Assembly: GCA_021234155.1 (NCBI GenBank)
Contig: JAJEKV010000031.1
Span: forward strand, 4,418,835-4,482,834
DNA: 64,000 bases
Direction of reading: 5' to 3'
Source of the DNA: Isoetes taiwanensis
Taxonomy: Eukaryota > Streptophyta > Lycopodiopsida > Isoetales > Isoetaceae
Shown: positions 1 through 64,000 of the stretch, in pieces
How the letters are laid out: the number at the start of each line of letters is the position of its first letter
How positions within the stretch are numbered: the stretch's first letter is position 1
Notes under the pieces: generated by a model
The model's database searches: none
Seen by the model: only the letters and a program-made list of their open reading frames with translations
What the model was told of the DNA's origin: nothing
Position numbers and translations under genes: made by a program

Positions 1-1266
1 CACGAACATGGAAAACACGGCCTCACATGCCAACGTCGAGGAGCGAGGCTTCAAGGTGCCACAGTTACCATGTTCGGCCTTGCGTGCACCCTCAAGAAAT
101 TGGGCCTTCCATTTCAAATACGCCGACTTTGAGATTCTGAGACCAAGGTACCACGCCCTTTCGCTAACGAGATTCCCCTGCAGCACCAGTCGTCCCACTC
201 TTCGACCTTTCATGTTGTTGGCGGACATGTCATAAACAAAAGTAACCCTATCACTTGATTTCATGGCAAGGAATTCCTTTCGCATGTTAACAACTTGATT
301 GGTAGAGAACCTGACGCAACACCTATTCTTGCAACACAAGATCCTCCTGTAACTGAGGATAGCATTCTGAGTGGTGAGACGAGCAAGCTTTGGTATCCTA
401 ACAACCTTCCTGGGCTGTCGGGAATGAAAAGTGTAATGTCGTTTCTCATAATTTGGGTGCTTCTGATGCTCTGAGCTCCCCTGGCTGGACACAATATCAC
501 GCTTCTCAAGCGGTGCTGCGGTCAATATCTCCGAGACCTTTACTCCGTCAACACAGACGAGGTCATTGCTCCATCTCACGAGCATCCCCGGCTTCGGCAC
601 CTGCAAGCAACCCTGGCAACGGATGTTCACTTCAGAAAGGGGAGGGAAACCTTCAGTTACAGATACTCCCACAAACTTGAAACCCAGAAACTGGTCACAA
701 ACTGCATCATCGGGGCCAGTGAAAGATATGAATCCCTTTCCGGCGATAATGGAGTCGCATGAGTGCCATATCTCACAATCCTTTTCAAGAAGGGTATATC
801 TTGTCAGCGGTTGTGTCTCCTTCCCCACCTCTGTCCGCTGTCTTTTGCTGGGGACGTCATTAGCAGACGACTCACGAGCATCTTCACTTCTCCAGAGAAC
901 GAATGAGCCCCCATTTCGCTATTGTGGTTGCATCCGAGTTGGCGGGGAAGGGGTATGGTGGCCTTGAACACTTCCTCCACACCTCGCCACTAGTCCATTC
1001 GATATCTCCTTGAAGTGGCATTGTGTCATTTGCCCCACAACTCCCTTTGCTACTAGATGTTCATTAAGGAAGAGATACACAACCTGCACAAGGATTTCAG
1101 TAGTGTTAAAATCGAGTAAGGAAGACGAGAAAGCAATGCAAATGACCTGGGGGGATTCCCATTCAATGGTTACAAGGACAATGAAATTGGGCGGGTGCCC
1201 TTTTTTACATATGAGGTCTTTAGATTCCCCTTGTATAAGGTTAGTATTGGATGCAGTAAGTCTCAC
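1..1266 (-). pseudogene. Transposase-like protein with Cys motif and EHGN motif, partial at left edge
   Basis: One minus-strand reading frame runs from 1266 to base 1 and leaves the window, interrupted only by a TAG at 919-921. The part after the stop (918 to 1, about 306 codons) is fully open. It contains a cysteine cluster LCCKNRCCVRFS near 345-305, then RKEFLAM, then AWYLG, and finally KAEHGNCGT near 78-52. I associate this order (CC..C, Leu/Arg-rich helix, AW..G.S, EHGN) with a poorly characterised eukaryotic family of DDE-type transposases found in non-flowering plants and invertebrates; that is a recollection of family pattern, not a search. The catalytic domain would lie left of the window. 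There is no ATG at the start: the frame begins in a region of short palindromes that look intronic, so an upstream exon is likely. The single stop could be decay or an assembly error. Confidence 0.5.
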
Positions 1267-1640
1267 AATGGGTAGAAAAGAAGGTTCTCACTCTGAACAG
1301 GCCATATCCGCGCACAAATTGGGCGCCCGCCCAATTTGTTCGTGGTGGTAGAAGAGCTGTAAAGTAGGCAGACACTCGGCGCCCGCCCAATTTAGCTGTC
1401 CCACCCGGACAGTTTCACCTATCTGGTCATCTACAAAAAGGGACAATCTGGGCGCCAGCCCAATTTGTCCCCTTCTTGCAAATTGGGTGGCCGCCCAATT
1501 TGAACCGAATGAGGCACTTATATAAGGGTAGTATTGATGCAGTCAGTCTCACAATGGGTACAAAAGAAGGTTGTCGCTCTGAACAGGCCATATCCGCGCA
1601 CAAATTGGGTGCCCAACTAAATTGGGCGCCCGCCCAATTT
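1227..1640. repeat. Tandem duplication, about 115-bp unit, 295 bp apart
   Basis: The block with TATAAGG, AGTCTCACAATGGGTA and GGCCATATCCGCGCACAAA at 1227-1338 recurs at 1520-1640 with a few substitutions. Each copy ends in the AAATTGGGCG palindrome. The block overlaps the 5' limit of the minus-strand transposase-like frame, so the duplication probably lies across its splice junction or leader. Confidence 0.75.
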
Positions 1641-1762
1641 AGTTGTCACCAGGAGAAAACACTTTCGAGATACAGTTTGCCCACCCGGCCAGTTTCACCT
1701 ATCTGGTCATCTACACAAAGGGACAATCTGGGCGACCACCCAATTTGTCCCTTTTTGTAGAT
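1315..1762. repeat. Cluster 1 of AAATTGGGCG palindromes
   Basis: Near-perfect palindromes made of AAATTGGGCG, a CC or GG centre, and CGCCCAATTT occur at about 1315-1338, 1478-1502 and 1601-1640, with half or decayed sites at 1378-1394, 1447-1469 and 1728-1748. Spacing is irregular (60-130 bp) and the DNA between them is not conserved, so this is neither a satellite nor a CRISPR array. The same motif recurs at 3.1-3.35 kb and from 15.1 to 21.1 kb, and essentially nowhere else in the window. Confidence 0.85.
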
Positions 1763-3090
1763 GAAACTGAAGGAGGCAGACACTAAAAGAACTAAGGAGG
1801 CAGACACTAACTGGAATTTATCATTGAGCTACCAAAACAAATACAATCGAGCATTGGAAGGGCCTGACTACAAACAAGGGTTAATGGAGAAAATAGCAGG
1901 CACACAATTACTGCACACCAATTTCAGGAAAAGGACGGACTGCATCGAAACTTAGAGTTTATGTAAATGTGACAGTAAGCAGGTGAATGATGAGGAGTAA
2001 ATCAACAGGCGCCATCGAAAAGGTGTGAATGGAAAGGTGTGAATGAACAGGCGTGCTTGAAGAGGTGCGAATGAACAGCCGTGAATGGAAAGGCGTGATT
2101 GATTACATGCCTTCACATCACATTTGCAGCAATTACACATCGAGGTATGGCGAATTTAACTGTGGAGCAGCACAAACCTTTGGAGATCTCGTGGCCATGA
2201 GTATGAATCGCTGAAGATGTTTGCGTCTTGCAGAAAAGATAGTAGCCAAACAAAGCACTGCCAGAAAAACAACAGGTTTGAAGCGCATTTACATTTAAAC
2301 AGGAATTCCCCCCAAAATTTGAATGTAATTTCCCCCCTATTTTGAAAGTTAAATGTCCCACCTAATTTCGAAGTAATGTGTCCGGGCCGGAACTTTTAAA
2401 CACAAATTCCCGCCTAAAGCACGTGCGACACGTGCATGACTCGAATTAATTTTGGGCGGGCTTTAAATGACAGATTTGAAATTCAAAATCTCCGTGCACT
2501 TATTATTAAGGTCCACAATTAATTCCTCATGCTCGAACCCATCAACGGTCCATTTCTATTTCAAAAGGCCAAACTCTTACATGCACGACACTTGTCTTCG
2601 CGTCATGAAAGGTCCATAACCCTTTAAAAGCCCCTCATTCTCCTCATTGCAGATTTAGAAAAATTCGTGCTTCTTTTTACGCTTTGTGCTCCGCTTAACA
2701 CTGTCGCCTTCATATTTCTCAGCCACGAAAGTCATTCTCATCCCTATCCTGTCGCCGCACTATACTCCCGAACCAGCTGTCGGCTTCGGATCGAGCACTT
2801 GGCGCCTTGTGTTTCTCGGCCGCTTGTCGCCATCCTGTTGGCGCCTTCCTCTCTTCATTGTCCTATCGCCTGGTACCCCTGTACACCAAGGAATATTAGC
2901 GGATTGATGGCATCTCACCCCCACCAAGGAGGCAAAGGTAAGCTGGACTACTTTCTTAATATAAACTTGGCGCCTGCACAGCTTGAGTATCCCGCTATTG
3001 CATCTCGAAAATTGGGCCGTGGGTCATATTAACATCTTCTAGATGTCTCACCGTCCCCACAAATGCATACATACGTGGTGCGTAACCGAA
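1761..3090. other. Gene-poor stretch, no supported gene
   Basis: Between the two palindrome clusters I find no coding frame that resembles a known protein. There is a short run of related phrases, GAATGAACAGGCGTG and GAATGGAAAGGCGTG, at about 2020-2100, and a GC-balanced segment at 2660-3030 whose two overlapping frames have no family features. Confidence 0.5.
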
Positions 3091-3094
3091 TAGG

Positions 3095-3350
3095 GCACCC
3101 AATTGCTTCCGTGAGGGTCTTTCATTTTGCAAAACATTGGACTTTTTCCGTAACTCAAAGTGGGGCGGGCCTAATTTACTTATCCCTCACAAACAAAGTG
3201 GGCGGACGCCTAATTTGCCTATCCCTTGAGCACGACTTCCTTGGATGGTAGACTTGGGCAGACTAAACTGGGCGCTCACTTTCTTGTACAAGTCTACCAT
3301 CCAAGGGAAGTCGTGTTTTCTATAGACAAATTGGGCCCGCCACTTTGGTG
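3095..3350. repeat. Cluster 2 of decayed AAATTGGGCG motifs
   Basis: Decayed versions of the palindrome occur around 3099-3112, 3162-3178, 3198-3216, 3266-3276 and 3328-3346. The segment also carries an inverted repeat: ACGACTTCCTTGGATGGTAG at 3232-3251 is matched in reverse at about 3293-3315, giving a foldback of roughly 80 bp just left of the LTR element. Confidence 0.6.
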
Positions 3351-3474
3351 TGAGGGATAAGTAAATTCAAAGGCGCTTGGTATATGACGTTTCAAAGACA
3401 AAGAGATATCACGGTCCCGGGACGTATATCATCTCATGTTCGCCATCGTACACGCCACTCCAACCCATCGGTAA

Positions 3475-5012
3475 TGTCTGCAGTAGCCAGTGAATAGCCC
3501 TAGGGGGCAATCTTTGCTAGGTATGTGCACTTCTTATTAATGTGCACATGCACATTTATTAAGGTGCACACATTTCCATGTGGGCACATTTAGGTGCACA
3601 CATTTCCATGTAGGTACATTTGGCCACCTAGCCATTAAAGGCAAATTGGGCCCATTTCCAATTATCCCACATGCCTAAAGGGATAATTGGAAACCCTAAG
3701 CCCCAACCCTTGCCTATTTAAGTAGGAGAACCCTAACTTGCCCATTTTTGGGTTCCTAGGGCTTTAGAGCTCTGTTTTGGCTGCTCTAGGAGTCAAAACC
3801 GCCTCCCGGACTCTGGCCCGAGAGAATGGCATCATTAGTTTCCCTTGATTCGAAAGCGGTTTCGAGGGGATGGTCGAACTTCGGGTCGAGGAGGAGCAAC
3901 TCATGGATCAGGTATGTAGTCGATTTAATGGTCTAAACCATTTTCCAGTCATTATATCGGTGAGGTTTAGCCTATTAAATCGCCTTTTAGCAGCTATCTA
4001 GATCTCTAGATGAGTAGATACAGGACTCTAACTAAAGAACCTAACTCTATGATATAGATTAGATCTATGTTCTTTAGTTCTTCCGTGATGTATATGGATG
4101 ATGTATCTCTGTGAACTCCTTTGTATTGGGAAGGGGGTAGAGACTTCAAGCTTGGTAGTAGATGCTCCTAGATTAGCCTCTCTAGCACACCATAGATAGA
4201 TCGGCCTGTGTACAAGAACCACACCGGGTTGTGGGTGAAGGGGCCGAGACCGCTAAGAAGGAGGTTCGTGTTCGACTCTTGAACGATCCCTCCGGTGTGT
4301 AAGGCCTACCGGGGATCATTGTGACTAGGTCTAATGGCTTACCACCGAGTGTGGGTAAGGCATGGGCCACGACACCCGTGAAGTGGTGTTCATGACTTTC
4401 CAAAGGGTTCAATCGAATACGGGCAAAGGCCCCTCTAGTCACCTTGAGTCAAGATGTAGATCTCTCGGAGGGAGTGATCCCTACCGCCCCATCGGAACCG
4501 GGATGATGACCCCTGGAGTAGCCCTTTGGCTATGCATCCCGGGCGGCTGGGCGAGTCCCGACACTTTTCACCTACTCTCGCAAAGTGTGCACAGGAGGGG
4601 CGGATGGAGTGGACAACCCTATGCCATGTTCTTATGCCGCCCAAATCCATTGCCATGAATTCTCGCCTGCAATGAACTCGAGACCCAAGCCGCCGGGCAT
4701 CCCTTTGAGTCTCGAGCCTTGGGTAGGATTCCCCTATGTGATGTGCCGATCTTTGTCTATGCAGATATGTGGAGGACCATCCTTCGTGATGGTCATATGA
4801 TGTTGATGTATGTACTACCTGACATGTATGTTTACGCCCGCAGCCTAGGTAGGCCCCGAGGGAGACAGGTAAAGGACCCTTCATTCTTCCCACCGGAACT
4901 CTTCAAGGTTGCAAAGGATACGTGGAGGGCCCTATATTAGCATGGAGCTGGTATGGGGATGAACTCCTTTTTGTATACGGTGAGTGCACCGAGATATGAG
5001 TAGGGGACGCCA
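3475..5012 (+). repeat. 5' LTR
   Basis: Direct repeat partner of 13568-15104, collinear throughout. It holds tandem phrases of TAGGTGCACACATTTCCATG near 3560-3620, a TATA-like TATTTAAGTAG near 3715 shared by both copies, and a CA-type end before the primer-binding site. Confidence 0.8.
3713..3725 (+). promoter_or_regulatory. TATA-like box of the 5' LTR
   Basis: CCTATTTAAGTAGG follows an AACCCT-rich stretch and is preserved in the 3' LTR at 13813-13825. Its place in the first sixth of the LTR fits the U3 promoter of a plant LTR element. The call rests on the motif and its conservation only. Confidence 0.45.
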
Positions 5013-5015
5013 CGG

Positions 5016-5030
5016 TGGTATCGAGCAATG
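5016..5030 (+). other. Primer-binding site, initiator Met tRNA type
   Basis: TGGTATCGAGCAATG lies three bases after the 5' LTR end. The usual plant site is TGGTATCAGAGC, complementary to the 3' end of initiator methionine tRNA; here one A is missing. This fixes the orientation of the element as plus. Confidence 0.75.
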
Positions 5031-5237
5031 TTCTTGGAGACCAAGAGCAAAGCACTGGCCATGCTCCCAGTAGTACTAACTTGATAGGATCCTCGAACCT
5101 CGGAAAGTGGGAATTTGTTTTCTCATTTTTGTAGTTTATGCTAAGCTAGTAACAGTTAAGTGGATTGGAATTTAATATTGGCACAGTTAGGTGAATTGGA
5201 ACTTAATAAAACTAAAAAGAATGAGCCAGGTAAGGTG

Positions 5238-5304
5238 GTCTCACAGCTCGCGCCTGGTTCAATAACTAAACTTTAGTTTTTCGACGAGGCGCAAGCTGTG
5301 AGAC
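5238..5304. repeat. Foldback motif, copy 1 of 4
   Basis: GTCTCACAGCTCGCGCCT at the left pairs with AGGCGCAAGCTGTGAGAC at the right across a loop containing ACTAAACTTTAGTTTTT. The same 66-67-bp inverted-repeat unit occurs four times in the first 1.6 kb of the LTR element interior. Confidence 0.85.
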
Positions 5305-6030
5305 ATTGATGAAAACAGCTTGAAAAGTTATAGAATTTAAAAAAGTAACTTGGTAATTCGAATCTTAGCCTAGGATCTAGCTAGATTAGTCTAGTTTTTC
5401 AATCTCTTTGAACCTCATCTTAAAAGAATTTCCGCGGTAGCGAGAATTGAACCTCCCACCCACAGGGTTGAACCCCCCCAAACCCCCCCGTGCCAACCAC
5501 TGAGGGCGGGCATCGTTTGCGTTTGAATTATAATTCTTAATTAGATTTAAGCTTTAATAATGTTAGATAATATTAATGGCTAAGCCTTAGATTTAGAACC
5601 AAGGCAGCATCTCGATAGACACCGTGGACTTGATCGACATGATGCGCACAAAAATGAATCAAGCTCGACTTTCTCGACAAGGCTTGAAATGCCCGAGGCC
5701 AAGGAGGCCGAAGGAAACAAGGAGGAGAGGACAGAACGAGAGGCGGAGGCCAAGGCTCAAAAAGCAAAGCAAGCGGTGGTCCAACATTTTGAAGACTCAA
5801 TGACTGCTACTGTTCATGCGGGTTTGTAACCCTCATGAGGGAAGGCATGTAATTAGCTAGTTTAATTAAGGGAGATCCCAAGAGATATATTTGTAAATAA
5901 TCAATAATTTTGTTAATACATGATAATTTTGAGTAGTTTATGTGTCAAATCTTGCTTAAATAGGACGAGTTAGCAAGTAGTAGTTTTTATTTTAGTAAAA
6001 TAGGATACTCTCGCACCAAAAAAGTGTGAT

Positions 6031-6096
6031 GTCTCACGCTTTCTACCGGTCGCAAAACAAAAAGTTAGTTTTGAAGCGAGGCGCAAGCTGTGAGAC
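6031..6096. repeat. Foldback motif, copy 2 of 4
   Basis: Left arm GTCTCACGCT is degraded and the right arm GAGGCGCAAGCTGTGAGAC is intact. The loop reads GTCGCAAAACAAAAAGTTAG, so the loop differs from copies 1 and 4 while the right arm is conserved. Confidence 0.8.
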
Positions 6097-6228
6097 CTCG
6101 CCCAAACTTGACCAAAACAGCTCCAAATTGACCCAATAAGGGGTCAATTCTGCCCAATTTGATGAGCCCATCACCCTTACACCATTAGTTTACCCAAATT
6201 AGACACCTTTGATCGAAATGAGATCGAT

Positions 6229-6294
6229 GTCTCACAAACATCTACCGGTCGCAAAACAAAAGTTAGTTTTGAAGCGAGGCGCAAGCTGTGAGAC
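6229..6294. repeat. Foldback motif, copy 3 of 4
   Basis: Closely related to copy 2 (shared CTACCGGTCGCAAAACAAA loop), with the left arm shortened to GTCTCACA and the right arm AGGCGCAAGCTGTGAGAC intact. Confidence 0.8.
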
Positions 6295-6530
6295 CTCTTA
6301 CCATTTCTTCACCAGGACTTGTCAAAGTCACCTTCAACCTACTGCATAGCATCTTTTAGGTAACCTAGCCTTGTTCAAGCATTTCATACCTAGACCATGT
6401 CCAAACTAGACCAAAACACCTCCAAATTGACCAAGTAAGGGGTCCATTCTACCTAACTTCGATGAGACTAGCATGATTTGACCCTTAGATCACCCAAATT
6501 GGACACGCTTTAACCCAATTTACAGCCAAT

Positions 6531-6597
6531 GTCTCACAGCTCGCGCCTGGTCAAAGAACTAAACTTTAGTTTTTGAGCAGGGCGCAACCTGTGAGAC
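6531..6597. repeat. Foldback motif, copy 4 of 4
   Basis: Both arms are well kept: GTCTCACAGCTCGCGCCTGG at the left and GGCGCAACCTGTGAGAC at the right. It is nearest to copy 1. The surrounding text (CAAATTGACC, CCCAAATTGGACAC) is also duplicated around copies 2-4, which suggests larger diverged tandem units. Confidence 0.85.
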
Positions 6598-9500
6598 CTC
6601 CAAACTTTGAACCTCCATAACTTGAGCTACAGAGCTTCAAATCGCCTGAAAATTGTTGCAATAGGACCATTAGATAGCCTAGAATCCATTTATGACCTCA
6701 AATTAGGCTAGAAATGTCAAACCCTAACCCAAATTGACCAAAATTGCCCAAACCCTTGAATTGTTTTTCCAAACCAGAGTTTGTTTGTAGATAGAAGCCT
6801 ACCCCATTAGTAGCTTCATAAGTATTGCTCTCAGCTCGAAGCTGATACCTTACTCCTAGATAGAAGTGCCCAAGAACACCCCTTTGTTATAGTCATCTAG
6901 ACCTCAGCATAGCAACCCAAGTCCAACTGTCGGTACATCACCTCTGCTCATGCCAAAGGCATAAACCTTGACCTAATTCTGTGTCCTTCTAATAGAGTTT
7001 GACTTATATAGCCGCCACATTAACACTCCCTATTGCCAGGGTACCTAGAAAGGAGCTAGAGTCTAGAGCTGCCCAAGCCGCCCATGTGTAGAGATTGGAC
7101 TCCCCTAAACCAACTTTGCTAGGACCTTAGAGTATGCCTCAAACATCATGGAGGTCTTGCAAAACAATCCTCATGTCATGCCATACCACACGCCCTAATA
7201 TCCATAGACTTGTAGATTATAGATATGTCTCCGCAAGAATGCTGCTTTCGAGCCACCTTGCTTGCTTATAGAGCCTGCAATGTTGTAGGAGAGCCCTTCA
7301 AGTAGACCTTAGACTCTAGGAAATACGAAGTTGCTTTTCGGCACGGGCCGAGCCACGTAAGAGCTAGAGGCGCAACTTCTTGAAGACATCAAGGTCCCAC
7401 CCGATGTACGCATTGCATAAGGAGAGGAGACCAAAAAGATGCACCCCAAGAGAGGGAAGCACAACGACAAACACCTCAACCGACAAACGAGTAGAACAGA
7501 CACCACCGCCTATCATCAATCTTCATCAAATGGGAAGAATAATTGGTAACCAACAGCATCAAGAATTTTCTAGATGTCAACCTCCCGGCTACCAGTCCAC
7601 GAGCTCACATCAGGAAGAGGATCTCGACGCCTTCACCAACTCGACGCCCACGAGTTTCAAATGGAAGAATGCAAGGCAGCAAAATACAGGTGCAGGAACA
7701 CGTTAGACATCGATGCCGCTAGTAGCATCACGAGCTAGGGTCAAGGCATAATCTTCCGTCCGAGGGGAGAAGTCATGGCAACACAGGAGCGTATAAAAAC
7801 CGGAGGGAAGACAACCACGACATTGCAGCCCAGCAGCTCAAGCGAATGTCAGGCAACGCCAACAAAAGGAGCGACCAAGCTAGGCAACCACAAAGCACCT
7901 AAGGCTGACCAAGATGAGCTTCCCAGCCCCCTTGCACCAGCGCCAGGAGACCACGAGAGGAGGAGACGATATCGTGGAACATCTCCAACTTGAAGGCCTA
8001 TATCAGCATTAGGGGGCAAGATCAAGGAGGAGAATATTTTGCGCGAACAAAGAATTCGGGACCCAGAAACACCTAGAAACCAAAGGAAGGACGACCTTAC
8101 TACGCCAGCCAAGGAGTGCGAGATTCGAATGGATAGGACCCAAAGGGACGGAGGAGACGACCCAGCCAGCAGATACAAATCATGCAAAGGCTTACCGTAA
8201 GGAGCCATGGTAGGGACAATAGAGATTACCACACTTCCAGCACGAGAGGCACCTCGTAATGAAGCAAAGCCCAAGCAAATGTGAGTCGACTCGAAATTCA
8301 ACCTCATGGAGGAATGCCAATGCCCGCCACCCGACCACGATCTTAGAGCTTCAAGATATTCAAGAATGCCCAACCGCAACAGCTAGGTGATCTTACTCAA
8401 AAGCCATCAACGGCACCGCGACATTGGCAACCCCGCAAACGACACATCGCATGTAGGGACGCTTGAGCGGTCACCGCATTCCTCACGCACGAATATACAC
8501 ATTAAGGAGGAGCATCTTTCTCAAGGGATCACATCGACGAACACTCTTCGCAGAATCGCGCGGACGAGCTCGGATCGACATGAAGCTCAACAATAGTAGC
8601 AAAGATCTCAAAGGAATCCCGAGTCAACCGTAACAAAGAAGATGCAAAGAAAACCCGGAAGGATCAAACGCGATAGGAGGAAGGAAACCCTAAAAAGGGT
8701 ATAAACAATTAAGTAGATCTTCGTAGTTGTTTTGAAATAGTCGATGAATTAAAATCCCAATGTAAATGCGATATGTCTATTGTATATCTCGGTGCTCACA
8801 GATACAAAGGGAGAAACAGGAGTTTAGAGTCATGTTTTACGGTTTAGCGCTTAGATCAGGAAGCTCCTTCAGTTCGACTACCAAAAGAGGAAGCAAGGAA
8901 GCACAACTATAGCCCAAGATCAAAATGGAAGAGCAAGTACGAGGGAGAACGACCGAGGCCAAGCAAACCTTCGACTCCAAACACTTCCTAAGTGGCCTGA
9001 AGTAGAAGACAACTCGCCCACCCAATGTCGAATAAGAGATAATACCGGTCATGTCAAGATCATCGCCAAGCACTGTGACATCGCCGGGACGCAACACTAC
9101 ATCTTGTGGCAAAGCAACAACACTTGACGAACTTATGACACGAAAGTGGCCTCAACAATAGAAGAAGGAACGCCCGACATCAATGAGCCAACTAAGAAGG
9201 CAACATCTCGACAACCATAATTCCACCTTGTGGTAATATAGGGGAATGCGCCACGACACGTGGATTAGATGGAGATGCACTTACAAAAGGCACCGCGACG
9301 AGGAGATATGCCTTCAACAACTAGGGTGATGGCTTCACCGTGCTCCTACCAAGAATTAGAAGAGAAGAAGCCGATCATATCTCCGACATGTGGCACGCCA
9401 AACGCCCAAGGTAGAAGCATCACACACCTTAACGACAAGGATAGCAACTAAAGCACCTTCGCAAAAAAGAGAGTTCAAGATAATAGCCGTGCTATTCAAC

Positions 9501-12500
9501 GACAAGAGCATATCTAAGGCGTGTACTTCTTCAACTCAAGGGTCAAGGGTCACAGATATAAGGATCCATCATCCCGACAACATCGCCAAAGAGGAGAAGA
9601 GCCATGAAGCTTTACTTGCCAGAGAGGCCGACATGCATAGAGAGACAAAGGTCAAGAACTGAAAGCTGGAGAAGTGCTAGCAACCGACTTCTTCCACGAG
9701 CTCCCTAGAGGCAACAGGAGGATCAAAACTGACGAGCACAATCAAAGTCACCGGAGGGTACCTCAAGACAAGAAGACGGCATAGCACTGCGCAACGTGAC
9801 ATCCAAGCCATGTGATTGAGGGGATCAAACAAGGAAGATTGGAAGCTCGATGGAGAAGCAATTAGGTGAGACGAGTCGATGACTTGCACACGGACTTGCA
9901 TGCAACTTGATGAACCCAAGGATGGACGATTCAAAGAACAACTGCAGAAGAGAAAAACTCCAGAGGAGTATAACCAAAGGAATCGCGCACAGCCTCAAGA
10001 GACGCCTCCAAATAGCTCCAAGTATCATGAAGGAAGAACAATTACCGCCCGAGAACAGGATCAGGAAGCAGACTGAAATGTCGAAGCATCAACGACAAGC
10101 ACACCTTTAGTTGGAATGTGATGCAAAGCGTGTTGTGCCATAGCCGACAAACATCGGAGGGCCCAAGCATATCAACAAGTTACCCCGGAGTATGAGCTGA
10201 CGTACAAATAGAAGGATATAGATCATCAACACCATTGCGCCGGGAGGAACACTGATGACATTGCCAAGGAGTAGGTGTGCAACTTGAAGGGAGGCACAAG
10301 GGAGACCTAATAGCTCTAGTAGTAATTGTAACTATGTAAGCTATATGTTTTGCATGTATAGTTCCCTTGTTATTCCTTCCCTCCCATAGCGTAACAGATC
10401 AAAGGAAGAGATGTCATGCAAGTTGCAGGGGTGAAGCAATCAACACGATAACGACAAGAGGACTCGACATATGAGACATCGATGGAGTCGAAGACATCGA
10501 CAGAGTCGTCTTTTAGCTGCCAAGACAAAAAAAGTTCAAGATGAAAGATCTTTTTCAACGGCGCCACCTTCAGGCTTTTGAAAAGCGGCATGGAAGATTT
10601 CAAGTGATCAACTACACCATCAAGCAATGCGAGGCTTCTAACGAACAAAGTCAACCTCTACATCAAAGAGGAGCCACCGTCAAGGAGACTGAAGTATCGA
10701 GCGACTCGGAAGAACGTTACCTTGCTACTTCAAGCAGGCAACGAGTGGATGAGCTTCTAGCAAGCTCAAGCATCTAAGGCCATGGGGCCTAGTAGGTTAA
10801 TGTATGGACGGTAACATCCATATTGGGATTAGAAGGCATTTCCAGATATTCTGGCTAAAAGGATTGCCCCAATATTGAGCTAAGCGTCAAGGATTGGGAA
10901 GGAAATGCATAGGAGTAACTATAATTATACACGATTGTTAACAGACATCCAACGTATTGAAACCACTTGGTGAGATTGATCTCCTCGCTAAGAAGGAATC
11001 ATTACTAGGATAATTGTTAACCATGTATAAATCTAGTACCTCCAAAGAATAATCCAAATCAAAAAAAAAGAAGTAATCTAACAAGTCCGGCCAACTTGTT
11101 ACGATGACATCAATTCGATTGGTAGGAATATTCCAAGAGCTAAATAACTAAGAAAGGGGGAATCTCTAGAATATAAAAGAATAATACATGTAAGGTACAT
11201 CTAAAATAAGAATTATAGTAATCAAATAGTCTTTTGAGACAAAAGGAATTGTCATGATGACAAAACCTTGTGGTTTAGAATCGTTCTAACTAAGTAGGTA
11301 ACCCATAGCTATATTGAAATAAATAATAACATAATATGTGTATCCATCTTAGATGGTTATATATGTTAGCTAAGGCTAGTAAATTAATGTGCTAAGTAAG
11401 AAGCATATAACCTCTTAAGGGGAGAGAATAGATATGATGTTGTGTACAACGTCATTGAAGGGGTGCAGGACCATTTTCTTTTTGAAGAAAGTGGGAGGGC
11501 TCAATCTTATGATTGAACGTACTTGCATCGAATTGACTGACCCGTAGAATAGAGTTCACTTCGGCAATGACCGAAGCGAATAGAGCGTAAGATAGATAGA
11601 TAGATAGCTCAGGAGGCCTTCAACGTGCGAGACTGACGCAGTAGCTATCTACACCAATGAAGTGGAGCAAAACTATGGGAGCAATGCAACGACCAAGTCA
11701 TCTCCAAATTACTCGACGCCGGCTCAATGGGTGGATGCATTCTAGCCTAGGTAAGGCGTGCGCATGCGTTATAAGCTTTAATGTGTCTTATAGATAAGTT
11801 AAATATAGATCCTAATAATTGCATGGAATTACTGTACGTATATGTATCATGCGGAAATAAGTTAAATAACAACGATAGATAGATAGATAGATAGTATTTT
11901 AACGTCACGCCACTAGGCAGCATGTTAATTAATCCTTCGCAAGGATGCGGGGTCCTTATAGATATAGATAGAAAATAGAATTCAAATATACTTAAGTGCA
12001 TCTTAGGGATATACTTCCAAGGGTAATGCAGGACCCAAGGAGGAGAATAAGAAGCACATCTAATTCTTGTGTATGATAATTAAAACCTTGTCTATGTAAC
12101 AATAGGTCTAAATCAGGGTTATTGTTCAAATAAAGCCGATCTAAAAAGTCGTTAAATATTGCAAAGATTAGAGTAAATATAATTGTACTATCGGAAGTAA
12201 TGTATCCGATACTATGATAATGTTAATTCATAAATATTACCTTAGGGTAATTATGTTAATCACATGCATTAAAGGAGCCAGCAAAAATCGGCTCAGGCAT
12301 GTCGTTTTGTGTGTAGATTAAATGCTTATATAGTTAAGATTAATCTCCACGCAACCTATGCTAGGTAGGGGTTGCATGCGTTGTTACCGATGATGAGACC
12401 ACTACGGTGATCTCTAGGGCGTGGTGTAATGTCAATGTAGGCATGACCGCGTTTCCGCTTGGACGAGTGGAAGGTAGATTAGAAAGTCTACTTCTGTCCC

Positions 12501-13567
12501 ACGGAAGTAGACGACCTCGAGAGAAAGGAGGTCATTCAGGAATGCATTGATAGGAAAGGCACCTTTAGCCCCATATATGCTTTGATAGGAGGAAGCTATC
12601 CTTCACGCCCCCCACGCGGGAAGGATATCCTCCACGCTGGGCAACTAGAGGTGTAGGCATGAGCGGCATATAGGCATATAGGTATTTGTCTCCACGCCAT
12701 AATGGAAGATTCACCCTCTTCCCTGGCGCCGGAGATTAGCCATGCATCCATGTAGATAGGTGGGGTGGTCACCATATAACCAAAATTTTATTAATAATTA
12801 AAATAGTAATAACGTGGGGGCCCACTGCCTCAGCCAATAGAGCTCGGGAGGGCAAGGAGGTCGAAGCTGAAAACTTGCAACACAAATTTAGTCATAATGT
12901 GTTGCAAGGGATGAAGAGTACCTTAGAAGTGTAAATTTTGTATGAAATTGATAAACTTTGATAAACTTAAACGTTGTATTAAGTAAGGTTAATAATTACC
13001 TTGCGTAGATTAAGTTATGAAGTGATAAGTTAATTGGGTAATGAAATAGTACAGTAATGTCTTAAACATTACCTTAGAGTAATTCTAATAATTAAGATAA
13101 GTATGTAATTATAGATATTGTAAAATTAATGCAGGATTTTAAGGTGCGAGGACTTGCAACACAAATTTTGTTGGAATGTGTTGCAAGGAATGAAGAGTAC
13201 CTTAAATAATAATTGTATATGAAAGTGTTAAATTGTGATAAACTAAATGTTATAATAACGAGGACTAATAAGTACCCTATTTTAATAGAAGTTACGAATT
13301 GACAAGTTAATTGATAATGTAATGGCGTAATAATAATTTAAAAATATTACCTTAAGGTAATCTTAATAAATGTGTAAGTATAATAGTAGTATATCGTATG
13401 AATCAGGTTGATTGCAGGTTAGGAAGATTCCAAGGTGGGGAGACCCACGATGCTGCGGACAGCATCATTTCAAGGTGGGAGAATGGAAATGTGGCGTTCC
13501 GGCCCCGTGATCGGTCGGGGCGTATCTTTGTCTTGTCTAAATCACGCGTTACCACTAACTCACGCGG

Positions 13568-15104
13568 TGTCTGCCCAGGCGCGTGTAGCCAGGTGAATAG
13601 CCCTAGGGGGCAACTTGCTAGGTATGTGCACTTCTTATTAATGTGCACATGCACATTTATTAAGGTGCACACATTTCCATGTGGGCACATTTAGGTGCAC
13701 ACATTTCCATGTAGGTACATTTGGCCACCTAGCCATTAAAGGCAAGTGGACCCATTTCCAATTATCCCACATGCCTAAAGGGATAATTGGAAACCCTAAG
13801 CCCCAACCCTTGCCTATTTAAGTAGGAGAACCCTAACTTGCCCATTTTCGTTCCTAGGGCTTTAGAGCTCTGTTTTGGCTGCTCTAGGAGTCAAAACCGC
13901 CTCCCAGACTCCGTCTGAGAGAATGGCATCATTAGTTTCCCTTGATTCGGCGGTTCGAGGGGATGGTCGAACTCGGGTCAGGAGGAGCAACTCATGGATC
14001 AGGTATGTAGTCGATTTAATGGTCTAAACCATTTTCCAGTCATTGTATCAGTAGGTTTAGCCTATTAAATCGCCTTTAGCAGCTATCTAGATCTCTAGAT
14101 GAGTAGATACCAGACTCTAACTAAAGAACCTAACTCTATGATATAGATTAGATCTATGTTCTTTAGTTCTTCTGTGATGTATATGGATGATGTATCTCTG
14201 TGAACTCCTTGTATTGGGAAGGGGGGTAGAGACTTCAAGCTTGGTAGTAGATGCTCCTAGATTAGCCTCTCTAGCACACCATAGATTCGGCCTGTGTACA
14301 AGAACCACACCTGGTTGTGGGTGAAGGGGCCAGACTGGCTAAGAAGGAGGTTCGTGTTCTGACTCTTGAACGATCCCTCTGGTGTGTAAGGCCTACCGGG
14401 ATCATTGTGACTAGGTCTAATGGCTTACCACCGGTGTGGGTAAGGCATGGGCTCGACACCCGTGAAGTGGTGTTCATGACTTTCCGGTGGGTTCAATCGA
14501 ATACGCAAAGGTGGCCCTCTAGTCACCTTGAGTCAAAGATGTAGATCTCTCGAGGGAGTGATCCCTACCTGCCCCATCGAACCGGGATGATGACCCCCTG
14601 AGTAGCCCTTTGGCTATGCATCCGGGCGGGCTCTGATCGGTCCCGACACTTTTCACCTACTCGCAAAGTGTGCACAGGGAGGGACGGATGGAGTGGACAA
14701 CCCTATGCCATGTTCTTATGCCAGCCAAATCCATTGCCATGAATTCCATGCGCAATGAACTCTCCCTGAGACCCAAGCCGTCATCATCCCTTTGAGTCCG
14801 AGCCTTGGGTAGGATTCCCTATGTGATGTGCTTTGATCTTTGTCTATGCAGATATGTGGAGGACCATCCTTCGTGATGGTCATATGATGTTGATGTATGT
14901 ACTACGACATGTATGTTTACGCTTCAAGCAGACTAGGTAGGCCCCGAGGGAGACAGGGGTAAAGGACCCCTTCATTCTTCCCAATGGAACTCTTCAAGGT
15001 TGCGCGTGATACGTGGAGGGCCCTATATTAGCATGGAGCTGGTATGGGGATGAACTCCTGCTTTGTATACGGTGAGTGCAATCAGATATGAGTAGGGGAC
15101 GCCA
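13568..15104 (+). repeat. 3' LTR
   Basis: Partner of 3475-5012. The LTR repeat stops after GACGCCA; the next bases, CAAGATCGCG, differ from those after the 5' LTR. Within 20 bp the AAATTGGGCG palindrome field begins again. Confidence 0.8.
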
Positions 15105-15120
15105 CAAGATCGCGATCGGG

Positions 15121-15345
15121 CCAAATTGGGCGGCTTCAATTTGGCCCCTGTGATGCAATTGTCTCCTCAGCCCCAAGGCTCACCATGAGTTGAGCCGAGT
15201 TAATTGGGCGGGCGCCCAATTTGGTGTGCGTAGGGACAATCCAAATTGGGCGGACGCCCAATTTGGCCCCTGTGATGCAATTGTCTCCTCAGCCCAAGGC
15301 TCACCATGAGTTGAGCCGAGCAAATTGGGCGGGCGCCCAATTTGG
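15121..15345. repeat. Cluster 3 of AAATTGGGCG palindromes in a tandem duplication
   Basis: Four palindromes lie at 15121-15144, 15201-15224, 15241-15266 and 15321-15345. Two of them frame each copy of a duplicated segment of about 115 bp containing CCCCTGTGATGCAATTGTCTC and TCACCATGAGTTGAGCCGAG. The block ends just before a canonical branch point (TACTAAC, 15365-15371) and a polypyrimidine-AG (15390), so it sits in the intron before the histone-tail-like exon. Confidence 0.85.
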
Positions 15346-15390
15346 TGTGCGTAGGGATCCCAAGTACTAACACTACTTTCCGTTCTGCAG

Positions 15391-15758
15391 GAATTCATAT
15401 GGCGCGAACAAAGCAGACTGCTCGGGTTCCCGGTACCGGACCCAAATTTGCAGAGGCTATTGCAATAGAGGATGCAAGAACAGAAGAAGAGAAAGAACTG
15501 TTTGCTGGCATCCAGGTTGTGCCCCATGAAATTTTGACGGTTGCTGAGGAATGGGTCTGGTGCATAGAGATAGGGAATATTCATCCTGGGTCCCAGACAA
15601 ACCACCTCAAGGATCTTTTGCTTTTCTTTGGCAAGATAGGGGCAGGAAAAATGAATTCGGCGGGTATCGTCATCGACATGGAGGTCTCGCCTGAGAACAA
15701 GGATGACTTCCTCATCGATGTTGAAGACACCGTAGATCGGACTTTTAAACCGTTATAA
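15391..15758 (+). CDS. Exon with histone H3 N-terminal tail mimic
   Basis: The exon follows TACTAAC and a CTTTCCGTTCTGCAG acceptor, and an ATG at 15399 opens a frame of 119 codons. The protein begins MARTKQTARVPGTG. After Met removal its first eight residues equal those of mature histone H3 (A1 to R8, including the K4 context); similarity ends there, with V in place of K9. The rest (acidic, with KNSAGIVIDMEV-like and DDFLIDVEDTVDR stretches) is not a histone fold and matches no family I know. A stop at 15756-15758 is followed by out-of-frame coding-like sequence (KGKPTFLLAEKDG), so a frameshift or an unrecognised donor is likely. A natural role could be binding H3K4 reader or writer proteins; that is inference. 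Confidence 0.6.
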
Positions 15759-15883
15759 AGTTCCACTTTCTAAAATGCGAGCCATGTATGATGAACGCCA
15801 AGTATAAAGGAAAGCCCACATTCTTGCTCGCCGAAAAGGATGGGCGCTAGACTCATATGAAAGTTTAGAGCGGGCATCAAATC

Positions 15884-16187
15884 AAGAACTGATATCTTGG
15901 ATGGCTACTACTGTTTGTCGGAAAGGGATATTAGAACACAAACAGAACAGGTCGAAAAGCAATCGCTTCACGAGTATCGAGGGCAAAACCAACCTAAAGT
16001 ATACGATACTAAGTGGCTTAAGTCTAGATACAAGAAAGGTGAGACAAAGACAAGGCGCAGGGGCAGCCCATGGAGACCGATGGCAAAGAAAAAGAAGGCG
16101 AGGACACCCGCTACGGCTATTCACCGTAAAGCTGCCACTAAACTTGTATTCGGTGGAATGAAGAGAATATCAAGGTCGCCGAGGTGA
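15884..16187 (+). pseudogene. Basic segment of the same gene
   Basis: The frame DILDGYYCLSERDI continues into YDTKWLKSRYKKGETKTRRR and KKKKARTPATAIHRKAATK before ending near an AGGTGAGT that would serve as a splice donor (16182-16189). The Lys/Arg-rich stretch could be nuclear-localising or DNA-binding. Frame breaks precede it at about 15756-15870. Confidence 0.45.
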
Positions 16188-16370
16188 GTGGAGAAGAGGA
16201 CCGTGACGTCTCAAGAGGAACCCCTAAGCGCAGAGGAAAAGATTTAGGTGGTCCGTCCCAAGAGGCGCAAGCGGACATCTTATCCGCGAGCCCAAATAGT
16301 TCTGGAGAGGGAGTCCTTGTCCGCTTCTTCATCTGAAGAACGGGAGAGTAGCCGCAGATCGTGAAGTTCA

Positions 16371-16998
16371 CTCCATCCGGTGGCGGCGCCACCGTGGAGA
16401 GCGTATATGAGTTGTCACGTAACGCCATAGCAAGCATCAAGCACGGGGAGAGAATCTACCCTCCGGGGGTGGGCTTCAGATTGAAGTCGATGTGTTCAAG
16501 ATGCATAAAGCCCCGCAAATATGACTTGTAGGGTCATAAGTCCAGAGCACTTGGACACTCTTTACGAATCGTTTATCAGCCATCAGATGCACCCTCCCTG
16601 TGCTGATGTCGTGCCGTTCGATCCACAGACAGGGCGAGCAATCAAGTGGAAGAAGGCAGAGGACCTGCAAAATGCAAATACTGGATTGTAAATGGCAATC
16701 ATACGACCACGGTTGCTCAACTGCTTGTCACACAAGCTTTGGCATGGCCTCCTGAAAGGAAGCACTTGGCAGAACCGATATTCTTTTTCTATACCAAAAG
16801 GAAATCGCCGAAGTCCCGCGGGAAATCTCACAAAGAATCGAATGCGTTAAATGTCAGCCGGAGAATAATGACATAACAAAGAAGACTATACACGAAGAAG
16901 TATTCTTCAAGAAATTCAAAGAGCTTCAGAACCAGTGGGCATTCTACGGGAAGCCTAAGAAGGGCAAACGCGGGCACTCCGTCGGTGGAGCTTATTCT
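16371..16998 (+). pseudogene. ParB-like segment
   Basis: Three frames joined by small shifts read VESVYELSRNAIASIKHGER, then VISPEHLDTLYESFISHQ, DVVPFDPQTGRAIKWKKAE, YWIVNGNHTTTVAQLLV and later FFKKFKELQNQWAFYGKPKK. The order 'L..L..SI..HG..P', a short loop, then 'Y.IV.G.H...A..L' is that of the ParB/sulfiredoxin-like fold, where the G-N-H turn corresponds to the G-E/N-R/H nucleotide-binding motif. The exon ends at a GTAAGT donor (16999). Two palindromes lie in the next intron (17038-17059, 17081-17103). The fold call is from pattern only; a structure prediction would settle it. Confidence 0.4.
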
Positions 16999-17037
16999 GT
17001 AAGTGCACTACCACCATTACTTCTGACAGTTCGTGGA

Positions 17038-17103
17038 AATTGGGCGCCCGCCCAGTTTCACCTCAGTGTCGGATGATCTGAAATTGGGCGGGCGCCCAAT
17101 TTG
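17038..17103. repeat. Pair of AAATTGGGCG palindromes in an intron
   Basis: 17038-17059 (one mismatch, CAGTTT) and 17081-17103 (perfect arms) lie between the GTAAGT donor at 16999 and the next coding block. Confidence 0.85.
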
Positions 17104-17206
17104 GGTCAGCTAGTGCAAGCAAATTAAGATGATGTGTATGCGCCTTATCTGGTGCCTTCGTGTCATCACGCGATTGGAAAGTCAGAAGCGGCAAACGATT
17201 AAGAAG

Positions 17207-18212
17207 TCCACTATGCGTGACTACGACTACTTTGTATATCTTGACGACGAGTCGTGGAATTTGTGCACCGAAGTTGCCCAGTTATTCTACGAAGACTGGT
17301 TGAAGGACGAGAAGTGAAGGATAGGCTTAGACTTTTCACCAATAATTCCTGTCGCCCATTGAAGTCCATGCATCCTCTAGATCTGCAAAGGCTGCTGAAG
17401 GAGATCAAGGATGGCACCACATTCCTGAAGGGAAGCAAGGATTATACTGGGAGACGTACCATGAAAGTCAGAGCCCTAGAGCTGAAGAAGATTGAAACAA
17501 TGGAGCGGGCCCTTGTCAGATACATGAAGGAAGTGAAGAAACTTCCTTTTCAAGACATGGCTGCATTGAGGCAAGCTCACCCCATATTCACGGAGAATCT
17601 GATGCTTATGTTCGCAAGTAGCATCAGTGGATGGGCAGAAGGACGCAAAGAGGTGGAGAAGGAAAGCTTTCGAGTCCCTCTGACAAAAGTAGACGAATAT
17701 CTTCTTGGGCCAGTTGAGGAGGGTGGCAAACCTTTCAAGTGTTTCCACGTTAGTCCGCGAGGTTTGTGCGTGGACGTGGTAAACACTTCGGCCCGCTTCA
17801 TTGGATGCGACTTCAGATATACAAAGAAATGGCCAAAGGAAGATTATGAAAAATTCCTTGACCAGCTCAGCACGATGACGGACCAGCAGCTTTACTGGGT
17901 AGCTATATTTATTACCCCAGACCGCCTCAATGAGTGCCTATCCGCCATGAAGACAATAGACGGTGGCAGCCGTGTTTGGGTTGGTTCCTACCAGGACCCC
18001 CCGGCCAGAACTGCTTCTACCTCTAGAGTTCGAGAGTTGCAATGTCTTGTCCTGCTAATGTATGTTGCCGAGACGAGCGGCTGACTCATCATCGATGCAG
18101 AAATAAATATTTGCTTCGCCAATTCCGACCATCCAAAGCAATATGCTAAGTTTCCCAAGCATCTACGAGAAAAACAGGACATCGAAAAGAATTTGCCTGA
18201 TCATGAGTGTGC
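17207..18212 (+). pseudogene. Helical central segment of the H3-mimic gene
   Basis: MRDYDYFVYLDDESWNLCTE leads to FYEDWLKDEK, then one base shifts the frame to VKDRLRLFTNN and a 250-codon open stretch up to a TGA at 18082-18084. The open stretch has DLQRLLKEIKDGTTFLKG, KKIETMERALVRYMKEVKK, LMLMFASSISGWAEGRKEV, SARFIGCDFRYTKKWPKEDY and ITPDRLNECLSAMKTIDGG. Coding-like sequence resumes to ICFANSDHPKQYAKFPKHL and EKNLPDHECAA, ending at a GTATGC donor (18213). The segment is largely alpha-helical with alternating charge. I recognise no family. Confidence 0.45.
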
Positions 18213-18293
18213 AGCAGGTATGCATTTTAAATTGGGCGCCCGCCCAATTTGCTTGTTGACTATCAATGTTTCTAACATTTGTTTTCCCTGCAG
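18213..18293 (+). other. 81-bp intron containing an AAATTGGGCG palindrome
   Basis: GTATGC at 18213 and TTTTCCCTGCAG ending at 18293 frame an 81-bp intron whose 5' third is the perfect palindrome at 18229-18250. It is the clearest example of the palindrome lying inside a spliced intron. Confidence 0.65.
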
Positions 18294-18785
18294 CTTATTG
18301 GCTGTATCGACCTTGGTGCGACAAGGGTGCAGCAGGTGGGGGAGGAGTACTGGTGCAAAATCAGTTGGAAAGTAGGACGTGCACCTATCTAGTACGGTTG
18401 ATCTTTGGAAGGTTGCACTGTTCTCGACTTCTTTTCCGGTGGTGCTTTTAGCCGAGCTGCAGTGTGCGAGGGCTATAAAACATTGTCTTTTGAGACATAC
18501 GAGAAGCTGGAAATTAAGCTTGTACAGATATTCGAGCAACTCGATGTCATATTAGACGAGAAAAAATCAAGAGCTCGGGCACTACAAAAGATAAAAGAGG
18601 GAAAGAAGAAGGCCTCTACTTCCAAAAATGTTCCTCAGCCTCAGCTTCCTGCTCCTGAGACACCTTGTCCGTTCTCCTCTACAACCATAAACGGCGCAAT
18701 CAATTCGAGGACAGACAAGAGCCTTGATTCAAGTAGAGCTCAAAAGGGCAGCGGCCCTAGGCTCTCAGGATTTGGAACTATTTAG
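18294..18785 (+). pseudogene. Class I methyltransferase-like exon
   Basis: The exon reads LIGCIDLGATRVQQVGEEYW and CKISWKVGRAP, meets two close in-frame stops (18390-18401), and continues in the same frame with EGCTVLDFFSGGAFSRAAV, CEGYKTLSFETYEKLEI and a Lys/Glu-rich helix. VLDFFSGGAFSRAA fits motif I of SAM-dependent methyltransferases, and the downstream acidic residue in LSFE fits the ribose-binding position of motif II. In DNA N6-adenine and N4-cytosine enzymes of the permuted type, motif I follows the catalytic domain as here, but I could not find a clear DPPY. The segment ends in a Pro/Ser-rich linker. The call rests on one motif; a Rossmann-like NAD enzyme is the alternative. Confidence 0.4.
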
Positions 18786-19158
18786 GAGAAGAAAAAACAA
18801 CATCAACGACCGGGCGGGGATCGGGGCCCGGTGAATACTGGGACATGATTGAGGCGACCTCAAAGTTCGAGGAAGAGGTTGCTAGGGAGCCTGAGTCTGT
18901 CGTTGTCATGGAAACACAGGAAGGGGACAATCAGGATGGAGAGGATGTGGTCCCCAACACAATGAACAGTCAAGATGTAGAGGAAGAGGTGGCGAACACA
19001 GAAGACAATCGTGGTGCGCGATGATGAGAATGAGGAACTGGGGCCCGAAGATTTTATGCAAAGAATGGAATTGATCAAAGAGGCAGCACAACAACCTCAG
19101 CCCCAGCATGAAGAACCCAGTAAGGATCATTCGGAAGATGTGCCTCCAGACGAATGAG
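18786..19158 (+). pseudogene. Acidic C-terminal segment of the H3-mimic gene
   Basis: The sequence continues as EYWDMIEATSKFEEEVAREP, ESVVVMETQEGDNQDGEDVV and, after a one-base shift near 19020, EDFMQRMELIKEAAQQPQPQ to a TGA at 19156-19158. It is rich in Glu, Asp, Gln and Pro and probably disordered. Palindromes at 19280-19301 and 19309-19330 follow. Confidence 0.45.
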
Positions 19159-19279
19159 CGATTTATGATTTGAAAATACGTGAAATATGTTAAGAACAAT
19201 TGTTCATACTTCTTTTTCAGAAATGATAACGTTGCACTCATTTCCTTGTCTTAAATTTCTCTAGTTTACTTTGCTAACC

Positions 19280-19330
19280 AAATTGGGCGCCCGCCCAATT
19301 TGCTAACCAAATTGGGCGGGCGCCGAATTT
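19280..19330. repeat. Back-to-back AAATTGGGCG palindromes
   Basis: Two palindromes of opposite central dinucleotide (CC then GG) are separated by 7 bp (GCTAACC). The second has one mismatch (CGCCGAATTT). A third, decayed, lies at 19401-19422. Confidence 0.85.
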
Positions 19331-19422
19331 GGTTAACCCTTAGAAACTATAGCCTTTTATTAAATTTATTTGACTTCAGAGCTTATTATCCTCGGCAAGA
19401 ATTGGGCTGGGCTTCCCAATTT

Positions 19423-20940
19423 ATTGGGCAATGCGTAAACGCATCAAACATGAAGTGAAGTGGAGGTGCGTAAACAAATTGGAGATCAAAGAGCGCACCC
19501 TCGTGAATTACTCGGTGTGCGTTACATTATATAATATTGACTATGGTTATTACATCCTTACAACATTATTATATCCTTGTCGTACATTAACATATCCGAA
19601 AGTGTACAAAGAGTCACTCGTCGTCCAACGCCGCGCCGATGCCATTCACCAAAGATCCGGCCGATCGGGGAAGCCAATACAAAATCCACAACACGAAAGT
19701 GAGCTTCCCGCGCAAGCACTTTCAGCGAGTCCATCCGCTTTGGACCGGAGCCATGGATCAAGACTAACACCACCATATAGCACCGCAAATATCGTTGTAA
19801 CTCAAGTAGCACTTGAAGGATCGGATGTTCTCCTGGACGATCCGCAAGGAAGCCATGAGAGATGAATGCAAAGGGAGCTGCTTTTATAGTGGTGAGAAAT
19901 TATTGATGTCAATTATTGGCGACATTCTAGCGCCGGTAACCGTATAAGGTATACCTGTATAGCCACGTGAAATTGGGCCGCATTACCATTCACTATGCGC
20001 ATTCAAGGGGAACCATTCTAGTTGCAAAGTGGGCGGCTTCCAATTTCACGCGGACATGTTGGACAAGTTGCACATATAGAAGACAAGTTGTACTAATACT
20101 TTATCTCATAGATGATTACAATCCGATTACAACAAGATGACAAGCGTTCATTTAGGGGACTCTTCCGAGTCATTTTCACCGTGCACCCCAAATCTTCTTC
20201 TCTATCATGTACATTTGATGCTCTCTATTCCATATCGGATGGATGATAACGTCCGAAGGGATCGGGATAATGGCGATGATTTAGAGCGATCGTGGTCATC
20301 CAGGTCTTCCATGGGTATCTCTCGCCGCGGCAATCGCTTTGAAGTTTTCGTGATTCATCTTGCGGTTGATGGAATCACATTCGGGACCGTAATGAGACCA
20401 CATGGCTAGACGAAGGCCAAATTTGATGGTCAAATGCGTTGAGATATATTTATACCCACCATCATTATTGAAGGTATTGTGCATAAAGATTATTGGATGT
20501 ACACCGTATATACAACCAATAATGTTTCTACAAGATGATCATCAATAATTCCTTGGCTATAAATATAGGCGCATTTGACGGCACAACACATTCCGGCCGC
20601 CATGTCTCGCCATGTTCGAGGCCCCATGTTGACACCCTTACTTGCCTTATGACCTATGACGATCTTTATGCTGCAAGTTGAAAGGGATCTCTCGATCCCA
20701 CGGCTGTATGGTATAGCTACCGGTCGAAGAAAGACTCCCGGTATCATGTTACTATCCATATTGTGTGGGTTCCGGAGCGCGAGGCTTTTGAGATTAATAG
20801 AATCACCAATAATTACAATCTATGACTCATGTATTTCATAACTTTATATGATATGATGATGTAACTGTGTTGTGCATGATTCAGTTGTTATGTTTCAGTT
20901 CTTATCTTCGGTTCTGATCTACGTTTTCTCGTTTTCCGCT
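19423..20940. other. Stretch without a supported gene
   Basis: Several frames of 60-145 codons exist on both strands, for example 19431-19865 on plus and 20490-20759 on minus. None carries a recognisable motif, and paired frames overlap antisense. Decayed palindromes lie at 19968-19981 and 20024-20044. The composition is similar to that of the flanking element, so this may be eroded coding sequence of the same unit. Confidence 0.4.
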
Positions 20941-20946
20941 TTCATG

Positions 20947-21119
20947 AAAGTGGGCGGGCGCCCAATTTTCCTGAAAGCGGAAGCCTTCATGCAACAACCT
21001 TCAAGCCATCTGAAGGGCAAAGTCGGCGGCCGCCCAGTTTCTGGGGGAGACTATTCCCGAAGGAAAATGGGCGGGCGCCCAATTTCCTCTGGAAGGAAAG
21101 TTGGCGGGCGCCCAATTTC
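20947..21119. repeat. Cluster of four AAATTGGGCG palindromes
   Basis: Copies lie at 20947-20969, 21019-21040, 21064-21085 and 21097-21118, each with one or two changes in the left arm (AAAGTGGGCG, AAAGTCGGCG, AAAATGGGCG, AAAGTTGGCG), while the right arm CGCCCAATTT is mostly kept. This is the last cluster; the motif is absent from the remaining 43 kb. Confidence 0.85.
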
Positions 21120-21331
21120 CTCAGGAGGCCTCGATGAAACAAGATATTACTATTCAGAAATTGCACGTCATTGGGCTGTTCTCAATGTAGACAAAAACAT
21201 TCTATTCATATAGGAATGGAGTACATGGATGGATTATGTAGATAATAATATCAACTAAACAACATGCCTCGAAAGAGATAGTTGAACAGAAAGATAATAT
21301 ATAATAATAGATAATATTAAACATGGACGTT

Positions 21332-21988
21332 TCAGTCAATATCCAGTTCCACCGCAATTAGATCCCCCAGTTGGAACTCTGTTATGGCTTGTCGGCAGTA
21401 CAGATCCAGCCAGTCATCCAATTCTCCCATCGGATAGGGAGTGCTGAGGATGAGTTTCGTTACCAAAGCCACACGCTGCCTCTTTTCCTTCTTGTAAAGC
21501 TTCTTAAACAACGACCGGAAAGTATTGTGCAGCCAAACATCCTCCATTTTCAGCAACCTCTTCAGAGCTTCTGCCCTGTAAATATGGCGTTTCAAGGAAA
21601 TCAAGCAGCCTTCCAGCTCTACCCTGCTGAGGTGATCCGGCTCATCGCCATCCTTCATCAACTCTCCACGACGAAGGAGCTTCCTGAGTTGGCTTCTCAT
21701 TTCTTCTGTACCATTTTGGTTTATCTCATTCTGCACCTCAACCTGAAGCTGATTCGCATGGGCTAATATTGGCTCGGCGATATGGCACTGCATTTCGCTC
21801 ATTGTGAATCCATCGCTGCGCCTGGTTCGGACCATTCTGACTGGCACGACTATGAATCTACACTACGCAGATTTGCGAATGCCGGCTGCTGTGGCGAGAC
21901 CACGTCTACAGAAGGCGCTTGGGCGAGACACAAACTCGGTTGGCACTTCTTTGGCTTAATAGATACAAGGCCTGCCATCTCACCTACC
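21332..21988 (-). pseudogene. Uncharacterised helical protein gene, one frameshift
   Basis: An ATG at about 21980 opens MAGLVSIKPKKCQPSLCLAQ and about 43 codons before a TAG. One base later the frame VRMVRTRRSDGFTMSEMQCH runs 165 codons to the stop at 21332. The long part has a Leu/Arg heptad-like helix pattern (LRKLLRRGELM, LISLKRHIYRAEALKRLL) and a C-terminus of LYCRQAITEFQLGDLIAVEL. I do not recognise the family. It lies 200 bp from the last palindrome cluster and is transcribed towards it, so it is probably another gene of the same element. Confidence 0.45.
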
Positions 21989-22292
21989 TGCACACATTTC
22001 GAAAATTTGCATCATTCTACTAAATAAAACCCTAATATTCTAAAAAATCGGGTCCATTTGGGAGTTATATGGACTCGGCCAAAGTCCACAATTAATGAAA
22101 TTATGCTTAATGGTGGAAAAGGGGAAAGGGGAAAATAAAAAAGTAAAATATAAAATCATAGAAAAGAAAAAGGAAAAAGAAATAAGGAAAGAAAAGTGAA
22201 AATGTGGCCAAATCCTCATTATTGTGTGATTTTAAGACGTAAATCAATTTAACAATTTGCTCCAGAGTGTATCATTTACAGTTCCTAGCTAT

Positions 22293-22320
22293 GTCCAGCA
22301 ACGCTGGGCTCCATTTCTAG
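22293..22320 (+). mobile_element. Helitron 3' terminus (5' end not found)
   Basis: The hairpin GTCCAGCAACGCTGGGC at 22293-22309 is followed by TCCATTT and CTAG (22317-22320), then T. This is the terminal structure of the two complete Helitrons described below. I could not find a matching TC-type 5' end upstream, so the element is either decayed or larger than expected. Confidence 0.7.
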
Positions 22321-22597
22321 TTTACAAAATAAACTATTGAATAACAATGTTAAATGGTTTATTGTGCACCTATGTTTAAGTTACATGTCTAGGTACCCTT
22401 CTGCTTATCTTCTAGGTTAACTCTGCTCGAGGATATTTCTCCAGATGCATTCTCTCTGATAGATGCATAGAAAGATTATCGTGATACTCTAAATATTCAA
22501 CAAAGTAAAGCATATGCATGCAAGATTGCGGTAGGAGATAATTTGACTCTATAATTTTGTTGAAATGTGCCAAATTGCGTTTGTCCGTTAATTTTCC

Positions 22598-23600
22598 ATG
22601 CTTATGTTTTGTAGGCTCTTGGCAAGAATAGGGGTCGAGGTTGCCCTAATGATAACATTGGATTACACAGCAAAGTTGTCCACCGCAGAGAGTCGAGAAG
22701 CTCTGGTTTCTTTGCCAAAAATATTCATTGACATTAGCATACCTATAGGTTATGTAAGTTGCTTGCGAATGTCCTACTGGTTTAGCTTGGAAATTGATGT
22801 TAGAGCTTTGTGCAGTTCTGGCAATACTTGTTGCTGATGGGTTCTTCTCACGCCAGAGTCTTCTACATGGCTTCTGATGAAGCGAAACAATAGATGATGC
22901 TAAATATGTGCTTTGTAAAGCATATGATAGCAATGAGCACGCAGCTACTAACCTATTGCTGGTCTTTATTGAAATAAGTTTAAAATCAACGGTGCTCTAG
23001 CAAAAACCAGCCAGGGAAAAGGGGTTCAAAAAGATATTCTTTGCCCTACTGCACCAGTCCAAATAATGGTTGTTGTTGCATTAGGTATACAGTTCTTCCA
23101 GCCAACTTCTAGGATTGATGCACTAGTTCATTATAGTTCTGCAGTTTATAAAGAAGTAGGAATCAGATCTAAAATAATGCTTCTAAATACAAGAGCAGTG
23201 ATGGGCCTTCAGATTGGGCGCAATTTCTTGTTTTTTCTTAGTACTATTGGAATGATAATATTATGGAATTCTGGCATTTGTGTTTACGTTTTTAGATGTA
23301 AGATCTATTAGTAGTGCTTCAAACATGGCTAAATAAGGATCTATAGATCTTATGGTTCTTGCCACAATAGCAATTTATTTGTTTATGGCATTTGTTTTCT
23401 ATGGGATTTGGACCTTCTTATTGGATTCTAACATCTGAGATTTTCCCTTTACATTTGAGAGCTCATTCTTTGAGGTTATGTATTGATGTAAAGAGTCGTA
23501 AGCAGAACTTGGCTCTCACTTTTCTTAGCATTCCAGATGCCATTACTCCTGCAGAGGGTTGCTGTAACTTCTGTGTTGTTTGTTTACTTCTTTGCATCAT
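22598..23600 (+). pseudogene. Polyol/monosaccharide transporter pseudogene
   Basis: Separated frames match major-facilitator sugar transporters of the plant polyol transporter type. After a TTTTGTAG acceptor comes LLARIGVEVALMITLDYTAK with SREALVSLPKIFIDI and IPIGYV (the GIGVGYA..PVYTAE..P..SRG region). At 23066 come VVVALGIQFFQPTSRIDALV and HYSSAVYKEVGI (the QQ.SGI.A..YYSP region). At 23390 comes MGFGPSYWILTSEIFPLHLR (GPI.WVY.SEIFPLRLR). Stops and frameshifts separate the parts, and the proline of PVYT is lost. It lies beside, not inside, the complete Helitrons. Confidence 0.7.
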
Positions 23601-23754
23601 CCCCAAGGCCTCAAGGGGGGCAAGTGTTTTTTTAGTTAACACAAACTATTATATCCAACACTTCTAAATTAAACTCCCCAGAAAACCTCTTTTGATTTTT
23701 CTAGTAATAAATATACGGTTTCCAATCTTTACAAGATTTTTATTTGATTTGTTA

Positions 23755-23922
23755 CTACTTGTTATTCATAGATATATCTTTCGAGATCACTTGTGAGGCA
23801 CATAAAATGGTTTGTACTTGACTTGACTCTTGATGGCCATGACTAGAAACTAAAGAGGCAAAGATTATGATACCTCCATAGCATGAGCCAACTTTGGCAA
23901 TGTTAAGTCTAGAATCAAGCCA
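23755..23922 (-). pseudogene. Hevein-Hint exon 5, separated C-terminal part
   Basis: Minus-strand reading resumes exactly at the far Helitron border: codon GCA ending at 27958 is followed by TGG starting at 23922, same frame, giving [19 protein letters not shown] and [20 protein letters not shown] up to the original stop at 23755. The first residues continue the amphipathic tail, and [12 protein letters not shown] is hydrophobic. Separation by 4035 bp of Helitron makes it unreachable without splicing. Confidence 0.7.
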
Positions 23923-26900
23923 TCCTATATTATAAAGTTTTAGTGTATGTCGTGCATAAAACCCTAAAACTTTCGACGGCCCAGATTTGATGAAATTAGA
24001 ATAAAACCCTAAAACTTTCGACGGCCCAGATTTGATGAAATTAGAAGTTAGACGGTCCAGATAGATGCCTTTTTTTTTTGGCGTTCTTTCAAACCCTAAT
24101 GCCTTTTCTTCACGGATTCTCTTCACGGAGGGCATAGATCTAAAATGCCTCGACTCACTGAGGTGGATGCTCCACACTGTTCTGTACATGTTGTAGAATG
24201 GTCCGGCAGCCAAAAGAGTTGTGTATTTCTTTTTGCTTTTTGTCCAATCTTGAGTCTCGAAAATGGAAAGCTCTATCTTGGCTATGGCATCCGGAATAGG
24301 GAATCTGGTAAGCTAGCATTCAGTATTCTGTTACAAGCTATCCAGCAAGGCAACTGGACTTCCTGCAAGCGGACTGGCTGGCACTATCAGATAAGCCCTT
24401 TTGGCATTATTTCGAATCCATGCTCTATTTTTTTATTCCCTTCTAAATCTTGCCCTTGGATTCCAGCATCTTGGGAAAGGATTCTTTGCATTGGTGCTCC
24501 CAGCCTTGATTGGTCTGCAGAATAATCCAGTTTTTAAGGGATTCAACACAAGGAGCAAAAGATAAATGTTTGAAGATCGGATGCGGATATGAGGAGACGA
24601 ACTGTTTCAGGTTATATCTATGCATTTTTTGAGTTTAAATATTGAAAATATGATAAATATTATCTAGAAATTCCAGTTACATTATGATGCACTCTAAGTT
24701 ATGAAGAGCAAGTATACATCGATTCTAAATCAAAAGCTCTAGAACAAAAGCTGCATGCAGATGCTCGAAGCTTGGTTTCTAGGGTTTGTTGGCCGCTGGA
24801 GGTGGTCATAGCACCAAGTCTGATGCCATGTGAAGTCCTAGATGCTCTCTGATTCCGATTTTGTGGAGCTACGATTTGGAGCAGATTGTTTTTTCTAATA
24901 TCTTTCCTCTTCTCACAGCTCTGTAATCTTTCCTTTCTGTAATCATGGCATAAAGTGCTGGAATGCATTAAAAAGATTCTGAACAAGTAGCCCGAGATTG
25001 GCTATGTATAAGCATAATCGTATCCATAAGACATGTTGTAGGCAATTTGTGTAGAAAACAAGTTCTTATTCTTATCAAGATGCATGGTTTGCATTACATT
25101 TTGAAATTGAGTACCAATTGATATTTGTTCTTTTATTATCTGTTCCTAATACAATGGTTTTTACATGCTTCCCATTTAAGGTTCCATTCTATGTTGGATA
25201 ACAACTCCTGGCATCAATCTGTGTGGGATTTGCATTGAAAGGAATATTCTACCCAGATTTACATGGTGGTGTCACAATTCCTCATGGAGATGAATATTGG
25301 CAGTCATTTGTTCTCGAATTTACTATTTCCTTCAATCTCATGTTTGTAGTCACAGCTGTTGCAACAGATACCCGTGCTGTAAGTTCTTATGGCCCTTATG
25401 CATGCCTCAATTCTGTATTGTGGTAGACCTTTAGAACAGATGAATTTAAATGAAGCAGCATATTTTTTTCAATGAGGAAAGCCGCACATCAAAAACATCC
25501 TTAGAGAAGGACGTGTGCCCATGGCGTATAAGATGCACAGTCTGCACGTTTTTTTAGTGTCCAAACCACATTGCAGTATTAAGCATCCGCCCAATAAACA
25601 ACGGAATAAGATGCATTCCACAACAAAACCAGAACCAGGCAGCTCACATGACCTTTTGGTTGTTTGATATATGTGCATGTTTGGTCTGCATAATCGGATT
25701 ATGATAATTCTTTTCATTGTCTGATATGTCATTGATGTGCAAAATCCACAGAATAGACGGAAGATTTTATGTGATGACAAGCTAAAGAGGTCAGAAGCAC
25801 TGCAATCCATCACTTACAATAGCTTTTGCAACGTTGCGTCATTTTCCTTGGATTCAGGTTCCATTTCTAACCCTTGGTCTAGCCAATATGTTTTACAAGT
25901 AGGCAGGATAATGCCCTCTTAGGTTTCTGTAATCATGGCATAAAGTGCTGGAATGCATTAAAAAGATTCTGAACAAGTAGCCCGAGATTGGTTATGTATA
26001 AGCATAATCGTATCCATAAGACATGCTGTAGGCAATTTGTGTAGAAAACAAGTTCTTATTCTTATCAAGATGCATAATTTGCATTACATTTTGAAATTGA
26101 GTACCAATTGATATTTGTTCTTTTATTATTTGTTCCTAATACAATAGTTTTTACATGCTTCCAATTTAAGGTTCCATTCTATGTTGGATCACAACTCCTG
26201 GCATCAATCTGTGCGGGATTTGCATTGAAAGGAATATTCTACCCAGATTTACATGGTGGCGTCACAATTCCTCATGGAGATGAATATTGGCAGTCATTTG
26301 TTCTCGAATTTATTATTTCCTTCAATCTCATGTTCGTAGTCACAGCTGTTGCAACAGATACCCGTGCTGTAAGTTCTTATGGCCCTTATGCATGCCTCAA
26401 ATTTGTATTGTGGTAGACCTTTAGAACAGATGAATTTAAATGAAGCAGCATATTTTTTCCAATGAGGAAAGCCGCACATCAAAAACATCATTAGAGAAGG
26501 ACGTGTGCCCATGGCGTATAAGAGGCACAGTCTGCACGTTTTTAGTGTTCTGGAGAGACTATGTTTAAGGTCATTCGCTACAGGCACATAATAAGAGTAT
26601 AATTGTTTCCTTTGTAAATCAGTCCATGTATCTTTATTTCTGATAAGTTTGTTCAGATTTTTTACATCTTCATAATGTCGTACAGAATAGAAAAAGATAG
26701 CAACAAAGTTTTCGACATGCTTGCATGGGAGAGCCCTATAAGCTCATTCTTTACACAGAATTCTGAATGAAAGATTGATGCAATAAAGGTCAATAGCAGG
26801 TAAAATGTTGAGGCAAATGAGATCATGTCCTTTCTCCCCTTAAATCAATCCTTTGTAATGATAATATTTATCTTTGTGATAAGTCTTGGCCAAATGAGAG

Positions 26901-29734
26901 CTTTTAATATATGGGACCTTTTAATAGGAAGCCCTGCTGGATAAGCATATCAAAACAATCATTTCAAAATGTTACTTATACAAGATTAATACCAATTTTT
27001 AGGGTGCCTTTACATAGAGCAACATTCATAGACTTTGTAAGTTGGTGGTATAAGTTGGTAGTAATACAAGAGCTATGATGCACACCAACTTAATTCAACT
27101 CTTTATAACCCATTTGGTTATAACCCGTTTGGCACCATTACAATCAAATCTATGACAACCAACAAAACTCTACAAGCATTTTGTTACCATTACTAAATGC
27201 CAAGTTGGAAACAACAAACAAAGAAATCCATGATTTCGTACCTACGAAAAAAAAAAGCATGAAAAGGCCAACAATTTCAAGGATGGAATGTCTGTTCTTA
27301 GTTTTAGGCAAATAAAACATAAAATGTTTGCTACTTGGCAATATGAATTGTTGATTTGTTGATATCCTATGTTGATAACATGAATTGTTGATATCTTATG
27401 TTGGCAACATGAATTATTGACATCTACATGAATTTCACAGGCTTTGTTTTCAATTTCCTACGAGCAACTATAGTCCCAAACTATAGTCACCCATTGTTTT
27501 GCACTGCCAACATTCGTCACCCATTGTTTTGCACTGCCAACGACCCATTATTTTTGCACTACCAATGACCCATTGTTTTGCACTGCCAACATTCGTCTCA
27601 CCATCATTTTAAATGGATTAAATGGCTCTACAAGATCTATGACCTCCAAATTTAGAAGACCCCTATATATGATCCACTTCAATGCTATTCACATTAGTAC
27701 CAAAAGTTGGATCATTACAATTAGCACACTTGATTTGTTATGCAAAAGGTTACTCATTCCAAATACTGTAGAATCCCTCCCTCTTCTCCCACCTTCCCTC
27801 CTCTCCCTCCCCCAAAAAAAAAAACACCTAGATGAAAAGATTACTTTACATTATGTATACAATTAGCAACGGTTAAATTACAAGGTATGTGTATTTAATT
27901 CTGTAAATTCATTAACAGGGTTTCAACCTAGCCCAGCAACGCTGGGCTTGGTTCTAGTGCATACATAGTGATATATGCATCCCTTCCAAGAATTTTATAT
28001 AGTGACCTTACGGGAGCAAGAATTGCCTCATACACTGTTGGTAACCAGGCAGTCAGACCCATTGCGTCAAACAACTCATCCAAAAACCATTCGCTATGAG
28101 CAGATGCCAAAACGTCGTTTACTATTATGCTTCCTGACATGGTATATGGATTGAAAAGGCCGGCCTTCCAATTCTTTGATATTCCTGCAAATGTGTAGTT
28201 ATAGAATCAATAGAATAGAATAGAATAGATCAATGAATTAATCTCCAATTTTAATTAGATACTAACTAGTAATGGTGCCCAACGTTGCTGGGCATAAGTT
28301 GGGACGTGTAAATGAATCTGTTGAGTCTGCTTTTTGCAGGTCGTTGTAGAATATATTTTTTGATGTGCTTGTATTCGAGTTTGTTGAATGCTACCTATAG
28401 GAAGGTTTAACGGGTAAGGTAAGGTTTGTTTTGAAAAGTGTGTCTATTTGTGAACATGGAAAAACATAGTTTATGCAAGGCAGCTCCATGCTCAATCAAT
28501 ACACTATTACAAAACATACCTTGTTCAATCAATACCCTATTATAAATCTATATTCCATTGAATAGGAAGTTAAGTGCCTACATTCCATTAAAAGGAGGCG
28601 AAGTGTTCTTTAGAATTCGAGCAGAAAATATTGATGGCAATCATTCATGTTCTTAGTGTTAGGAGGCACTTGCGGGTTTAGCAAAGGAGTCATTGTTCCC
28701 AGACCCCATAAATACTATCTCATTTTTTGTTGTGCCAAAATCTAGGCAGGTTATTATGACCAGGCCAGCAGATGACAAATGCTGCCCATGATATAAAATG
28801 TTTCCACTCTGAAACCAATGAAAATAGATAATTTTGGATAAGAATTAAGCAAACGCTGCCCATGATATAAAATATTTCCACTCCGAAACCAAGGGAAATA
28901 GATAAATTTGGATAAAATTTAAGAAAACGTGACAATCGTATCACATGTGAAAAAGAAAAAGAAAAAGAAAAAGTTACAAAAAGAAAAAGTTATTGGGTGA
29001 GCTATTTGGGTAGTTCTGTACAAAATTCTGAATTATTTTTAACGTAGCTTTTTGAAGAAACGCTAAGAAAACGTGACAATCGTATCACATGTGAAATTCT
29101 GATGGGATGTTATATTACAAAAAGAAAAAGTTATTGGATGAGCTATCTGGGTAGTTCCTTACAAAATTCTGGAATATTTTTAACGTTGCTTTTTAAAGAA
29201 ACGCTATGGATCAACTTGTTGATTTTTTCCTTTGATTGGCTTATCAATGCAGATAGGTATAAATATGGCAAGCATGTTTTTCAGAAATGTCTTACGAACA
29301 AACATATTAACCTCCTTGTCTTAGTCATCTTGGACTGGATTGTTAAGACACAATGATAACTTTATAGATGCACATGGTTGCTTCCTATTTTTTAGTAGCA
29401 TAGAAGGAAATGATATTTGATTTCCAAAACCGTCATCCTCAGAAGCAGCGCTAGCATTTCTCGAAACCTGCATGATCTTGTCTTCCGAGAAAGATCAACA
29501 GCTCTTTGTCCAGATGAGCAACTTAAAGTGCACTCAAGGGGATCTGTTCTATTGTTTTAAGCACCACTCTATTCTTAGCAGCAAGAGCTGGGCTGATTTT
29601 CTTAAACAACATTAAAAGTAGAAAATTCCATGGTATTTAATAGGCGTACTACTCCAATTCGTTCTTCAAATGATCCATCAATTCTTATAGTAGAACCACA
29701 TACATTATCAACATATCCTGGCATGAAGTTATAA

Positions 29735-29768
<34 letters not shown>

Positions 29769-32700
29769 GTCACGTCGTTTGAAGACCCTCAGGTCCATTT
29801 GGCGACAAAAACTAGTACATTGTATCAAAAATTGGACATATTAAACTATGACTCAAAGAACTCCACAAACTGGAGAAGATCAATAGTGACTTGTCTGTGC
29901 GCCCACCACGCTTGGAGGTAGCCCCCTATCTTTGATGGGTCAAGCATCAAGAATTCAGAAAAGGATGTTGTATGGATATCAAACTCCTCTCTTAAATCTG
30001 TAAAGTTTGGACATTCTAAGAAGGCATGCTGCTCATCTTCCACAACCATCCTCCAACAACAAGGACATATTCTTTGCCACCTTGGAGTGCCTTCTTCTCG
30101 TCCCATCTCGATCTCTAGCCCATGGGAGCTCAATCTAGCTTGAGCTATGAGTTTCCGTTTCCTTTTTCCAAGATTTGCGTTCAAATAGTCTTGTCCAGCA
30201 TAAACCAACATAGGATTCACTTCCTTTTTATAAAAATCCATCTTCACCCCACAATCACACCATAGTTTTCTAGTTACCTGCTCTGTGATCAAGTCTCTCA
30301 TGCCAATGTGAGTATCGGGCAAACTATTTACGTCAATCCCCCATTGGTCTGCCCAACAAGCGAGCTGCTTATACCACCCTGAACAATTTTGTTTTGATGA
30401 CTCCAGTAATGCACGGTGAGGAATCCTACTGGGTTCTAGATCTTTGATACGTCGAAGGTATTCAAGAGCCTGGCAGAGAGCCTCTGCTTCCAATGGCAGT
30501 AATCCTGTTTCAGCAAGTAGCATGGCATAAGGCGTTTGCTGTTTCACCCCTAACTCTTCAAGAATAAACCTTTTCTGAACTTTTTCTACCTTCTTCCACA
30601 TACGTCTGGAAAGACCTGGACTCCATGCTGGGGAGCCATACAGTACAACTGTTTGCACTAGCGTCTTGTACATCAATTTCCTGATATCCCATTTATCTAT
30701 ATTCATGTTTCTCCAAATGCTCATAACACCATACAATGCCCTCATACCTCCAGTGACTCGTTTTTGAACTCCTGTATTCCACTTATAATCGTTTGAGAAA
30801 TCCAAACCAAGATATTTATACTGCCTTACTTGCTCTAAGGTTTCTCCTTCCAGTGTCATGCTTACGGATTTTCTAGTCCCAACCACCATCACTTTCGTTT
30901 TTGTTTTGTTCACAGTCATGCCTGATGCCTTACAGAAATTATCCAATGTGATCAACTGTTTCTGCAATCCCATCTCTGTTCTGGAAAGTAATACTACGTC
31001 ATCGGCATACAGTAGGATGTTGATGGCATATCCAACAAGGTTTACTCCATCTCCACCTTCTCTAATAAGCCATTTTTCTAAATCATCAATGTACAAACCA
31101 AATAATGTTGGCGACAATGGACATCCTTGTTTGACACCTACATTACAGTCAATCTTCTCTGGTCCGTTTAATGAAAAGGAAAATTCAGCAAGTACCTTCT
31201 GATATAAGCATGCTACTCCTTGTCTTAGCTCAATAGGAACTTTTAACTGCTCTAATCTGGCACCAAGTTTTCCTCTCGGAACACGATCAAATGCCTTGGC
31301 AAAATCGACAAAGCAACAAAAAAGTGCCTTACCTGCTCCCTTGGATCCTTCCGCAATCACTCGTAAAGTAACCAGGTGGTCTATGGTTGAGTGGTCGGGG
31401 CGAAAACCAGCTTGTCCCGTGGCTCTGATGTCTTGTGATTCTGCCCACGATCCAATTTTCTTTTCCAACACCGCTCTAAATAGTTTTGCCATCACACTAC
31501 TAACCATGATGGTCCTATAATTCCTCACACAATCTTTATCCCCAGCTTTATGGATAGGGATAATCCGATTAAGACACCACTGATTCGGAAATCCATAACG
31601 TAGCACACAATTGAACAACTCTGTTATTTGTGCAGCTACAATGTCCCCTCCCCATTTGAGAAACTCGGTTGCCATACCCAACGAATCTCTAGCTTTTCCG
31701 TTCGACATACGTTTAAGAGCCATTTTGATCTCTTCTATAGTGAAAGCATCTACTATTTCTCCTTCAATCAGTTCCATTCCTTCACTGCTTGGTAGATTAT
31801 ATAATTCATTTGCATACTCTAAGAGGTCCCTTCGCGAGAAGTTTCCCAAAAATGTGTCTGGTTTCCGAGTGTGTTTCCAAAATTTCCTTGGGTCATTATT
31901 GAGATCTTCAACTAGCTTTACTTGCCATCTAGATTTCCAAGCCTCCTTCTTTCTTTTTACCACTTTCTTGAAGAGCTTCCTTGCTTTTTGTTTATCGTAT
32001 GAACTGTAGAAAGATTTCCGCAAGTTACTAAACCAAGCATTAGTGCATTTCCTTGATTTACCTCCTTTGGATTGATCAAACACTTGGGTGGCTGCCTTCA
32101 ATATAATATCAAGAAAAAGCTGATTTCTAGCACCAAAATCGCTAGGCCATTGTATTGCACTCATGATGTCGGTAACTGTTGCTTTGTACTGCGTAGCCTT
32201 ATTTTGCTGAATTCTAATTCTGTCTTGCCTCATCTGCTTTCTTGTTTCTTTATGTTCCACCTTAACTTGAAACAGAATTGCTTCGTGATCTGACTCTGGT
32301 TGCTCTACAAGTTCAAATTTCTGCACATACTCTTCAGCCCCATGTGTATGTATAAGATAATCAACTACACTGTCACCATTTGGTCTATGGCAAGTGAAAC
32401 CAGATGTACCGGGGTATCTAGCTGATCCATTACACAAAAGCATGTTAAACGTTTCACATAGCTGAATCAAGTATGAGCCCATTTGATTTCCGCACCTATC
32501 TAGAGATGTTCGGTCCCATCCTAGCTTCTGAATTATATAGTGTGAGTAGTATGTTAAAGAAAGACCTACAAACTGCACAATATGAGGCAGCATAGGAGGT
32601 CTGTATTCTGCTCCAACAGATCTGTGCATTTAAAAAGCAAGTGCTCCCTTAGCTAAAGATTACAGATGGACAGTCATATTTTATAACTTAAATGTTTAAG

Positions 32701-35606
32701 AACGAAAGAACCCACCTATCCAGACAATCCTAGGCCATGTCCTTGCTCAAGTGCTCTGGGATAGCTTTGACATCAATATTAACATCTTCCTTTAATGCCT
32801 CTGCTACTCCTGTGATTACTTTCCCTATTCTAAGATTTTCAAATGTCTTTCCTGCACATCATCCCTTTTTTGTTTACCTATAATTGTGGAACCGTTCCAG
32901 GATCTGCAACAGATGGATGAGATATCCGAACAACCTCCTAATGGCTTTCAGAAAATGGTGGGCTCAATTTACAGTCCAGCTTTGACAGCCCTAGAGTGGA
33001 AATCCTGCCTCTCTTCATGCTTGATATCTCTACAATCACCAAGATCCTTGCAAGAAACATTATCGTAATTAGAGAGGTCCCTGCAAAAATAGAAAAAAGC
33101 TAAGCTCTGCTCTTACCTATGACATCTTCTCTCAAGTTGCAGTGTCCTAAGGCAGCCAACATAAAAAACACAGATAGATTGGCCTGACATTGAGCAAGTT
33201 GTATTGTGCAAGCTCTTGGTATGAAGTGCTTCGTCAAGCTTCATTCAAAGGTCTATGCTTCTCCAAGCTCTGCCTGCAAAGATCATTTTTCAAATCATCA
33301 TTCTCCGCTTTAGCCTAAAGCTCCTCTACTTTCGCTTTGATTGTCTGCACTTCATTGCATTTCGCACTTTCTCAGGCAGATGACAGCCAGAGCGACAAAG
33401 CCCCGGGACGAACCATAGATAGCTTGCATCTGCACACATAAAAACTCATTTGCTTGTAGTTCTTCAAATCAGAAAAAGTAAGAACTACTAACATGATCCA
33501 AAAGAATAATAGACATTTTAAACCTTGTGTAGTACAGAGTGCAACCTTCATTCCGATTGCCCATGTTAATGGCAGGGCACCTTCTGCATCCCACAATATG
33601 CATATCAGTTCAAGTTAAAGCATAAGTTAAAACATGCATGATAGTAGAATATGACTTTATCATCCCTGGTGCTTACCAACACATTCTGGGACTTTATATC
33701 GCGATGAACAACATCATTGTCGAGTAGATGCTGCATTCCCTTGCCAATATGAATCATAATGTCAATCGATTCCAGCTTTAAAAATCGAGGATTTTTATTT
33801 TCATTCTTTCTGTTATCAGCTTTCTCAAGTCTTTCTGCATAAACTCTAGGATAATATTTTGCCTGCCTTTGGTAAGACCAAATACCTTAACAATATGAGA
33901 AGAATTGGAAGCCTGCATCTTGAGGAAGCCATTAGATAGCACATACTGCTCGTAATTGACAGAAGAACTATTAGTATCATTGATTTTTTTTAAAGCCACA
34001 GGCATCGGATATGAATTTGTTTCATAAACTTGTGCAAACCCAGCTTCCCCTAGCTAACGCTTGCCCTGTATATCACGTTGATCATTAAAGAACATTTTGT
34101 TGGACCATTCATGGCATTCAACTTGAGATGCCCATTTCATTGTTTCTTGCATAACATTATAATCAAGTTCTACTTTTTTCTGAAGAAGATGAAGAAGATT
34201 CTGCTTATGCTCATTTTCACTTGAAGATTTGACAATATCCTCTAGCAGTCGGTTCATTTTGAGCAATTCTTTTTACATCATCAATAATCTCAATAAAATC
34301 ACCAGAACTTGGCCCAGAGTCTTCGAATGCAGTTTTTCGCAGCATTGGAAATGTTGATGAGCAAGTTTTAACGCTCTAAGTAGCTGCTCGGCTATAACTT
34401 CCATGTGTTTGGGCAACTGTGATGAAATGGCGCTGTGTTTGGTTGTGAAGCTTGCGCCTTGAAGCAGAGAAATATGATAATCATGTGCCGTAAAAAAAAT
34501 TTCGGCCCTTTTTTTCTTATTCATTGTCACCGTTCGATCAAAAAGTCGACGTGGGCCATTGGATCTAGGGCCAAACAAATTGCAACCGCTGGATCTAGGG
34601 CTGGATTGAAAACGGACACACATTAAAACATTATAATATAGGATGCCATCAATTACCATGCCAATTGAATGCACTTTTGTGTGTATATCACATGACTTGA
34701 AATGGGATGCTAAAGTTTTGAGGTACTAAATCTAGCGCATGTAAGTACATGATATGTGCATGTCCTCTACCATGATGGCGGGAGGGGGGAGGCGGTGAGG
34801 GAGAGAGGACTACCAGTTACAGTGAAGTGAGATAGCATAGTTGAGTTGGCCTTCGAGATGGAAAACATAATATCTCCAACGTTGATCTCTTTGGCCCGCT
34901 GGAGCACTCGCATAGCATCTAAAGATATGCATAGCAAAAGCATGAGATAAACTCGTAGTGAGTGAATAACCAATTCAAAAACACACCAGCTAGTATGATT
35001 GGCGCAAAATGTGAAGAAGTCATCTCGATGATCCTTGTTTCTCCACTAAGAGATTGCAGTGTGATGCTATAGTACTCTGTTAGAACATCAACCTCCTTAT
35101 GGCCAAAGGCATAAACATCTTCATAGATGATTTCTCCATATTCTATAAAGGCGGCCACCTAGAACATATCAACATTGAAATAAGACATATGGATATAGTT
35201 GATGGATATCAATTTGGGAATCACCTTGTCACCAATAGCAAGCTCGTTCATGCTTTTGGTTAATCCAGATGGTGTCAACACAAGAGCATCACCTGCCACA
35301 CACAAGATTTCATACAGACTCCAATATGGCTGCAAATTAAGCAAAATTAAAGCTTAAATGGTCCTATAAAGCTTACTTGGAAAGCAACCACCCCCGCCAC
35401 CGCCGCTGCTTGAGGGTGGGGGTGGGGGGGCTTGGGGGGCTTGGGCATTGGGATGCACAACCAGAACCACAATATGCTTCGCTAGTGCCACAATAGCCAT
35501 ATTTACTACAACATTGGCCTGAAGGACATGGGCACCTACCATCTTGTCCAAGCACTGGACGCATAAATGTTGCCAATGACAACACCAGAATCAGTATTAG
35601 AGCCAT
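23755..35606 (-). CDS. Hevein-Hint (Hedgehog-type autoprocessing) gene, split by two Helitrons
   Basis: Five coding exons with GT-AG junctions: 35606-35377, 35292-35225, 35158-34987, 34918-34814 and 28184-27958 continued at 23922-23755. The protein would be about 322 residues: signal peptide, hevein domain, Pro/Gly hinge, then a Hint domain starting at a G-CF junction ([19 protein letters not shown]) as in Hedgehog (GCFPG). Inside it are [12 protein letters not shown], the TxxH catalytic motif in [17 protein letters not shown] and [18 protein letters not shown]. In Hedgehog proteins this domain cleaves before the Cys and transfers a sterol to the upstream part; a cell-wall chitin-binding domain takes that place here. 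All phases agree when exon 4 is joined to exon 5 across the 6.4-kb Helitron and when exon 5 is read across the 4-kb Helitron. As it stands, exon 1 has a one-base shift in a C-run, and the exon Helitron adds an early stop, replacing the last 55 residues. So this allele is probably altered or dead. Confidence 0.8.
25181..25378 (+). pseudogene. NIP aquaporin exon, captured copy 1, with stop
   Basis: After an ATTTAAG acceptor, 66 codons encode the NIP segment around helices 4-5: [54 protein letters not shown], ending at a GTAAGT donor. Codon 7 is TAA (25199-25201) where copy 2 has TCA. Plant NIPs share FALKG, GGVT, LEF and [11 protein letters not shown]. The exon lacks both NPA motifs, so it is a fragment captured by the Helitron. 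Confidence 0.85.
26171..26368 (+). pseudogene. NIP aquaporin exon, captured copy 2
   Basis: Same 198-bp exon as copy 1 but open throughout ([35 protein letters not shown]) with intact acceptor and donor. It differs from copy 1 at only a few codons. Alone it cannot make a channel, since the NPA-bearing exons are absent. Confidence 0.85.
27487..27592. repeat. Short tandem repeat in Helitron A
   Basis: The unit CACCCATTGTTTTGCACTGC plus CAA(C) with a short spacer is repeated about four times with variation, 400 bp from the Helitron 3' end. Confidence 0.8.
27958..28184 (-). CDS. Hevein-Hint exon 5, first part
   Basis: An ACATTTGCAG acceptor leads to [38 protein letters not shown] and [20 protein letters not shown]. 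'GLFNPYT..G.I.VN.V.AS.HS' is the closing strand pair of Hedgehog Hint domains (GVYAPLT..GT..V..V.ASCYA). The [13 protein letters not shown] stretch resembles the region that follows Hint in Hedgehog-type proteins. The frame reaches the Helitron end at 27957 and would stop inside its terminal hairpin after nine foreign residues. Confidence 0.8.
28300..29733. other. Helitron B body without a supported gene
   Basis: AT-rich DNA with a duplicated segment: the phrase AACGTGACAATCGTATCACA, with flanking AAAAAGAAAAAGTTA and GGGTAGTTC, occurs near 28925-29030 and 29068-29175. A second small duplication (TGCCCATGATATAAAATRTT) lies at 28784 and 28856. No coding frame has family features. Confidence 0.55.
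29734..32645 (-). mobile_element. 5'-truncated LINE nested in Helitron B, ending in a TCAA tandem tail
   Basis: The element consists of the large ORF (32629-29846), a 3' UTR of about 80 bp, and a tail of eight or so TCAA units (29767-29734 on minus) in place of poly(A). The 5' limit is set only by the start of coding sequence: an in-frame TAA touches the ATG, and the endonuclease lacks its N-terminal half, which fits 5' truncation on insertion. No target duplication was identified. Confidence 0.8.
29846..32629 (-). CDS. LINE ORF2: endonuclease (C-terminal half), reverse transcriptase, Cys motif
   Basis: 927 residues in one uninterrupted frame. Residues about 36-100 ([33 protein letters not shown]) are the C-terminal half of the apurinic-type endonuclease; its metal-binding start is absent. 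The reverse transcriptase follows, with PIHKAGDKD, motif [17 protein letters not shown] near 438-453, [20 protein letters not shown], and motif [11 protein letters not shown] with the catalytic YADD at 541-544. A zinc-knuckle-like CPCCWRM ... H.FLECPNF starts at 855. This is the catalytic protein of target-primed retrotransposition. The intact 2.8-kb frame amid decayed DNA implies a recent insertion. The 5' truncation makes autonomous mobility unlikely. Clade was not determined. Confidence 0.92.
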   Translation of the reverse strand: MHRSVGAEYRPPMLPHIVQFVGLSLTYYSHYIIQKLGWDRTSLDRCGNQMGSYLIQLCETFNMLLCNGSARYPGTSGFTCHRPNGDSVVDYLIHTHGAEEYVQKFELVEQPESDHEAILFQVKVEHKETRKQMRQDRIRIQQNKATQYKATVTDIMSAIQWPSDFGARNQLFLDIILKAATQVFDQSKGGKSRKCTNAWFSNLRKSFYSSYDKQKARKLFKKVVKRKKEAWKSRWQVKLVEDLNNDPRKFWKHTRKPDTFLGNFSRRDLLEYANELYNLPSSEGMELIEGEIVDAFTIEEIKMALKRMSNGKARDSLGMATEFLKWGGDIVAAQITELFNCVLRYGFPNQWCLNRIIPIHKAGDKDCVRNYRTIMVSSVMAKLFRAVLEKKIGSWAESQDIRATGQAGFRPDHSTIDHLVTLRVIAEGSKGAGKALFCCFVDFAKAFDRVPRGKLGARLEQLKVPIELRQGVACLYQKVLAEFSFSLNGPEKIDCNVGVKQGCPLSPTLFGLYIDDLEKWLIREGGDGVNLVGYAINILLYADDVVLLSRTEMGLQKQLITLDNFCKASGMTVNKTKTKVMVVGTRKSVSMTLEGETLEQVRQYKYLGLDFSNDYKWNTGVQKRVTGGMRALYGVMSIWRNMNIDKWDIRKLMYKTLVQTVVLYGSPAWSPGLSRRMWKKVEKVQKRFILEELGVKQQTPYAMLLAETGLLPLEAEALCQALEYLRRIKDLEPSRIPHRALLESSKQNCSGWYKQLACWADQWGIDVNSLPDTHIGMRDLITEQVTRKLWCDCGVKMDFYKKEVNPMLVYAGQDYLNANLGKRKRKLIAQARLSSHGLEIEMGREEGTPRWQRICPCCWRMVVEDEQHAFLECPNFTDLREEFDIHTTSFSEFLMLDPSKIGGYLQAWWAHRQVTIDLLQFVEFFES
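32650..33670 (-). other. Helitron B cargo, exon-like fragments not identified
   Basis: Reading minus, 33360-33235 gives [15 protein letters not shown], a stop, then [15 protein letters not shown], a coiled-coil-like piece. Near 33590-33530 there may be a kinase exon remnant. Neither can be assigned. They probably belong to the captured kinase gene whose clearer exons lie at 33.7-34.4 kb. Confidence 0.35.
33677..34441 (-). pseudogene. Captured protein-kinase gene fragment in Helitron B
   Basis: Minus-strand segments in order: a helical N-terminal region ([53 protein letters not shown]), then the kinase N-lobe with [15 protein letters not shown] and the strand-3 lysine in PVALKKI, then [20 protein letters not shown], and after a one-base shift [18 protein letters not shown] and [12 protein letters not shown] followed by a GTAAGC donor (33676). 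H-R-D-x-K-x-x-N is the catalytic loop. The DFG exon was not found. The N-terminal helical bundle ahead of a kinase recalls plant MLKL-like or other non-receptor kinases, but this is a guess. Several stops make it non-functional as it stands. Confidence 0.7.
34814..34918 (-). CDS. Hevein-Hint exon 4
   Basis: The exon reads [34 protein letters not shown], matching the second Hint half ('a.e..vGd.i'). It ends in phase 1 (ACT G|GTAGTC). The following intron holds the 6.4-kb Helitron, starting 170 bases after the donor. Confidence 0.75.
34987..35158 (-). CDS. Hevein-Hint exon 3, with TxxH motif
   Basis: The acceptor GTTCTAG is followed by [36 protein letters not shown] and [17 protein letters not shown] corresponds to the conserved T-x-x-H of Hedgehog and intein Hint domains, which helps form the thioester. 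The exon is 172 bases, ending in phase 1 at a G|GTGTGT donor. It is the best-preserved part in the duplicate at 46-48 kb. Confidence 0.8.
35225..35292 (-). CDS. Hevein-Hint exon 2
   Basis: After a GTGTGGCAG acceptor the exon gives [20 protein letters not shown] and DK, the first strands of a Hint domain (x-DALV..psG..k.m.eL.iGDkV). The next donor is AAG|GTGATT. Its 68 bases fit phase 1 in and phase 0 out. Confidence 0.8.
35377..35606 (-). CDS. Hevein-Hint exon 1: signal peptide, hevein domain, hinge, cleavage junction
   Basis: [20 protein letters not shown] is a typical secretory signal (residues 1-20). [20 protein letters not shown] and [10 protein letters not shown] follow with the eight-cysteine, Ser-aromatic pattern of hevein chitin-binding domains. 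The hinge is Pro-, Ser- and Gly-rich. Frame 0 leaves the family pattern after [10 protein letters not shown]; the +1 frame gives [13 protein letters not shown] with the donor GTAAGC at 35376-35371. The switch lies in runs of 5-7 C, so a one-base assembly error or a real frameshift is equally possible. Confidence 0.8.
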
Positions 35607-35636
35607 TTGCCGATGCTTGGCTTAATTCACATGCTT

Positions 35637-35646
35637 GTTATATAGC
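35637..35646 (-). promoter_or_regulatory. TATA box of the hevein-Hint gene
   Basis: On the minus strand GCTATATAAC lies about 32-40 bases upstream of the ATG, implying a very short leader. The same TATA context is kept in the duplicate copy near 48348-48357. No other promoter element is evident. Confidence 0.5.
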
Positions 35647-35969
35647 ATTTATGCTTGGTAGATGCAAACGTGACATTTAGAGATAAGAGTTTGGTGAAAT
35701 GAGTGTGATGTAGATGAATTTTTGATGCTTGATAACTACATAAAATGAATGTAAGAATCATTTAAGGAAAAAGGAGCAAGAGAATAATTTTTAAGACGTA
35801 TCGATATCTTTTGCATGACTTTCTTGTACTAGACTGTAAATGTTATATCATGACCTTCAAATTTCAAAAATTTGTGAATTGATAGCCTACAACTTGTAGT
35901 CTAGATAGACTCAGATAACCCTTTGTAGGTTCTGCACATAAAAATGCGTCATCTATGTAACCTTTGTAT
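35647..35969. other. Upstream region of the hevein-Hint gene
   Basis: AT-rich, no gene. It is duplicated at about 48355-48683 with small indels, up to GTAACCTTTGTAT, where the foldback insertion begins in this copy. Confidence 0.6.
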
Positions 35970-36289
35970 CCCATCGATCCGAGACATCGGATCGCCATTC
36001 TAGAATGGGACGAACATGCATGTTTTGCATGCATGCGGGCGGCGCATGCCCGTTCTGGTTGGGAGTTCGCTATTTTAGGCGCGTTTCTGCTTCGACCTCT
36101 CATCGGCGCTTCCTGTTCTCTCTCAGCAGTACCTTTTCTCTTTGAATTGTTTCCAGGCAGGGGAGGGGCTTCTTCCTGCCTGGTTTGGCCACTTTGGCAT
36201 TTTTTTCATGCTGTCCTTTCTTGGCCTTTAGCCTTCATCCTGTGACCTTCGTCCTCGATCCTAGTTTGTTGGTTTCATGCGAGTCCCAT

Positions 36290-38290
36290 TCTAGAATCCC
36301 ATCGATCCGAGACATCGGATCGCCATTCTAGAATGGGACGAGCATGCATGTTTTGCATGCATGCGGTGGCGCATGCCCGCTCGTTGGGAGTTTGCTATTT
36401 TAGGCGTGTTTACGCCCGACTTCTCATCATCTTCCTCTTCTCTCAGCAGTACCTTTTCTCTTTGAATTGTTTCCAGGCAGGGGAGGGGCTTCTTCCTGCC
36501 TGGTTTAGCCAATTTGGCGTATCTTTCATGCTATCCTTTACCGGCCGTTGGCCTCGTCCTGTGACCTTCGTCCTCGATCCTAGTTTGTAAGGAAATTCTC
36601 TGGTAGTCGGGCGGTTTGTTGGTTTCTTGCGAGTCCCATTCTAGAATCGCATCGATCTGAGACATCGGATCGCCATTCTAGAATGGGACGAGCATGCATG
36701 TCATGCATGCATCTTGGCGCGCATGCCCGTTTTGGTTGGGAGTTAAGCTATTTCAGGTAGCGTTTACGCATCGCGTCTCATCGGCGCTTCCTCTTCTCTC
36801 AGCAGTACCTTTTCTCTTTGAACCCACCCTCCCCCCCTTCTTTGTTTATTGTATTTTGTACAAGTTCTGTTTATCATGTTTTTCCACCCGCTGGGTGATG
36901 CTTTTTTTCCACCTGCTGGGTGATGCTATTCTCTGGTATGTTTTCTCGTTTGTTGTGTTGGTGATGTGCGGTGTGCAGGGTTGGCGGCGGCATCGCATTT
37001 CGACTTCTCCCATCCACGGGGGTTTTGGGAGGCGATTCTATGCCTTACGTTTGTCTAAGCCCCTTCCGAAGGCTTATCACTAGGGTTTTCCTCGAAAACC
37101 GAGAAAGGAGGTTTTAATCCGTGATAAGCTTTCGGCAGTACATCAACCACTCATCTATTAGCATTGTATTTTTTTTTTGGGGGTCCAAATGATATAATTG
37201 GATTTTCCCTTTATTTTTAGGTGGGTGGATGTGTGCGTTACCCATCGCCCATTATTGTAGAAATCTGGGTTGAGATGAATGAGAAGCCTATCTATTAGAC
37301 TTGCTTCTCATTCATCTCAAAGAGATTTTCTACAATGGTGGATAGTGGTTAGCCGCACACATGCGCGAACTACCCATAAAAAAAATAAAGGGAAAATCCA
37401 ATTATATCATTTGGACCCCAACAAAATACAATGCTAATAGAGATCTGGTGTAAAATTCGCCGAAAGCTTATCACCGGATTAAAAACCCCCCCTTTCGGGT
37501 TTTCGAGGAAAAACCCTAGTGATAAGCCTTCGCAAGGGGCTTGGACAAACGTAAGGCATAAAAATCGCCCCAAAACCCACGAATGGAAAAGTCGAAACAG
37601 ATGCCGCTCGCTAACCTGTACCTGCACATCACCAACAAAACAACAAGACAAAACAAACCTCCCGTGAGTGGAGGGGTTGATTACGCCGCGTGCCACGCCG
37701 ATAAAAATACAATACAAAGAAGGGGGGGGAGGGTGGGTTCAAAGAGAATAAGGTAATCACGCCGAGAGAAGAGGAAGCCCGATGAGAAGTCGGGCGTAAA
37801 CGCCTAAAATAGCTTAACTCCCAACCAGAACGGCATGCGCCGCCCATGATGCATGTAAATATGCATGCTCGCCCCATTCTAGAATGGCGATCCGATGTCT
37901 CGGATCGATGGGATTCTAGAATGGGACTCGCATGAAACCAACAAACCGCCTCGGTACCAAAGGACTTCCTTAACAAACTAGGATCGAGGGACGAAGGTCA
38001 CAGATGAAGGCTAAAGGCCGATAAAGGACAAAGATGAAAAAAATGCCAAAGTGGCCAAAACCAGGCAGGAAGAAGCCCTCCCCGCCTCGAAACAATTCAA
38101 AGAGAATAAGGTAATCACTGAGAGAGAAGAAGAAGCGCCGATGAGAGAAGTCGGCGAAACGCCCTAAAATAGCGAACTCCCAACTGTAACGGGCATGCGC
38201 CACCCGCGATGCATGCAAAACATGCATGCTCGTCCCATTCTAGAATGGCGATCCGATGTCTCGGATCGATGGGACTCGCATGAAACCAAC
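36290..38290. repeat. Long inverted repeat, 1-kb arms centred at 37295
   Basis: At the centre TTGAGATGAATGAGAAG (37270-37286) faces CTTCTCATTCATCTCAA (37304-37320) across 17 bases. Further out, TAGGGTTTTCCTCGAAAACC at 37082 faces its complement at about 37495-37517, and the CATCGATCCGAGACATCGG units pair at 36646/37940 and 36297/38275. Distances from the centre agree within about 15 bp. Arms differ by small indels. Confidence 0.8.
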
Positions 38291-38749
38291 AAACCGCTTG
38301 CCTTCATTCGCATGCCCCGTCACTATCCTTCAGCGCCTAATTTCTACCGATTCCTCTCATCTTCTCAATCCTCCGTCCGGCCCCTCTTTTTCGCTCCCTC
38401 CTTTCAAGGCCCTTTATTCTATCCGCCCGCTTTCGGGGTGGTGGCGAGTGTCTTCTTGCTATCGGCTTAACCTGGAGGTTTCACGGGCGACTAGGCTTAT
38501 AGTTGAGGAAGTCCTTTGGTAGTCGGCCGGTTTTGTGTCTCTCGCGAGTCCCTTCCCGAATCCCATCGATCCGAGCCATCGGATCGCCATTCTGAAGAGA
38601 CGACGCCTATATTAGGCCATTTCTGTTTTTGGCTCGGTTATCGGCGTCTTCTCACGCTGACTCTTCTTCTCCTCCTCGCGGGCTTTCCCTCCCTTGCCCG
38701 CCACGCTCCGCCACGTGGCACATGAGTCTTTTCATTTGTATTTTTTGTT

Positions 38750-39020
38750 GTTCATGCCTCTTTGTTGTTCTCCACCTGTGAGTGTTGCTATTCTTATGTT
38801 CTGTTCCATCGCCCTCCTGCTGTGTTGTTCTCCACCTGCAGGTGATGCTGTTTATTTCCACCTCGAGGATAATGCATATTTTTACATAATGGTTCTCCAC
38901 CCGCTGGGTGATGCTTTATGCTGTTTATTTCCACCTCGAGGGTGATGCATATTTTTACATAATGGTTCTCCACCCGCTGGGTGACGTTTTTTTCCACCCT
39001 ATGGGTGATGCTATCTTTTT
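38750..39020. repeat. CCACC-GGTGATG minisatellite
   Basis: The phrase CCACCCGCTGGGTGATGC and variants (CCACCTGCAGGTGATGC, CCACCTCGAGGGTGATGC, CCACCCTATGGGTGATGC) occur seven or eight times; isolated copies also lie at 36886 and 36910. Each unit is itself a short palindrome (CCACC...GGTG). Part is organised as a 60-70-bp duplication with CATATTTTTACATAATGG. Confidence 0.8.
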
Positions 39021-39582
39021 CTGTTATGTTCTTTTTTCCTCTGTTTCATTTTCGGACCTTTTGGGTGCGAATTGTGCTGTTTGTTTTCTCTGACCATTTA
39101 TGGGTGTTCTTTTTGGGAGTTTTTTTGTATTGCTTGCGTGGATTCTCCGTTTTCCATTGCCCTGGCCAGGTCCCGCTCTATTTCTCGTCACCATCACCCC
39201 CTATCCTTCGGTTCTCCATGGACATATTCGGGAGGCTTTTCGCTTCTTTGGGTCGGTTTCTATTTTATGCGTTCGCCATCAACTCATTTCTCTCCGTTCT
39301 CCAGGCAACACATTCAAGGTTGTTGGCGACCATTTCTCATTAGGGTTTTCCTCGAAAACCCGAAAGGGCGGGGTTTTTTATCCCGATGAGAAGTTGTCGC
39401 CATTACCCGTTTATTTTGCCTTGGCACATTTCTTTTTAGGGGATAGTCCGATATTGTTCCTATGGTCGGCTATCCCCTCTCTCTCTCCCTAGTTTTCCAC
39501 ACATTGTATACTGCTGCTGTGATGAATGACAAGCCTATCTATCGAGCGGTTTGTTGGTTTCATGCGAGTCCCATTCTAGAAT

Positions 39583-40618
39583 GTAACATTATAGAATGAT
39601 AGTATAATCATGCATCTTTTTGAAGATGGTCGTTGGATTCCCCCTCATGGAGGGACAATTTGTTGATTAAGGAAGTGGGTTTCGGTATCTTCTCACATAT
39701 TCTTAATATATTTGTATCTCTTACGATATAATGTTGTATTTTGATATATTTGGTCTAGATTTTTTAAAGATAGAGGTCAAAGAAAATCTACATTTTATTG
39801 TTTATTTTGGTCCATTTTAGGGTTTTGGAAATTAGAATTTTGGCTTGCAAAATTTCTTTCGTTGTACCTTGGAGTGGATCAAATCACGCCCTCAGTCGGG
39901 CTTGTATCTAGCAATATGGCATTTCTAGGCTTATTCGACTTTCCCATGCTTGTCATAGCCTACAATAGGATAGGTTGGGGGTAAATTGTTTTTAGACACA
40001 GAAGTGGAGAGTCGAAAGGATAAATAAGAAGAAGAAGATGCCATGGAGAAGGGTGCAATGCAAGATGGGATAATATAGAAGGTGGATATTTAATGTACAA
40101 GGAAAGAATATTGACTTGTAAAAATAACTTCAGTTTGCATCTCCTTTGTAAGCTTTCATTGATTTACATCTTGGTTATCATTCTCCCATTGTTTAACATG
40201 ATTGGTCTAAATGTTGGATTGCACAACCTTCAAATCTCGTGAGACCCGTATTATTTATCTATTGCACCTACATTTGAAATTGGTATATCGAAATCAATAT
40301 ATGGACTAGGAAAATTTCTTTCATATGTATTGTGTATTTTTGGGTTGCTCCTAAGGGGCAAACCCTTGTCAATGTGGGTTTGTGGCATATTTCAAGTATA
40401 TGTTAGTATATGCTTGGAATATGCCAATAACTGCTCCAAACCCATTATTGGCTGTAACCTGGCGGTCAATTATATTGCTGGTTAGCCAATGTGGAAACCG
40501 GCTAACCGGCACTTCTTGCTCGAAGGAGGCTATGGTGTATTGGTGCGCGATTTCCTGATTTTCTTGATCCCTATTGAAGCCCATCTCCATAGGACTTTTG
40601 GGGCTTCATCTTACGACA
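39583..40618. other. No supported gene; left part duplicated at 48685-48897
   Basis: 39583-39810 matches the duplicate locus (TAGAATGATAGTATAATCAT, TTGATATATTTGGTCTAGAT). The remainder is AT-rich with no family features. Confidence 0.55.
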
Positions 40619-41190
40619 TCTTACATTATAATGTTTTAGTGCAAGTAATGGACCACGCCCTAATTTTAAGGGCTAAGATCGTCCGAGCCTAATCTAAAGG
40701 TCGAGATCTTTAACCTATGTTTTCTTTTCTAGGGTTTTGTTTCCATCGTAATTTTCTCTCTTCCTCTACTCGGCTTTTCAATCCAGGGGACGAGTCCCGA
40801 TCTGGCTTGCAGGTGAAGTTCACGTTCCATCTCCAATCCATGAAGGGATTAGATTCCATAAAGCAAGAAGAGAGCATCCTAGAGCCCATTATCTCCTAGA
40901 TTTACAGATGGAGCAAGAGAGCAGGAAGAAAAGAAAATTCGTGGTGATAAATTCGTGGTAGAGCAACCAGATGCGATCTTCTTGGTGTTTCTAGGTGTCC
41001 TGGCTTGCAAGGGACTGGATCATCCAAAAGGCAGAGATTGATTTGTGTTTTAACGTAATTCTGGCTGGAAGTCACGGCAGAAAAGCGAGGGCAGATTTAA
41101 GCACAGGCGATGCCAGCGACTTGAAGCTCTTGAGGTAACAATTTATAAGCTAGGCTATGGTGAGCTTCTTGAGATAACAATGCTCTTAGG

Positions 41191-41284
41191 TTTTTCTTGC
41201 TCTATTTCCTTTCCAGGTACCTCAAGCTTTGCTAAGCTTTTTCTTGCTCTATTTCTTTTACAGGTACCTCAAGCTTCAAAAGCT
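41191..41284 (+). repeat. 47-bp tandem duplication of a splice acceptor in Helitron C
   Basis: TTTTTCTTGCTCTATTTC with a pyrimidine run, CAG and GTACCTCAAGCTT is present twice, starting at 41191 and 41238. Each copy has a full pyrimidine tract plus AG, so a captured gene would have alternative acceptors 47 bases apart. Confidence 0.75.
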
Positions 41285-41549
41285 TAACTCTGGAAGGCCG
41301 AAGGACCGCGTTTTTGCATGGCTGTTCTTAGGCGTAGGTAGAGAAATAAAAGATATGCATGATGTCATATTTCCTCCTCCGGCGTCTAATGCCAAACAAG
41401 GGCATAGGAAGGATAAGAGCCACTCAAAACTGAAGTGCAAGGCAGATGAAAAACATAAGATTTTACAGAGTTGCCAAAGAAAATTGGAGATCTTGACAAA
41501 TCCACAATCCTCCACCGTTGTTGCAATCTTTGGAGTCATTGCTTCATAG
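41264..41549 (+). pseudogene. Exon-like fragment in Helitron C, unidentified
   Basis: After the second duplicated acceptor the frame reads LKLQKLNSGRPKDRVFAWLF, LGVGREIKDMHDVIFPPPAS, KADEKHKILQSCQRKLEIL and stops at 41547. The Lys-rich part looks like a linker. Family not recognised; the exon-like features are the acceptor and uniform codon use only. Confidence 0.3.
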
Positions 41550-43740
41550 AAGCGGCTTAAACTGGACTGATTCCGCAAAGGTTTTTACTGTGAACAAGAA
41601 GAAGCAGTCTGGTTGCAATTATCTGCGAGTTCAAGAAGCAAACATGTGTGTTTGTCTTGAAAATCACGTCATTTCTACTGCTTTCAAAGCATATTCTAGC
41701 CTTAGAATTGGGTTCTGGTCTGATGATTTTACAGGACTGCAATTTTTTTTTAAGCAAACTATGCAGGAATGGGCTCTTTCATGATGCTCTTGGTACTGCA
41801 AATATTATATTGGAGTAAGGGATTTCTATAACTAGAAGCAATGCATATTCTCTTTTGCTGGAATATTGCAAATCCATACTGATCTGCTAGAAGCTGGAGA
41901 AAATAACATATACAGGCCTGTGTAGCATAATATATTTATCAGACCTTAAGGTAAGGAAGCAATAGACAGAGGAAGGTTGGGGAAGATGGGATTGGCCATA
42001 GCCACTTTTCTTTAAGCTATGTGGCGCCAAGAGATTCCGCGCTAGGGAACGCCATTGCCAGGTTGCATAGCTTTCCATGCTGGGCTCACTTTACAAATGT
42101 CTATTTCTGTTCAAAGTGACATCCAGCATGTGCAAGATACATCGGAGCTATTCTGGTATGATACATTCTCTTACTTTGCTTATTTGGATGTTTTACATGC
42201 TCATCTACTTCTAAGAACAGGAGCACCCAGTTATGACCTTGAATATATTTTTTCATATGTTGTTTCCATTCTAGGTACGAAAGACATTCATCTGCTGCAG
42301 TGGGCCTTATCAAGTGTTTGAGGATATCACAAGACATGGATCTTATGTGGGTTGATGCATATGTTAACAAATTATTACCACAACATGTTCAGGCTATAAA
42401 CTTCTTGCCACTTGCAGCAAAGCCAACAACAGTTAAGAATGGCATGAAGAATTCAATTTCTTGCTCTGAAATCCAGTTTCTTACAGTTGGTTCTTGGAGC
42501 TTCAGAAGTAGTGATGAGCTACTAATTCTTCCTTCTAAGAAGGCAAGGGAATTGGCATTTTTATGGCCAAATTTTGAATCCTTAAATATGAAACAGTTTT
42601 AGTTCAAATGCATATTGACTTTTAAATGTCACACATTTTGACTTCAAAATTTAGTATGCGGTATTGCTAATCATGTTTCTCATATGTTTTACAGATTTAG
42701 CTTGCAGAATTATTGGGGCAGGAATATGAAGTTTTTTTTGTTATTATTTATTTGATGGAAGAACTTAAAGAGAGAAGCTCCCAACATATGTTGGATGTAG
42801 CATGTGTATTTTTATAATTCAAGGTTGTTTATAGCCTTTAAATTCCAAGGCTTTATGAACAAATGATGCATTGAAAAGCATTATTTACAGGATTGTATTA
42901 TGTCATTATATTTTCCGCACTTAATTTAGAGCTCAAAGATGACTCCTATATTACAACAATGGCTCTTCAATATCCTTTTGATTTTCATGGTTTACCATAG
43001 GCTACCCTAGACTACGTATTTTTAATTATGCCTTCTCTTAAAAGTGGAACGTCCTATATTTATTTTATGTCTTCTCAAACATGGCATGTCATATAGATAT
43101 TCATAGACTTTCTAAACTTTTTAAGCAAACAACTTCTATTTATGTCTTTTCAAATATGGCATGGCATGTATAATGTTTTTTCATAGACTTTCTAAACTTC
43201 GTAAGCAAACAACTTCTAGATTGTGCCCAAACATTGTGCATATCTATATAACTTCAAAATATGTTATTGTATTGATGTTTGTGGAATTCAACCCCTTCCT
43301 ATTTTCTCTTCCAATGGAGCTTAAATATTAAATATTACATAGTGATGTAAAATGTTTTAGATATTAATAAAATCAAATCCCTATTATGGTTGTGCATACC
43401 AATCTTACTATTTATAGGTTTTCAACTTCTATCAGGCAGTGCCATTTTAGCATCAGGCTTATCATTTATAAATTCAGAACATTATAAGTTCCAACATGTG
43501 CCCAGCAACGCTGGGCACCTTAACTAGTGGAAAATAGATTCATATACATATATTGGCTTATGGATCCTGGGACAAGTATGCAACTAATATGATAGGACAA
43601 TTTCTACAGAGAACAAATCATTGTAGCTACTGTTTATGCTTTCTCTAGTCTGCGGGCATTTTCATGCACTGTTCTAGAGTAGTTCTTAAACCCTGTATTT
43701 CTATATTTGTAGCTTAAATGTATGGGCCTTCAACCGACGT

Positions 43741-44200
43741 CGAGGTATGACTGGTATAGTGGATGCAATTGCAGCAGTCAAGGGTTTTGCCAAAGAGTGG
43801 GGTCGAGAGTCTGCAGCAGCAGATCGTGCTTTACTGGACACCTTGTATCAGGACCTGCTCCATTCTCGACAGGGACATCTTCCAGGTGTTCATGATCGTG
43901 ATATTTTGGCACAGATCCAAGCATTGGAGGAGGAGCAAATTCAGCAAGCAAAGATGAAGGCAAGTCTGCAGTGGTTTCGTGATGGAGACCGTTGTACGGG
44001 CTTCTGCGTCGCATGACATCAACTATGTCCTCATTGCTTTTGCCGAATGGTTCGGTGGTAACAGAGTCGACTGAACTCAAGAAACATCTGCATAACCACT
44101 TCTAGACCTTTTTTGCTGAGAAATATCTTCCCTTTCAATCAAAAATGCGAGATACTTTTTTGTCTAGGATTTCCCCCATCATCTCTGGTGAGCAGCGCGG
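43741..44200 (+). pseudogene. LINE ORF2 fragment (between endonuclease and reverse transcriptase)
   Basis: Frames reading HDRDILAQIQALEEEQIQQA, KMKASLQWFRDGDRCTGF and, after a one-base shift, RRMTSTMSSLLLPNGSV and ELKKHLHNHFQTFFAEKYLP match the region before the reverse transcriptase in plant L1 elements (K.R..WL..GD.NT.FFH... and ...I..HF...F). The fragment is truncated at both ends and runs into a polypurine tract. Confidence 0.7.
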
Positions 44201-44214
44201 GTCAATAGAGGCGG

Positions 44215-44436
44215 CACAAAAATAAAGGGAAGGAAAAAAGGGCACTGAAAAAAAGGAGAAGAAAAAAAGTGGGGAAACGGGATATGGGAAAAAAGAAAGG
44301 GGGAGGACGAGGGAACAAAAAGGGACACTGGAAAAGGGAAAGAGGAAAAAGGTGGGGAAAGGAGAAAAACTGAAGGGAAAAATGACACAAAAAAAGGGTA
44401 AGAGAAAAAGGGAGGGAAAAAGAATAGAATAGAATA
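44215..44436 (+). repeat. Polypurine tract
   Basis: About 220 bases almost without pyrimidines, built of GGGAAA, AAGGAGAA and AAAAGGG words with no fixed period, ending in GAATAGAATAGAATAGAATT. Such mirror-like purine runs can form triplex DNA. Confidence 0.85.
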
Positions 44437-44585
44437 GAATTGTTTTTTTAACGTCCACGGAGGCCAATAGGTCATGGGACCCATACAATGGGCTAGTACA
44501 ATCATTACTACTAGGATTAAAAAACCCCTGCCTCGAAAGGTTTTCAAGGGAAAAACCTTTGCAGTAATGATGATACTAGACAAAC
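44420..44585 (-). mobile_element. LINE-like 3' end fragment
   Basis: On minus, the sequence reads towards GGACGTTAAAAAA (in the form GTGGACGTTAAAAAAACAATT) and then ATTCT repeats. The insert at 46185-47800 ends in the same way (TTGGACGTTAAAAATTT and TTCC repeats), so both carry a related 3' end. The upstream hairpin AAACCTTTCGAGGCAGGGG with GGTTTTTCCC resembles motifs inside the 36-39 kb insertion. Confidence 0.45.
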
Positions 44586-44811
44586 AGAGATAATGACTAC
44601 TGAAGGCTCAGTAATTGCAGATGTTTATCTAGAACCTCAAGTATGTATAATGCCAAGTCATGCACAGATGGTGCTCTGAGAAGTTGTGGAAGCGTGGAAT
44701 GGAATGCTACGGTCAAAAAATGATTCGACTATCTCAAAAAGCGGGCAACCTTTCGAGGAAGAGTATGGCTTTCATCTTCAATAACTTTATGTGCAACAAC
44801 AGGCACATAGT

Positions 44812-45300
44812 CTAAACCATCGCGCAATTCGCGGCGCTCCCATCTACCGTCTCAATCCGTGAAATGTGGGACCCCGTGCGAATTGATGCAATAGCTACAA
44901 GCTTGTTCCCTCGACAATGAAGCAAGCAAATAAGCTTGGGGCCCCGTGCCAAGGTGGGATTTATGTGTGCATGATAATGACCAGTTTTCACTTGGGCCAA
45001 AGTAATCGCTGCGTCCCATATCTTTTGAGAAAAAATCGACCATTGAGATATTGTTGCAAAAGCTCGGGGATCGAATCGGGCAAGCATCGAGGCGGGTTCG
45101 CTGTTTGCCACCCAACGGGCAAACCATGTAGTGCAATGCTCCTTCCAACATCGTTTCAAACGCTGAGGAGATTCAGCCATGGCAAGTGCAAGAACAGGAT
45201 ACCTAACATCATCCATATGGTGCACCTTGCAGATATAGTGGAGATGGCTCTTCATGGCAGAATGTTGAAGAGGCCAAAAACCTGTCTCTTGTAAAAGAAT
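44812..45300 (-). pseudogene. LINE ORF2 C-terminal fragment
   Basis: The minus frame reads LLQETGFWPLQHSAMKSHL, YICKVHHMDDVRYPVLALAM and KRCWKEHCTTWFARWVA. E.G..PL...A.......I.K...M...R.P.LA is the region after the reverse transcriptase in plant LINEs (compare [20 protein letters not shown] in the intact LINE of this window). Both flanks are polypurine or unrelated DNA. Confidence 0.6.
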
Positions 45301-46033
45301 AGCATAGGGCATAGAGAAAACTAGAAGAGGAAATGGGAAAAAAGAGAAGGAAAAAAAATGAAGAGGGAAAGTGCAAAGAAAGGAGAAAATGGAAGGTACG
45401 CAAAAAAAGAAAGGGAAAAAAAGAAAGGAGGGGGAAAGGGAAGGAAAAAAGGCACAAAAATAAAGGAAAAGAAAAAAGGGCACTGGAAAAAAAAGGAGAA
45501 GAAAAAAAGATGGGGAAAAAAGGATATGGGAAAAATGAAAAGGAAAAGGAAAAGGAAAAGGAAAAGGAAAAGGGAGAGGAAGAGGGGAAAATGGAAGGGA
45601 AAAAGTGGAAGGAGGAGAGGGGAAGGGGAAAAAGGCCATCAAAAAATGGAAGGGGAAGGGGAATGGGAAAGGGAAGTGAAGCGAAGGGGAGGGGAGGAGA
45701 GGGAGAGGAAAAAGGTAAAAAGGAAATAAGGAACCCCAAATGGGGGGAAGAGAATAAAGGAATGAGAGAAAAATATGGGTAAAATAGGAATGGGAGGGAG
45801 GGGATAAAAAGAAAGAGAAAAAAAAATGAAAAAGGAAAAAAAAAAAAGGGGAATGAAAAATAGAAAAGGAAGAAAAAAAAAAAAAAAAAAAAAAAAAGGG
45901 TGAAAGAGAAAAAAGGAAAGGCCATAAAAAAATGAGAGAAAAGAGAATGTGAAATTAGAAAAATCAAAACATTGAAGGGGAAAACAAAAAAAGGGAAAGG
46001 GAAGATGTTAGAATAGTGGAAAAAGAAAAAAGG
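45301..46033 (+). repeat. Long polypurine tract, about 730 bp
   Basis: Nearly pure A and G, including five AAAAGG repeats at 45539-45570 and a 26-base A run near 45871-45896. The frames of up to 250 codons on its complement (Phe/Ser/Pro/Leu only) are composition artefacts. It ends at the border of the hevein-Hint duplicate (46036). Confidence 0.9.
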
Positions 46034-46035
46034 AG

Positions 46036-48897
46036 ATAAACTCGTAGTGATTGAATAATTAATTCAAAAACACACCAGCTAGTATGATTGGCGCAAAATG
46101 TGAAGAAGTCATCTCGATGATCCTTGTTTCTCCACTAAGAGATTGCAGTGTGATGCTATAGTACTCTGTTAGAACATCAACCTCAAGATACACAATCGGA
46201 TCTGGTTCCGCTCTACTCCGAAGTTACCAGCCCAAGCCTCGGGCCAGCAAGGATTTCCATCCACAGCATCGGCCATAGGTACCAGGTTCTGGATTGCTCT
46301 GAATTATTTTGGACTGTTTTGTGTCCCAGTATTGCTCTTGGCATCGCGCCCTCACTGCCCTTGCATAGACCCCCTTGATTTGCCCCTTTTTGGCTTTCTC
46401 TCTCTAGGGTTTACAATCTCTCTCTAGACTCAAAACCCCCAAACCCCCAAAAGGTGCTCTGCCCGCCTTTCTGAGTCCCCAAATTGGATTCTAAGCACCC
46501 TTTAGGCAGCCAGAGACCCCTTAAACTTTGGCACCCCCAAAACCCCATTTGTCTTCCCTTGGCTTGTCTACTCGATTTGCCCTCGGTTCTTGGCTCCTTT
46601 GGTCATGCCTTTGTTCTCGGCCTTGTACGTAAGATCAAGCGTATGGCGGGAGACGGAAGGAGAATCTCTCATTACCTTTGAGCGATTACATCCCGCCCTA
46701 TGACCCTTAATGCCCTATCTTGAGCAATGCATCATTGAACCTCGGCGCCCTATCTTTGGCGAACCCCGACACCACCGCCCCGGACCGCGAACCAGCTCGA
46801 ACCATCTTTAGTCAGCGGCCTTGACTAGGATGGATGCTCGATCCATTGTTTGCCTCCACATTTTGTTGGTTGGGATCCCTTGCGATCCAATCCGCGATCC
46901 ACACTCCTGTTGCGCCGGCTTAGTTGCCCTTGGGAGGTCCGGCTTCTAGAATCTTGCTCTGATCAGCGGGAGATGATTCCGATTGCAACAGCGGTGCTAC
47001 GCGATACCTCCCGCGGTGGCGCTTTGAACATGTGGATGCTACGTCCCGGTAGATGATACCACACTGGTACCCATTACCCGGGCATCCCAGGGTTGTTTGC
47101 CCATTGCGACAAAGTCCCGGCTTCGCGGCTGACGAACCCGCAGTGCCATTAGCCCCGAACCAATGCGCATTGTGGGGTTTAGAGGAAGCAAGCGACAAAT
47201 TGAGGCGGTTGAGGTGACCCGTTTTCTTTCGAGGTGATGCACGTGACAAAAGCGATGGCATTCTCCTGGCAATGTCGAGTTGGAGCAGCTGCGGCGACCG
47301 TCTCCCGTCATTGCTAGTCGGTTCGGGGATGCTTTATCTAGGCTGCACATCCTCCGCCATGGCAATCCACTTGCAAGGGACCTCCTTCTCCGCCCGAGGA
47401 AGATCTTACCCGGCCACTGACTCTATCGGCCGGAAGGGATGAATTATGCCCAGTCATGAGGCCGCCTCACCTTGTGGAAGTGGGGTGGTGTATAGAGGCG
47501 GCGTGCTATCATGGGATAACCGCCACTTGGAACCATGGGCGTTATGCGTGTAGGTGATTTGACTTCGAGATCTGCTAGGGCTTAGGCCCTCTTGTTTTGT
47601 TTTATTTTAGTATTGTGATTTGCTCACGAGTCCCCGAAGTTTGCATCGGGCTAGTCCCCACGTTTGATTTTGCCCGGCCTTTTGGTTTAGTCCGCAGGGC
47701 TTGGTCCCCGAGTTCCACCGGGCTTTTGCCCTCTCTTTTGTATTAGGTCCCATAACTTGGAATTGGGTTCCTTGGACGTTAAAAATTTCTTCCTTCCTTC
47801 CTTATGGCCAAAGGCATAAACATCTTCATAGATGATTTCTCCGGATTCTATAAAGGCCACCTAGAACATATCAACATTGAAATAAGACATATGGATATAG
47901 TTGATGGATATCAATTTGGGAATCACCTTGTCACCAATAGCAAGCTCGTTCATGCTTTTGGTTAATCGGATAGTGTCAACACAAGAGCATCACCTGCCAC
48001 ACACAAGATTTCATACAGACTCCAATTGTTTAAATTAAGCAAAATTAAAGCTTAAATGGTCCTATAAAGCTTACTTGAAAAGTGCTAAACCACCGCCACA
48101 CACACGCTTAAGGGTGTGGGGTGGGGGCTTGGGGGCTTGGGTAATTGGGATGCACAACCAGAATCCACACATGCTTCAAGTAGCCACAATAGCCATATTT
48201 ACTACAACAACATTGGCTCCTGAAGGACATGGGCACCTACCATCTTGTCCAGCTAATCGACGTGAGATAAATGTTGCCAATGACAACACCAGAATCAAGA
48301 TTAGGAGCCATTGGCCGCATGCTTGGCTTAATTCACATGCTTGTTATATAGCATTTATGCTTGGTAGATGCAAACGCGACGTTTAGAGATAAGAGTTTGG
48401 TGAAATGAGGTGATGTGGATGAATTCCCTTTAAGATGCTTTTTGATAACTACATAAAATGAATGTAAGAATCCATTTTAAGGAAAAGGAGCAAGAGAATA
48501 AATTTTAAAGACGCATCGATATCTTTGCATGTCTTTCCTTGTACTAGACTGTAAATGCTATATCATGACCTTCAAATTTCAAAATTTGTGAATTGAAAGC
48601 CTACAACTTGTAGTGTAGATAGACTCCGTGATAACCCTTGTAGGTTCCGCATAAAAACAAGGCCATCTATGTAACCTTTGTATGTACATTATAGAATGAT
48701 AGTATAATCATGCATCTTTTGAAGATGGCCGATTCCCCCATGGAGGCAAATAAATTGTTGATTAAGGAAGTGTCTTGGGATCTTCCTCACACATTCATAA
48801 TACATTTGTATCTCTTAGATATAATATTTGTATTTGATATATTTGGTCTAGATTTTTTAACATAGAGGTCAAAAGCAACTGCCATTTTGTTTGTTTA
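46036..48897 (-). pseudogene. Degraded duplicate of hevein-Hint exons 1-3 and upstream region
   Basis: 46036-46184 and 47801-48897 match 34943-35969 plus 39583-39815 in order and orientation. Exon 3 is split by a 1.6-kb insertion, exon 2 lacks bases around TTAATCGGATAGTG, and exon 1 (about 48075-48312) has broken cysteines in the hevein part (for example GGCTACTTGAAGCATGTG). The signal-peptide ATG is retained and the TATA box is conserved. It ends at a Helitron-like CTAG (48898) on one side and a polypurine tract on the other. It has no exon 4 or 5, so it is dead. Confidence 0.85.
46185..47800 (+). mobile_element. LINE-derived insertion, 1616 bp, in the pseudogene copy
   Basis: Comparison with the first copy (CAACCTC|CTTATGG at 35095) marks the insertion exactly. 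It ends in GGACGTTAAAAATTTCTTCC with a TTCC tandem tail, typical of LINE or SINE 3' ends. The body has CTCTCTCTAGGG motifs near 46400-46430 and a 3' part with repeated phrases (GAGTCCCCGAAGTTTGCATC, GCTTGGTCCCCGAGTTCC). No reverse transcriptase was seen, so it is a truncated or internally deleted non-autonomous copy. Confidence 0.7.
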
Positions 48898-48930
48898 CTA
48901 GAGAACGCAGCCAAGGCCGGGCAATACGGT
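48898..48930 (-). mobile_element. Probable degenerate Helitron 3' terminus
   Basis: On minus, GCCCGGCCTTGGCTGCGTTC is followed by TCTAG|T. The spacing and CTAG-T match the hairpin ends of Helitrons A-C, but the hairpin is altered. It coincides exactly with the end of the hevein-Hint duplicate, which supports a real element border. A 5' end to the right was not found. Confidence 0.5.
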
Positions 48931-51900
48931 TTAAGTGTTGGGGAACTGAAAATTGAATCCAAACTTGATAACTTCTGTGATTTTAATATCTCCACTTATT
49001 ATATTGCATATATTATATAGCCTCTAAAATGCAATTCATTTATATTGCACATCAGCCTCTAAAATGCACGTCTGGATCATCAAACATATATATTCAAACC
49101 AAGACTCTTCATCTCCAAAGCTTTAAAACAACAATCAAAATGAATAAACTTAAATACTATTGGATACCTAAGAGGAAAAGGGTAGATCATTTATTCTAGC
49201 AACACTCTTCATGTGAAGAGGATGGTGATACAAAATGGAAAAACATAATTAAAATGCTTTTCACAAATTTTAATGTTGAGCAAAACCCAAAACTTAATAA
49301 ATAGGTGATTTCTATACAACAAGAGTTTAAGTATGTGGATTAATGATGAACCCCAAGATAAAGAGTTTTAAGTTAAACAATGCTGCAAACAGAACAAAAT
49401 AATATATGAACAAATCATGTGTCTTGCAATAGAGTCAATCGTGATGTTAGCTAAATTGGAAGGTTTCTTTAGACGACATTTGTTTCTTAGACCATAATGT
49501 GGACATTATTCTTTAGTGGACAAATATATCCTTGTAAGTAATCATTGTATTTACACCAATGCATTCAAACGAAATATATATGAATCTAAAGCAATATATC
49601 CTAGTATCTAGGGTCATGTTTAAAATGTGCTTTGTTTGCCATGGTCGAAACAAAACGTAAGTCAAAGCTCAGTCAACAAAGAAAGGATCTCAGATAAGGT
49701 CCGCACCTCCACCTCCAAAGAAATATTTCACATCATTGGAGAGCAAAAACAGCTAAATAACTCCGCATACTAAATTGGGTTCATCTAATAGAAAGAATTT
49801 CAGAATTGCATGAGTGGCAGCCTTTTAGGAACCTGTACCGCGACAAAGGGAACTCGAGGTTATTTGTCTACTAAATAAAAGAATGGAAAAATGCCTTGCT
49901 TCACTCCACAAAGATATCAAAGGTTGCTGCTTGCAACTGTGAATGCAGTGCAAGTTCAAGAATGCAAAGTTCAAACCCACTTCATAGAGTGTTGACTTTC
50001 ATAAAGTCTTATGAAGCTTCAGACCTGTACGCAAAAACGAATTGCAAGAGCTTCCGCTCATGCAAGAAATAAAATTAATTTGTACCGATCTTGCAAAGAG
50101 TCTACTCATATTGCAAAAGTATAAGAAAGCAATGGTTAAAAGAAGTCATGTAGCGCCATGTAAACAGCATGTTCAGCACCCATGGTTTTACTGCATTGTA
50201 CCCATGTATAGAAAATGCCACTGCATGATCGTAACATCTTATCCGCCAATGATATTGTGAAACGTGGCTTGTTCTCATACACACATGCCACCGAACAAAG
50301 AACCAATGCATTGATTTTGAAGGTTTCTTTTTCTAGCCATTCCCAACTTGCTTTTCTTGGTATGGCACCCCGCCCGTGACACTAAACTCTAAGGATTTGA
50401 ACCTTGCAAATCTAGTGCCCCATATATTTTCCTCTTTGCTAAGGTTGTGTAATCTTACAACTGCTTAATCCTTCACAATATGACGAGCCAAGACAGCTGA
50501 TCACCTTAAGAGATTGAAATGCTATAAGAAAGAATACAATATAATAAATATCACTAAAATGTCGCCGGGCAAGCTACCAAAACAGTAACCAAGATTAATA
50601 CTGAACTTTGTAATCACAGCAGCTAGAAATCCATTACTACCTATTATGGCAAAAGGCCGGATGCGAATCAGTAAGAAAACTTCTAGGATTTTCACCAGAC
50701 CTAAACATGCACATAAATATTGAGCCGGATTTGAAAGGCAATGATTTTACTTAATATATTTGCCACTACCTTTACATTCAGCTTCCAGCCTTCCGCATAC
50801 TGCACTACGCTTGGCAAATATAGAATAGAAAATTAATCCAAAGGATTATAGTCTCAATCCGCCACAACACCTGAAAATCAAACAATGGCATCAGCAACAA
50901 CTTACGTGTGAAAAATCAAAGAAAAGGATTGAAATCCCCTCAAGACAAACCATCAATCATTGCCCGAGAGATCCATATGAGCAACCCAGCCTAACTATGG
51001 CATGCTTGTTTCAAGGTAATCATAAGTCCACCAATAATCAAACGCATCAGGTCTTTTATCACACCGGGATCCAAAGCCTCTATTATGAATGTGAACCCTA
51101 GCCAAATGCATCATGGCATGCATCTTAATCGGCAGGAGCTTAATTCTTGCTTGGTTGCAAATGGTGATCAATCTTCTGCTAGGCGAGCAAACACGTAAGG
51201 ACCAACAACTTAGAGGTGAAAGTAAAGAAAGGATTGAAATCCCTTAAGACAAACCATCGCATCATTACCCTGAGAGCAACATCCATATGAGCAAACCTAG
51301 CCTAACTTATGGTATGCCGGTTTCAAAGGCATCATAAGTCCACCAATACCTAAACGTGATCGTCTTTTATCATTAATCGATCCAAAGCCTCTCGTTATGA
51401 ATGTGAACCCTAGCCGCCGTAAATGCATCATGCAATGACCTTAATCGGCAGGAGCTTAATTTTTACGGTTGCAAATGGTGAAGGATCGAATTTTCCGTTG
51501 TTGGAGCCTCAAATGTTTTGGTCGCAAAAATGTTGGGAGCCCCAAATTTTGGTCGCAACAGGAGAAAAAAATGTGGCAAGATCATATTTTTCTGTCAAGA
51601 TGCCGCCAGCTACTGCCTTCTATGATGCATTTTCTATCCTAACCAAGTCGCGGATTTCGACCTCGCCGCTAGTCTTGTATATGTTGGCTGTCTCTCCGTT
51701 TTGTGCTTGTTGCTCTTCACTCAGCTGCTTGTCATTCTTCGCTTCTGTTATAGATGAATGGTTGCTCTCATGTTGAGGCATGTCTTCTGCTTGACATAGA
51801 TGAATGCTTGCTTCCCGCGCCGAAGCTATGCCCACATTCTCAAAAGGAAGTTGCATATTGAGATCATTCTTAACTTCAATTCACATTCAACAACAACATG

Positions 51901-52740
51901 CAATGATGATGCACTACATGACACTCACATTCTTCTCCTGCATGGATTGAAAAAATACAACAACTTTGATAGGTTGTACATAATGCTAGGTCTTGATTAT
52001 TAATGTGGTACATGACATAATATCTTTCATGTGCATTTTTCAATCAATTACCCTTTGATGCAAACATCGCCAAGCATTAAGTTGCAATTATCACCTCCAT
52101 GAGACCATCTTCAAGCCCTCCACTAACTCTTATCTTTATGAGATCCTTGCCACACCGCCTAACAGAAGAAATTATGGGTATACCAAGCTATTGGGGCCTT
52201 GCATGGTAGGAATCTAAATGCTCAAATGCCGGGTTAGAAGGTATGCCCATTGGACCAAAATATCAGGGGACAATTACAACGTTAATGATGTGCGCTTAGT
52301 GCGAACATCTTAAATTTTATATTTCATATCATTAATCACTGTTTGATTCGCGGTAGCATTAGGATGGTAGAAGTTGAGATTAATAGTCGCCTTTAGAAAC
52401 TATAGCTTGTGGCCAACAACCCATCTCCTTTCAAGTGAAGTCAATTTGTTCCAACAAATCACATCTAGAAGGCGCATTTTTGTGTCAATATTGTAGGAAC
52501 CATATAGAAGTTGATGAGGGGTCGATAGATCTAGTAAAAGAGGAATTAACAACCTTGATCATGCTCTGACAAGCCACAATTTGAGTAGAATAGTACAGAA
52601 TTATTGACCTAGGATTTGGTTAGAATCGTTGCTTAAAAGCTCATGTAATTTTCATAATTCATTAGGTTGTACATTTTAAGGGCTACACCAAATAGCTTAC
52701 AGATTGTTGGTTCCTTCTCTATAACCCAGAACCCAAATAA
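48931..52740. other. Gene-poor stretch
   Basis: AT-rich DNA without supported genes. A segment containing CATGCATCTTAATCGGCAGG, GGATCCAAAGCCTC and ATGAATGTGAACCCTAGCC at about 50930-51185 is repeated at about 51230-51490 with indels (period about 295 bp). Confidence 0.5.
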
Positions 52741-52754
52741 AAAATTACATAAAA

Positions 52755-52907
52755 ATTTATCTATCTATCTATCTATTTATCTATCTATAAAATTTACCAA
52801 TGTTGGACATTTTATTTAATTTTTTTGGTGGATTAAGCAATAATCCACCAAAAATTTTTACCAATGTTGGACATTTTAAGAATTTTTTTGGTGGATTAAG
52901 CAATAAG
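52755..52907. repeat. TCTA microsatellite followed by a 65-bp tandem duplication
   Basis: TCTATCTATCTATCTATTTA at 52757-52788, then the unit TTTACCAATGTTGGACATTT with TTTTTTTGGTGGATTAAGCA in two copies (from 52793 and 52858). Each unit holds a small inverted repeat, GGTGGATTA ... TAATCCACC. Confidence 0.85.
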
Positions 52908-55041
52908 CCTTGCAAGTCAACGTTGGTTCCTTCTTATCGAGCTATTTCATTTTTTCATAAGTTTTATATGCCTTTTATCCTTAATTGGCACTGCTGGAGA
53001 AATTAAACTTGCATCTATGTGGGAATCTATCGAACCAACTGCACTTTCTTCTTAACGCGTAAGATAGCTGTGTTCAAAAGAACGCTTGTTGATGGTGGTT
53101 TTGGGATGGCAAATTCCTAGAGAACTCGCATAGAATACCAAAGGGATTCCTATAAATTAAAAAGAATTGATACAATCAGAGAAACTTCATGACTTTGAAA
53201 GAAAAGAGACAACTACCTTTTCCTTTGATTCTTTTAAAGCCGGTGCACCGAACACCTGGCATGTCTCATTTGCCTGAAAAAGAAATTTACCAAATATATT
53301 GACCAAAACAAAAGCACTTAACCTCGAAGCTTTGTGCAGTGTATCAGCTTCATATCAACATGTTCCTCGAATAACATGTTTTGCTTTGCGTCCACCACCT
53401 CAAAAAGTTCTCGCAATAAAAGGCACTCTTTAGTCATACTTGCAAATAAATAACGTATGTTAAAGGAGAAAGTCAGAACTACTCAAGGATACATTAGATG
53501 TGGGCCAATGTATATAACCCATGCTAGTTAACTTCAATGTAGGCATGCCACCATTTCTATCGCATTATCTGGGCCTTCTAAATGAACCAGCCCATTTAAC
53601 TTGCCTATCTTATAAATGAATTGTACTTTCTCGCCCCATTTTCAACACATCTGCATTAAGACGTGAGGTAAAATAAAGATGAGTTCTGCTTTAGCTACAA
53701 TGTAGTCTATGCTTTCTCTCACCAACGCTAATTCAAACATGGTTTATTTTGGATCCTCAAATAATGACAGAATTATTAAATCCCTCATTATAAAATTTTT
53801 GGCTAGTTTAATTACCCACATTGACATTATGTTCTCGTGATATGCTTTACATATGATGTCTTGATCTGCTATGGCATCTTCTAATATAATCATCCATCCA
53901 TCTCTCTCCAGAGCAAAGCAACCAAAACAAAGCATAAAGGCTAGAACAACAAAATAGAATTTTACCTCAAGCATGCTCGTATCAGCCTCGCATGTCCACT
54001 TACTTATCTTATAAACGATCTGTGGAGGGTATAGAAAGCCATTGGCCCGCAGAAAACCAATGGGCAAAACACTTCACATTCATGGCTAAGCATCAGTTGT
54101 CAAGAACTACTTGAACATGAGGTTTAACACCGCAATAGCGGCCCTTATGACTACTCTATATTAGGAAACAACTCACCTAAATTTGTGCATTGTTGTCTTT
54201 TGCTCCGCTTCCATGAGAGGCTTCCTACAAAGTAATTGATTAGTAATGCTAGAGTTTTGAACCTTCTGTGCATTTCTTGATCCATAAAAAACTCGGGAAG
54301 TGGAGAACCTTAAATGGAAAGACGTGAGCCTAGATATGAACTTACATGTTTCCAAAATTCAAACTCAGAATATTATTTTAATGACGCCCATATAAATGTT
54401 GCATGACCTCATAATAACAATATATCTTAGAAGTAATCAATATCCGAAATTTACCCATCAACAAGAAAGCATAGCAAGTTCGCTTCACCTACTTACGATC
54501 GTAGAAAAATATCTCCTCTTTCACGACCACTTAAAATGGTGGGCTTTACCCTGCCATCCAAGCAAAGAAAAAATAAGTCCAATGCTATTCACAAATTTTG
54601 AGACAAACGCTTTTGCTTATTGGACTTACTGATTTTCCTTTGCAACGACAGTAATGATTTTAGAAAGTTTACATTATATCCAACTCCAAGATCCAATCAA
54701 AGAATAGGTAATCTCTACTATAATCTATCCATCCATCTCCAGAGCAGTTAAACTAAACAAAGCATAAAGGCTAGAACAACAAATAGATATAGCCGAACTC
54801 CAAAGATTCACCGAAAAGAATAGGTAACCCAGAGATTGTCCTTAAGATACTGAGGAGGGATATAAATGGTGCTATCACTCTAGCCCGGTTGGGTGCTATT
54901 GTCACTGCCTAACCCTAGCAAAAAAAAAAAATGTTATTTTAAAGAATCTTTACGCGGGTATCATCATCTCCATTGATTTCATCAACTGGGCCACCCCAAA
55001 TTAGGGGTGGGTCCAACATTCTATACAATAACATTATAATA
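52908..55041. other. Gene-poor stretch
   Basis: No supported gene. The phrase CATCCATCTC followed by CAGAGCA, ACAAAGCATAAAGGCTAGAACAAC occurs near 53893-53950 and 54729-54780, pointing to diverged local duplication. Confidence 0.5.
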
Positions 55042-55068
55042 CTAGTAATGAATTCCACTTGGCCGGGC
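55042..55068 (-). mobile_element. Probable degenerate Helitron 3' terminus
   Basis: On minus, ATTTATGCCCGGCCAAGTGG leads to AATTCATTACTAGT, resembling the Helitron B 3' end (hairpin, then ACCATTACTAGT). On the other side of CTAG the sequence TATTATAATGTTATTG resembles a Helitron 5' start lacking its TC, so two elements may abut here. Confidence 0.45.
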
Positions 55069-55094
55069 ATAAATTAGGAACCCTTTTAATTCTT

Positions 55095-56275
55095 TTCTTT
55101 TTATTCTCCCTTTTTTTTTCTTAACCCTCCCTGCCTCCCTTCCCTTCATCCTCTCTTTTCCGACTGCCTTTTTCCCTTCCTTTTAACTCTTCTTCCACTC
55201 CACTCTCCCCTTTCCCCTTTTCCCCCTTCCTCCCTCTTCCTTTTCCCCCCTCTTTTCCTTTTCTCCCTTTCTTCCCTACTCCCATGAGATTTGCCTCTTT
55301 ATTTCAATCTTTCATGCCCTTTTCTTCCCCCCTAACTCTCCTCTCCTTGATCACTCTTCCCCCATCTCTTTCCGCATTCTCTCTCCCCTTTCTCCCTCAT
55401 GCCTCCCCTCCTTTTCCCCCGCCTTAACTTTCCCGACCTTTTCATAATTCTCCCACCCTTCGCTTTGCCCGTCTTTTTCCCTCTCTTTTCCCCTCTTCCT
55501 TTATTTTCCCCTTTCTACATGCCTCTTTTCCATCCCCTTTCTCTCAACCTTTATGCAATCCTTTTCCTTCTCTTCCCATCCCCTTTTCCCTTCCACCTTC
55601 TCCTTTGTTTTTCTTTTCTTTCCCTCCCCATACTCTCTTTTTCTCTTTTTCATTCTCACCCTTCCTCTTCCCTCTTTTTTCCGTGGCCCTTTCTCCTCCT
55701 CTTTTCCCCTCTTTTTCCTCCATTCCCTTGTTCCCCAATCTCTTTACCTTATTCGGACTTCCTAATCCTCCCATCCTTTCACTCTTCCTCTTTTTCCCTC
55801 GATGTCTTTCTCTCTTTCTCCACCCTTCCCTTCCCTTTCTCCTTACGTCCTTTTCTCCCCTTCCTCTTCCTTTTCCCGACCTCTTGTTCCCCACCCTTTG
55901 TCGACTGACTCTCCCCCACCCTTTCCTCCATCCTCGATAAGCCTTTTATCGATTTCTCTCTTTCTTCAACTTTCCCTCCTTCCTTTTTTCACGACCTTTT
56001 TCTCTTTTTCGCCCTTCCTGTCTTTGTCCTTTTCCCCTCTTTCTCCTTTTACTTTTCTTTTCCCATGGACCTTGTGAACCTTTTCTTATTTTCCTTACCT
56101 TTTCTCCTTTTCCCCATTTACCCTTCACGGTTCTTTTCCCCTTTCCCCTTCCCCTATCTTCTATTTCCTTTATCTCCCCTTTTCTTCTTCCACTTTTTAT
56201 TCCTTTTCTTCCCCTTTTATTTCTATTTTCCATTTTCCTCTTTTCCCCTCCCCTTTTCTCCCATCGCTTTGATCC
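55095..56275 (-). repeat. Polypyrimidine tract, about 1.18 kb
   Basis: Almost only C and T on plus (polypurine on minus), of the same word composition as the 44.2-46.0 kb tracts but in opposite orientation. Frames of up to 169 codons inside (Phe/Ser/Pro/Leu) are composition artefacts. It starts about 30 bp after the degenerate Helitron end at 55068. Confidence 0.9.
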
Positions 56276-59200
56276 GCCGATCGAGGAACCGCATTGCCGC
56301 GAATAAGATGAACGTAGTTGAAGATACATCATCCCAATTACTTCGTCAATCAAACTCGCATCCACGAAATCTTTACTGAATACCACGCTTATAATTTTAT
56401 AAAAAGATAAGATAGCAAATTACACCTATCCATTGCGGAAATCAATCGACGTTCGACTCAGTTTTGTTTTAATACCTATTCACGACTAATCTTTATAAGC
56501 CTACTCAACTGGATCTCCTTGTGGAGCATAAAAAGCCATCCTTTGATTACATACAAACAGCGATGTAGCAATCGGTGTTTGTATTCCCCGGAAAGCATGG
56601 TTTTATCTTTATCGGTCCGCTTCGGCAATATAAAGTTTTATGTCATGAAGAAAACCCCAATTTGATCCGCTTGATAATATCCGATCATGCAGCGTCGTAA
56701 TCGACTCCCCACCAATCGTGATCATTACGCCTAATCTCGAAGCGCCGAAAGCGCTCAACGTAAAAGATAGTTTATGCCGAAAGCGAAAGGGAAAGTTAAT
56801 CGGTAAGCGAAAGAAAGGAGAAAGAAAGGAAAAGGATCGGCGAAAAGGAGAAGAGGAAAGCGGGTGAGGATTAAAAAGGAAGGAAAAGGTCCCGCTTTGA
56901 TAATTTTAATTTAAACCTGTAATAATCAAGTCTCTTTCCTGTTTAGACCAGCATGGCTTAATGGTTAACGTAATAAATTGTCGTAAGGTAACAGTTATTT
57001 CGCTGGCTATTTCGAGATTTTCCTTAGCTTACTTTATGACCTGCGCTTCATCGAGGAACCTCGCTTCTTTGTTAGCATGTTGATAAAAGACCGTCTCTTT
57101 GCTCGAGTGAAGTACCGGAAAGTAATTGAAACCTTCTGCCATAAATAAAATGCCCCAAACCGAAAACGGTTTCCACGTCATCGTGAAAGAATGAATGGTA
57201 AAATTAAGTAATAAACCAGATCCATGATGGTGTACTCAAAAAGAAGGTACTGATGAGACCTTAATCTGGGACAAAATAAAGTTAAAATGAGGTGCAACTA
57301 TGGTCATGGTCTACTGGTGAAGTGGCGATTTTTGATAACAAGATAAACCTCCATCCGCTGGTATTAATTATGTTATGAATGTCTTTAAGATGATTTCAAC
57401 TGAAGAGTTCAGCAAAACTTTATGATGCGCATCACCCACATTCCCAAGATTAAGATTTGTTAAAAGGAATAAATGCGTTTAATCTTTATTGTTTCTCTTT
57501 GTTTATTTTCCCTGGCGAACCGTTTGGCGTCTTGGTCGCAAAAAGGATCGCTTTCGGTCCAAATTTTAAATTTTGTGATCGCGCAAATTCAACGTTCAAA
57601 ATGTTCAAAATATGCCTACTGATGGTTTCTGCTATTTTAGATCGATTTTGATTTTATTCCACGCCAAGGTTAACCGGATCTTAACTTATATCTATTAGCT
57701 TGCGACTCATAACCAAAAAGAATCTACTGTTTAAAAGATTTTTCCTTCACCGTGGTATCCGATAAGCGCTTAAGCAATGATCCTATTGTTTGTAATCGCC
57801 GGCCCCATATTATTGTTCATTGATGCATCTTGCACGCATAATCGAGCTTAAATGGCATTTTCGGCGATACTAAATGGTAAACCACTACCATCCATTGCTG
57901 GCGTATCGTATGTAATCAATTTGTTCCCCGAGATTTGTGGAGGGAACCTGCAAGTTTATTTCTCCCCGTTTCAGATAACGATGCATTGATAATTTAATGC
58001 TAAGTTTAAGCAACCGAAACATTCAATGATATCAATAATGGGATGAGCGGTTCGCGAACATCAGGGTTTATACCTAAGATTTGCTTCGCGTTTCACCTGA
58101 GATGTTTTGAATAACTGGTAATAAGCGCATCGGTTGTTAAGGTTTCAGGAAGAGATTATCCGCAAATCAGGAAGTTTTTCCTTTTTTTTGAATACATGAA
58201 GTTGACAGAATTGCATAGGGTGTTCTGAGGTTCAAGCAAGAACTCCTTATGACTATTTTTGCTTCTTTTTCCTAATATGACCTTTTATGAGAAGGTTCAA
58301 TAGTAAAATGGCTTTGCTACTCTTTAATTTGTACATGTATTTCTTGCTTTGATTCGAAATTAATGCTACTATCCTCAAGGGTATTAAGTACCCACAGTGG
58401 CACATCCATTAGTCATGAGTGCCATCACCAAATAGAGCAAAGAAGAATTCATTGTGACAAGTTGTTTAGCAATGTTTTCCTATAGCCACATCACAATGCA
58501 TCCGACAAACTAAGCAATGACATCTTAACCGCTTGCATCACTAGTCATGGTCCAATAGATGTTGATTTAATGGGAGACATCTTGTACGACCAAGGGCTCA
58601 AGCATCATAACATTTTCTAATAGATACTAAATGGCAATGTGACCATCATCCAAGAAGCATGCATGGTGCATGTGTAATCAAAAATTCTTTTGCTCCAGAT
58701 AAATATTTGTGGATGGCCGCCTAGCTTTGGAGCCCGATTTTTGTTTTAATTCCTTTCAAGGATGTACATAGCCTATTGGCAAAACAGTATGTTTTCGATG
58801 CTCTTAGTCCACTTTTTAGAATATTTGAAAAGCAGCTCACACAAACTATCACTTAAATGGAATTCTTACACATCTCTAGCCACGCATCCATTGTAGTGGT
58901 CGACGACAAATGAGATGCATACATTATAATTTCCGCCATAATCGATTTTTCAGGTCATTGATGTAGAGCTGCAAATAGAGGAAGTTCTCAAATCATTTTA
59001 TTTGGTTGAAATCCTATCGTTTTAGGAACTCTAAAACAAAGAAGAAATGATAAGGTGGCCTAAAAAAGGGTTTTTTAGTAGATCCAACTTCCATTTTTGC
59101 CGTGACATGTTGTCCATTGTTCAACGAAGACCCTGCGGACCCAACTTCCATTTTTATTATTGGGTGATGTCATGTCATGCATGAAAATAATATTTCGCAT

Positions 59201-60820
59201 TAATCTGCGGGCCCACTATCCATTCCTCCTTTATCCCACCATTCATCCAATAAACACATACCTGAATAAATGTAGAGTATTCCCACAATTCCAAAATACC
59301 TTCCTTCCTTCCTTCCTTCCTATTAGAACTGGCTAAATCCTATGAAATAAACATCATTCCACTATCTAATATTGTCGCTCAAGAACACGAGGCTTTAAAG
59401 ACGATAACATTCTCGCATTGCTCATCCCTCCTCATACCCATCCCTCCCAGCTGTGGTGCCACTTTGTAACCGAATACATGACTATTATAATGCACACTAT
59501 AGAATTTTACAAGTCATGTTGTCATCAAACAATATGATAAAGGAACTAAATGCAATGATAACTTCCATTTAGATTATTAAGCTTCTAGATAGTGCTAATT
59601 AGTTTACAACTCACTTGATGGACAAACATAAATAACGTGCGGTTTATTAAGCTGTAAACCTATTGCCTACAGCATTGGAGCAATGTGTACTGCCTTGGCC
59701 ATAACATTGTCCCGCTTTTGTTATCATTATCTTTATCTAACTTCACATGACAAAATGCCCAAAGAATCCAGGCACTTTTCTAGTATTATATGTTTTGGTT
59801 AACCGGTCGATGCAAAATCGTTTGTGCCCAAGACACATAATGTAACATACAATAGTGCACTAGCATTTGCACCATTTGGAGTTTAATATAGAGCAATTTA
59901 ATACCGAGGCCCATATTAGTTTCAAGATCCATGAACAAGTGTACCATAGAATTGTGCCAGAATCCCAACCTAGTGAGAAATCAAAGTATTCTAATTATAT
60001 ATTTTAGACATAGAATGGCATCAAATCTAGAAAACCCACAAAATGCGATTGTAACCTGAAACTATTAAAACACTGACCGTAAGAATTGGAAAAATATCAA
60101 TTCATTTGCGTAAGCTCTAGCAAATGATGTACAGTTTAAGAGGATGCTCAATTAGCAAATGCAAAACTTGAATATAGCCAAGCTCTCTTACCTCTAGCTT
60201 CGTGGATGATTGTTGTGGTCCATCCGAAGCTAAGAAGATTATATGCTTTAAGGGCTTAGATATCTACGTCACTGCCTTCTGTGCTTGAGATAGAATTGCT
60301 AAGGCCTACTATCATTCTTTTGGTTGCTCCCGCTACAACATTTGACCCTTGAGATCATTTTAAGATTTTAATCCAAATTCTCGTAGTTGTATTTGTCTTT
60401 GGCTTGGACTTTAATAAAGTTTGACTCCTTCCGTAAAAATGAAAAAAAAAAAAAACAAAAAAAATTTTGGTCAATTAACATGTTCTCAGAAAAGACGCTC
60501 GTATTGAAACGCTAGAAACCAATATAAGTAATAATAACATCAAGCATTATGTCATATTAAAGGATAGATAGACAGAGAAGATAATATAAGCATGCATTTC
60601 AATAAAATGCCTACTTTAAATAATACAATAACTGGACAAGACATGCTTGTAATAAGTGCATTGAAGAGAACCCTAATACTTAATGATACTAAAAAATACC
60701 TGGCCACAAACTTGTGCAATTTTATTCAACATATCCGCCAATATATGCTACTAAACATTTGAATACTCAACACATAAATTTAGACTCGACTAACAATTCG
60801 AATATCCATAATTTTGAATT
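56276..60820. other. Gene-poor stretch
   Basis: No supported gene. 56280-58200 has a somewhat different composition (many CGC, CGG and TCGG words in otherwise AT-rich DNA). A TTCC microsatellite lies at 59301-59319. Confidence 0.5.
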
Positions 60821-60825
60821 ATGCA

Positions 60826-61490
60826 AGTATACCCAAGCTTGTTGAGGCTTGTCCTTTGAGACTTGTTGAATGTGTGTCCCGAGGCAAGTTTAACTCTTTG
60901 TCTTCATAGGCCTTACTCACAACTTTCCTCAACATAGAAACATCTCCGGCCAAGGAATCAAAGAAGGTCTTCTTGATAACTTCGGCCATGATATTTGGAT
61001 TGAATTGAATAGGGAGCGAGCGCATCCCAATCAATGTGGTTCCTCATCTATTAAATGCGAGAGAGCTTACCAAGCAGGGAATCATCATCAAGGTTCAACC
61101 GGAAATGAAGGAGACCAACAGGAAAGACCATGAGGTCACCGGGTTGCAAGGTCTTGACATAGAGGGTATTATTGGAGGAGACAAACTGCAGTAAAGTTTT
61201 ACCGTAGATGACGGAGAACTCCTGAGCCACGAGGATGGACGCAGGGATGGGTTAAGGCCATCGCACAAAAATCGACGCGCAAAGGAGAGGCTTTTGGGTA
61301 TTGAGAGCGGAAACTTTTCAGCCGGTCGGCGTTGGCCCCTGGTGCCGAGGTTGTTGGTGACGAGGTTTTGAGGAACTCGCCGCGGTAGACACAAAATCAT
61401 CGCACAATGCGACAAAGGCATTCTTCTTGCGGTGGTAATCCATTGATCCGGCCGCGACTTTGTCAGTCTGTGATCCGCCATCGCTAGAAT
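60826..61490 (-). pseudogene. Germin-like (cupin) protein pseudogene
   Basis: Minus-strand frames shift several times but keep the cupin order. [14 protein letters not shown] near 61255 corresponds to the germin box 'L.PPH.HPR.SE.L', with the first metal His changed. [20 protein letters not shown] and [15 protein letters not shown] near 61190-61085 correspond to 'GFV.S....L..K.L..GDV.VFP.GL.HFQ.N'. Then SLPIQFNPNIMAEVIKKTFF and SMLRKVVSKAYEDKELNL correspond to the 'F.SQNPGV......AVF' end. Germins are extracellular Mn-binding oxidases or SODs; this copy has lost a ligand and its frame, so it is not expected to work. A GTAAGC-like junction near 61070 may mark an intron. Confidence 0.6.
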
Positions 61491-61689
61491 CTTGAGCTTT
61501 CCGCCGGGCTTTGGGTCAGATACCTAACCCCCATACCACTGTTGTAATCATGATAATCTACATTTTCTCCATTTGAGTATACTTTTGTTGTCCTTTGATA
61601 GCTTCTAACCCTTTATAATTGACATTTCACCGTGTTTACTGCTTCTTTAACCAACTTAACTTATTCCTTTTGGTAACACTATGTCATAT

Positions 61690-62795
61690 GACAGGCACTA
61701 ATGTCATAACGTGTTTGCATCTAATGATATATGATGTGCACCATTAGTGCTCATTATCTGAAAGGCATTAACATGTGCACCATTAGTACCATTAGTACCA
61801 TTAATGCCATTAGTACCATTACACGATAACACTCATTAGTGCTCGGCTATCACCATTAATGACAACACCATTAGTGCCCGCCATTAATGCCTTTCAAACG
61901 ACAAAAGTAATTCAATGAAGTGGCATGTTGGTTGGGCATTGAATTGATCATACATGCTGATAAGGTTGTTGGCAGGGACATCTTTGTCCCATGAACGCGC
62001 CTAAAGGATATCCATGTAAGCTCCTGAATAATAATATTGTTCTATATTCACGTTGATTAAAACAACATGTCCAAATAAATGTTGTTCTAAGAGGATAAAT
62101 AAGATAAACATGTCAACGAGGAGATAAAGGACCAAGAAAAACGCTAGTAAAATGGTATGAGAAGGCATCACTCACGTCGTGACATCGTCACCATTGGTGC
62201 CCCATTATGACAATGTCGCACTAATGGTGATTGTCATTAGTGGTACTCATGGTACTAATGGTTGTCATTAATGCCTTCAATGACAGCACCAATGTACCAC
62301 ATATATCCATTAGTGCCATTAAACATTAGCCATTAGTACCCCATCACCATTAGTGCGCGGTCATTAATGCCTTCTCAATGATAGACAATGATGCGCAATC
62401 TAATGGTGCCCCGCTATATATCCATTAGTGCCTGGCTATTAGGCATCTAATAATGGTGCCTCGCCATTAATGACAAATAATATTAGTGCTCCTACATTAG
62501 TGTCAGACACTAATGTCAGGCATTAATGTCACCATTAGTGCCTGACATTAATGTCAGGCACTAATGGTGACTGTCATTAATGGTACTAATAGTATTAATG
62601 GTACTAATGGTGAATAGTAGCCCGGCCATTAATGCTCAATGACAGTGCACTAATGACAAAATATGTAATCCATTAGTGCCATTAGTACCATTAGTGCCAT
62701 TAGTACCATTAATACCATTAGTGCCTGTCATTAGTGACAGGCACTAATGGTGCCTGTCATATATCCGTTAGTGCCCGTCATTTGAAAGGCACCAT
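61690..62795. repeat. CCATTAGTGCC-type minisatellite
   Basis: Dozens of copies of ACCATTAGTGCC, CCATTAGTACC, CATTAATGCC and their reverse complement (GGCACTAATGGT) in both orientations, without fixed period, densest at 62430-62770. Because both orientations are mixed (TGTCAGGCACTAATGGTGA), the array can fold on itself extensively. Confidence 0.9.
61918..62135 (+). repeat. Direct repeat left of and within the minisatellite, copy 1
   Basis: AGTGGCATGTTGGTTGGGCA, then CATCTTTGTCCCATGAACGC, AAAACAACATGTCCAAATAA and AAAGGACCAAGAAAAACG. Partner at 63151-63343. Confidence 0.8.
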
Positions 62796-63150
62796 TACAA
62801 TTTGTTGGATTATACAATAGTTTGCTTATTTTTGTTTAAAATTTTTATTCTTGATTTTTAATACTTATCACATGAAAAGTTCAATTTTAGAATTTTTGAC
62901 ATGAAAATCAGAAAAATTTTATCGTCATTCCCCCGAAATATAATGAGTGCTCTGTACCTCTCAATCGATCACACATCAATGTCATATATGCCAAATGGAT
63001 AACCGGAAAGCAAAAAGGTCTGCGGGTGCTTTTACATTAAATGTGTTTCAAAGGCGATATTTATACGCCACCGTGAAAGTGTTCAAATCAGCGGCACTAT
63101 AGTTTCCAAAGTTTTAAAAATGCCCGTAATTGAGTTAGTTAATGTGTAAG

Positions 63151-63343
63151 AGAAGTGGCATGTTGGTTGGGCATTGAATTGATCGCATGCTGATAAGGTT
63201 GTTGCAAGACATCTTTGTCCCATGAACGCCTAAACGATAGAATAACATTGTTCTATATCCACGCTTGGACATTTAAAACAACATGTCCAAATAACATGTT
63301 GCTCTAACATGTGAACGCAGGACATAAAAGGACCAAGAAAACG
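63151..63343 (+). repeat. Direct repeat right of the minisatellite, copy 2
   Basis: Same order of phrases as copy 1 with small indels, 1.23 kb downstream. Together the copies bracket most of the minisatellite, so the array expanded within a duplicated unit, or the two are solo remnants of an element. LTR-type ends are not evident. Confidence 0.8.
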
Positions 63344-64000
63344 GATCCGCAACCGGGCAGTGGAAAAGCCCATCACCGCTATGCTACGTGCCTACTTAAA
63401 TGTCTCTTTAAATGCCAAATGGGCGGTGTGGGGCCTTAATGCCCGTGACACTTCGCAAACGCCATGGAGGGGAGAGTTGTGTTCTCACGCTAATATTGCT
63501 TGTTTCTTCAAAGATCCGCAAAACATCGAAGTTCGAGAATGGTAGTAGGCCTGTCATTGATTGCGGCTTACTTACAAGAAATCCCGCGCCCCAAATCAGA
63601 TTCTATAGTCTCGCCCTCGTTGTTGGCTCGTGAGCATGCGTATGATTTCAATCAAGGCAGCCCCGCCGTGCCCTTCTTCCTTCCATGACTGCTTTGTTCG
63701 TGTATCTGCTACGCCCAATGTCTAATTTCTTTGTAGTCCCCCTAGTCAGCCGTCCTTGTTTCATTACGCCATCTCTTTGTTTAGGAAAGACCAATGAGAA
63801 ATGTTGGTGTGGTGTGGCTTCAGAGATACGCTTTAAATTGTCCTTATTGTCCTTCCATAGACTTTGATACGCTTAAATTGGTCTTATTCTTCTTCTAATT
63901 GTTATTTTCCAAGTGTTATTTCTATATTGCTAAATATTCATGGTTGTGTTTATTATCCCGCTCGATGGAAGTGATTATCAATGTGGTTCATGTTGTTGTT
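63344..64000. other. No supported gene at the right edge
   Basis: Three overlapping plus-strand frames of 60-73 codons exist at 63360-63690, but none has family features. Confidence 0.45.

Follow-up and report, generated by a model that had tools for sequence, protein, structure and literature searches.

Hedgehog-type Hint (Hog) domains are spread across eukaryotes, and their jobs outside animals are unproven. The window analysed here, a stretch of 64,000 nucleotides from Isoetes taiwanensis (contig JAJEKV010000031.1, positions 4,418,835 to 4,482,834), contains exons that seem to place such a domain behind a hevein-type chitin-binding domain. The locus raises the question of whether the genome encodes this fusion and, if so, what a Hog domain would do with a chitin-binding cargo.

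On the minus strand of the window, we recovered the elements from which the preliminary description had deduced a hevein–Hint gene. Exon 1 (35377..35606) encodes a hydrophobic signal-type N terminus and an eight-Cys hevein domain (together 35606..35424), followed by a Gly-rich Pro/Ser/Gly hinge ending in G-CFP and the donor GTAAGC. Exon 2 (35225..35292) begins the Hint domain at a phase-1 acceptor, and its equivalent in an intact copy, L004, is matched by Pfam Hint; an upstream AG, TTGCAG, was considered as the acceptor and rejected by eye, as a stop is soon met. The Hint core in exon 3 (34987..35158) contains GHK, which occupies the position of Hedgehog D303, and TSSH, the TxxH box. Exon 4 (34814..34918) covers the Hint beta region, and the first part of exon 5 (27958..28184) the motif J region and the hydrophobic region after it, up to ..AYITMYA. 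The Hint pattern proposed for exons 2-5 is therefore present, with both TSSH and GLFNPYT..GSIIVN.

The five exons as originally printed do not encode the fusion, and we rejected the reading of the window gene as functional. The hevein frame of exon 1 stops at 35373, out of register with the G-CF; the break lies in the C-rich hinge (about 35413-35440), where this copy differs in length from the others by one base. Exon 5 is split after ..AYITMYA by an insert (23922..27957), and the coding tail picks up at 23921, which explains the start coordinate given in the preliminary description. The displaced remainder of exon 5 (23787..23921, minus strand), corresponding to the hydrophobic C-terminal segment, has lost its frame and, in comparison with L004, carries a small deletion near 23840. 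Since the assembly was built from Nanopore reads polished with Illumina data, as stated in the available part of the genome paper (PMC8566536), the break in the C-run could by itself be a sequencing error, but the exon-5 insertion hardly so, and the window copy is a pseudogene. A second copy in the window (46071..48304, minus strand) is badly broken and retains exons 1-3 only.

The 4,036-bp insert in exon 5 is Helitron-like and lies on the plus strand: it starts with TC, its end is formed by the hairpin AGCCCAGCAACGCTGGGCT followed by CTAG, and it is flanked by A and T with no target duplication; the uninterrupted site is seen in L004. We take these four features, TC start, terminal hairpin, CTAG end and insertion between A and T, to be the criteria for a Helitron. 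The insert carries two 97%-identical stretches (24934-25553 and 25924-26543), and the one tested by Pfam contains a MIP, aquaporin-like gene fragment. Insertions have also enlarged intron 4 (28185..34813, minus strand) to 6.6 kb in comparison with 262 bp in L004, and it now contains a LINE-type ORF of 927 aa (29846..32629, minus strand; RVT_1 E 1.9e-31) and protein-kinase-like fragments (33605..34053, minus strand), one above the Pfam cut-off and one under it. Adjoining the broken gene is a fragment of Sugar_tr, a sugar-transporter domain (23371..23667), barely above the cut-off, and a self-complementary stretch of about 725 bases (36935..37659; inverted self-match of 80% identity) lies in a repeat-rich region (35968-38603).

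An intact version of the gene lies about 5 kb ahead of the window's first base. The two window copies belong to a tandem cluster of six hevein–Hog copies on contig C1036 (class A; the others are L001-L004), of which L004 (G000:C1036:4412000-4414200) is open over five exons and the other five are broken. The CDS of L004 is 951 nt long and encodes 316 aa, and all four introns are GT..AG and frame-preserving. The protein consists of a signal peptide, a hevein peptide of about 54 residues up to the end of the Pro/Ser/Gly hinge, Hint, a hydrophobic stretch similar to an adduct region and a C-terminal membrane-type segment, and it keeps all eight Cys, the G-C, the TxxH and the tail. Its hevein part is matched by Chitin_bind_1 (E 3.9e-9, 37 bits; Pfam cut-off 27.8), the sole Pfam match in the N-terminal part, where no Hedge signalling domain was found, and by 27 PDB sequences at E 0.001 or better, which are lectins, chitinases, hevein and antimicrobial peptides. 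By eye, the hevein domain also retains the Ser and aromatic positions associated with chitin binding. The proposed fusion of hevein with a Hedgehog-type Hint thus stands, borne out by L004 and by two sister architectures, although the copy from which it had been deduced is dead.

The assignment to Hint held in a profile search with one protein per class: against a Pfam Hint cut-off of 29.7, L004 scored 94 bits (E 1.3e-26), L005 72.7 bits (4e-20) and L017 91.6 bits (6.9e-26). Searched against PDB as a single sequence, the Hint part of L004 found no chains other than Hedgehog below E 1, among them three Drosophila Hedgehog sequences (1.6e-8 to 1.7e-6) and Sonic hedgehog (7.9e-5), and a six-sequence profile of the family found Drosophila Hedgehog as its best match (4.6e-14). 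The same profile scored 6tyy, described as a D303H variant (PMC9163320), above the wild type 1at0 (55.4 and 51.0 bits). We ruled out an intein, as the C terminus consists of motif J and a hydrophobic tail and not of a splicing HN with a +1 nucleophile and C-extein, and also Hedgehog proper, given the missing Hedge domain, the His at D303 and the Ala or Val at C400.

To describe the active site, we surveyed 24 loci (L001-L020, L022, L023 and both window copies) for its patterns, accepting any reading frame. All 24 have His at the position of D303, the general base of Hedgehog, and TxxH is found in 22 (absent from the fragments L022 and L023). The exon-1 CFP is present in 21, the exceptions being the second window copy, L007 and L016, and 18 show the motif-J pattern AS.HS[ED]WFL. 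In the 13 proteins aligned, Ala or Val replaces the motif-J Cys, C400 in Hedgehog. According to the available part of a review, engineered D303H Hedgehog keeps its activity, has a wider sterol range and gains more than 200-fold on coprostanol (PMC9163320). The conserved His would be expected if the second, acyl-transfer step were under selection. In the aligned family proteins, motif J is followed by a conserved hydrophobic region with P.R. Matches to Hedgehog end at residue 145-149, both with the single sequence and with the six-sequence profile, and past motif J we found no sequence match to the Hedgehog sterol region. Further downstream, the C-terminal hydrophobic segment has a Kyte–Doolittle 19-residue mean of 1.87 in L004 and 1.41-2.24 in five other proteins, and by its hydropathy resembles a membrane anchor. 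The P.R region is reminiscent of motif K.

Genome searches with the window's exons 3, 5 and 1 gave 29, 28 and 71 matches, respectively; these are numbers of matches and not of loci, as some copies match twice (the second window copy does so with exon 3). We fetched 20 loci around the Hint matches and four further stretches. Outside the C1036 cluster, the hevein exon-1 matches were read in two places, L021 and L024. L024 consists of two consecutive hevein domains, and hevein matches cluster on G000:C1040 and G000:C985, where several open frames match twice. Gene models were built for 16 of the 20 loci, leaving out L001, L003, L007 and L018, and 13 of them are open from Cys to stop; the model of L002 fails by frame, while L010 and L016 miss the donor pattern used. 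L011 has no exon-3 acceptor at the anchor and L012 and L014 have tails unlike their class, and these three may be damaged. An exon-by-exon search of the genome with Pfam Hint gave 14 matches, all exon-5 pieces (profile positions about 128-162) of a single class, class C, and none in the C1036 or C1034 clusters, whose exons came to light only in the searches with exons taken from the window itself.

Besides class A, two architectures share the Hog part. Class B, on contig C1034, consists of L005-L007 and the fragments L022 and L023, and its exon 1, read in L005, L006, L022 and L023, encodes a signal-type N terminus and a cargo of about 15 residues before G-CFPG. In these four loci the entire secreted cargo would be this short peptide with an SG/GG end, similar to a peptide signal. 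Class C comprises L008-L020, spread over six other contigs; its extensin-like SPPPP repeats are followed by SKEV- or SKQV-CFPG, where the residue preceding the catalytic Cys is Val and not Gly. Exon-1 frames were read for 12 class C loci (all but L018): 7 run from a signal-type start to CFP in frame (L008, L009, L010, L015, L017, L019 and L020), L016 has the start without CFP, and in L011-L014 no start is reached in frame. Together with L004, L005 and L006, these seven make up the loci with a hydrophobic N terminus in frame with CFP, and in L002 and L011-L014 none is reached in frame; signal peptides were judged by N-terminal hydrophobicity. The intron phases 1,0,1,1 and the CFP|G/S junction are common to classes with unrelated cargo, and the junctions listed for 15 of the models are all GT..AG, save the L011 exon-3 acceptor. 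As the classes share phases and junction yet differ in exon 1, their gene structure shows an apparent exon-swap pattern in which exon 1 changes the cargo and the Hog part stays constant.

The Hint part differs between the classes with dN/dS of 0.28 (L004-L005), 0.32 (L004-L009), 0.28 (L004-L017) and 0.33 (L005-L009), the ratios being rough at the between-class dS of 0.9-2.0. Seven pairs inside class C gave 0.22 to 0.60, and the class B pair L005-L006 0.15.

The reading we favour, and to which we give an even chance, is that the window holds a dead tandem copy of a gene whose intact form, L004, makes a secreted self-cutting precursor and releases the chitin-binding peptide as a lipid ester. The precursor would most likely reside in the membrane of the ER/Golgi. 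Its G-C Cys would attack the carbonyl of the preceding Gly in an N–S acyl shift assisted by the TxxH box, a step suggested by the conservation of the Hint residues. The His at the D303 position could then activate a hydroxyl on a lipid of the membrane, probably a plant sterol, for attack on the thioester; transfer to a membrane lipid is proposed because of this His and the likely membrane placement, and the sterol only by analogy. The chitin-binding peptide would be freed carrying the lipid as an ester on its C-terminal Gly and would stay tethered to the wall-facing side of the cell surface, and the sister genes would treat extensin-like and short peptides in the same way. The His at the D303 position and the hydrophobic C-terminal segment strengthen the lipidation reading, whereas the lack of a match between the region after motif J and the Hedgehog sterol region weakens it. 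The loss of the motif-J Cys, the Val before the catalytic Cys in class C, the broken state of five of the six class A copies and the lack of matches to the C1036 and C1034 clusters in the exon-by-exon Pfam Hint search also count against a lipidating precursor.

More tentatively, and with the chances against it, we suggest that the family represents a land-plant Hog lipidation route, in which Isoetes would put sterols on secreted wall-type proteins, the cargo being swapped by exon and the Asp at the catalytic base position naturally replaced by His, the same exchange that was later engineered in Hedgehog. To our knowledge, sterol-ester modification of proteins is confined to animal Hedgehog. 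If a sterol ester were found, plants would gain a Hedgehog-type modification, and the natural His would show that D303H chemistry exists in nature. The recognisable cargo would in turn give a plant Hog domain a concrete function, namely to anchor wall or defence proteins covalently to the surface of the cell.

The strongest alternative is self-cleavage without a lipid: once Hint has formed the thioester, water or a thiol would resolve it to give a free soluble chitin-binding peptide, and the domain would act as a protease timed to secretion. Plants ordinarily secrete hevein peptides in free form, and both the lost motif-J Cys and a sterol region unrecognisable by sequence agree with such an outcome. 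A His kept in 24 of 24 loci does not, since thiol cleavage has no need of it: in the available part of the review, D303A Hedgehog loses full cholesteroylation yet is still cleaved with DTT (PMC9163320). The long conserved region downstream of motif J points the same way, and we consider release without a lipid unlikely, if still a serious contender. The lipid-ester reading could also be right about the transfer and wrong about the sterol, with a glycolipid, glycerol, wall polysaccharide or protein taking the thioester and the domain crosslinking wall cargo. Judging by the hydrophobic stretch and the C-terminal segment, catalysis would take place at a membrane, and Pfam recognised no additional domain in the four proteins tested, so that we regard a non-sterol acceptor as improbable even though the cargoes are of wall type (hevein and SPPPP repeats), the adduct region is unlike that of Hedgehog, and D303H is described as accepting unusual sterols (PMC9163320).

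The hevein class may also be a relic, a fusion that arose and whose copies are decaying, with L004 open merely from youth. Five broken copies out of six fit this, and so does the comparison of the copies with L004 over exons 1-4, where exon and intron divergence are 4.0% and 1.8% for L003, 3.3% and 1.8% for L002, and 1.2% and 1.4% for the window copy. Exons being not clearly less divergent than introns in these three copies, we saw nothing to indicate that purifying selection has recently acted on the hevein class, as expected if its copies are mostly dead. On the other hand, L004 is open across 316 aa with its eight Cys, G-C, TxxH and tail, and the dN between its Hint and class C (0.515) is about equal to that between classes B and C (0.490), so the L004 Hint has not long been free of constraint; a mere relic is in our judgement quite improbable. 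Finally, although unspliced L004 exon 1 runs into a stop, we find it barely credible that the hevein gene ends there and the Hint exons belong elsewhere, as one CFP|GT junction and a phase-1 intron link three N-terminal modules to Hint and the CFP residues fall inside the Pfam Hint match.

Searches beyond the genome covered prokaryotes and viruses. Among prokaryotes, 17 stretches matched two peptide patterns and none was confirmed. A viral collection gave 71 matching stretches and 12 loci with a distant Hint, of which six were read; all six end in VHN, look phage-like by reading and were rejected as Hog domains. In viral-contig ORFs L025, L028, L031, L032, L034 and L036, Hint starts with CFPGDALV (at residue 172 in L036 and at residue 21 in the other five) and is followed by VHN-KGGGKG.

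For the hevein part, hevein-domain chitinases such as Isoetes L021 are among the closest known systems. L021 likewise has a signal-type N terminus and a hevein domain, with 61% identity across residues 5-61, and differs in having, after hevein, a chitinase-looking and presumably GH18-like ORF in place of the Hog domain. The preliminary description had measured the gene against angiosperms; the host is a lycophyte, and Hog domains were reported in 2008 for another lycophyte, Selaginella, as well as for Physcomitrella (Buerglin 2008, PMC2362128). As described in the available part of that study, the Selaginella and Physcomitrella proteins, like those of Isoetes, have an N-terminal part joined to Hog and a replaced motif-J Cys, with Ser, Thr or Asp taking its place in the Hogs of moss and red algae, and the Physcomitrella protein has a good signal peptide. 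Compared by description, their upstream region is conserved among three proteins and was not seen in other organisms, whereas in Isoetes it is hevein, an extensin-like sequence or a short peptide (PMC2362128). One Hint gene is reported from the brown alga Ectocarpus in the accessible text of PMC3879662. Plant Hog domains were thus already known; within the open-access PMC literature, no report of a hevein–Hog or extensin–Hog protein was found, and the available part of the Isoetes genome paper (PMC8566536) mentions neither hedgehog nor chitin. Among animals, nematode warthog, groundhog and quahog similarly combine Hog with swapped N-terminal modules, their acceptor being unproven (PMC2362128), but the modules are others and the lineage is animal. 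In comparison with Hedgehog itself, the Isoetes proteins lack the Hedge domain and Cys400, have no recognised sterol region and carry an extra C-terminal hydrophobic segment; with the Drosophila C-terminal domain (1AT0) they share the Hint sequence, the G-C start, the TxxH and the motif-J-like end, and with the D303H variant 6TYY the His at D303.
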